Assembly (NCBI GenBank): GCA_004296805.1
Contig: SCVR01000015.1
Span: forward strand, 1-39,325
Length of the DNA: 39,325 bases
Direction: 5' to 3'
DNA from: Dehalococcoidia bacterium
GTDB taxonomy: Bacteria; Chloroflexota; Dehalococcoidia; UBA2979
Part shown: piece by piece, positions 1 to 39,325 of the stretch
Layout: each line of letters starts with the position of its first letter
How positions within the stretch are numbered: the stretch's first letter is position 1
Translations under genes and position numbers: made by a program
Notes under the pieces: model-generated
What the model was told of the DNA's origin: nothing
What the model saw: only the letters and a program-made list of their open reading frames with translations
The model's database searches: none

Positions 1-13
1 GCTCTTCCGATCT
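1..13 (+). other. Residual Illumina adapter 3' end (GCTCTTCCGATCT), not biological
   Basis: First 13 nt are exactly GCTCTTCCGATCT, the known 3' end of Illumina TruSeq-type adapters. Confidence 0.93.
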
Positions 14-327
14 GTCAGGCGCTGTGTGGATCCTGAGGTACTTCTGGCGCGGCGGCTGTGCTCGCACCCGTCGCAGCACTCACCGCGGCGCCGAGCCTGT
101 CGTGCCGCGCACGCCTCGTACGCCACCCCGCAGGTCCGGCACGGGACATGCAGAAGCCGCGGCCGGCACCGCGGGCACGGGATCGGCCTGCCGTCCTCGT
201 CCTCGCCGAGCCAGCCGCGGTCGCACTCCTCCTCGTGCCGGCGCAGCTCGAGGACCTCGGCCTCAGCGCGCGCGGCCTCGATCTCGCGCTGCTCGGCGGC
301 GTCGGCGCTGTCGGTCACGGGGATCAT
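14..327 (-). CDS. Cys-rich Zn-finger-like protein, truncated by left edge
   Basis: Open minus frame from ATG 327 (MIPVTDSADAAEQREIEAARAEAEVLELRRHEEECDRGWLGEDEDGRPIPCPRCRPRLLHVPCRTCGVAYEACAARQ...CCDGCEH) with no stop before the adapter; start overlaps upstream stop (TGATG). Absent from the ORF track because it is incomplete. Confidence 0.7.
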
Positions 328-599
328 CACGACGCCTCGCTGTGCACGGGGTGGTGCGCGGGCAGGTTGCAGCAGTCGTCTGCCAGGGCGTGGGCGTCGA
401 TCTTCAGCGGCGGCCCCTTCCTGCGGGGGGCGCGCTTAGTACTTGTAGTACTGGGTCCGTGTGGCGCACTAGCTTTGTCGCTCTCACGCACTACCCCTAG
501 TCCGTGTGACGGACTAGGTAGTCCGTGTGACGCACTAGCCCGGGACGTTCGGTAGCCCTGGGGAATGACGGTCACGTACTCCGTCGCCTCGTTACTCAC
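327..599 (-). CDS. Hypothetical protein; mid part consists of iteron-like DNA repeats
   Basis: GTG-start ORF of 90 aa, translationally coupled to 327; internal repeats (ASASHGLPSPSHGLG) do not keep a multiple-of-3 period. Confidence 0.45.
   Translation of the reverse strand: MSNEATEYVTVIPQGYRTSRASASHGLPSPSHGLGVVRESDKASAPHGPSTTSTKRAPRRKGPPLKIDAHALADDCCNLPAHHPVHSEAS
455..541. repeat. Four tandem ~21-23 bp iteron-like repeats, consensus GTCCGTGTGRCGCACTAG
   Basis: Copies start at 455, 477 (degenerate), 500 and 521; copy at 497-517 is a perfect dyad CTAGTCCGT-GTG-ACGGACTAG. Confidence 0.75.
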
Positions 600-630
600 G
601 CGCTGCTCGGTTCCTGAGGTAGTTCTGGGG

Positions 631-921
631 TCACCACTCCGTCATCGGCGTCGGCTCGGGGTCGCCCGACGCGTCGGGGTGTGCCCCCCCTTGGTTGCAT
701 CGAGTGTGTGCCGGCCCCAGGTACCTCTGCCTCGTCGGGTCGGTCGGGTCGTGGTCGAGCTGCCAGCCGTCCCCGAACTGGGAGCGGTCCGGGATGATCG
801 GCTGTCGACAGCGCGCGCATCGGACCTTGCCGGTCGCGACCTTCGGCTTCCACTCCTCTCTCAGCTTCTGATGGGCGTGGCCGTACCCGGCTGCCGTGGT
901 CCTGCCCCCCTCCCCGCTCAC
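631..921 (-). CDS. HNH endonuclease-like protein
   Basis: CARCRQPI...WQLDHDPTDPTRQRYLGPAHTRCNQGG matches HNH/Zn-ribbon pattern; GTG 921 overlaps upstream stop (GTGA). Confidence 0.75.
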   Translation of the reverse strand: MSGEGGRTTAAGYGHAHQKLREEWKPKVATGKVRCARCRQPIIPDRSQFGDGWQLDHDPTDPTRQRYLGPAHTRCNQGGAHPDASGDPEPTPMTEW

Positions 922-1292
922 CGCTGCACCTCGCCGCGCACCGTGATGGCATGGACCAGGACTCGCCTCGCCTCGCTCGCCAGCCACTCGCTGCCGAGGC
1001 CAGCCGCTGCGTGTAGCTCGTCGAGTTCAGACAGGGTGTGGCCGCTCAGGGTGAACGGGCTCGGAGACACCACCCCCACCTCGGTGGACCGAACGTCGCC
1101 GTAGCGCCGCACGATGTCAGCCAGGGCGCACTCGTCGGCGGCGTCAAAGTGGTGCCCGCCGATCCCCCGCTTGGCGAGGCAACCGTGGTGGTTGCGGACG
1201 TGATCCCGAATCCCGAACAGCGCCAACGCCAGCGGGTCGATTGGGTCGTCCGGTCGCGCATCGTGCCGTCCGTCGAACTCCTGCTCGCTCAT
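918..1292 (-). CDS. Hypothetical phage protein
   Basis: 124-aa ORF, ATGA overlap with upstream gene. Confidence 0.65.
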   Translation of the reverse strand: MSEQEFDGRHDARPDDPIDPLALALFGIRDHVRNHHGCLAKRGIGGHHFDAADECALADIVRRYGDVRSTEVGVVSPSPFTLSGHTLSELDELHAAAGLGSEWLASEARRVLVHAITVRGEVQR

Positions 1293-1804
1293 CCCTCATC
1301 GCTCCCATCCACCGCACCCGTGGCCGTCGCCTCGAAGTGACCGTCGCGGGTGAGGAGCACCGGCCGGTCAGCGAACCACCACACCCACACCGGCACCCCG
1401 CCCGGGTCGATGCCCTGGTGCACCAGCCACCCGTACGCGTACGCCGTGGTCCGCTCCCGCTCCACCCGGCCATGGCAGCCCGTGACCCCCGACCCGCACA
1501 GGAGCAGGAGGTTCGCGGCGGTGTTCGCTGCCGGGTCGCTGGTCCCTCCCGCGCCGCGGGGTCGGCGGTGGTGGAACGAGTGGGGCTCGACCCAGCGGGC
1601 GCCGTTGTGCAGGGCCAGGCCGCAGACCTCGCAGCAGTAGCCCGCCCGGTCGGCGACCTGTTGCTTGGTCCTGGTCGAGGGGCCCGTGCCTCGTCGGCCA
1701 CCCGCGGCGGTGAGCGTCTTCGCTCGGAGCTCCCGCTTCCGGCGGGGCATGGGGGTGCGGCGCAGCTGGGTGCGTCGGGCGAGGGCTGTGCGGCGCAGGG
1801 TCAT
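1289..1804 (-). CDS. HNH endonuclease
   Basis: CCEVCGLALHNGARWVEPHSFHHRRPRGAGG...NLLLLCGSGVTGCHGRVE, HNH core with paired Cys motifs. Confidence 0.85.
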   Translation of the reverse strand: MTLRRTALARRTQLRRTPMPRRKRELRAKTLTAAGGRRGTGPSTRTKQQVADRAGYCCEVCGLALHNGARWVEPHSFHHRRPRGAGGTSDPAANTAANLLLLCGSGVTGCHGRVERERTTAYAYGWLVHQGIDPGGVPVWVWWFADRPVLLTRDGHFEATATGAVDGSDEG

Positions 1805-2142
1805 CGGGTTGTGGTCTTCCTGCGGCGGCGTGCCGCGTCGAGGTCGATGACACCCGGGGCGTCAGGCCCCGGCGGTGGCGGTGTGCAGGTCGCGGCGTGC
1901 GGCATCGCCCGGAACTCGGTGGTCCTGTCGTGGGTCTCGTCCTTGCACAACACCCGGGCCACGAGCTGGCGAGACGACGGGAGGACGCGGGCCGCGACGT
2001 TGCCGGCCGGGTTCTCGACCGGGTCCAGGGGCATGGACTTCCCGCCGCGGCCGGACTCCGTGGCCACCGTCCTGGCCCACACCATCGTCGACCCGCACCT
2101 GGTGCACGTCGACGTGCGGCCGGGGATCGTGCGCTCAGGCAT
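1801..2142 (-). CDS. Zn-ribbon small protein (similar N-terminal motif to 10267-10596)
   Basis: CTRCGSTMVWARTVATESGRGGKSMPLDP; ATGA coupling. Confidence 0.7.
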   Translation of the reverse strand: MPERTIPGRTSTCTRCGSTMVWARTVATESGRGGKSMPLDPVENPAGNVAARVLPSSRQLVARVLCKDETHDRTTEFRAMPHAATCTPPPPGPDAPGVIDLDAARRRRKTTTR

Positions 2143-2171
2143 CGCTGCCCTGCGATCCGGGCCGAAAGACT

Positions 2172-2183
2172 AGGTCTAGACCT
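2172..2183. promoter_or_regulatory. Perfect 12-bp palindrome AGGTCTAGACCT in divergent intergenic region
   Basis: Direct reading. Confidence 0.7.
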
Positions 2184-2184
2184 C

Positions 2185-2214
2185 TTGCGTAACGTACCGA
2201 GACTCGGTACGTTA
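2185..2214 (+). promoter_or_regulatory. Predicted promoter TTGCGT-N17-TACGTT overlapped by 25-bp palindrome TAACGTACCGAGACTCGGTACGTTA (operator-like)
   Basis: Arms 2190-2201 and 2203-2214 are perfect 12-bp inverted repeats; ATG 2220 is about 7 nt after the -10-like hexamer. Confidence 0.7.
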
Positions 2215-2219
2215 TTCCC

Positions 2220-2468
2220 ATGAACACGACGACCAGCCAGAACGCCGCCCACCGCAACGACCTCGCCTGGATCAAGTCCCAGGGCAAGTCCTTCACTGTC
2301 AACGGCGAGGGGTACATCTCGGAGTACGTCAACCCGTGGAACGGGATGGCGATCCGCAAGTCCTGGCGCATGACCGGCCGCGACTGGTTCATCTTCGACG
2401 CCGCCGGCAACATCGTCGGCCGCTCGCACTCGCTGACTTGGGCCAAGCTCGACGCGGCGGCGGCCTGA
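2220..2468 (+). CDS. Small hypothetical protein (moron-like cassette)
   Basis: 82-aa ORF MNTTTSQNAAHRNDLAWIKSQGKSFTVNGEGY..., opposite strand to surrounding operon, own promoter-like region. Confidence 0.7.
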   Translation: MNTTTSQNAAHRNDLAWIKSQGKSFTVNGEGYISEYVNPWNGMAIRKSWRMTGRDWFIFDAAGNIVGRSHSLTWAKLDAAAA

Positions 2469-2663
2469 GTGCCCCGCCCTCGGGGTGAGGTGCCCGCCGA
2501 GCAGCTACGGGAGCTCCGGCGGGCACGCACGGCCTCCGACCGGGCGCAGGCCCGGCTGCGGGAAGCTGTGGTGGCCGCCATCGAGGCCGGCGGGTCGTAC
2601 ACCGCCGTCGCAGAGGCCGCGGGACTCGCGAAGTCCACAGTGCAGCTCTGGGCCAAGGACTGA
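2469..2663 (+). CDS. Small HTH DNA-binding protein
   Basis: GTG start directly after preceding TGA; GGSYTAVAEAAGLAKSTVQLWAKD is HTH-like. Confidence 0.7.
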   Translation: MPRPRGEVPAEQLRELRRARTASDRAQARLREAVVAAIEAGGSYTAVAEAAGLAKSTVQLWAKD

Positions 2664-2667
2664 TCCA

Positions 2668-3000
2668 TCACTGATGCCTCCCTCGGTTCGGGCAGGCGTT
2701 CTCAACGGCGGCGAGACAGTCGGGGCAGCGGCGCTTGCTTTCGCCCGTTCCGCGCTCACAGGTGTGGAACCGGTAGCCAGACAGGATGATGTCCGCCCCC
2801 GCGTTACGCCGCCCGAGCGTGCCTGTATAGGTCGCGCCACAGTCTCGGCATTGGAGAACCACCGGGTCCCAGCCAACAATCCCGTCGACCTTGCCCGGCA
2901 GGGTCGGCAGTTGGACGGGGCGCCGCTCGGGGCACTCGTCGCAGTAGTAGCCGCGGCCCTCGTCATCGCTGACGATGCAGACGTTCAGGCAGGCGCTCAT
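2668..3000 (-). CDS. Zn-ribbon Cys-rich protein
   Basis: MSACLNVCIVSDDEGRGYYCDECPE...CRDCGATY...CPDCLAAVENACPNRG. Confidence 0.65.
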   Translation of the reverse strand: MSACLNVCIVSDDEGRGYYCDECPERRPVQLPTLPGKVDGIVGWDPVVLQCRDCGATYTGTLGRRNAGADIILSGYRFHTCERGTGESKRRCPDCLAAVENACPNRGRHQ

Positions 3001-3428
3001 CCGGCCACCTCCGTCCCGCAGATCACGCACTCGCGGGTGTCGGACTCGGGCCGGTCGAGCCATTCGTGGGCGCAGTGCCAGCCGCCGTCGTCCTCCTGCA
3101 TCCGTTCCTGCCAGTCCGTCGGCCAGCCGTGGCGGTCACGGCGAGCGAGACACGCGGGGCAGGCGACTGCCGGATCGGTGCATGTGCAGACCTGCTCGAT
3201 CATGCGGAGCACGCGGCAGTCGCAGAGGTCGCCAGGGAGGTCATCCGGGACGCCGGTGTTCTGGTAGCAGCGCGGGTGATGCTCGTGCCACGCGCGTGGC
3301 TGGCCGCAGTACGTCGCGTCCGTGCCGTCCGAGCGGTGCGTGCACTCATCGTCGTCGGGGTGCCCCGCGACGGGTCGGAACTCGACCTGCGCATTCTCGG
3401 GCGTGTGCTGCGGTTCCTGGTCACTCAT
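2997..3428 (-). CDS. Cys/His-rich hypothetical protein
   Basis: MSDQEPQHTPENAQ... with multiple CXXC; ATGA overlap. Confidence 0.65.
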   Translation of the reverse strand: MSDQEPQHTPENAQVEFRPVAGHPDDDECTHRSDGTDATYCGQPRAWHEHHPRCYQNTGVPDDLPGDLCDCRVLRMIEQVCTCTDPAVACPACLARRDRHGWPTDWQERMQEDDGGWHCAHEWLDRPESDTRECVICGTEVAG

Positions 3429-3558
3429 CGGCTGCTCCTGTGTCGTGCCGGTCGGGCACACCCGACGTGGACTCGAACACGCACCCCGGGACGTGGCCGT
3501 CCTCGAGGGTGCAGGCCAGGCCGTCCTGGTCGAACAGGCGACCCGGGCAGGGCGTCAC
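3421..3558 (-). CDS. Small hypothetical protein
   Basis: GTG 3558 overlaps upstream TGA (GTGA); VTPCPGRLFDQDGLACTLEDGHVPGC... Confidence 0.5.
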   Translation of the reverse strand: MTPCPGRLFDQDGLACTLEDGHVPGCVFESTSGVPDRHDTGAADE

Positions 3559-3770
3559 GACGTCCCCCTCGACGCGAACGCCAACAGGTCGGTGATCGCG
3601 TCCCAGGTGGACTCGACGAGCAGCCGGCACCACACCCCGGCCTCGTCGTAGGACATCGACCCGGCCGCCACGTCAGCGCGTACCGAGCGGAGCTCGCGGT
3701 CGAGTTGGTAGAGGCGGCGGTTGATGTGGCCCCGGGCGTGCTGCTCGCGGGTCGTGGCTGCCTCGATCAT
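3555..3770 (-). CDS. Hypothetical protein, helical
   Basis: MIEAATTREQHARGHINRRLYQLDRELRSVRADVAAGSMSYDEAGVWCRLLVESTWDAITDLLAF. Confidence 0.65.
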   Translation of the reverse strand: MIEAATTREQHARGHINRRLYQLDRELRSVRADVAAGSMSYDEAGVWCRLLVESTWDAITDLLAFASRGTS

Positions 3771-4513
3771 CGGATACCTCCAGCGAGACGGTCGGCGGCG
3801 CACTGGGCGCAGTGCCGGGTGGTGCCTGAGTGGCCGGGCTCGGGGCAGGGGTCGGGTTTCACGGCTGCGAGGTCGCCCGGGCGTCGGAGCTGTTGCCAGC
3901 CGCCGAGCCACGCCTGGGCGGTCGCGGGAGGCCGGTCGGGCTGGTACTGCGCCAGGGCGGACTTCACGAGGGGCCCGTCGCCGTGGATCGCGATCAGGGC
4001 CTCGATGTCGGCGACCTGGTCGGGGTCGAGGAGGTCCCAGCGGACGTGGAGCCTGTGGGCCTCGAGGGCGGCTCGGAGGATCTCGACCGACGCCGGCAGC
4101 GCCGCCGCGGCTGCTGCAGCAGCCTTCTCCTCTGCCTCTTCTCTTCTCTCTTCCGTGACATCCGTGTTAGTAACGGCGTTACTCCCTCCGTTACGTCGGG
4201 CCCGGTAGGCCGTCTGCCGGGCCCGACCGGCCTCACGCTGCGCCTCGAGCTGCTCCCGGGTCACCTGGTCCCAGTCGACGAACTGCCAGCCGCCATCGAC
4301 GACCGTCCACAGCCCCTCACGGACCAGCGCACGTGCCCGGGCCGTCCCCCGCAGCGGCGTCAGCCTGGGGAGGAGCTCGCGGGGCACGAACCCGCCGTTC
4401 TCCTCCGCACCGCAGTACGCCTTGGCGCGGACCCACAGCACCTCGGCCGCCTCGCCGGCGCGGACGATGGCGACGTCGAGCCAATAGTTGGTCCTGAGCT
4501 TCACCCAGTCCAC
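3767..4513 (-). CDS. Winged-helix replication-initiation / replisome-organizer-like protein
   Basis: MDWVKLRTNYWLDVAIVRAGEAAEVLWVRAKAYCGAEENGGFVPRELLPRL resembles N-termini of actinophage replication HTH proteins. Confidence 0.6.
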   Translation of the reverse strand: MDWVKLRTNYWLDVAIVRAGEAAEVLWVRAKAYCGAEENGGFVPRELLPRLTPLRGTARARALVREGLWTVVDGGWQFVDWDQVTREQLEAQREAGRARQTAYRARRNGGSNAVTNTDVTEERREEAEEKAAAAAAAALPASVEILRAALEAHRLHVRWDLLDPDQVADIEALIAIHGDGPLVKSALAQYQPDRPPATAQAWLGGWQQLRRPGDLAAVKPDPCPEPGHSGTTRHCAQCAADRLAGGIR

Positions 4514-4792
4514 TCAGGTGCTCCTGTCTCGGAGGCCGATCCACCGGAACAGCGGGATCGACCGGGTCTCGAACGGCCGAGGCTCCGGGGCCGGCCATGG
4601 AGGTGTTGGTTGACGGGGGCCCCACAGCATCCGGGACGCCACCGGTTGCGGGATGCCGTAGGCGATGAGGTCGCGGAGGTGGTCGACCTCGGGGTCGACG
4701 CACAGGCAGGTGGCCTTGGTGTCGGTGTGGGCGGTCGGGGCCAGCTGGTTCCGGACGGTCACGGCCGCCGGGGGACGGTTCACGAGGGTCAT
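4514..4792 (-). CDS. Hypothetical protein
   Basis: 92-aa ORF in operon. Confidence 0.6.
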   Translation of the reverse strand: MTLVNRPPAAVTVRNQLAPTAHTDTKATCLCVDPEVDHLRDLIAYGIPQPVASRMLWGPRQPTPPWPAPEPRPFETRSIPLFRWIGLRDRST

Positions 4793-5472
4793 GCCGCCTC
4801 CCCGTCACTGAGGCGGTAGTACCGCTCGGGTTTCCACCCGGTGAGGCGGCCGAGCTCGGACAGGGAACGGCCGGCGAGGGCCCAGCGGCGGATCACCTCG
4901 GTGCGTTCGGCCGCGGTCGCTGGGAGGTGCCAGGAGCCTGCCAGGATCCGCTCGACGACCACGGGGTCCATGTCGTCGGCGGGTTCCTCGGTGTACGGCT
5001 GGCCGTCGGGGTCGTCGAGGTCCTCGTCGTCCCACGCCAACGGGGGCGGCCAGCCCTTCGCCCGCGCGTCCGCGGCGACCCGGGCCGCGGCCGGTGACGT
5101 GCACCAGGTCATCGACAGCTCGTCGTACAGCCGGGTGATCGCGTCGACCGTGGCCTGCTCGAGGGTGGCCCGGCCCATCACCTTCTGGACGAACGAACGC
5201 TCGCGGCCCATGCGGCGTGAGATCTCGCGGGAGGACCAGCCGAGACGTGCCAGGGCCCGGATCCGGCGCTGGCTACCGACCGACGGGACCAGTGGCCGCG
5301 GCTTGATGCGAGACCGCTTGTGTGCGCGGGCGTGGGCTGCTCGGCACCGTTCGCAGGAGCAGCCGGCGTTGTAGCCGGCGTCGGTGCCGTGTCGGCAGTC
5401 CCAGGAGCAGTAGCGGGCCTTCCCGACCACCCGGAACGGCTGTTGGCAGGTGCGGCACGGTCGGGTCGTCAT
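4789..5472 (-). CDS. HTH DNA-binding protein with N-terminal Zn finger
   Basis: CRTCQQPFRVVGKARYCSWDC...CSCERC; RIRALARLGWSSREISRRMGRERSFVQKVM HTH. Confidence 0.7.
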   Translation of the reverse strand: MTTRPCRTCQQPFRVVGKARYCSWDCRHGTDAGYNAGCSCERCRAAHARAHKRSRIKPRPLVPSVGSQRRIRALARLGWSSREISRRMGRERSFVQKVMGRATLEQATVDAITRLYDELSMTWCTSPAAARVAADARAKGWPPPLAWDDEDLDDPDGQPYTEEPADDMDPVVVERILAGSWHLPATAAERTEVIRRWALAGRSLSELGRLTGWKPERYYRLSDGEAA

Positions 5473-5942
5473 GCGAGCTCCCTGGAGATCGCGGCGAGGG
5501 TGAGGGCGTCGGTGATCGACCAGAGGCCGAGACGGCCGGGCAGGTAGATCGGGTGTGCCAGGACCCGGGGTTGGGTGAGCATCAAGTGGGCGGCGTCGGG
5601 CTGCGCCCACCTCGAGCAGTAGCCGTAGTCGTCGCGCGAGTTCGAGCACGCGTCGGCGGTGTGCACCGTGTGGACGGTGACGATCCCGATGACCGCGCCG
5701 AGCTGGGTGGCCGGGTCAGACCCCCCGAGGGCCGGAAGCGGGTGACCGGGGGCCAGTCGCTCGATCTCGCGCCACGCCTCCGGGCCGGCGGTCCTGGTCG
5801 AGGCGTGGATGAGCAGCGGCCCCGTGTGCGCGAACTGCTTGCGGGCCGCGTCCTGACCCTTGCGGTTGGCGCGGTTCTCGACGTCCTTCCCCAGGCGCAG
5901 GATCGCGTACGCCCAGGGCTGCCGAACAGACAACACCTTCAC
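5469..5942 (-). CDS. ASCH-domain protein
   Basis: MKVLSVRQPWAYAILRLGKDVENR start typical of ASCH/PUA-like proteins. Confidence 0.8.
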   Translation of the reverse strand: MKVLSVRQPWAYAILRLGKDVENRANRKGQDAARKQFAHTGPLLIHASTRTAGPEAWREIERLAPGHPLPALGGSDPATQLGAVIGIVTVHTVHTADACSNSRDDYGYCSRWAQPDAAHLMLTQPRVLAHPIYLPGRLGLWSITDALTLAAISRELA

Positions 5943-6658
5943 CGCGTGGCCTCCGGCTGTCCGGGCCTACTGCTCAGGTGCCAGATCCGCCCGAGCGGGG
6001 CCAGCGGGGCGACGTCGACGAGGTTCCAGCCGATGAGGCAGGACGGGTGTGACGCGGCCTCCTGGCGTCGGTTCTCGCGGAGGATGCCGAACTTCACGCG
6101 GCCCTTGATGAACACGACGTGCGAGGCGGTCTCGGTTGCCAGGTGGAACAGTCGCGTGTCGGTGTGCGAGGGCATGAGCAGGATGACCCGGGAGCCGTTC
6201 GCCGCGGCCTCGATGCACCGCTTGACCCACCGCTCACGCGCCTTGGAGTACGGCGGGTTGACGTAGATCGTCCCGGCATCCCAGGGCTGCTCAGCGCCGT
6301 CCGTCTCAGCGATGTAGAACCGTTCGGCGGCGGTCGGGTTGTCGGGCTCGGTGCAGGGGTCCAGTTCGATGCTGCCGAGCGCCTGGCGTACCGGCTCGAG
6401 CACGTAGGGCGGCGTCAACTGGCGCTGCCTCTCGTGGTCGTCGGCTCGGTAGCGCAGGTCGTTGTTGAAGCGGTGGCGAGCGATGGCCCCGGACTCCTCG
6501 CGCGCGGCCTTCACGGAACGCAGCAACGGCGATGAGTCCCACGCACGCTGAACCGTTCGGGCCCCAATCAGATCGAGGTGGCCGGGGTTGCAGCAGGGCA
6601 GCCCGTTGTGGGTGAAACAGGCGCAGCAGATGTGAGCCTTCTCGGCCTTGCCGCTCAT
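5939..6658 (-). CDS. dam: Phage N6-adenine DNA methyltransferase (Dam-like)
   Basis: DPCTEPDNPTAAERFYI...GTIYVNPPYSKARERWVKRCIEAA (NPPY catalytic motif). Confidence 0.85.
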   Translation of the reverse strand: MSGKAEKAHICCACFTHNGLPCCNPGHLDLIGARTVQRAWDSSPLLRSVKAAREESGAIARHRFNNDLRYRADDHERQRQLTPPYVLEPVRQALGSIELDPCTEPDNPTAAERFYIAETDGAEQPWDAGTIYVNPPYSKARERWVKRCIEAAANGSRVILLMPSHTDTRLFHLATETASHVVFIKGRVKFGILRENRRQEAASHPSCLIGWNLVDVAPLAPLGRIWHLSSRPGQPEATR

Positions 6659-7332
6659 ACCGCACCCCCGTCAGAAGCGGGGCTAGTGCTGCTAGGCGGA
6701 TAGGGCACGCCGGCAGTCGGGTCAGACATGTCCTCACCGGGCGCATAGACCTTGATCGCCCCGTCGTCGGTGGTGGCAACGCCGTACTCATCGGGGCCGA
6801 CGACCGCGGGCCGAAAGGCGGTACCGCAGCAGTCGGCGTGGGCTTCCTCGTAGCCGTGCGAGCAGCGGTCGCAGCACGGGCCGTTCCATGCGCACCAGCG
6901 CATGTTGGGTACGTCGCAGCCGCACGGCTCGTCTTCGTCGTCAGCCGTAGGTCGGACGTCCACCGGCTCCAGGTCGAGCACTCGACAGGGGCACACCTCC
7001 TCCTCGCTCGTCATCCGGTCGGTGCTGGGGACCTCGAACGGCGTCTTGCCGCAGCAGGGCATGACTCCGCTGCCCTCCGGCGGACAGGCGTGGATGGGCG
7101 GCACGACGTACTCGCCTCGCCCAGCCCAGAACCCGTCAGCGGTGCCGTGCGACCAGATGACCTCGCACTCAAGCCAGACGAGCCTGGGGAGGTTGGAGTG
7201 ACCGCTGCTCGGGTGCTGGTGGTGGACGGTGGCTGTTTGCCCCTCGTAGGTGCCGGGCATGCCCCGCTTGAGGCGGACCAACGTGCCGTCGTCGGGCAGC
7301 GCTTTCTCGGCGGAGTGTTCTGCCTCGGCCAT
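6655..7332 (-). CDS. Cys-rich hypothetical protein
   Basis: Multiple CC/CXC motifs; ATGA coupled. Confidence 0.6.
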   Translation of the reverse strand: MAEAEHSAEKALPDDGTLVRLKRGMPGTYEGQTATVHHQHPSSGHSNLPRLVWLECEVIWSHGTADGFWAGRGEYVVPPIHACPPEGSGVMPCCGKTPFEVPSTDRMTSEEEVCPCRVLDLEPVDVRPTADDEDEPCGCDVPNMRWCAWNGPCCDRCSHGYEEAHADCCGTAFRPAVVGPDEYGVATTDDGAIKVYAPGEDMSDPTAGVPYPPSSTSPASDGGAV

Positions 7333-7667
7333 CAGGCACCTCCTTCGTCAGCCTGTGGACGGTGCGCGAGGGCGTAGGCGTCGACCACATGGCCGGCGAC
7401 CCGGCCGCGGCGGATCTGGTCGAGGATCCCGACCGAGACGGCCCACACCTTCACCTCATGGGCCGTGACACCGAGCTCGACGAGCAGCCGGTCACCAGCA
7501 GACGGCTCCGGGGCCTTCCGTTTCGGCTTCTCGTACACCTCGAAGCGGGCCCGTGGACCTGGGGCGTTCAACGCGAGCTTGCGGCGCTCGACAGCGATCT
7601 CCTGGTCGATCTTCACCCTGAGCCGCTCGAGGAGGTCCAGGCGGGTGCCGACCTGCACGCCGCTCAC
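7332..7667 (-). CDS. Lsr2 C-terminal-domain-like DNA-binding protein
   Basis: VKVWAVSVGILDQIRRGRVAGHVVDAYALAH matches Lsr2-type W-A...G...RGR-(I/V)...V-(I/V)-DAY..A pattern; GTG 7667 overlaps upstream TGA. Confidence 0.6.
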   Translation of the reverse strand: MSGVQVGTRLDLLERLRVKIDQEIAVERRKLALNAPGPRARFEVYEKPKRKAPEPSAGDRLLVELGVTAHEVKVWAVSVGILDQIRRGRVAGHVVDAYALAHRPQADEGGA

Positions 7668-7987
7668 GACGCCCACCTGTGCGGGTCCGGGGTCCAGGAG
7701 CCGCGCGAGAGGTGGATCATCGCGTCACGCAGCCGCGGAGCCGGGTGCAGCTGGTCGAACTCCTCGTCGGACAACTGGTAGTAGGCGGCGTCGGAGTTCG
7801 CGGCCCCAGCGGCGGCGTACGCCGGTCGTGAGGACTCCCGGAGCGCCTCCCTGGCGGCGACCGCGTGCCGGTGGACCTCGGTGACTAGTTCGCGCCACCA
7901 GTGATGCCCTGGCGCGGAGACGCGGCCCCCGGGTCGGGGTGCGAGGGCGGTCATCCACATCAGCACGGCCGGCTCATCGGTCTGCAA
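7664..7987 (-). CDS. Hypothetical protein
   Basis: TTG start with AGGAG SD; LQTDEPAVLMWMTALAPRPGGRVSAPGHHWWRELV... Confidence 0.5.
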   Translation of the reverse strand: MQTDEPAVLMWMTALAPRPGGRVSAPGHHWWRELVTEVHRHAVAAREALRESSRPAYAAAGAANSDAAYYQLSDEEFDQLHPAPRLRDAMIHLSRGSWTPDPHRWAS

Positions 7988-8525
7988 GGGACGCTCCTGT
8001 CTGGGCTGCCGTGTAGGCGTCGACGATCGGGCCGGACACACGTCCCCGGGTCACGGCCTCGAGGAGGCCCTGTTGGACGGCCCACTGCTTCACCTCGAGG
8101 GGGGACACGCCCAGGGCGCGGAGCTTCGAGGCGGTCGTGTGGTTGCTGCCCTGGCCCGTGACGCGTCTCGACCGGGCCGGGCGGCCGACCGAGGTTGCTC
8201 GGGGCCGTCGCGGCCCGCGGGGACGCCGCGGCTTCTTCGCCGCCGCCGGCCGGGTTGGTGTCTTGGCTCTGGCCAGGATCTGCTCCTCGGCCGCCACAGC
8301 TGCAGCGTCACGGGCCGCGCGGCGAGCCTCACCCCGTGCCCGGGTGACCACCGCTGCCGCGCATTGCCCGCACCGGCCGGCGGCGTCCAGGTCGCCGGGG
8401 TCGCGCTTCAGCTTGCAGTCCACACACCACGGCCGATGCGGGCGGTGCAGATCCACCGGGATCGGCGGCAACGGCCGGCCACCCTGCGCCGCGACGTACA
8501 CGCCTGCGTTGCCTGAGACGATCAC
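7974..8525 (-). CDS. Zn-finger + basic AT-hook-like linker + Lsr2 C-terminal-like protein
   Basis: CVDCKLKRDPGDLDAAGRCGQC; KKPRRPRGPRRPRAT; LGVSPLEVKQWAVQQGLLEAVTRGRVSGPIVDAYTAAQ. Confidence 0.6.
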   Translation of the reverse strand: MIVSGNAGVYVAAQGGRPLPPIPVDLHRPHRPWCVDCKLKRDPGDLDAAGRCGQCAAAVVTRARGEARRAARDAAAVAAEEQILARAKTPTRPAAAKKPRRPRGPRRPRATSVGRPARSRRVTGQGSNHTTASKLRALGVSPLEVKQWAVQQGLLEAVTRGRVSGPIVDAYTAAQTGASLADR

Positions 8526-8704
8526 GCGGCCCCCTCCGCTGTCGGGTCAGAGAGCCGGGCCCGGTCGGCCTCGTGCTTGACGCAGAGACGCGACCCGGTC
8601 GTCGGTGGCTGGCCACAGGGCTTCTCGCGGTGCAGCGCCGTGCCGCGGTTGTTCGTCGAGGGCCGGGACAGGGATGGCCACACCGTGACCGGGCAGCCGG
8701 TCAC
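8522..8704 (-). CDS. Small hypothetical protein
   Basis: 60-aa coupled ORF with Cys/His residues. Confidence 0.55.
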   Translation of the reverse strand: MTGCPVTVWPSLSRPSTNNRGTALHREKPCGQPPTTGSRLCVKHEADRARLSDPTAEGAA

Positions 8705-9063
8705 GAGCCCTCACCACGCTCGGAGCCGGGCGGATTGCTGCTACGGGACTTGCGGCTGAATCGCCACGTGGTCGGCCCGCTACCGAGGGGGATGGTCAGC
8801 AGCCGCCGACGGTTCCCCCATCCGATCCGGTCAGGGTCGTTCTCGAACTCGACCTCGATGGCGCGGTGGTAGGCGGGTCGTCCTAGGCGGTGGAAGCCCT
8901 TGAACGTGCGCCGGGGCTTCTCACACGTTCCCCAGCCGCACGACGCGCCCCGGAGCGCGACGGCGAGATTCAGGGTGCCGATCAGCCGTGTGCGCGTCTT
9001 GATCGCCAGGGTCCAGCGCGGGTGCTGGTGGGTATGAGCCTTCTCGGTCTGAGACTCAGGCAT
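8701..9063 (-). CDS. Hypothetical protein
   Basis: MPESQTEKAHTHQHPRW..., GGAGG SD in the duplicated junction. Confidence 0.6.
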   Translation of the reverse strand: MPESQTEKAHTHQHPRWTLAIKTRTRLIGTLNLAVALRGASCGWGTCEKPRRTFKGFHRLGRPAYHRAIEVEFENDPDRIGWGNRRRLLTIPLGSGPTTWRFSRKSRSSNPPGSERGEGS

Positions 9064-9085
9064 CGCGCACCTCCGAGGCGGGCGG
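9049..9085. repeat. 37-bp perfect direct repeat, copy 1
   Basis: CTGAGACTCAGGCATCGCGCACCTCCGAGGCGGGCGG, identical to 9440-9476. Confidence 0.95.
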
Positions 9086-9454
9086 CATGCTCAGTTCACG
9101 GGCGCTGTTGAGCGTCCAGTCGTGGGACCAGAACTTGCGGAAGTCGTCGTACTTCGCGCCGAACATGGCGCGGACCTTGGTGGTGACTTCTGCCCTGTCG
9201 GCGGCGATGACCTTCGCCGGAGTTCTTGCTTCGACCTTGTTGCCGTAGTAGTCCCAGCGCCGCACGGTGATGTCCCACTCGAACTGCACGGGGGGAGGCG
9301 TCTCGTCGGGGCCGCCTGGGCAGTTCTGCCGGATCGGGTTGTACCACTCGTGGGCGTAGTGGGCGCGGGTCTCGTCGCACCGCTTGAACCCCATCCCGAG
9401 CGGGACCATGCCGCTCGACGGCGTACCCACACTCTCGGACTGAGACTCAGGCAT
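9056..9454 (-). CDS. Hypothetical protein
   Basis: MPESQSESVGTPSSGMVPLGMGFKRCDETRAHYAHEW...PPASEVRDA; both termini lie in the repeat. Confidence 0.65.
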   Translation of the reverse strand: MPESQSESVGTPSSGMVPLGMGFKRCDETRAHYAHEWYNPIRQNCPGGPDETPPPVQFEWDITVRRWDYYGNKVEARTPAKVIAADRAEVTTKVRAMFGAKYDDFRKFWSHDWTLNSARELSMPPASEVRDA

Positions 9455-9476
9455 CGCGCACCTCCGAGGCGGGCGG
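9440..9476. repeat. 37-bp perfect direct repeat, copy 2
   Basis: Identical to 9049-9085. Confidence 0.95.
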
Positions 9477-10058
9477 AATGACGCAGTCGACCGAGTCCGT
9501 GTGCATCGGGTCGGTGGAGCCGCAGGTCGAACACGGAAGGCAGACTGAGCACAGGTGGAACGTGCGTCCCTGGAGTGGGCTGTAGATGTGGCCGCGTCGC
9601 AGGCAGGACCACCACTCGCGGGGCTTGCCCAGGACGTACACGCGGCGGCCCCGGAAGCGCGGGGCGTGGTGCTGCTTCCCGATGCCGCAGTGCTCGCACC
9701 GCCCAAACGAGGTGCCGCCTCCACCTGACGTGATGCCCAGGACGTAGAGCCGGGACGCGAGGCGGTACCAGATGTCCCAGGACTTCCAGCGGCGGTGCTT
9801 GTCCTGGCAGTGGCGCTTGGCTGCCGCCTTGCTGTGCTCGTCGAGCATGCAGTCGCGGCACGGCGCGGGGTACATCCCGTCGACATGGGCCATGTAGGTC
9901 GGCCAGTGGCGCGGTTCGGCGTCGCACCCCACGAGCTCGAAGCCCTCGGGCGCGGGAGGCGGATTGGTGGCGACTCGCTCGCAGTCGGCCATGAACCCTC
10001 CGAGGGTCCATTCCTGCTCGTCGTCGAGCGCCACATTCTCGGACGCTTTCTCGGTCAC
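9447..10058 (-). CDS. Multi-CXXC zinc-finger protein
   Basis: CRDCMLDE...CEHCGIGKQHH...HLCSVCLPCSTCGSTD; ends PPASEVRDA. Confidence 0.7.
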   Translation of the reverse strand: MTEKASENVALDDEQEWTLGGFMADCERVATNPPPAPEGFELVGCDAEPRHWPTYMAHVDGMYPAPCRDCMLDEHSKAAAKRHCQDKHRRWKSWDIWYRLASRLYVLGITSGGGGTSFGRCEHCGIGKQHHAPRFRGRRVYVLGKPREWWSCLRRGHIYSPLQGRTFHLCSVCLPCSTCGSTDPMHTDSVDCVIPPASEVRDA

Positions 10059-10270
10059 GACAGGCCTCCCACGGGCCCGTGTTCGCGGGCCTGGTGGGTG
10101 GCCATGTCGCGTACGACGTCGGGGTCAACCCGGGGTCCGGCCGCCAGCGCCTTGTAGACGCGGACCTCGAGCGCGGACGCAGCAGCGACGACCCTGTCGA
10201 CGTCGACGGGTTCGGCGGTGCCGAGGAGCCTGAGGAGGATCGCGACGTCGTTGGCCTCGGTGATGGTCAT
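10055..10270 (-). CDS. Small hypothetical protein
   Basis: 71-aa coupled ORF. Confidence 0.6.
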   Translation of the reverse strand: MTITEANDVAILLRLLGTAEPVDVDRVVAAASALEVRVYKALAAGPRVDPDVVRDMATHQAREHGPVGGLS

Positions 10271-10596
10271 GCTGCTCCGTTCGAGGTCGTGGCGTACTGG
10301 TCAGCGGGTTCGTGGAGGTGGACGCGTCGCCACGGGTAGCCCGCAGCGAGGTCGCGGAGGTGGTCCTCGGTGGCGGTGCCTTCGCTGCGGACCAGGAAGT
10401 GCTCCATCAGGTCAGCCGGGCGCCACGCCACCGTCCCGACCACGACGACACAGCCGGTCGCGGCGACGGTGAACGGCTCCTGGTCGGCGACCTCGAGGGG
10501 CAGCCACCGGTCGGTCCCGGCGCGCTTGGCCCACACGATCTTCACGCCACAGCCGGGGTGCTTGCAGGCCCGGCCCGGGTCCGCTCCCCGGGTCAC
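10267..10596 (-). CDS. Zn-ribbon small protein (similar N-terminal motif to 1801-2142)
   Basis: CKHPGCGVKIVWAKRAGTDRWLPLEV. Confidence 0.65.
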   Translation of the reverse strand: MTRGADPGRACKHPGCGVKIVWAKRAGTDRWLPLEVADQEPFTVAATGCVVVVGTVAWRPADLMEHFLVRSEGTATEDHLRDLAAGYPWRRVHLHEPADQYATTSNGAA

Positions 10597-10919
10597 GAGG
10601 ACGGTTCCTTCGACCAGGCCGCCAACGCGCCGGCGATGGCCATGTCGTTGACCCAGTACCGGTTCTCTCGGGCGGGCCGGTAGCCGTCGATCAGCTCGCG
10701 GGCTGGTACCGAGGGACGGGAGGAGGTACGGCTCCCCCCGCCCCTCGGCTCGTGTCCACCGTCGACACCGAGATCACCGGCGGGGGACTTCCCGACCGGG
10801 CGGCGCGCTTCCCCACGCACTCGCCGGCCGGAAGACATGGCAGGCCACACGAACCAAGCCACGAACAGCACCGTCGACAGGCCACACACGGTGGCGACGA
10901 CCAGGGCGGCGGCCCTCAT
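10593..10919 (-). CDS. Membrane protein, N-terminal TM helix
   Basis: MRAAALVVATVCGLSTVLFVAWFVWPAM. Confidence 0.6.
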   Translation of the reverse strand: MRAAALVVATVCGLSTVLFVAWFVWPAMSSGRRVRGEARRPVGKSPAGDLGVDGGHEPRGGGSRTSSRPSVPARELIDGYRPARENRYWVNDMAIAGALAAWSKEPSS

Positions 10920-11164
10920 GACCGGTCACCTCCCACGACACGCAGGAGCCGCACCGGCTCGACAGCGGACGGGAGGTCGACACGGGCCTGGGCGACCGCT
11001 GCACGGATCTGCAGCACGTCGAGCAGGTAGTCAGGGCGGTCCTCGATCCCGCCCGACGCGAACGCCAGCTCGAGGGCATCAGCGATCGCGGAGGCCATGA
11101 GGAGGTCGGTGGAGATCTGCACGACCCCGTTCGCGCCATCAGCGGCGATCCGGTTGACGGTCAT
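10916..11164 (-). CDS. Small hypothetical protein
   Basis: 82-aa coupled ORF. Confidence 0.55.
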   Translation of the reverse strand: MTVNRIAADGANGVVQISTDLLMASAIADALELAFASGGIEDRPDYLLDVLQIRAAVAQARVDLPSAVEPVRLLRVVGGDRS

Positions 11165-11433
11165 GACCCCGACCCCAGACCCGGCGAAGTGACGCGCTGG
11201 CGGCGGGTCGGTGGCGGCTCCCAGCCCCGCAGCCGCTCACCGATGCTCGGACGGTTGGCCTTGGCCCAGTTCAGGTCCGGTCGGTGGATCTCGTCAAGCT
11301 TCGGGTCAAGCCGCACCAGGAGCGCGACGCGGGACCAGTAGTCCGACTCGGACTGGTGCCACTCGCTCACGCGGAAGCACAACAGGGCAGCCGCCACGCC
11401 AAGGGCGGCGGCGACGAACAGCAGCGCGCTCAT
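11161..11433 (-). CDS. Small membrane protein
   Basis: MSALLFVAAALGVAAALLCFRVSEW. Confidence 0.6.
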   Translation of the reverse strand: MSALLFVAAALGVAAALLCFRVSEWHQSESDYWSRVALLVRLDPKLDEIHRPDLNWAKANRPSIGERLRGWEPPPTRRQRVTSPGLGSGS

Positions 11434-11657
11434 GACGCCGCCACCTGGCCGGCAGCCCGGAACGCGTCGAGCCGCACCAGCGCGTCAGTGACCCGCTCCG
11501 TGGCGTGGAGCATGAACGACCCGGCCTCGGGGATCGTCGACGACCCGAGGGCCGCCATCGCGCGGGCCGCGGTGAGCTCGTCGGCGTACTCCGCAAGGGC
11601 GGCGTTCTCCTGGGCCGTCGCCCAGGCGTCCCGGGTGTTGGCGTACGCCGCGGTCAC
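11430..11657 (-). CDS. Small hypothetical protein
   Basis: GTG 11657 coupled to upstream stop; VTAAYANTRDAWATAQENAALAEYADELTAARAMAALG. Confidence 0.55.
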   Translation of the reverse strand: MTAAYANTRDAWATAQENAALAEYADELTAARAMAALGSSTIPEAGSFMLHATERVTDALVRLDAFRAAGQVAAS

Positions 11658-11779
11658 GACGGGTCGGCCTGTCGGTCGAGGACCTCGGCCACGTACGCGC
11701 CGGCACCGGCGAGGACGATCAGGGCGAGGTGGAATCTCAGCGCCCACGCGACGCTGAGCAGGTTCTCGAGGTGGTCCAT
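11654..11779 (-). CDS. Very small membrane protein (41 aa)
   Basis: MDHLENLLSVAWALRFHLALIVLAGAGAYVAEVLDRQADPS. Confidence 0.55.
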   Translation of the reverse strand: MDHLENLLSVAWALRFHLALIVLAGAGAYVAEVLDRQADPS

Positions 11780-11868
11780 CGGTAGAGTTCTCCTCAGTTC
11801 GTGGGTCCGGTGACTCTTGATCGGGGGTGCCGGGCCCTCGGCTATTTCCGGGGGTGGTGCAGGGGTGT

Positions 11869-12621
11869 TCAGGCGCTGTCGACGAGCTGCCGTTCGTAGG
11901 GCGTGAGGAACCCGCCACGACGCGCCCGCTCGAGGGCCTTGTCGACCGCCGCGGCGCGCTTCCTCTGCCGGGCAGTCAGGGCGTCGTTGAACACCTGCGT
12001 GTCGCGTTGCTGGCGCAGCGCGGCGCGTTCCTCCGGGGTCCTGGTCTCGGCGACCAGCCGGGCCCGGGTCTTGTGGATCGCGTCGTGGAGGTCCGCGACC
12101 GCAGCTTGGCCCTGCGACCGGCGTGCCGGGGGCCGCATCGTCTTCGGGCCGAACAGCATCAACGCCAACCGGCCCACCATGTGGGTCTGGTCGACCGTCG
12201 TGCACGACCGGAGCACCGCGTGCAGGTTCGGGATCGTGAGGAACGAGTACAGCTGGGCCTCGACGTCCCGCGGCAACGGGGTGCCGTCGACACCGGGGGC
12301 CGTGGGCAGGAGCGCCTTGATGCACCGCACACACACCCGCCGGTAGCGGAACACGTCCACCGCCCTGGATCGGGGAACGACCGCGAGACGGCGGGTGTGT
12401 GTGCGGCAGACCGTCCGGGCGGTCACGGGGATGAACCGGCCAGACGGGGTCAGAGGGGAGACAGCGACGTGGACGACACCGCGGGGTCGCGCGACGAGGT
12501 GCGCCGCCGGCGCCACAGGCTCGGAACCATCGGCCCGGCAAGGGGCCGTGGGAGCAGGGGCGCCGGCGGACGACTCGTTGGCGGCACGGACCAGGAGCGC
12601 AGCCTGCAGCATCGGGATCAC
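11869..12621 (-). CDS. Hypothetical protein
   Basis: 250-aa ORF, coupled to upstream gene. Confidence 0.6.
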   Translation of the reverse strand: MIPMLQAALLVRAANESSAGAPAPTAPCRADGSEPVAPAAHLVARPRGVVHVAVSPLTPSGRFIPVTARTVCRTHTRRLAVVPRSRAVDVFRYRRVCVRCIKALLPTAPGVDGTPLPRDVEAQLYSFLTIPNLHAVLRSCTTVDQTHMVGRLALMLFGPKTMRPPARRSQGQAAVADLHDAIHKTRARLVAETRTPEERAALRQQRDTQVFNDALTARQRKRAAAVDKALERARRGGFLTPYERQLVDSA

Positions 12622-13460
12622 TTCGGCTCCGGGACCGGAATCAGTCCACCCGCAGCGGACTGCACCTTCATGATTCGCAGTGGCTTGCCGGCTCGGCGGT
12701 AGTTCCAGGCGCGATAGATCATGGAGAGGTAGATGCGCTTGGTCAGCACCTCACGGTTGCGGCGGGCCTCGGCCGCCCGGTTGGTCAGCGCCAACACGGG
12801 GTCACCAGGCTTGAGGCCGACCTTCTCTGATGCGGCCACCCAGAACTGCGCCGCCTCGAACATGTCGATCTGCGAGAGCCGCCAGAACGTGTAGGCGACC
12901 ACCGCAGGCGGACAGTCCGTCCGACGTGCGAGGGGCCGAGCGAATTCGCAGGCCGAGCGAAGATCCGGGCGCTCTTCGAGGAGCAGTTCGATCTCGGAGT
13001 TGGTGGCGTTGTACTTGCCGGGGTCGTCGAGACTGGAAGCGACGCCGAGCGCCAGCCGAGCAGTGGCTGCCAGCAGGGTCGCGTTCTTCTCGCCGTTGAG
13101 AGAGAGCGCGTCGGCTGCGGTACGGCGGCGGCCTGTGTCCATGACGCGCTGGACGGCGGGGTCGAGCTCGCGAATGACCAGGAGGGGAAGGGTGACGCCC
13201 GACTTGATGATGGCTGCGAGCCGGTGCTGTCCGTCGAGCAGGGCGCCGTTGTTGCCGAACTTGATGGCTTCGCCGGTGAACTCCCATGCGCCGGACAACA
13301 TGTCCCGGGCGTAGCGATTCACGTCGCTGGGGGTGAGAGGCCGGTTCTTGGTGTTCTGCTTCAGCCACCGCTCGGCCATCTCGGGTGTGACGAAGATGAT
13401 CGATGGTGCGGGCTTGCTGTTGATCGGGACGATGTTGTCGTCCGCGAGGGGCTCAGGCAT
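12618..13460 (-). CDS. ParB/Srx-fold-like protein
   Basis: LLDGQHRLAAIIKSGVTLPLLVIRELDPAVQRVMDTGRRRTAADALSL, the ParB-N-like DGQHR family common in phages. Confidence 0.65.
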   Translation of the reverse strand: MPEPLADDNIVPINSKPAPSIIFVTPEMAERWLKQNTKNRPLTPSDVNRYARDMLSGAWEFTGEAIKFGNNGALLDGQHRLAAIIKSGVTLPLLVIRELDPAVQRVMDTGRRRTAADALSLNGEKNATLLAATARLALGVASSLDDPGKYNATNSEIELLLEERPDLRSACEFARPLARRTDCPPAVVAYTFWRLSQIDMFEAAQFWVAASEKVGLKPGDPVLALTNRAAEARRNREVLTKRIYLSMIYRAWNYRRAGKPLRIMKVQSAAGGLIPVPEPK

Positions 13461-14106
13461 GGGTAGACTCCTCTTGTGAGTTGATCTCTTGCTCGAGGTC
13501 GGTCAGGACCTTGAGTGCGTGGGCGAGGTGGTGGCGCAGATGCGCGGCCACCTCGTTCTTGTTTCGGACGAAGCGGTCGTCGGCGTTCAGTCGCTCGAAC
13601 CGTTCGGTCAGGCGGCGCAGGTCGATGCCGAGATCCCGCGCGACGTCGGGCAGAGCACGCCGCGACGGTGACCGGGGCGTCGTGGTGCGTTCGCGCCCGT
13701 CGAGGCCAGTGGTGACCCGGACGACGGTCGGGGGCTCGACTGAGGAAAGTTCCTCAGTTGCCCGAAGGTCGTTGCCCACCGTCTTCTGGTCGACGCCCAC
13801 GATCGGGGCGATGGCCCGCGTGGACATCCCCTCGTCGGCCAGCCGGACCACCAGTTCCCGGCGGTCGTCCCGGGCCAGGCGCAGCGGCTCGTCTGAGAGA
13901 ACGTCCGACAGGTACGCGGTCCACGACTTGTAGCCGAGAGCAACATGTGCCTGACCGGCCTTGGCCTCGTCGACCAGTGCCAAGACCTTGGCCTTGGCCT
14001 CGGTGTAGTTGGCGGCCGCGATGCGGATGCGCTCGGTGAGGCGGCGCGCGTCGCGCTCCGAAAGAACCTCGACGATCTCGCCGGTCTCGGCGTTGACGAG
14101 GGTCAT
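13453..14106 (-). CDS. HTH protein, ParB-type HTH
   Basis: MSTRAIAPIVGVDQKTVGNDLRATEELS plus C-terminal helical region. Confidence 0.65.
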   Translation of the reverse strand: MTLVNAETGEIVEVLSERDARRLTERIRIAAANYTEAKAKVLALVDEAKAGQAHVALGYKSWTAYLSDVLSDEPLRLARDDRRELVVRLADEGMSTRAIAPIVGVDQKTVGNDLRATEELSSVEPPTVVRVTTGLDGRERTTTPRSPSRRALPDVARDLGIDLRRLTERFERLNADDRFVRNKNEVAAHLRHHLAHALKVLTDLEQEINSQEESTHA

Positions 14107-14315
14107 CAGCCCACCGGGAGTGAGTCGATGTAGGCCTGGAGGTCAACGGCGCGGATGACGCGCTTCCCGCTGACGGCGCCGGTCTCGGGGTCCTGCTTCG
14201 TGCGGCGGACCTTGAGGCGGCCGGCGCGGATCTCGGAGTCGAGGTGGGTCTCCGAGAGGCCGGTCGCTGCGACCGCTTCCTTCACCGAGTACGCGAGCTT
14301 GGTGGCGGCGCTCAC
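14106..14315 (-). CDS. xis: Excisionase-like small HTH protein
   Basis: YSVKEAVAATGLSETHLDSEIRAGRLKVRRT...KRVIRAVDLQAYIDSLP, MerR/HTH_17-like excisionase pattern. Confidence 0.65.
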   Translation of the reverse strand: MSAATKLAYSVKEAVAATGLSETHLDSEIRAGRLKVRRTKQDPETGAVSGKRVIRAVDLQAYIDSLPVG

Positions 14316-14569
14316 GACGCGGCCCGCTCGAGGTCGGTCACCCCGTGGGGGTTGGCGAGGAGGGCGCGTCGGTCCTCGACGACCAGGGCAGTGAGGAGGG
14401 CGTTGAAGACCTTCGGGGAGACGCGGCGCGAGTGGCCGAGCTCGATCTTCGCGATGTAGGGCCGCTGCACCTTGACCTGCGCGGCGAGTTCGGCGACTCC
14501 GAGGCCGGAGCGTTTGCGGAGCTCCCGGAGCGCGTAGCCGTTGATCTCGATGGTTGTGGGCGTCGCCAT
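14312..14569 (-). CDS. XRE-family HTH regulator (Cro/repressor-like)
   Basis: LRELRKRSGLGVAELAAQVKVQRPYIAKIELGHSRRVSPKVFNALLTAL. Confidence 0.85.
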   Translation of the reverse strand: MATPTTIEINGYALRELRKRSGLGVAELAAQVKVQRPYIAKIELGHSRRVSPKVFNALLTALVVEDRRALLANPHGVTDLERAAS

Positions 14570-14575
14570 GCGTAC

Positions 14576-14604
14576 ATATAAGCACGTTCAGGAACACTTG
14601 GCAA
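14576..14604 (-). promoter_or_regulatory. Predicted promoter TTGCCA-N17-TTATAT for leftward HTH gene, apparently leaderless
   Basis: -35 at 14599-14604, -10 at 14576-14581, ATG at 14569. Confidence 0.65.
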
Positions 14605-14714
14605 CGAATGCGCACAGGAACTTGCAAGCCCGCGACCTGCGGAACCACATCGGTGTCATTCACGCGGGCAGCGCGACACGCCTAGGTGTTCCTAGGTGGG
14701 TGTAGATGTTCCTG
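14589..14714. promoter_or_regulatory. Cluster of four operator-like 9-mers (RTGTTCCTR / AAGTTCCTG)
   Basis: 14589-14597 and 14615-14623 on minus; 14686-14694 and 14706-14714 on plus. Confidence 0.65.
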
Positions 14715-14737
14715 GACGTGTCTGGTCCACTACATCC

Positions 14738-15076
14738 ATGGACATGAGCGAGCAGGACCGCGCCGACCTGGGCGCTGCGATCAAGCGGCAACGAGAGCGG
14801 CTCTACGGCACCAAGAAAGCCGCCTACGTCGCCGCCGAGGTCAACCAACACACCTGGGAGAAGGCCGAGCGCGGCGAAGCTCTCAGGGGTGACCGTCTAC
14901 GCCGCATCGTGCGGACCCTGTGGCCAGAGACCGAGGGTGACTGGACCCTGATCGACGTCGCCCCCGATCATCAGCCGGCCTCGCTTGAGGATCGCGTGGT
15001 CGCCCTCGAGGAGCAGCTGTCCCGCCTCCTCGCCGAGCACGACGACGACCAGGGCGACCAGGCCACCACGGCATGA
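14738..15076 (+). CDS. HTH regulator, probable immunity repressor
   Basis: MDMSEQDRADLGAAIKRQRERLYGTKKAAYVAAEVNQHTWEKAERGEALRGDRLRRIVRTLWP; divergent to 14312-14569, next to integrase. Confidence 0.65.
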   Translation: MDMSEQDRADLGAAIKRQRERLYGTKKAAYVAAEVNQHTWEKAERGEALRGDRLRRIVRTLWPETEGDWTLIDVAPDHQPASLEDRVVALEEQLSRLLAEHDDDQGDQATTA

Positions 15077-15456
15077 CCCGTCTGGGCTACGCCCACCAGC
15101 CCGAAGGTGGACCCATCGGCCATTGCGCGCTGCACCCCCAGGGCCCAACGATCAGCGGTGAGTGGGGCCTTGCAGATGAGGGAGCGAGACCGAAGGTGGG
15201 AACCGATACAACCGCGAGCGTGCGGATCACGCTCGCAGCCATCCTGTACACCCTGGCCCTGGCGCTCGGCGTTCTAGGCACAATGGAGAACGACATCCGA
15301 CTGCTGTTCTGGTCGCTGATCGTGACCAAGCCAGCCGCGTTGATCACGGTATACATCATGGGTCAGTCCGATCGACTGAACCTCGAGCGGCTGCTCGACC
15401 GCCTGGTCGAGCGGGCGCGGCAACGGAAGCGCGCGGACGTGACGCCCATCCGCTAG
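15073..15456 (+). CDS. Membrane protein, lysogeny-side gene
   Basis: ATGA coupled to 14738 gene; two hydrophobic segments. Confidence 0.6.
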   Translation: MTRLGYAHQPEGGPIGHCALHPQGPTISGEWGLADEGARPKVGTDTTASVRITLAAILYTLALALGVLGTMENDIRLLFWSLIVTKPAALITVYIMGQSDRLNLERLLDRLVERARQRKRADVTPIR

Positions 15457-16652
15457 CCGAGCTGGAGCCGCTCCCCGACCCTCCGCATCGCGTCGAGGAG
15501 CGGCTCCCGCCGGACCGTCATGTACTTCCTCGACGTGATCACCGAGGAGTGCCCCAGGAGCGCGGTGACGACGTGCTCGTCGACCCCGGCCTCGAGGAGC
15601 ATGGTCGCGGCGAAGTTGCGGCACTCGTGGACGTGGTACGGCCTCCCCGTGGGGTGCCCCACTTCGGCGGTGCCCTGGATGGCGTGCCACTCGTCGCGGT
15701 CGTGCTTGTCGTTCGCCGGCCGCCCCGCGGCGGTGGGCCACACCAGGCCCCACGGGTTCGCTGGGGCGACGTCGCGCCACCTCAGCAGTCCGTCACGGAC
15801 CGGCTCGAGCAGCGGCACCACCCGGTAGCCGGCCTTCGACTTCGGCCGGATCAGGTGGAACGAGTCGACGAGGTGACGGGCCTCGAACCCGTCTGGCACA
15901 CGGAACCCGGACGACCGGTCACGGGGGATCTTGTACGGGAGCGGCTGCAGCTGCCACTCGATCACCGCTTCGCCGAAGCCGCCCGCGTCGAAGTCGACCG
16001 CGTCCCAGGTGAGACCGAGGCACTCCCCCATCCGCTGCCCGTACAGCAGCGTGAACAGCCACCGGGAGCCGTGCGGGAGCTCGGCGGCCACCCTCAGGCA
16101 CGCGAGGCCCTGGTCGACGCTCATCGCCTGCCGGTCGGACTTCTCCGACCTCGGGGTCTCCACCAGCAGCACCCGTGGTGGCACCGGGTGCCCCTCACGC
16201 ATCGCCGCACGGAGCATCGTCATCAACGCCCGGTGCGTGTCGGCGGCCTGGCGGCCGGCCGCGCGCTGCGCCTCGGCCACCGCCCGGACGTCGCGGGGGC
16301 TGAGCTGCTCGAGCCGCTTGTGCCCGATCGTGGGGATCACCCAGTTCTTGATCGGGTTCGCCGCCGCGTTGTACCCCTTCGGTGAGAGCTCGCGAACACG
16401 GATCGCGAGGTACTCCTCCGCCCAGGCCTTCACCGTCACCCGGTGCGCGGTCTCCTGGCCGGCCTTGTGCTTGGCGATCCGGTCGCGGAGCTTGCGCTTC
16501 GCCTCGGCCTCGGTCTTCGCGGTGACGTAGAGCCGCCGTCGAGTGCCCTTGTTGGTGAACCCGGCCTCGATGGTGCCGACCCAGCGGCCATCTGAGGCGC
16601 GGCGGTGGATGCCCCCGCTGCCGTACTCGCGGCGACCGCGCTTGCCGGTCAT
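15453..16652 (-). CDS. int: Tyrosine-family site-specific integrase
   Basis: N-terminal SAM-like domain; LLYGQRMGECLGLTWDAVDF; HVHECRNFAATMLLEAGVDEHVVTALLGHSSVITSRKYMTV. Confidence 0.95.
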   Translation of the reverse strand: MTGKRGRREYGSGGIHRRASDGRWVGTIEAGFTNKGTRRRLYVTAKTEAEAKRKLRDRIAKHKAGQETAHRVTVKAWAEEYLAIRVRELSPKGYNAAANPIKNWVIPTIGHKRLEQLSPRDVRAVAEAQRAAGRQAADTHRALMTMLRAAMREGHPVPPRVLLVETPRSEKSDRQAMSVDQGLACLRVAAELPHGSRWLFTLLYGQRMGECLGLTWDAVDFDAGGFGEAVIEWQLQPLPYKIPRDRSSGFRVPDGFEARHLVDSFHLIRPKSKAGYRVVPLLEPVRDGLLRWRDVAPANPWGLVWPTAAGRPANDKHDRDEWHAIQGTAEVGHPTGRPYHVHECRNFAATMLLEAGVDEHVVTALLGHSSVITSRKYMTVRREPLLDAMRRVGERLQLG

Positions 16653-16760
16653 GGCCGTCTCACATCCCGTCGCACATCTCATTGTTGCCTATAGGCCGCT
16701 ATGGGCTGGTTTCCACGCTTGTTTCAGGCGTAATCGGCTACTCTGAGCGTACCAAACGGA

Positions 16761-16807
16761 CGCCTCCTAAGCGAAAGGTCGCGAGTTCGACTCTCGCCTG
16801 GGGCACC
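16761..16807 (+). other. attP: Putative attP core: 3' part of tRNA-Arg(CCU)
   Basis: CGCCTCCTAAGCGAAAGGTCGCGAGTTCGACTCTCGCCTGGGGCACC: anticodon loop CTCCTAA, T-arm GTTCGAC, acceptor 3' strand; 5' half of the tRNA absent. Confidence 0.8.
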
Positions 16808-16823
16808 CTAGTTTCATCCACTT

Positions 16824-16845
16824 TGACAGCCATCATGACAGCCAT
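16824..16845 (+). repeat. Two TGACAGCCAT direct repeats 12 bp apart (candidate integrase arm sites)
   Basis: 16824-16833 and 16836-16845, adjacent to attP core. Confidence 0.55.
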
Positions 16846-16874
16846 TGGTCCGGATTTGCGCTACGCTCGCGCCC

Positions 16875-17291
16875 ATGAAGCGTGGCCTCGCCGCTACAGC
16901 CGCCCTCCTCGCGGTCCAGCTGGCCGCGCTGACACCGCAGGCCGCCGCTGAGCGACCGCGGGCCGACCTCACGCCCGGGTGCGTCGACTTCGACGAGTAC
17001 CGGTCGGCGTTCTGGGTCGAGACCAAGCAGCGCGTCGACCAGCGGCTCCGCTCCCACGGCCGCCGCGTGCCGTTCGCCGGCGAAGTCGACTTCGCGACCG
17101 GCGAGGCGTACGTCGATGGGTCCCGGTACGTGAAGTTCGTCTACCCGGGGTGCAGCGACGCGCTCGTCTACTTCATCTACGAGCGGCCCACCCGCTACCA
17201 CAAGTCACGGGTCTGGGTGCAGATGCGCTACCGAGACCACGACTTCCCGGGCAGGACCCGGTCAGCGGTACGCGGCGGGCACCTCAGGTAG
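16875..17291 (+). CDS. Secreted protein with signal peptide (putative lysogenic conversion gene)
   Basis: MKRGLAATAALLAVQLAALTPQAAAERP signal-like N-terminus; sits beside attP. Confidence 0.7.
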   Translation: MKRGLAATAALLAVQLAALTPQAAAERPRADLTPGCVDFDEYRSAFWVETKQRVDQRLRSHGRRVPFAGEVDFATGEAYVDGSRYVKFVYPGCSDALVYFIYERPTRYHKSRVWVQMRYRDHDFPGRTRSAVRGGHLR

Positions 17292-18065
17292 CTCGCGCAC
17301 CCCAGAGACCGGGATCGTGACCGGGACGTAACAGAGGCCGTCGCGGTGGTCGGTGACAGTGCCGGCGGCCTCGGGGATCGTGCCGCCGTCGCCGAAGTCG
17401 ACCAGGGCGTTGCCGTAGATGGCCTGCACGTCAGCGTCGGCGCCCTTGTTGGCGCGGATCCCGTCCGGGAGCCACCGGTCGGCGCCGTTCCAGTCGCCTG
17501 AGAGCACGCAGGGGAGGCCGATCCGCTCGCAGGCGACCGCGTACGCGCCGAGCTCTCGCACGATGCGCCGGCGGGTCCTCTCGCTTGCGGCGCGAGCGCC
17601 CGGGACGTGTACGACGACCTTCGCGAGCGGTGCGCCGAGCGCCGTGACCAGCAGCCTGACGATCATGGAGATCCGTCGGACCCCGAACGCATACTTGAAC
17701 CGCAGTGCACAGCCGTCGGCGACCTCGAGGCGGCCACGGAGCGCGAGCGCGTTGGCGACGGTCAGCCGGCCCTTGGCCAGGACGGTGTTCGCGCGGCCAC
17801 GGATCCTCAGCCACTTCGGGTGCTCGGCCCACGCCGCGTTGCCGCGAGAGGAGTCCTCGTTGAGGGCCACCGCGACCGGTAGGTCGCGGGTCTCGACGCC
17901 GAGCGCCTTCGCGACCTTCCGGCGCGTCTGGGCGAGCATGGTGACCAGGCCGTGGACGCGCCGTGGGAACGGCCACAGCTTGGCCTTGGGTCCCCGGATC
18001 TGGCCGGGAGTGTTCCCGGCGACCGCCAGGACCGTGTCGGTGTCCGCTGTCGGGGGGCGTGTCAC
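17262..18065 (-). CDS. Endonuclease/exonuclease/phosphatase-like protein
   Basis: KVVVHVPGARAASERTRRRIVRELGAYAVACERIGLPCVLSGDWNGADR (H..P and GDWN motifs). Confidence 0.6.
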   Translation of the reverse strand: MTRPPTADTDTVLAVAGNTPGQIRGPKAKLWPFPRRVHGLVTMLAQTRRKVAKALGVETRDLPVAVALNEDSSRGNAAWAEHPKWLRIRGRANTVLAKGRLTVANALALRGRLEVADGCALRFKYAFGVRRISMIVRLLVTALGAPLAKVVVHVPGARAASERTRRRIVRELGAYAVACERIGLPCVLSGDWNGADRWLPDGIRANKGADADVQAIYGNALVDFGDGGTIPEAAGTVTDHRDGLCYVPVTIPVSGVRELPEVPAAYR

Positions 18066-18178
18066 AGGCCTATCCGTCCCTGGGCGTGGTCGTGGATGAT
18101 CGCGCCGACCACGGCGCCGATGATCGGCGCGGCGACACCGAGCAGCACCCCGAGAAAGAACACGACGGGGCGGCTCAC
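18062..18178 (-). CDS. 38-aa single-TM protein, holin-like candidate
   Basis: GTG start; VSRPVVFFLGVLLGVAAPIIGAVVGAIIHDHAQGRIGL. Confidence 0.55.
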   Translation of the reverse strand: MSRPVVFFLGVLLGVAAPIIGAVVGAIIHDHAQGRIGL

Positions 18179-18255
18179 CGCGCACCCACGATGAACATCA
18201 GCCCGAACCCGATCACCAGGCCCAGGAAGACGTACGGGAGCAGGCCGCGGTTCAT
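18175..18255 (-). CDS. 26-aa single-TM protein, candidate holin partner
   Basis: MNRGLLPYVFLGLVIGFGLMFIVGAR; 4-nt overlaps with both neighbours. Confidence 0.5.
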   Translation of the reverse strand: MNRGLLPYVFLGLVIGFGLMFIVGAR

Positions 18256-18980
18256 TCCTCGGCCCGGTCCCTCCGGTGCTCCTGGCGCACCACGCTCGGG
18301 GCGTTCGCGGCCTGCTTGAGCAGCTGCTCGACCGCGAGCTCCTGGCCCTTCGGCTTGTACCGCATGAACGCCTCGACCAGCTTCTCGGCGTCAGCATCAG
18401 TCAGCGCCATGATGCCCTCCTCTTCCTTGTTCACCAGCGCCCGTGCGTGGGCGAGGATCTCGGGTAGCTGCGCGATCCGTACGTCGGTCGGGCAGACCTT
18501 CCCGCGGCTCCCCGACCACAGCTCGCCCCCCGAGACGCGGCCCGGGAACCGGTAGCGGGAGAAGTCACCGTCGATGCCCTGCCGGTGGTACGCCAGCCCC
18601 CGGGACATGGCCCGGCTGTTCGGGCACAGCTCGAGGGGGATGTCGTGGGTCTGGTGCGCCCAGGCGAGGATCCGGCCGTTCGCCTCGACCTGCTCGAGAG
18701 TCAGCGGCACCCACTCCGGGAGCGTCGGAGTGCCGCCGAACCTGGGCCCGTGGTCCTCGTTCTCGATGGCGATGACCCGGTGGTTGCCGTTGAGGTTGGC
18801 CGCGGACCGGTAGCGGGTGTCGCGGGACTGCAGGATGGTCCCGTCGGCCTTGACCGAGAAGTGCGCGGCGTGCGCCGGCGCATAGCCGACGATGGTGTGC
18901 ACGCAGACCACGTCGTAGCGGTCCATCTCGACCTTCGGAGAGTGCTCGCCCTGCCACAGCGCGCCCGGCATCTTGGCCAC
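18252..18980 (-). CDS. Endolysin, N-acetylmuramoyl-L-alanine amidase-like
   Basis: VVCVHTIVGYAPAHAAHFSVKADGTILQSRDTRYRSAANLNGNHRVIAIENEDHG, Amidase_2-like pattern. Confidence 0.8.
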   Translation of the reverse strand: MAKMPGALWQGEHSPKVEMDRYDVVCVHTIVGYAPAHAAHFSVKADGTILQSRDTRYRSAANLNGNHRVIAIENEDHGPRFGGTPTLPEWVPLTLEQVEANGRILAWAHQTHDIPLELCPNSRAMSRGLAYHRQGIDGDFSRYRFPGRVSGGELWSGSRGKVCPTDVRIAQLPEILAHARALVNKEEEGIMALTDADAEKLVEAFMRYKPKGQELAVEQLLKQAANAPSVVRQEHRRDRAEE

Positions 18981-18982
18981 GA

Positions 18983-19417
18983 TCAGGCTTCCTTGATGTG
19001 GGTGACGGTGAGAAGCGCCGGGACGGTGGAGGCAGCGCCGCGGTAGACGTTCCCGGTCCCGGCGTAACGGTCGCCGGTCGCCACGAACGTCTTGTTCCCG
19101 GTGGCCGTGGCGGTGTACTCACGGCGCACGTAGAACGCCTTGATCACCGACGCGATCGGCATCACGCCGACGTCGAACGCGAGGAGCGTGCCGGTCAGAT
19201 TGTCCTCGCGGAGGTTGACCTGGACCTGGTCGTTGGCGACGCTCGAGGCGAACCCCGCCCAGAACTCCACGAGATACCGTTCGCCGTTGACGAGCGCAGC
19301 GGTGACGGAGTCGGTGACCGTCTCGGTCGTCGTGAACGTCGTCGAGTTCGACGTCGCGGTGGTCGTGGCGATCCGGCCGCCGTGCCAGGCCTCGATCACC
19401 TCACCAGCACTGGGCAT
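18983..19417 (-). CDS. Minor virion/tail protein
   Basis: Thr-rich beta-type protein between lysin and large minor tail gene. Confidence 0.6.
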   Translation of the reverse strand: MPSAGEVIEAWHGGRIATTTATSNSTTFTTTETVTDSVTAALVNGERYLVEFWAGFASSVANDQVQVNLREDNLTGTLLAFDVGVMPIASVIKAFYVRREYTATATGNKTFVATGDRYAGTGNVYRGAASTVPALLTVTHIKEA

Positions 19418-19432
19418 GGTTCCTCCTGATGC

Positions 19433-22006
19433 TCATAGGGCGTACACAGCTGGCTTGAACAGGCGCACCGCGGCGCCGCTGGCGTGGGACTTCACGACCC
19501 CGTTGACCGAGCGGGTCACGGTGAGGGTCTGCGGCGAGGAGGAGCCGGTGACGGCGGTGACGGTCATCCGTTCCCCGCCGATGACGATGTCGAAGGGCTG
19601 GTCGACCGCGGTCCACAGGTAGCTCGTGGCGATGTCGACGCCGGTCTCGGTGGTGTCGAGGGCCTCGTTGAGGGTGGTGCTCGACGAGGAGTAACGGGCC
19701 TCCCCGGGGCCGGTGGTGTCGCCGTAGACGGCGACATCCCACGGCGACGCGGGGGAACAGTTGGCCTCGATCTGCCAGTCGAACGGGGTGAGGGTCTCGG
19801 TCAGCCCCTGGGCGAGCTGGGCGGTGTCGTCGGGGGAGACCCAGGTCGGGAGGTTGGCCACGGTGATCTTGTCGCCGAGGTCGAGGCCCTCGGCCTGCAC
19901 GGTCTGCGTGGTCGTGGCGAGGGCGGTGGTGAACGTCACCGCCGCGGACCCCTCCCAGACCTGCACCGCGTCCACCCAGGCCAGGTCCCCGGCGGTCGGG
20001 GCCGGGGTCGGCCACACCTGGACTACGTGGCTCGTCGCCGTGGCGGTGAACGTCTTCGTGAACCGGGTGAACGCGTCCTTCGTGGTCATCGCCGACCCCC
20101 CACCGATGCCGGCGATCACCAGCGCGAGGCCCGGGTCGCCGGTCGGCACGTACCCGTACGCGGACACGGTGTAGGTGCGGCCGATGGTCAGGCCGGTGAC
20201 GGTGGTCTGTGCCAGCGGGAGCACGCCGCCGGTGCCCCACGCGATCCTGAGGGACTGGGTGCCGTCCTGGGCTCGCGTGTTGGACTGCGACAGGGTCGGC
20301 GGCACCGACCCGCCAGCCGACCAGTCGGCCACCGAGGTCTCCATCGACGCCTGATTCGCCGTCAGGTAGTTCCCGACCTCGCTGGTGAAGTTCGACCGGG
20401 CGAGGTTGACGCCGATGGCGGGGAACCGGGCCTCGTCGACGGTGCCGAGGTGCAGCCGCCAGCCCGCCTGATGGGGCAGCTGTGCGTCGTACGCCAGGTT
20501 GAGACTGACGCTGTCGTCGTAGCGGCCCACACCGTCCGGGGGGTCGTTGACGGACATGGAGCCGGTGGCGAGCTCGACGCGGGCCGATGCTCCACCGATC
20601 CGGGAGACCGTCACGTCGTTGCGGGTGGCCTGATCGTCCTCGGTCGGCTCGATCCGCGACAGATCCTGCGCGGAGTAGTCCACCTCGAGGGTGGCGTCCT
20701 GGCAGTACAGGTCGGCGCGCGTGCGGTAGGCCAGGCCGAGAGAGTCCCGCGGCTCGTAGAGGATCCCCCCGTCGGCAGCGGCCGCCTCACGCAGGAGGTC
20801 CAGCAGCGTCCGCGGCAGCTGGGACCCGACCGGGGCGGTGGCAGCGGAGGTCCCGACGATGGTGACCCCGACGCTCTCCTCGCCACACAGCCGCGTGACG
20901 CGGGCCCCCGCGGTCTCCCCGGCGTACGCGGCAAGCAGGTCAGCCATGTCGTCGATGTTGGTGACCTCGGACTGCACCCACACGTGCCCGAGCGCGACCT
21001 CGTCCTCGGCGGCGAAGCTGTTGGCGTGGTTCATGACGACGCTCTGGATCGCCCCCACGTTGTAGGTCCCGGCGAGCGCGGTCCCCGTCCCGGAGAACGT
21101 GGTGCCGGTCGTGGCGCCGACCTCGAGCGTCGAGACCGTCCAGTCGACGTCAGCCGTGCCATCGGAGGTCAGCTCGACCGAGACCAGGAGAAGCCGGCCT
21201 TCGACGTCGAAGGACAGGGCCCCTGAGGTCTCGGAGAACAGGATCGAGGCGTTGGACCCGGTCAGTGTCAGGGCGCCTGCGGTGTCGACGGTGAGCACCC
21301 ATTCGGCGGTCGCGTCGGTGAAGTGGCACAGCCGCAGTGTCGACGCGACGCCCGCTTCGGGGACCGCGAGCAGGAACCGGATCTGCGCCTCGTTGGTGCC
21401 GACGTAGGCCGCCACGGGCCCGGTCCAGGTCACCACCCCGGCCGCGGTGGGGATCGGCTCGGATGCCTCGAACCCGTCGAAGCTGGCAGCCTCCACCGAG
21501 CCGTTGAGCGTCATCGCCGGCTTCCCGGGTAGCGCGGAGGCGAGCTGGGTGGCGCCCTCGCCGTCCTCACACGGCCAGTACGCCACCAAAGACGGCAGGC
21601 CAGGCACGCCGCGGCGCAGCGCCGACTGCAGGAACGCCTGGCCCTGCCCCAGCCGCCGCATGATCCCGGAGGCCGTCACCGACACCCACACATCGCTGCC
21701 GGAGCGCTCCGAGAGCGGCGGCCAGGCAGGCACCTCACCGGTGAACCGAACACCGCCGTTGACCGAGACCCGCAGAGGCGTGTTCCGGCCCAGCAGTCCG
21801 TAGTAGGCGCCGGTCGGGTTCCGCGGCGAGTAGTTCCCCGACCTGTTGTCGAGCGTCACGCTGCACGTCGACGGGCCGGCCCGCGAGGACTCGTTCGGCC
21901 GGCCCCGTTTGATCTTGATCGGGTCCCGCTGCAGCACGTCGGCAGACACGTCGGTCCAGACACCGTCGATCTGCAGCTCGGTGGTGATGTCGAGGGGGAA
22001 CGTCAT
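19433..22006 (-). CDS. Large minor tail protein (857 aa)
   Basis: MTFPLDITTELQIDGVWTDVSADVLQRDPIKIKRGRPNES..., immediately downstream of tape measure. Confidence 0.85.
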   Translation of the reverse strand: MTFPLDITTELQIDGVWTDVSADVLQRDPIKIKRGRPNESSRAGPSTCSVTLDNRSGNYSPRNPTGAYYGLLGRNTPLRVSVNGGVRFTGEVPAWPPLSERSGSDVWVSVTASGIMRRLGQGQAFLQSALRRGVPGLPSLVAYWPCEDGEGATQLASALPGKPAMTLNGSVEAASFDGFEASEPIPTAAGVVTWTGPVAAYVGTNEAQIRFLLAVPEAGVASTLRLCHFTDATAEWVLTVDTAGALTLTGSNASILFSETSGALSFDVEGRLLLVSVELTSDGTADVDWTVSTLEVGATTGTTFSGTGTALAGTYNVGAIQSVVMNHANSFAAEDEVALGHVWVQSEVTNIDDMADLLAAYAGETAGARVTRLCGEESVGVTIVGTSAATAPVGSQLPRTLLDLLREAAAADGGILYEPRDSLGLAYRTRADLYCQDATLEVDYSAQDLSRIEPTEDDQATRNDVTVSRIGGASARVELATGSMSVNDPPDGVGRYDDSVSLNLAYDAQLPHQAGWRLHLGTVDEARFPAIGVNLARSNFTSEVGNYLTANQASMETSVADWSAGGSVPPTLSQSNTRAQDGTQSLRIAWGTGGVLPLAQTTVTGLTIGRTYTVSAYGYVPTGDPGLALVIAGIGGGSAMTTKDAFTRFTKTFTATATSHVVQVWPTPAPTAGDLAWVDAVQVWEGSAAVTFTTALATTTQTVQAEGLDLGDKITVANLPTWVSPDDTAQLAQGLTETLTPFDWQIEANCSPASPWDVAVYGDTTGPGEARYSSSSTTLNEALDTTETGVDIATSYLWTAVDQPFDIVIGGERMTVTAVTGSSSPQTLTVTRSVNGVVKSHASGAAVRLFKPAVYAL

Positions 22007-23622
22007 GTGCCGAGCACCACCTGGACGTCGCCACCCTGGACCCGGATCGCGCCACGCAGCAGCTCGAGGAGGAAGTCGTCGATCCGGGACCCGGAGGACC
22101 GCAGCTCGAGCACCACGCGGCCGCCACCGCCGCGGCCGCCGGCGAGCATGGCCTCGCTGGTGCCGTTGGGGATGACCGTGGACCCCTGGGGGAGCCTGAC
22201 GAGCTCGCGGCCACGCTCGCCGACGATCGCGAGGCCACCGTGGATGCCTCCGCGGGCCATCGAGGGGATGTGGAACGAGTTCCCACCGACACCGGGCACC
22301 CAGTCGGGAATGGTGAACCCGAACCCGCCGACTGTGGCGTTCCACATCGACTTCACCGCGGTGAAAGCGGTCGTGAACGGGGAGGAGATCATGCTGGCGA
22401 GGCCCTTGAACGCTGCCTCGATGTCCCCCGGCACGCCCTTGAAGAACTCGACGATCTTGTTCTTGTTCTTCGAGATCGCCAGCACCGCGAGACCGAAGGG
22501 GCCGGTCAGGATCGCCAGCAGCAGAGGCCAGTTCTGCTTCACCCAGTTGAACGCGAACGCCGCGGCAGCCTGCACAGCCCGGAACGCGCCGTCGACGATG
22601 TTCCGGAAGGTCTCGGAGTTCTTGTAGGCCACGATCAGGATCGCGACCAGGGCGACGATGGCCGCTACGACCAGGCCGATGGGGTTCATGGCCAGCGCGA
22701 GGTTCAGGAGCCGCTGCGCGCCGGCCCAGACGGTGGTGGCAGCGGTCACCACCGTGGTGGCGGCCGCGTAGGCCGTCATCGCCACGTGCACGGTGATGAT
22801 GGCCACCCCCAGGGCAGCGAGTACCCCGGCGACGATCATCACCACGTTGGTGTGCTCGGCCATGAACCCGGTCGCGGTCTGCACGATCGACACCAGGGTG
22901 TCCATCAGGGGCAGCAGCCCGGTGCCGAGGGACTCCTGGAGGTTCTCGAAGGCGATACCCATCGCCTCGCCGCTGGTCTTGCTGGCCTCCGCGGAGCCGG
23001 CGAACTTCTCCTCGACCTTGGACAGGATGGCGTCCTGTGCCTCGCCGAGCTGGTTCGACTCGACCAGGGCCTTGATCCGGTCTTCCTCGGCCTCGGTGAA
23101 CTCGACGCCGGCCTTCTTCAGCTTCCCGAGGTTGTCGATCGGGTTCTGCAGCATCTGGCCGAGCTTGTTCGCGTTCTGCTCGGCGGACCCGAAGCCCTTC
23201 GCGGCCATGTCCTGGGCGGCCACCGTGGCCCGGTCGAAGGCGCCGCCGGCCTCGTCGGCTGTCGCCGCGACGGCCTTGTACGTGCCCAGCTTGGCCTGGG
23301 TGAGCTTGATGACCTCCCCGTCGATCGCGAGCTGCCGCTCGAGCTGGTCGGCGTACGCCGCGGCCCGGTCGACCGCGTCGCCGTAGCCGGCGTTCTCGAG
23401 CGAGTTCGCCAGCTGGTCCTGCGCGATCTTGGCCTCTTCAGCCTTCCCGGCCACCATGAACGCGCCACCGGCCATCGCGGTCAGCCCGACAGCGGCGATC
23501 CCGGCGGCCTTGCCGACCTTCGACCCGAACGAGGAGGCAGACTTGTCGGCGGAGTCGAACCCTTCCTTGGTCTCGTCCTTCGACTTGACCGCGATCTCGA
23601 CGACGTTCCCACCGAATCCCAT
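22003..23622 (-). CDS. Tail tape measure protein (539 aa)
   Basis: Long helical/hydrophobic protein with central hydrophobic segments; follows chaperone genes. Confidence 0.9.
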   Translation of the reverse strand: MGFGGNVVEIAVKSKDETKEGFDSADKSASSFGSKVGKAAGIAAVGLTAMAGGAFMVAGKAEEAKIAQDQLANSLENAGYGDAVDRAAAYADQLERQLAIDGEVIKLTQAKLGTYKAVAATADEAGGAFDRATVAAQDMAAKGFGSAEQNANKLGQMLQNPIDNLGKLKKAGVEFTEAEEDRIKALVESNQLGEAQDAILSKVEEKFAGSAEASKTSGEAMGIAFENLQESLGTGLLPLMDTLVSIVQTATGFMAEHTNVVMIVAGVLAALGVAIITVHVAMTAYAAATTVVTAATTVWAGAQRLLNLALAMNPIGLVVAAIVALVAILIVAYKNSETFRNIVDGAFRAVQAAAAFAFNWVKQNWPLLLAILTGPFGLAVLAISKNKNKIVEFFKGVPGDIEAAFKGLASMISSPFTTAFTAVKSMWNATVGGFGFTIPDWVPGVGGNSFHIPSMARGGIHGGLAIVGERGRELVRLPQGSTVIPNGTSEAMLAGGRGGGGRVVLELRSSGSRIDDFLLELLRGAIRVQGGDVQVVLGT

Positions 23623-23625
23623 CTG

Positions 23626-24191
23626 CTACACCTCCTCCTCCGGTTGTGGGGTCCGTCCCAGGTCCTCGATCGCCAGCAGACGCACCATCGACGCGTCCTC
23701 GGCCATCAGCTGACTAGGGAGGCACCCGAATCGCTCGCAGTTCCTGAGGACGAACTCGGCCCACTCGAGCTCTGGGGGCTTGGCGACAACGGCTCCATCG
23801 GCAGTGACCCCTCCAGGGACGGCCTTCCACTGCTCGATGGCTGCGGTAAAGGGGTCCCGGCAGCCTGGACCCCCTCGAGCCAGGCCTGAACGATCCTCAT
23901 CACGAACCCGAGGTCCTGCGACTGCAGTCCTTCGGCGGTGGCCGGGATGGGGGTGTCGTCGTCGTTCTCGAGGTTCCACTCGACCAGGTGCTCGGCGAAG
24001 CCGCTGAAGAAGTCCGACACCAGGCCGAGCTCGGCCGGGGTCAGCTGGTCGGCGCGTTTCCCCGTGAGCGGGGCCATCTTCATGGCCTTCTCGAGGAACC
24101 CCAGCGGCGGGGCGTACGCCGACACCTCGAGCCCCTCGAGGTCGCCGTCGAAGACCAGCTTGTAGATGGTCCGCTGGACCTTGAACCCCAT
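23626..24191 (-). CDS. Tail assembly chaperone frameshift fusion (G-T like)
   Basis: Zero frame from ATG 24191; -1 frame continues TAAIEQWKAVPGGV...EDLGRTPQPEEEV to 23626. Confidence 0.85.
23706..24191 (-). CDS. Tail assembly chaperone, unshifted product (G like)
   Basis: 161-aa ORF; tail beyond slippery site is Ser/Pro low complexity. Confidence 0.8.
   Translation of the reverse strand: MGFKVQRTIYKLVFDGDLEGLEVSAYAPPLGFLEKAMKMAPLTGKRADQLTPAELGLVSDFFSGFAEHLVEWNLENDDDTPIPATAEGLQSQDLGFVMRIVQAWLEGVQAAGTPLPQPSSSGRPSLEGSLPMEPLSPSPQSSSGPSSSSGTASDSGASLVS
23847..23853 (-). other. Programmed -1 frameshift slippery heptamer C CCT TTA
   Basis: CCCTTTA on minus, phased as X XXY YYZ relative to ATG 24191 (TTA codon starts at 23849, 342 nt after 24191). 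Confidence 0.88.
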
Positions 24192-24194
24192 GCG

Positions 24195-24602
24195 TCAGGC
24201 CCAGGTGGGCACGGTGCCGTCGGCGAGGACGCCCGGCGCCGAGAAGGTCAGCGCACCGTCTGCGCCCCTGGTGAGGGCGTAGTCGGTGAACACGCACTCG
24301 TTGGGCAGGGTCTGCCCGGACACGGCGAGCGTCACCGTCCTGTTGACCGACGTCGACGGGACGGTCTTGAACACGTCGTGCGACATGTTCGCGGCGTCGT
24401 TGAACACCCCGGACAGCTCGATCGAGAAGTCGGCGAGCAGCAGCAGCCGCTCCATGGCCGACTTGTCGACACCGGTCACGTCCTGCACCCCGCGGGGGGT
24501 CGCGAACGAGAAGTTCGTGATGTCGTTCTTGATCGCCCGCGCGGTGCCGCCCGAGTCGTCGACGCTCAGCGTCGTCCAACCGAGCCCGGTCTCCTTGGCC
24601 AT
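24195..24602 (-). CDS. Major tail protein-like, short paralog
   Basis: MAKETGLGWTTLSVDD...ATPRGVQDVTGVDKSAMERLLLLADFSIELSGVFN. Confidence 0.75.
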   Translation of the reverse strand: MAKETGLGWTTLSVDDSGGTARAIKNDITNFSFATPRGVQDVTGVDKSAMERLLLLADFSIELSGVFNDAANMSHDVFKTVPSTSVNRTVTLAVSGQTLPNECVFTDYALTRGADGALTFSAPGVLADGTVPTWA

Positions 24603-24605
24603 GGT

Positions 24606-25061
24606 CTAGCCCCTTTCCCTTCTGTCGGCGAGCCGCTCTTGGTGCTCGCCGAAGTCGTCGACCCACGTCTGGGGGTCGTTGTGGATCCGCGGCTTGGTGC
24701 CGCGGGGGTTGCCTCGGTGGTCGCCGTCGCGTACGACGTAGATCTCGGGTCGGTCGACACGGGCCACGTGCTGGTCGCCGAGGAAGCAGGCCTGTCCGGC
24801 CTCGAACGTGAACGTCGTCATCGCCGCCTCGCGGACCTCGGTGTACCGGCGGCGGGCCTGGTTGCGGATGTAGTAGGCCTGCGCCTGGCCGAGCTCGGTC
24901 GACTCGTCGACGCGGGTCTGCCACCCGTGGAGGTAGTTCGGGCAGTCGACGTCGGCGCAGGTGGCGGCCCGCCAGTGCGTGTCCTTCGGCGCCACGATGG
25001 AGTAGGTCTTCATGTGCTGCGCCGGGAGGGCCGGGGCGAGACGGAACGGCTGCCGCTGCAT
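24606..25061 (-). CDS. Hypothetical phage protein between tail-tube paralogs
   Basis: MKTYSIVAPKDTHWRAATCADVDCPNYLHGWQTRVDESTELGQAQAYYIRNQ... Confidence 0.65.
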   Translation of the reverse strand: MQRQPFRLAPALPAQHMKTYSIVAPKDTHWRAATCADVDCPNYLHGWQTRVDESTELGQAQAYYIRNQARRRYTEVREAAMTTFTFEAGQACFLGDQHVARVDRPEIYVVRDGDHRGNPRGTKPRIHNDPQTWVDDFGEHQERLADRRERG

Positions 25062-25798
25062 CAGAACACCACCGACGTGGTGTTCCGCACGAACATCACC
25101 GCGAACACTGCGCTGGTGAACGTCCCGGAGGTGGCCACCCGGACGTAGCGGCGGACGGTGGCGTCACGTGCGCCCTCGAGCCGCTGGCTGGTGACCCCGG
25201 TGGCGGCGGTGAACGCGCCGCCGGTGATGGCCGCGAACGACGAATTGTCGGCCGAGTCCTGCAGGGTCACGGTCACTGAGGTGCCGGTGAACGAGAACAC
25301 GTGGAGGTAGGCCTGCCACCCGAACGCGGTCGACACGTCGGTGTGGTCCACGCCGGTGCCGTTGGTGGCGGTGGTGTCGGTCCTCTTCCCGGCGGTGAGC
25401 TGTCGGCCCCACTCGAGGCCGTACCCGTTGGCCTGCGCCGACGTGTTGAAGCTGAACGCCCCGTCGGCGGCGCGGGTGCCGTCGTAGTTGATCTGCTTCG
25501 CGACCATGGCGGCGGCCGGGTTCCCGAGGGTGGTGCCGCGGCAGTAGGTGAGGATCTGGTCCGTCGTCGGGAGGTCCTCGAGCCGGTCGTGGGCCTGGCC
25601 GGCCGACGGGTTGAACCACGAGCTGAACTCGATGCTGCCGTCCTTGCCCAGCAGCAACCGCTCGAACGCCGACTTGTCGATCCCGGTGACGTCGGTGACA
25701 CCGCGAGGGCCGGCGATGCTGGACAGGGACCCGATGTCCCCGGACACGTCGTAGCCGGCGATGTAGAGGTTGTCACCCAACCCGGACTGCTTGGCCAT
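25061..25798 (-). CDS. Major tail protein-like, long paralog with C-terminal beta domain
   Basis: MAKQSGLGDNLYIAGYDVSG...GPRGVTDVTGIDKSAFERLLLGKDGSIEFSSWFN. Confidence 0.8.
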   Translation of the reverse strand: MAKQSGLGDNLYIAGYDVSGDIGSLSSIAGPRGVTDVTGIDKSAFERLLLGKDGSIEFSSWFNPSAGQAHDRLEDLPTTDQILTYCRGTTLGNPAAAMVAKQINYDGTRAADGAFSFNTSAQANGYGLEWGRQLTAGKRTDTTATNGTGVDHTDVSTAFGWQAYLHVFSFTGTSVTVTLQDSADNSSFAAITGGAFTAATGVTSQRLEGARDATVRRYVRVATSGTFTSAVFAVMFVRNTTSVVF

Positions 25799-26262
25799 TA
25801 GGGCACCTGCTCCCAGACGTTGTTGAGGACGAGGGGGACCGTGAGGGTCATGACCCGAAAGAGCTTGTTGTCCTGCGACAGGTAGCCGGCCTCCGCCGCG
25901 AGGGTGGTGCCGAACTGGCCGAGGACGTCGACCTCAGCGACCAGGCCGCCGAGGGTGAAGTCCCCGCTGTACGCCGACATGAGCGCATCGACCGCGGCCA
26001 CGACGTTGGGGTCAATCGCGTCCTGCGGCTCCTGCAGCATGTTGGAGTACACGCGGAGGTTGACCAGCAGCAGCGCCGACGTCGCAGCGAGCCCCGACCG
26101 CCGCGCGATCGGTGCCAGCCGCTGCACCCACACAGCGGCGGTCAGGCCGTTCCCGGGGGCGTTCTTCGGTTCGTGGGTGTTGACGCGCTCGAAGTGGCCG
26201 GAGCTGGCGGCATGGGACTCGACGGCCGACAGGATCCCGACGGTGTCGATGGCTGCCATCAC
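25798..26262 (-). CDS. Tail terminator/completion-like protein
   Basis: Position between gp10-like and tail tube; 154-aa size. Confidence 0.5.
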   Translation of the reverse strand: MMAAIDTVGILSAVESHAASSGHFERVNTHEPKNAPGNGLTAAVWVQRLAPIARRSGLAATSALLLVNLRVYSNMLQEPQDAIDPNVVAAVDALMSAYSGDFTLGGLVAEVDVLGQFGTTLAAEAGYLSQDNKLFRVMTLTVPLVLNNVWEQVP

Positions 26263-26678
26263 TCATCACCTCGTCGCACAGTGCCCTTGCCGTCGAACTT
26301 GAAGTGGCAAGTCGTGCACAGGCGAACGTAGTCGGCGGGGTCCACGCTGTACGGCTTCTGTCCGCTGTCGTGGCCGGGGCCGGTGTACGCCCACTCGTAC
26401 CGGGCGGCTGAGGTCGTCCCGCAGTGCTCGCAGCGAGAGGGAGTTCCCAGTGCAACGCGGACCCGATGGTGCGCGGCACCGTAGCCGACGTCGTCGCCCT
26501 TCAACGCCTGCACAGAGTTGCGAATCTTCGCGCGGGTCTGGTCGTCCCGGGTCTTGCCCTTCCAGGGCGTCGGGATGCGGGCATCCTCTGCTCGGGTCTT
26601 TCCTGCATTCCATGCTGGCCGGCCTCGCAGCTTGGCCTTCTGCTCTTCGGTCCACTTCTGGCCCTTGGGGTACGGCAT
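26259..26678 (-). CDS. HNH homing endonuclease-like protein
   Basis: NUMOD-like MPYPKGQKWTEEQKAKLRGRPAWNAGKTRAEDARIPTPWKGKT; RCEHCGTTSAARYEWA...YVRLCTTCHFKFDG. Confidence 0.8.
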   Translation of the reverse strand: MPYPKGQKWTEEQKAKLRGRPAWNAGKTRAEDARIPTPWKGKTRDDQTRAKIRNSVQALKGDDVGYGAAHHRVRVALGTPSRCEHCGTTSAARYEWAYTGPGHDSGQKPYSVDPADYVRLCTTCHFKFDGKGTVRRGDE

Positions 26679-27070
26679 CAGCTGCCCCCCATTCGGTCCA
26701 GGTAGGGGCGGATCTTGCTCTCGGCTATGTCAGGCGCCCGGCCTTGCAGCCACTGCACGGTCTTCCGGAACACGGAGTACCCGCGGAATCGGGACTTCTG
26801 GTTCCGCGACGACACGCCCTCGAGCCACGGGCCGTAGACGACGCCGCCGTCGGTGATCGTGGCCTCGTTCTGGGCGAGGTCGGTCACCACGCTCGAGGAG
26901 TAGTGGCCGGTGGGGTTCTGCAGCACCTGGCCGAGCCGAGACTGGATCTCGTTGACGCCGGCCTGCGCGATCTCGCGGTTCGCCTCCTCGACGTACGCCG
27001 CCGCGGCAGCCGCTGCGCGGCCGTCGAACACGGGCCCCGTGGCGGTGGTCGTGACAGCGAGCTCGGTCAT
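26678..27070 (-). CDS. HK97 gp10-like connector/tail protein
   Basis: MTELAVTTTATGPVFDGRAAAAAAAYVEEANREIAQAGVNEIQSRLGQVLQNPTGHYSSSV. Confidence 0.65.
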   Translation of the reverse strand: MTELAVTTTATGPVFDGRAAAAAAAYVEEANREIAQAGVNEIQSRLGQVLQNPTGHYSSSVVTDLAQNEATITDGGVVYGPWLEGVSSRNQKSRFRGYSVFRKTVQWLQGRAPDIAESKIRPYLDRMGGS

Positions 27071-27219
27071 GACGGCTTCACCTTCAGGAGGTGGATCGGG
27101 CCGTCGCAGGTCCGGCAGATCATGAACCCGTTCTTCAGGTAGCGGGGCTGCCTGCAGCCGCGGCAGTAGACGGCGCCGGGGTCGCCGATGGGGTAGGCGC
27201 TGTCGAGCGCCTCGGCCAT
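27067..27219 (-). CDS. 50-aa Zn-ribbon protein
   Basis: MAEALDSAYPIGDPGAVYCRGCRQPRYLKNGFMICRTCDGPIHLLKVKPS; ATGA coupling. Confidence 0.6.
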   Translation of the reverse strand: MAEALDSAYPIGDPGAVYCRGCRQPRYLKNGFMICRTCDGPIHLLKVKPS

Positions 27220-28262
27220 CACACTGCCGCCGTCCGTGAGCGGCGGCCGAACTGCCGGCGCACCTCGGTGCGGAGGCCCGGCAGGTCGGCGCCAGACGCC
27301 GCCCGCTCGGACTCCCCCGAGCCCACGCTGCGACCCCACCCGGCCTGCTCCTGCAGCAGTGTGTTGATGGCCTCCGCGATGCACAGCGTCCGGATGGGGC
27401 CCGGCACCACATGCCGGCTGATCGTCGCCCCTGTGGTGTGCGCGGCAAGCGTGGTGCCCAGCTGAGCCCGGTCGATGTCGATCCCGGTCAACGCGTAGAT
27501 GTCGGCGCCGCTGGTGTGCGCGGCGAGGACCGACCCGTCCCAGGCCCGCTTCACCGTGAGGTTGTTCCCGGCGATGTCGACCACCAGCATCCGCTCGGAC
27601 TCGACGAGCAGGATCTGGCCGACGAGGAACGCCGCGCCGTTGGTGACGGCGACCGTGACCCCGGAGACGGACGCGGCCAGGTCGGCCTGCAGGTTCTGGG
27701 TGGTGTCGACCATGGTCCGGTCGGTGACGATCACCCGTTCGTTGTCGATGGTGAGGATGTCGCCGATGCCGACGTTGCGGGTCCACGACACCGACGCCGT
27801 GTCGGTGGTGTCCGCGTCGAGGTTGGACGACAGCGACCCGACGGTCTCCGAGGTCGCCTGGTAGCCGAACACGCCGGCGATGGCGATGGCCCGCTGGTGG
27901 GTGTCCCCGGAGGAGAACGCCGCCGACGAGGCGAGGTCGATCTCGACGTGGGTGAACGGGGGCCCGGAGTTCGCCGGCTCGAGGAAGTAGTCGGTCGAGG
28001 CGATGGCCTCGCCGGCCACGGTCAGGGTGGTGACCGAGATCAGCTCGTCGGCGTTGAGCCACAGCCGCCACGGCCGCGAGCTGTTCCGGTCGGGCCAGTC
28101 GAAGTAGCGGGTCGCGGTCGTGGGGTAGAAGCGGCGGAGGGTCAGGGACTCGATGGCCCTCGACGCGGTCTCGATGGCCCGGTCGACCTGGGCGTTGCTC
28201 CGAGCGGTCTCGGCGCTGTCGAGGGCGCTCTTGACGTCCTCACGGGTGCAGTAAACAACCAC
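27219..28262 (-). CDS. Head-tail adaptor/connector protein, extended
   Basis: YCTREDVKSALDSAETARSNAQVDRAIETASRAIESLTLRRFYP N-terminus typical of gp6-like adaptors. Confidence 0.65.
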   Translation of the reverse strand: MVVYCTREDVKSALDSAETARSNAQVDRAIETASRAIESLTLRRFYPTTATRYFDWPDRNSSRPWRLWLNADELISVTTLTVAGEAIASTDYFLEPANSGPPFTHVEIDLASSAAFSSGDTHQRAIAIAGVFGYQATSETVGSLSSNLDADTTDTASVSWTRNVGIGDILTIDNERVIVTDRTMVDTTQNLQADLAASVSGVTVAVTNGAAFLVGQILLVESERMLVVDIAGNNLTVKRAWDGSVLAAHTSGADIYALTGIDIDRAQLGTTLAAHTTGATISRHVVPGPIRTLCIAEAINTLLQEQAGWGRSVGSGESERAASGADLPGLRTEVRRQFGRRSRTAAV

Positions 28263-28343
28263 CGCGCCGCCCTTCGCTCTCGCTTTCTGGAGCCAGCCGT
28301 ACCCCGGTGAAGATCGGGTGCGGCAGGTCGCGCTACATCTGCG

Positions 28344-28372
28344 AGTATACGCACAGGTGCACTTATCTGAGC
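28344..28372 (-). promoter_or_regulatory. Predicted late promoter GCTCAG-N17-TATACT
   Basis: Same architecture as 35149-35177; upstream of connector/tail genes. Confidence 0.65.
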
Positions 28373-28382
28373 GCAGGTTGCT

Positions 28383-29879
28383 TCAACGCATGGTGCCGAT
28401 GGCGGCCCGCTCGGTCGGGGCGACAACCTGGCCGGGCGAGGCGGCAGAGAGCTCGCCAGCGGAGCCGGTGGCCGTCCGCTGCGTGGGGTTCACGACCTGG
28501 CCTTCCGCGACCGGGGACAGTTCGCCGATCTGGCCGTTCGCGGGGCCCGCCGCGTCGCCGTCGGCGTCCTCGGCGGCAGCGATGACCAGGGCCAGCGCCG
28601 CGGTGGCCTGCAGGTTCGCGACGACAGCGAGCGCAGCAGCAGTAGCGGTGGCGGTCGCAGGAGCTGCAGCGACACCGCCGGCGGCACCGTTGACGACCGT
28701 CGACGCGGTCGCGCACTCGGCGTTGGCCGACACCGCGCCGCCACCGGCCTCGATGGTCGGGGCCTCCGCGGCCCCCGTGGCGGCAGCTGCGCCCGCGGCG
28801 GGCTGCACGCGGCCCGCAGGCTGCCCAGCTGCCCCCGCCCCGGTCGCCGTCGCGGCGGCCGGCTTCACGGCCGTCGAGGGCGTCTCAGCGGCGCCGGTGA
28901 CGGTGGCGCACTCGGCCGCCGCGTTCGTCATGATCGCCGTGGAGATCGTCGCGTCGAGTGCAGCGGCGGTGGCTGTGGCGGTGGCCGCGGTCGGCGCGAC
29001 TCGTGCCGCAGGCTGCTCGGCGGCGCCGGCGACGCCAGCGTTCCCCCCGGTCGGCTTCACTCCCACCGAGGGCTGCTGAGCTGCGCCGGTGATGGCCACG
29101 GCGCCACCGGTCGGCTTGACCGACGGCCCGGCCTGCTCGGCCGTACCGGTGGCGGCGACCGCGCCTCCCGTCGGCTTCACCGACGGTGCGGGGTCGTTCG
29201 CGGTGCCGGTGGCCGGCGAGTTCTCGGCCGAGGCGTTCGTCGCGGCTGAGGCCGGACGAAGCGCGATGACCGCCGCGTAGCCGCGGACCCCGGCCGAGCG
29301 GACGAAGTCGAAGTCGCCCGACGCCCCCGAGCTCGACCATGCCACGAGGTCCGCGACGCTGGTGTGGGGGCTGTTGGCGATGGAGTCGACCCGCTCGGCC
29401 CATGCGGCGGGGACGGTCGGCGGGGTCATGGTGCCGCTGGCCGAGTTGGAGACCGTGAACCCGACGAAGGTGACACCGGTCACCGAAGTCGTCTGGCCCG
29501 CGACGGTGTACGCCGTGACCGCGCCTATGGATGCCTCGGTCGCGGCGACGTCTATCGGGGTGGTGGTGTCGACGCCCCGGTAGGCGAGCAGGATCGCCCG
29601 GCAGGTGCCGGAGGTGTTGTTGGTGACGGTGAAGTTCCCGGACTCAGAGCCGGTCGCTTCCTTGTGGTAGATCGCGCCGCCGGGGGACTGGCTGGTCCCG
29701 GAGAGGCCGCCGATGACCTTGGTGAACCCGGTCTGGGCGCCAGGCTCCGTGGCAGGCCCGTTGACGACGACCAGGACGAGACGGTCTCCGGCTTGAAGTC
29801 CGGCGGGGTAGGGAGCGGCGGGGTCGGCGCCGGTCAACCCGACTGCGATCCCGCCGTCGGCGACGAACGTGATCGCCAC
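28383..29879 (-). CDS. Virion-associated protein: globular N-domain plus Ala-rich repeats
   Basis: Repeats GGAVAATGTAEQAGPSVKPT / GGAVAITGAAQQPSVGVKPT / GGNAGVAGAAEQPAARVAPT. Confidence 0.65.
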   Translation of the reverse strand: MAITFVADGGIAVGLTGADPAAPYPAGLQAGDRLVLVVVNGPATEPGAQTGFTKVIGGLSGTSQSPGGAIYHKEATGSESGNFTVTNNTSGTCRAILLAYRGVDTTTPIDVAATEASIGAVTAYTVAGQTTSVTGVTFVGFTVSNSASGTMTPPTVPAAWAERVDSIANSPHTSVADLVAWSSSGASGDFDFVRSAGVRGYAAVIALRPASAATNASAENSPATGTANDPAPSVKPTGGAVAATGTAEQAGPSVKPTGGAVAITGAAQQPSVGVKPTGGNAGVAGAAEQPAARVAPTAATATATAAALDATISTAIMTNAAAECATVTGAAETPSTAVKPAAATATGAGAAGQPAGRVQPAAGAAAATGAAEAPTIEAGGGAVSANAECATASTVVNGAAGGVAAAPATATATAAALAVVANLQATAALALVIAAAEDADGDAAGPANGQIGELSPVAEGQVVNPTQRTATGSAGELSAASPGQVVAPTERAAIGTMR

Positions 29880-29888
29880 GACCGTCTC

Positions 29889-30902
29889 CTACTGCTGGGC
29901 CCGCGGGTCGGCCTTGGTGACGCGGAACGCCTCGAGGCGGTCCCCGGTCAGCACGAGGCCCTTGTCGCCGTTGTCGGAGTTGAACAGCAGCGCGGCCCAG
30001 ACCTGCGGCTCGGACAGGACGGCCTCGCCCATCTGGGCGATGTGCTCGGCGGTCCAGCCGTTGTACTCGCCGATCAGGATGGGCTTGTCGGCGTGACCCT
30101 GGGCCTCGAGCCACGCGACGAGCTTGGGGAGGCCGCGGGCGGGGCCGAGCTTCCACGTCGAGGGCTGGCCCTTGTTCCCCTGGGCGTAGATGTCCATGCC
30201 GGCGAAGTCCCAGGCCTCGAGGAGATCCGGCGCGCTGTAGGCCGCGAACGTCGAGACCTGGTTGTCGAGGAGCCACCCGTTCCAGAGCGGCCCGACGAAC
30301 ACCCGCTCGGCCCGGAAGATCGGCAGGAGCCGGCGGTGCAGGTTGCAGAACTGGGCGCCGGTGATGTCGGGGTTCGGCTCGTGCCAGAACGTCACCGCGA
30401 CCGGGACGTCGTACGCCTGGAGCCGGGCCGCGACCTGCTCGGCCACCCCGTCATAGGACCCGGCGACCGCGCCGGTGATGTTGCCGCCGACCTTGAACGA
30501 CAGGACCGGCATCATCCCGGCGTCGATGGCCTGCTCGGTCTCGGGCCGGCGGTGGTCGGCGCCCTTGGCGAGGTCGCAGAAGATCCGGCGCGCGGTGACC
30601 CCGGTCGGCCCGACCTCGGCGAGCCGGGTGGCCCACTCGGCGGCCGGGGCCGACATGCCGATCACCTTCCGGGTCGGCGTGGGGGTGGGTTCGTGGGTGG
30701 CCATGTGCGCGTCGTACTCGGCCCGGAGCGCCGCGAGCTGGCCACCGAGCTCGGCGCGCGCGGCCTCGCTCTCCTCGAGGGAGGTGTGCAGCGCCGCGAG
30801 CTCCGACGCCACCGCCTCGCGCTCGGCGGCGCGGCCCTCGGCCTCGCGTGCGTCGCCGTACGCGGTGGCCGCCGAGAGGACCTCGCCCAGGTCGACGGCC
30901 AT
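29889..30902 (-). CDS. Glycoside-hydrolase-like (clan A-type) protein with N-terminal coiled coil
   Basis: VAVTFWHEPNPDI (acid/base Glu) and ILIGEYNGW (nucleophile Glu); TPTPTR linker. Confidence 0.65.
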   Translation of the reverse strand: MAVDLGEVLSAATAYGDAREAEGRAAEREAVASELAALHTSLEESEAARAELGGQLAALRAEYDAHMATHEPTPTPTRKVIGMSAPAAEWATRLAEVGPTGVTARRIFCDLAKGADHRRPETEQAIDAGMMPVLSFKVGGNITGAVAGSYDGVAEQVAARLQAYDVPVAVTFWHEPNPDITGAQFCNLHRRLLPIFRAERVFVGPLWNGWLLDNQVSTFAAYSAPDLLEAWDFAGMDIYAQGNKGQPSTWKLGPARGLPKLVAWLEAQGHADKPILIGEYNGWTAEHIAQMGEAVLSEPQVWAALLFNSDNGDKGLVLTGDRLEAFRVTKADPRAQQ

Positions 30903-30903
30903 G

Positions 30904-31122
30904 TCAGGCCGGAGGATCGGCGGGGGTGTCGACGTTGCTGCCGGCGGTGAAGCCGAGCGCCACCCCCACGTACGCGTACACGGCGAGCGCGGTGGACAGA
31001 TCCACGCTGCCGAGGCTGTCGAGGCCGGCGACCTGGAGAGCACCGAGGACGAGTCCCACGACGGCGTACACGAGGTACAGGCCCTTGCGGACCTTCGGGG
31101 GGATGCTGGTCAGAGGGTTCAT
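30904..31122 (-). CDS. Two-TM membrane protein, holin candidate
   Basis: RKGLYLVYAVVGLVLGALQVAGL...TALAVYAYVGVALGFTAG. Confidence 0.55.
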   Translation of the reverse strand: MNPLTSIPPKVRKGLYLVYAVVGLVLGALQVAGLDSLGSVDLSTALAVYAYVGVALGFTAGSNVDTPADPPA

Positions 31123-31132
31123 GCTGTGCCTC

Positions 31133-31612
31133 CTAGAGGGTGAACCGGAGGATCCCGTTGGCGTGCCACACGATCGTGAACGTGCCGTCGGTCACCGAGT
31201 TCGTCCCGCCGAAGTAGTTGTAGCAGAGGCCCTGGTCGGCGACCGGGGTCGTGACGGTGTCGGAGTACACCAGGCACCCGTACACCGAGGCGAGGGTCGC
31301 CGAGCTCCCCGAGGCCGTGTCGGCGGCGTCGAGGAACACCGTGTCCGCGGTCGAGGAGTCGAGCGACACCGAGGTCAGCGCCACACCACCGGCCGCCCAC
31401 TCCGCACCGTCAGACACCTCGTTGCCGGTGATGACCCACTGGCCGGCGTTGTACGCGGTGTTGGCCGCGGTGACGTCGTTGTCGGGGGTGATGTCGTTGT
31501 CGTACAGCGCCGCCTTCAGCGTGTCCCCCGAGAGGTCCATGGCGAAGTTCGTGGTCCGGCCGAGGAAGTCGGCCAGGGTGGCGCGGAAGATCTTGCTGTT
31601 TGACCAGGCCAT
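31133..31612 (-). CDS. Virion structural protein
   Basis: MAWSNSKIFRATLADFLGRTTNFAMDLSGDTLKAALYDNDITPD... Confidence 0.6.
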   Translation of the reverse strand: MAWSNSKIFRATLADFLGRTTNFAMDLSGDTLKAALYDNDITPDNDVTAANTAYNAGQWVITGNEVSDGAEWAAGGVALTSVSLDSSTADTVFLDAADTASGSSATLASVYGCLVYSDTVTTPVADQGLCYNYFGGTNSVTDGTFTIVWHANGILRFTL

Positions 31613-31616
31613 CGGG

Positions 31617-31937
31617 TCACTCCCTCTCAGACGTGGCGGTCGCGCATGGTGCCAGGACGGCGCAGTCCTGGCCGGTGTCCCGGGTGGTCACGACCGACAT
31701 CACCGGCCGGCCCTCGCCGTCCACGGCTGCCCGGTCGGCGCCGACGTAGTCCTCGCGCTCGCGGGCCTCGACCTTCGCCTTCGTCCCGGCCGCGACGAAC
31801 GGGGCGGTGAGGCCCCGCAGGCCGCGGCAGGAGTGAAACGGGGTGTGCGGCCGGGCCTCGCGGGTGACGTGCGTCGCCGAGCAGTTCGGGCACGTCCAGT
31901 GGTGCTCGGGCGCCAGGAGCACCCCGGGGAGGCTCAT
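31617..31937 (-). CDS. Zn-ribbon hypothetical protein
   Basis: MSLPGVLLAPEHHWTCPNCSATHVTREARPHTPFHSC. Confidence 0.6.
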   Translation of the reverse strand: MSLPGVLLAPEHHWTCPNCSATHVTREARPHTPFHSCRGLRGLTAPFVAAGTKAKVEAREREDYVGADRAAVDGEGRPVMSVVTTRDTGQDCAVLAPCATATSERE

Positions 31938-32113
31938 GTCATCCGCCCGTCGCGGGGCCACTGGTAGCCGTCGAACTCGCAGAAGAGGACCCCGCCCGGC
32001 CCTGTTGTGAGCGGCTCCCCGTCCCGGGGACACGCTTCGGGCGGCTGGGCTTCGCGGGCCCGGCGCTCTTCCGCGGCTTCGCGGGCGAAGTCGACGAGCT
32101 GCTCCCAGGCCAT
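31934..32113 (-). CDS. Small Zn-ribbon-like protein
   Basis: MAWEQLVDFAREAAEERRAREAQPPEACPRDGEPLTTGPGGVLFCEFDGYQWP. Confidence 0.55.
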   Translation of the reverse strand: MAWEQLVDFAREAAEERRAREAQPPEACPRDGEPLTTGPGGVLFCEFDGYQWPRDGRMT

Positions 32114-32307
32114 GGCTTCTCGCTCTCCTCGGCCGCCCCGGGGCCGGCCGTGTCGGACTCGACGACAACGCCGGGCAGGAGGACGCCGCCCCTCACCGAG
32201 GTGAGGGTGTCCGTCTGCCCGACGTCGGTGCCTGTGCACGTCGGACACATGTCGACCAGCCCGACCTGAAACTTGGTCGAGCAGGTGCGACAGGTCCAGC
32301 GAGTCAT
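31939..32307 (-). CDS. Zn-ribbon protein overlapping 31934-32113 in another frame
   Basis: MTRWTCRTCSTKFQVGLVDMCPTCTGTDVGQTDTLTSV; Ser/Pro/Lys-rich tail. Confidence 0.45.
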   Translation of the reverse strand: MTRWTCRTCSTKFQVGLVDMCPTCTGTDVGQTDTLTSVRGGVLLPGVVVESDTAGPGAAEESEKPWPGSSSSTSPAKPRKSAGPAKPSRPKRVPGTGSRSQQGRAGSSSASSTATSGPATGG

Positions 32308-32825
32308 CAGGCGTTGAGCTGCGCGAGGTTCTCCGGCGCCCGCTGGACCGTGAGGTCGTACGGGATCGCGATGACGGCGCCGGGGATGGTGCCGCCCGTG
32401 CCCGGGTCGGCGATGTCCACGCTGACCCACTCGCAGTCATCGGAGAGCTGGGTCGCGTCGACCTCGATGACGAGGATCGCCTGGTGTGCGGCGTAGGTCG
32501 CGCCGGCGAGGGTGACCTCGCTGGCCGCGGTCTGCGTCAGCTTGGTCCAGGTCTCGTCGCCGTCGAGGCTCGCCTCGTTCTTGATGTAGGCGGTCGTGAC
32601 GACGTCGAGGTCGCGGGAGGTGCCGCTGGTGGCGGCGGTGTGCTCCTTGACGTCGACGACGACGTCGTCGGTGCCGGCGGACGCGACGCCCTTCAGCACG
32701 ACGAACGCGACGCCGCCGCAGTTCTTCAGGTGGACCCGGTGGCCGGTGTTCGCGCCGGCTGCGAGGTCCGCGATGGGAGCCACGACGCTGCCGATGTCGA
32801 AGAGCCGGCCGAGTGCCTTGGTCAT
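32307..32825 (-). CDS. Head decoration-like protein
   Basis: Located just after the major capsid gene; beta-rich 172-aa protein. Confidence 0.55.
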   Translation of the reverse strand: MTKALGRLFDIGSVVAPIADLAAGANTGHRVHLKNCGGVAFVVLKGVASAGTDDVVVDVKEHTAATSGTSRDLDVVTTAYIKNEASLDGDETWTKLTQTAASEVTLAGATYAAHQAILVIEVDATQLSDDCEWVSVDIADPGTGGTIPGAVIAIPYDLTVQRAPENLAQLNA

Positions 32826-32869
32826 GATGTGCCTTCCTTGTGGGGGTTGATTGCCACTTCGGAGCAAGC

Positions 32870-32897
32870 CCCGGGCGGGGTGTCAATGCCGCCCGGG
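32870..32897 (-). terminator. GC-rich hairpin after major capsid gene (no U tract)
   Basis: Perfect 9-bp stem CCCGGGCGG/CCGCCCGGG with a 10-nt loop. Confidence 0.5.
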
Positions 32898-32907
32898 ACC
32901 GGCAACG

Positions 32908-34229
32908 TCAGTCGGCGCCGAGCTCGACGAACGGGGACAGGGTCGCGCCGCCGTTGGCCGGGGTGATGGCCGAGTTCAGCCACGGCCGGCCGTCGACGCG
33001 CTCGATGATCCGAACGGCCGTCTGGTCGTTCTTGAACTTGTAGTGCGGCGAGGTCTCGATCTGCATGACCTGCCGGTCGCCGACCAGGTAGTAGCCGAAG
33101 TCGACGAACGACAGCTGGCCGGCGCTGCCCTTGGCGGGCATCTTCTCGGTGAAGATGACCGGCCGGCCGAGCAGCGTCATGGGGGGACCCTCGGCGAGGC
33201 CGTTGTTCAGCCACACCGCCGGCGAACCGGTGGACACCTCGAGGCGGGCCAGGTCGACGAACGTGTCGATCGACGCGATCCACACCGCGCGGCCCAGGGA
33301 GGCCGGCAGCATCCGCGAGTACATGCTCGCGACGTCGGCGAACTCGATGTCGTTCCCGGACGCGGTCGCGGTGACCGTGATCTTCGCGGCGGCGTTGCGG
33401 ACACCGAGGGGCTCGCCGACACCGGAGCCGGTGAGGAACGCGACGTCCTCGAAGAAGCTGATGGCCTCGGGCCACAGCTCCTCGATCAGCGCGGAGAACG
33501 ACCCGATCGCGTCCTGGAACAGCTCGTTCGGGACCTCGCTGTACCCGGTGAGCTTCTTCGCGTCGAGGACCACCCGGCCGAACTTCGCGGACGAGTCGGT
33601 CAGCGCGCCGGCCTCCTCGGTCCAGTAGCCGACCATGCCGCCGTACACGCTGGAGGCGTGCGAGGTGTCGTCGATCGTGGGGATCGGGACACGCAGCGAG
33701 TCCATGGGGATGACCCGCGCGCGGGAGCGGACGATGGACGACTCGAGCGCCACCGCGAGCAGCTCGGAACGGAGGGTCTCGGGGATGAGGAACCCGCCGT
33801 CGCTGGGGACGGTGGAGCCGAAGGCGTTGCGGACGGCGTGGATCTTGTCCTGCAGCTCGCCGGCGCCGGCGCCCTGCGACTTGTGCCAGATCGCCTGGAG
33901 GAACTCGCCGTGGTTCTTCACCAGCTTGTCGACGCCGGCGCCGGGGGCGTTGGCGTTGTAGATCTTCGACCGCTTCGCGGCGAGGCTGCCGACCGCGGAG
34001 TCGGGCGTCAGGTTGAGACGCTGGGTCGAGCCGTGGTCCTTCAGCCACTGGGCCAGGACCCGCTGGGTCTCTTCCTTGACCTGGGTGGCGACGTCGTTGT
34101 GGGCGTCGGCCTTGGCGTCGGCGTAGTCCTTGAGGAACTGGCCGAGCTTGCCGTTGTTGACCAGCTCGACGATCTTCGACTGGTCCTTCAGGGTCGCCTC
34201 GAGCTCGTCGAGCGACATGGTGGCAGTGG

Positions 34230-34233
<4 letters not shown>
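32908..34233 (-). CDS. HK97-fold major capsid protein with N-terminal delta-domain
   Basis: GSTVPSDGGFLIPETLRSELLAVALESSIVRSRARVIPMDS...YSEVPNELFQDAIGSFSALIEELWPEAISFFEDVAFLTGSGVGEPLGV. Confidence 0.93.
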
Positions 34234-35117
<884 letters not shown>

Positions 35118-35145
35118 CACCCACGCCCCTTCCACGGCTACTAGT

Positions 35146-35187
35146 CGGAGTATACGCATACCTATGCGCACTTGAGCGTAAACTCCG
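35146..35187. promoter_or_regulatory. Near-symmetrical divergent promoter element between head and packaging operons
   Basis: CGGAGTATACGC-N18-GCGTAAACTCCG (11/12 arm match); minus GCTCAA-N17-TATACT, plus -10-like TAAACT at 35179-35184. Confidence 0.65.
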
Positions 35188-35223
35188 AAGAGAGCGAGTG
35201 TCCCGGTCAGGAGGTGTCAGGTC

Positions 35224-35655
35224 GTGCCGGCACGTCGAACACCTTCGGTCCTGACCGCCCTCCAGTCCGCGCTGAGAGCGCAGCCGGCCGGCGCCCAGGA
35301 CGCCGCCACCGTCGCGCTGGCCAAGCGGTACGCCCTCGAGCTCGACGACGCCGACGTGATCTCGACCGCCGCAACCAAGGCCCTCCGCCAGCTGGCGAAG
35401 GCCGACGTCGAGGACGACCTGTTCGAGAAGTTCGAGGCCCTCGCCGCTCGAATCGAACAGGTCCACGTGGCCGCGACGATCGGCCCCAAGCTCCTGGCCG
35501 CCCTCGAGCAGCTCGGCCTGACCCCGAAGGCCCGCAACGCCATCCTCGCCACGCCGGGGGGAGGTGGCGGCAATGACGGTGGTCCCTCTCCCCTTGGACA
35601 CCTCCGAGCACTTGGGTCGAACCGAGCCCCGGCTGTGGACTCCTCCGCTTCGTGA
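35224..35655 (+). CDS. terS: Terminase small subunit-like
   Basis: 143-aa protein directly upstream of TerL, GTG start with GGAGG SD. Confidence 0.7.
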   Translation: MPARRTPSVLTALQSALRAQPAGAQDAATVALAKRYALELDDADVISTAATKALRQLAKADVEDDLFEKFEALAARIEQVHVAATIGPKLLAALEQLGLTPKARNAILATPGGGGGNDGGPSPLGHLRALGSNRAPAVDSSAS

Positions 35656-37279
35656 GCTGACACCGGACACGTGCCCGTCGTGCGGGTGGTCCACGATGAA
35701 CGACGACGGGGAGTTTCCCGAGTACGGCGACGACGACCAACTCCTCTGCCCCGAGGACGGGGAGCCGCTGACCCCGGCGACGTCGTACGGGTTCGCGGTG
35801 ATCCTGTTCGCCCGGCACGTCCTGAAGCACCCCCTCGACCCGTGGGAGGAGTGGGTCGCGATCCACCTCGGCGAGCTCCTCCCCGACGGCCGGCCCCGCT
35901 TTCGGAAGTACCTGATCCTCGTCGCCCGGCAGAACGGGAAGACCGAGCTCCTGGTGGTGCTGACCCTCTACTGGATGTTCGTCACCCGGGTCGGGGTGGT
36001 GCTCGGCACCTCCACGAAGCTCGACTACGCCGCGGAGTCCTGGCGGAAAGCGTGCAAGCTCGCCCGCCGGATCCCCGAGCTGAACGCCGAGATCCCCAAG
36101 CGTGGCGGGATCCGCAAGGCCAACGGCGAGCAGGTCCTTTGGCGCGCGGACCCCCTCGAGGCCGAGCTCGAGGAGGGGTCGCGGTACAAGATCGCGGCGT
36201 CGAACGAGGAGGGCGGCCGGTCCCTGACGATCGACCGGCTGGTCCTCGACGAGCTGCGGCAGCATCACGACTACTCGGCGTGGGATGCGTCCTATGACGC
36301 GATGTCGGCGGTGCCCGACGCCCAGGCGATCATGATCACGAACGCCGGGTCGGACAAGTCCGTCGTCCTCAACGACACCCGCGACGAGGCCCTCCGGTTC
36401 ATCGACACCGGGGTCGGTGACGAACGGCTCGGCCTGGCCGAATACTCCTCACCGGACGGCGCCTCACCGGTCGACATCGACGCCCTCCTGCAGGCCAACC
36501 CGAACGCCGGCCGCCGGATCCTCGTCGAGGACCTCCTCAACGAGGGCGCCGCCGCGATGCGGATCGGCGGGAAGAAGCTCGCCGGGTTCCGCACCGAGCG
36601 GATGTGCCAGCGGGTCCCCGCCATGGACAACGCGCTAGACCTCGACGCCTGGGAGCGGGAGTTCGACCCGGCCCAGCTCATCCCCCTCGGCGTCCGACAC
36701 CCCTCGATCCGGCCCGGCTGCCTCGACCCCGGCGACCTGTCCGCGGTGCGGTCCCGCGTCACGCTGTGCGTCGAGGTCTCCGAGGACGGCCTCCACGCCA
36801 CGCTGTACGCCGCCGCGCTCCTCGACGACGGCCGCGTCCGCATCGACCCAGTGACGGCCTGGGCGGGCCCCGGCTGCACCAAGGACCTGCAGGCCGACCT
36901 CCCCAGCTGGGTCGCGAAGGTGAAGCCGAGGAAGGTCGGGTGGCTGCCGTCCGGGCCGGCCGCCGCGGTCGCCGCGAGCATCGCGAAGAAGCGCGACAAC
37001 TGGCCACCCCGCGGCGTCGCCCTCGAGGAGATCACCCGCGACACCCCGGCCGTGTGCATGGGGTTCGCCGAGCAGGTCACCACCGGCCAGGTCGCCCACT
37101 CCGGCGACTCCCTCCTCGACGCCCAGGTCGCCACCGCCGAGAAGCAGTTCACCGGGAAGCGGTGGGTCTTCGCCCTCGGCGACGACCACGTCGACGCGGT
37201 CTATGCCGCGGCCGGCGCTGTGCACCTGGCCCGCACTCTCCCGCCCGCCACCCAACCCAGATTGAGGATGATCACGTGA
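35573..37279 (+). CDS. terL: Terminase large subunit
   Basis: ARQNGKTELLVVLTLYW (Walker A-like), LTIDRLVLDELRQH (Walker B-like), N-terminal Cys motif. Confidence 0.93.
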   Translation: MTVVPLPLDTSEHLGRTEPRLWTPPLRELTPDTCPSCGWSTMNDDGEFPEYGDDDQLLCPEDGEPLTPATSYGFAVILFARHVLKHPLDPWEEWVAIHLGELLPDGRPRFRKYLILVARQNGKTELLVVLTLYWMFVTRVGVVLGTSTKLDYAAESWRKACKLARRIPELNAEIPKRGGIRKANGEQVLWRADPLEAELEEGSRYKIAASNEEGGRSLTIDRLVLDELRQHHDYSAWDASYDAMSAVPDAQAIMITNAGSDKSVVLNDTRDEALRFIDTGVGDERLGLAEYSSPDGASPVDIDALLQANPNAGRRILVEDLLNEGAAAMRIGGKKLAGFRTERMCQRVPAMDNALDLDAWEREFDPAQLIPLGVRHPSIRPGCLDPGDLSAVRSRVTLCVEVSEDGLHATLYAAALLDDGRVRIDPVTAWAGPGCTKDLQADLPSWVAKVKPRKVGWLPSGPAAAVAASIAKKRDNWPPRGVALEEITRDTPAVCMGFAEQVTTGQVAHSGDSLLDAQVATAEKQFTGKRWVFALGDDHVDAVYAAAGAVHLARTLPPATQPRLRMIT

Positions 37280-37440
37280 TCCGTCGTCTCGCCCCCCACA
37301 TGCCGCTGATCCTCGGCATCCTCGGCCTGGCGTTCCTCGTGGCGTCGGTGTGGACGATCGCCCGCTCCGACCTGGGCACCACCCTTGGCCTGGCCGCTAC
37401 CGGTCTCGGCCTCCTCGTCCTCGAATGGAGGGTCACCTGA
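37276..37440 (+). CDS. Small membrane protein between terL and portal
   Basis: VIRRLAPHMPLILGILGLAFLVASVWTIARSDLGTTLGLAATGLGLLVLEWRVT; GTGA and TGATG couplings. Confidence 0.6.
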   Translation: MIRRLAPHMPLILGILGLAFLVASVWTIARSDLGTTLGLAATGLGLLVLEWRVT

Positions 37441-38675
37441 TGGCCAAGTCGATCATCGGAGGCGTCGTCGGCGGCGTCACCCAGAAGGCCCCGTCGGCGT
37501 ACGGCCGCGCGCGGGGGCGCGTGAACCTGCCGTGGGGCGCCGGTCCCAACACCGCCGAGGCGCAGCTGTCCGCGATGGGGTCGGTCGGCACACTCTTCGC
37601 GATCGTGCACCGCACCAGCAACGCCACCAGTCAGGTCGACTGGAAGCTCTGGCGGAAGTCACCGGACCAGCGCCGCAAGTTCGGGCCGGTCGACGACCGC
37701 CGGATCGAGGTCACCAAGCACGCGGCCCTCGACCTGTGGAACAACCCCAACCCGTTCATGACCCGGCAGCACCTGGTCGAGACGGTGCAGCAGCACATCG
37801 ACCTCGTCGGCGAGGGCCCCATCGTGATCTACCGCGACCCGCGGTCGCCGCTGCCGCTGGAGCTGTGGCCGGTCCGGCCGGACCGGATCACCCCGATCCC
37901 CGGCGACGACTTCCTCGCCGGCTACATCTACACCGGCGCCAACGGCGAGCAGGTCCCCCTCAGCGTCGACGACGTCATCCACCTCAAGATGCCGAACCCC
38001 CTCGACCCGTACCGCGGCCTCGGCCCGGTGCAGGCCGCGATGGTCGACCTCGACTCGGCGCGGTTCTCCGCGGAGTGGAACCGCAACTTCTTCATCAACT
38101 CGGCCGAGCCGGGCGGGATCATCGAGGTCCCCGACCGGCTCGACGACGACGCGTTCCGCGAGCTCACCGAACGGTGGCGCGAGCAGCACCAGGGCGTGGC
38201 CCAGGCCCACCGGGTGGCCGTCCTCGAGCAGGGCACCTGGAAGGACCGGTCCATGTCCCAGCGCGACATGCAGTTCGTCCAGCTCCGCGGCCTCGCGCGC
38301 GAGGTCATCCGCGAGGCGTTCGGCATCCACGGCCACATGCTCGGCAACAGCCAGGACGTGAACAAGGCCAACGCCGAGGCCGGCGAGATCTCGTTCGCCC
38401 GCTGGCTGGTCAAGCCCCGCTGCGAGCGCATCAAGCAGGCCCTGAACCACCGGCTCCTGCCGATGTTCGACGCCACCGACCTCGAGTTCGACCACGACCG
38501 GGTCGTCCCCGAGGACCGCGAGGCCGACGACCGCGAGCGGACCTCGCTCGCCGATGCCGCGAAGACCTGGGTCGAGGCCGGGTTCGACCCGGCCGCCGTC
38601 CTCGCGTACCTCGGGATGCCCGATCTGCCGTACGTCGGCCCCCCACAGAAGGCGAGCACAGGAGCCCCCGAGTGA
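37440..38675 (+). CDS. Portal protein (HK97 type)
   Basis: DVIHLKMPNPLDPYRGLGPVQAAMVDLDSARFSAEWNRNFFINSAEPGGIIEVP. Confidence 0.93.
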   Translation: MAKSIIGGVVGGVTQKAPSAYGRARGRVNLPWGAGPNTAEAQLSAMGSVGTLFAIVHRTSNATSQVDWKLWRKSPDQRRKFGPVDDRRIEVTKHAALDLWNNPNPFMTRQHLVETVQQHIDLVGEGPIVIYRDPRSPLPLELWPVRPDRITPIPGDDFLAGYIYTGANGEQVPLSVDDVIHLKMPNPLDPYRGLGPVQAAMVDLDSARFSAEWNRNFFINSAEPGGIIEVPDRLDDDAFRELTERWREQHQGVAQAHRVAVLEQGTWKDRSMSQRDMQFVQLRGLAREVIREAFGIHGHMLGNSQDVNKANAEAGEISFARWLVKPRCERIKQALNHRLLPMFDATDLEFDHDRVVPEDREADDRERTSLADAAKTWVEAGFDPAAVLAYLGMPDLPYVGPPQKASTGAPE

Positions 38676-39085
38676 ACCACACCCAGACCATCGTCACGCT
38701 GATCCTCAGCCTGGCCGCGCTCGGCGGCATCGTCCTCGGCTGGGTCCGCTGGGCCCGGCCCCGCATCCACCGGGCCCAGGCCGAGGCCGTCGCGATCCGC
38801 GACTCCATCATCGGCCGCGACGCGATCCGCGACTCCATCACCGGCCGCGAGATCGCGCCGGCCCTGCCCGGGGTCGGCGTCCGGCTCGAGGCCCAGGAGC
38901 ACCACCTCGGGAAGCTGGCCGAGGCCGTCGCGTCCCTGGCTGAGTCTCACGACCGGCTAGAGGACCACGAGCACCGGATCACGAAGCTCGAGCGGGCCTC
39001 GATCGAGGTCATCGTCTCCCGCGGCGAGGCAGCGTCGGCCTGGCGCGCGCTGCAGGACGAGGGCGACCAGGCCGACCAGGCCTGA
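38672..39085 (+). CDS. TM plus coiled-coil protein with duplicated 10-aa repeat
   Basis: VNHTQTIVTLILSLAALGGIVLGWVRW; AIRDSIIGRD/AIRDSITGRE. Confidence 0.65.
   Translation: MNHTQTIVTLILSLAALGGIVLGWVRWARPRIHRAQAEAVAIRDSIIGRDAIRDSITGREIAPALPGVGVRLEAQEHHLGKLAEAVASLAESHDRLEDHEHRITKLERASIEVIVSRGEAASAWRALQDEGDQADQA
38791..38850 (+). repeat. Two 30-bp tandem repeats
   Basis: GCGATCCGCGACTCCATCATCGGCCGCGAC / GCGATCCGCGACTCCATCACCGGCCGCGAG. Confidence 0.9.
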
Positions 39086-39088
39086 CCC

Positions 39089-39268
39089 TCACCCCTGGCA
39101 GCGTTGCGGCCGGGGGTCGCCCGTGCCGGGGTAGGTCACCAGCTCGGGGCACGGCTCGCGGTGCGGGTTCCCGTTGAGCTTGGTCGCGTGGTGCGACGCG
39201 CACCCGGGCGGGCAGTGGACACAGCACGGCCAGGACAGCACCGCCTCGGTGATCATGGGCTCGGCCAT
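39089..39268 (-). CDS. 59-aa Cys/His-rich protein
   Basis: MAEPMITEAVLSWPCCVHCPPGCASHHATKLNGNPHREPCPELVTYPGTGDPRPQRCQG; GAGGAGG SD; not in supplied ORF track. Confidence 0.65.
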   Translation of the reverse strand: MAEPMITEAVLSWPCCVHCPPGCASHHATKLNGNPHREPCPELVTYPGTGDPRPQRCQG

Positions 39269-39325
39269 GGGGGCTCCTCCTCGATTTCATTGCGCCGCGC
39301 TCTCGGGGAGAGAGAGACGCCTGAC

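Follow-up and report, generated by a model that had tools for sequence, protein, structure and literature searches.

Two promoter-like sites and a candidate structured leader RNA before virion genes of a temperate siphophage in a Dehalococcoidia assembly

The window analysed here is a stretch of 39,325 nt (contig SCVR01000015.1 of the assembly GCA_004296805.1, assigned to a Dehalococcoidia bacterium). Its gene content, which comprises integrase, tape measure, tail, capsid, protease, portal and terminase genes, identifies it as a temperate siphophage (Table 1). The terminase and portal genes are encoded on the plus strand and those of the protease, capsid, adaptor and tail on the minus strand, i.e., the terminase/portal part (window positions 35172-39325) is inverted relative to the protease and capsid. 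This layout is common to seven relatives (L008, L010, L013, L014, L015, L028 and L057), and a second scan for further phages of divergent layout yielded no new one. In genomes of host relatives the phage was not found: their protease matches reached ~30% identity over the ClpP core only and look like the hosts' own ClpP. A check of the assembly for 16S, to identify the host, gave none.

Table 1. Genes and sequence elements of the window considered in this work, with strand in brackets where given
Feature	Position	Evidence or remark
Integrase	15453-16682	Marks temperate phage
Head-tail adaptor, GTG start at 28262	27219..28262 (-)	phrog_442, E 1e-8; relatives 45-65% identical
Putative P1 3' strand (AGG 28273-28271, GCGC 28267-28264) with SD AAGGG 28274-28270	28264..28274 (-)	Sequence reading; duplex
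P3 hairpin, GCUC-c-AGAAAGCGA-GAGC	28276..28293 (-)	Conserved loop AGAAAGCRA
Putative P2 hairpin, GCCG-c-ACCC ... GGGU-a-CGGC	28296..28324 (-)	Read from sequence
Putative P1 5' strand, GCGC 28333-28330 and CCU 28327-28325	28325..28333 (-)	Duplex with SD region, -12.1 kcal/mol
Promoter-like site 2: GCTCAG 28372-28367, N17, TATACT 28349-28344	28344..28372 (-)	Exact match; upstream of head-tail adaptor
498-aa ORF without family match	28383..29879 (-)	Ends immediately 5' of promoter 2
Major capsid protein ORF (HK97-like)	32908..34704 (-)	Pfam Phage_capsid, E 1.1e-48
Head maturation (ClpP-like) protease	34230..35117 (-)	phrog_2976, E 4.9e-79; Pfam CLP_protease, E 3.4e-28; first gene of inverted head operon
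Promoter-like site 1: GCTCAA 35177-35172, N17, TATACT 35154-35149	35149..35177 (-)	Exact match; upstream of head maturation protease
Terminase large subunit	35564..37279 (+)	phrog_9, E 2.5e-55; divergent from head operon
Portal protein	37350..38675 (+)	Pfam Phage_portal, E 8.7e-65; divergent from head operon

An initial annotation of the window had described two minus-strand copies of a late-promoter motif, GCTCAR-N17-TATACT, and a pattern scan recovered both exactly where they had been placed, with 0 mismatches. They were also said to be the only copies in the window, which is borne out even when up to two mismatches are allowed (shuffle expectation 0.41; two or more matches in 5 of 100 shuffles), and the exact motif occurs nowhere else in the whole 2.6-Mb assembly. 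TATACT taken alone is found twice in this 39-kb, 70% GC window, both times within the motif, as against 0.43 occurrences expected, and two are reached in 6 of 100 shuffles. Since the motif was picked post hoc, a fairer test is the direct comparison of the two intergenic regions: their best ungapped 31-base match has 21 identities, a value attained by 3 of 2000 dinucleotide shuffles, and their likeness is significant but modest. Furthermore, both sites have GTAGC slightly downstream of the -10.

Both copies are intergenic and oriented into the virion genes that lie 3' of them on the minus strand, one preceding the head protease and capsid and the other the head-tail adaptor, which supports the late-promoter identity originally proposed. 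As in sigma-70/sigma-A promoters of phage late operons, the hexamer TATACT conforms to the TANNNT -10, the spacing is 17 bp and virion genes follow; they differ from these in that the consensus scan found no TTGACA-like -35 at 16-18 bp at either site, GCTCAR standing at 17 bp instead, and in that two bases separate TG from the hexamer in TGCG-TATACT, one too many for a TGn extended -10. For the adaptor site, transcription starting at about 28337 would be reasonably spaced from the -10.

The promoter before the protease is not confined to the window, a point that also favours its late-promoter identity. In all seven relatives of divergent layout the protease operon has a TAWNNT -10, 22-34 bp ahead of its start, in the form of TATCCT (L010, L013), TATCGT (L014), TATTCT (L015), TATCTT (L028, L057) or TAACTT (L008); that of L008 stands far away from where the protease is conserved, before a different possible start, and that of L015 precedes an in-frame start further upstream. 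In a wider search of 79 protease loci TAWNNT was present in four, three of them on contigs of divergent layout and one on another. The protease promoter thus appears to accompany the terminase/portal inversion, and the head operon would need a start of its own because terminase and portal are inverted. In L010 (3880-3951) and L013 (770-823), the protease promoters overlap a Fur/Zur-like palindrome (GATAACGATTATCGTT and GAATGATTATCGTT, respectively), an arrangement that might put the head operon under a metal regulator of the host.

The upstream hexamer is less constant. At the same 17-bp spacing, four of the seven relatives carry TCACAC (L014), TCACGC (L015), TCTCAC (L028) and TCGCAC (L057), in which C2, C4 and, for the most part, A5 agree with GCTCAR; nevertheless, L014, L028 and L057 are similar across the whole region, so that their -35 likeness is weak evidence. 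L010, L013 and L008 keep the -10 with a -35 unlike GCTCAR, and the TTGACA present in L008 stands at a non-standard distance. GCTCAR therefore seems at best partly conserved before the protease, up to half of the motif at most, and the exact GCTCAR-N17-TATACT is absent from the relatives. Before the adaptor, the motif is absent from all upstream regions examined, and promoter 2 is known from the window alone. Conservation upstream of the orthologous genes, on which the initial annotation had made its proposal depend, hence holds for the -10 of the protease, in part for its -35, and not for the adaptor.

Both sites are probably host-type (sigma-A) late promoters. The departure of the -35 from the host consensus had been taken to hint at a phage-specific sigma factor or activator, but that departure lacks a measured basis: TTGACA-N17-TANNNT is not enriched in the host genome (37 matches versus 53 in the reversed control), and the difference between GCTCAR and TTGACA is for this reason uninformative. 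A phage-specific role of GCTCAR, either in binding a phage activator or as the -35 that a phage sigma factor recognises, would agree with the equal spacing of this hexamer in both window copies, with C-N-C-A/G at 17 bp before the protease in four relatives, with the lack of resemblance between GCTCAR and TTGACA and with an unassigned HTH_23-type gene at 13453-14106. We consider such a role improbable, because PHROGs and Pfam matched no sigma gene in the part of the window ORFs that was scanned (many genes being unassigned), because the three relatives mentioned above retain the -10 alone, and because the third TGCGTATACT of the assembly, on another contig and ~35 bp before an alpha/beta-hydrolase-like gene, has no GCTCA upstream. 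When viral contigs were scanned with GCTCAR-N13-TGCGTATACT, four matched, and none of these belongs to the relatives by adaptor or capsid. In turn, the adaptor site might be a chance or inherited duplicate that is inactive, the protease site alone being at work and its promoter also serving the adaptor. This is in keeping with the frequency of TATACT pairs in shuffles (6%) and with the lack of a promoter-like sequence at that place in any relative, yet the likeness to the protease promoter region, rare among shuffles, and the exact intergenic position of the site, 5' of the leader hairpins described below, make us give it little credit.

Between promoter 2 and the adaptor start lies a stretch (28333-28264) that we regard as a degenerate copy of a leader element found in the relatives, phages of soil actinobacteria. 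In many of these, the order before the adaptor is a block [AC][CT]AACT[GT][AC]ATA (hereafter ACAACTKMATA), a linker of ~5-14 nt, hairpins ending with the loop AGAAAGCRA, the Shine-Dalgarno (SD) sequence and the start codon. The loop has a single copy in the window (28288-28280), at the position matching that of the relatives and on its own 4-bp stem GCUC/GAGC. ACAACTKMATA is not recognisable in the window leader region, where the upstream stop codon is followed by CAACCTGC and then by a longer stretch containing TATACT. With a covariance model from which the window was left out, its copy scores 6.9 bits (E 1.1), and the unconstrained minimum-energy fold of this leader differs from the proposed one; homology to the element of the relatives is likely from position, the copy alone being no proof.

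The pairing is best seen in the relatives. In P3, 94.3% of cells are paired over 44 distinct hairpins, versus 47.7% after shuffling, with double changes in 36 of 88 cells, and slid controls collapse. The 5' strand of P1 pairs better with the SD/start region of its own gene than with those of others (-9.3 versus -7.9 +/- 0.3 kcal/mol; 0 of 1000 permutations), as illustrated by GCCAU/AUGGC in L159, GCUCA/UGAGC in L256 and ACCC/GGGU in L018; the inner CC/GG is nearly invariant and the outer pairs alone carry the covariation. These permutation tests leave relatedness in place. P2 forms at least 5 bp in 88% of relatives and in 41% of shuffles, and is missing in one subclass. P3 and P1 of the relatives are covarying helices, as a leader that masks a ribosome-binding site would have, and the predicted fold pairs both the SD and the start codon, the SD AGG being about two-thirds paired by computation, mainly to the 5' side. 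The overall folding energy is ordinary (mean z -0.3), and RNAalifold on a MAFFT alignment returned no structure, probably owing to the length variation of P2.

A search of Rfam 15 with the window and 10 relatives gave no match above the gathering threshold and irrelevant sub-threshold matches only, and the leader can be put forward as a previously uncatalogued structured RNA and a new candidate family. The upstream stop codon lies at too variable a distance for translational coupling, which was therefore ruled out. Mimicry of rRNA was also rejected: ACAACTKMATA is similar to GAGAACTSMACAG of actinobacterial rrn, as is the hairpin to the 5' end of 23S, but the rRNA has CAG rather than ATA, another spacing and no AAAGC loop, and the hairpin arms covary.

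A strict pattern is matched by 45 viral contigs, one of which at least, L260, seems to match by chance, and the covariance model places the element before adaptors in ~30 of 93 sources. It is also present in the genome of Phytohabitans maris (L227), in Actinomadura sp. KC345 (L229) and in an actinobacterial MAG (L234); across 297 genomes from the class to which Phytohabitans belongs, the RNA model found Phytohabitans itself only (E 1e-4). Among cultured phages, this adaptor family was found only in the Streptomyces phage Dagobah (MT711977; PMC7650747), where a weak element (9159-9236, E 0.07) lies directly before the adaptor gene, as in the window; unlike the window, Dagobah has a variant loop, CGAAAGCAA and ACAACTTCAGA, and its terminase and portal genes are collinear with the head genes. 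Its P2 hairpin GGGGGTTCGATTCCCCC (L224:7947-7965) resembles a tRNA T-arm.

The element stands mostly 5' of the adaptor and sometimes 5' of an HNH or other small gene that precedes it. HNH-type endonuclease genes follow the leader immediately and separate it from the adaptor gene at L016:4853-5254, from L057:4137 onward and from L073:1239 onward, identified by family match in L016 and by the look of the sequence in the other two. In L108, L129, L168, L182, L253 and L261 the element is 5' of a ~180-aa Lys/His-rich protein with KHAG-like repeats, which gave no PHROG match where tested, and at L246:4603 and L265:10022 it is 5' of an unrelated gene starting MAVTSHVYPK or MAVTSHMYPK.

Leader structures that cover a ribosome-binding site are familiar from phage translational operators, such as the coat protein hairpin of RNA phages and those of T4 gp32, gp43 and RegA, from which the present element differs in layout and sequences and as a candidate without known binding protein. 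Post-transcriptional control in T4 has been reviewed (PMC3014915). Among actinobacteriophages, the Start-Associated Sequences (SAS, GGGATAGGAGCCC; 11-19 per genome, at non-structural genes only) and ESAS of cluster K mycobacteriophages likewise combine a conserved sequence with an inverted repeat close before start codons, and a role in translation initiation is suspected for them (PMC3203893). The leader element does not belong to them: its sequence is another one, it is essentially single-copy, it precedes a head-tail gene and its hairpin covaries.

In the relatives, ACAACTKMATA might itself be a single-block late promoter, comparable to TATAAATA of T4, the window having swapped promoters before the hairpins. 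Over 61 non-redundant copies the 11-nt block is sharp and has no neighbouring information up to 50 nt upstream, hence no -35; it stands 5-14 nt before the folded part, and the window has TATACT in the matching interval from upstream gene to leader. Against these points, ACAACTKMATA occurs about once per contig and almost solely together with the hairpin, which accompanies it in 30 of 36 cases and, with a variant loop, in L074 as well, and the phages that carry it do not use it in their protease promoters, so that we hold such a swap to be unlikely, if worth keeping in view. The lambda nut site likewise has, in boxA and boxB, a short single-stranded block of conserved sequence and, after it, a hairpin whose loop is conserved and rich in purines, and this shared architecture would suit a leader acting in antitermination or RNA processing rather than as a translational switch. 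Such a role seems to us very unlikely, given that the 5' strand of P1 changes along with the start region of the gene that follows it and pairs with its SD and start codon, which antitermination does not need, that no boxA core or boxB sequence is seen, and that the resemblance to rrn leaders fails.

Taken jointly, two late promoters read by the host and an adaptor leader that belongs as a degenerate copy to a family of structured RNAs make up the explanation that we think probable. The host primary RNA polymerase would read both sites through the TGCG-TATACT -10 region and a weak, non-TTGACA -35, and we infer that both are transcribed. The adaptor promoter, as the second copy, would occupy the place taken by ACAACTKMATA in the relatives and start a leader of ~75 nt. 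This would adopt a multi-branch fold, in which the basal stem P1 lies over the SD/start region and P3 presents the AGAAAGCRA loop, and the opening and closing of P1 would control the translation of the adaptor, a regulatory role that we infer from the structure. Whether the adaptor leader represents a hitherto undescribed family of cis-regulatory RNAs among actinobacterial phages, with a receptor formed by ACAACTKMATA and AGAAAGCRA that sets the masking by P1 and thereby times head-tail joining, is in our judgement evenly balanced.

The promoters themselves are ordinary. The leader, absent from Rfam, recurs at the equivalent place in phages of 43% to >70% GC and covaries with the start region that it covers. 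Should the leader act as a switch, head-tail joining would have a post-transcriptional checkpoint in a large and almost uncultivated group of actinobacteriophages, and the cultured relative Dagobah, which grows on S. coelicolor, makes the leader testable.
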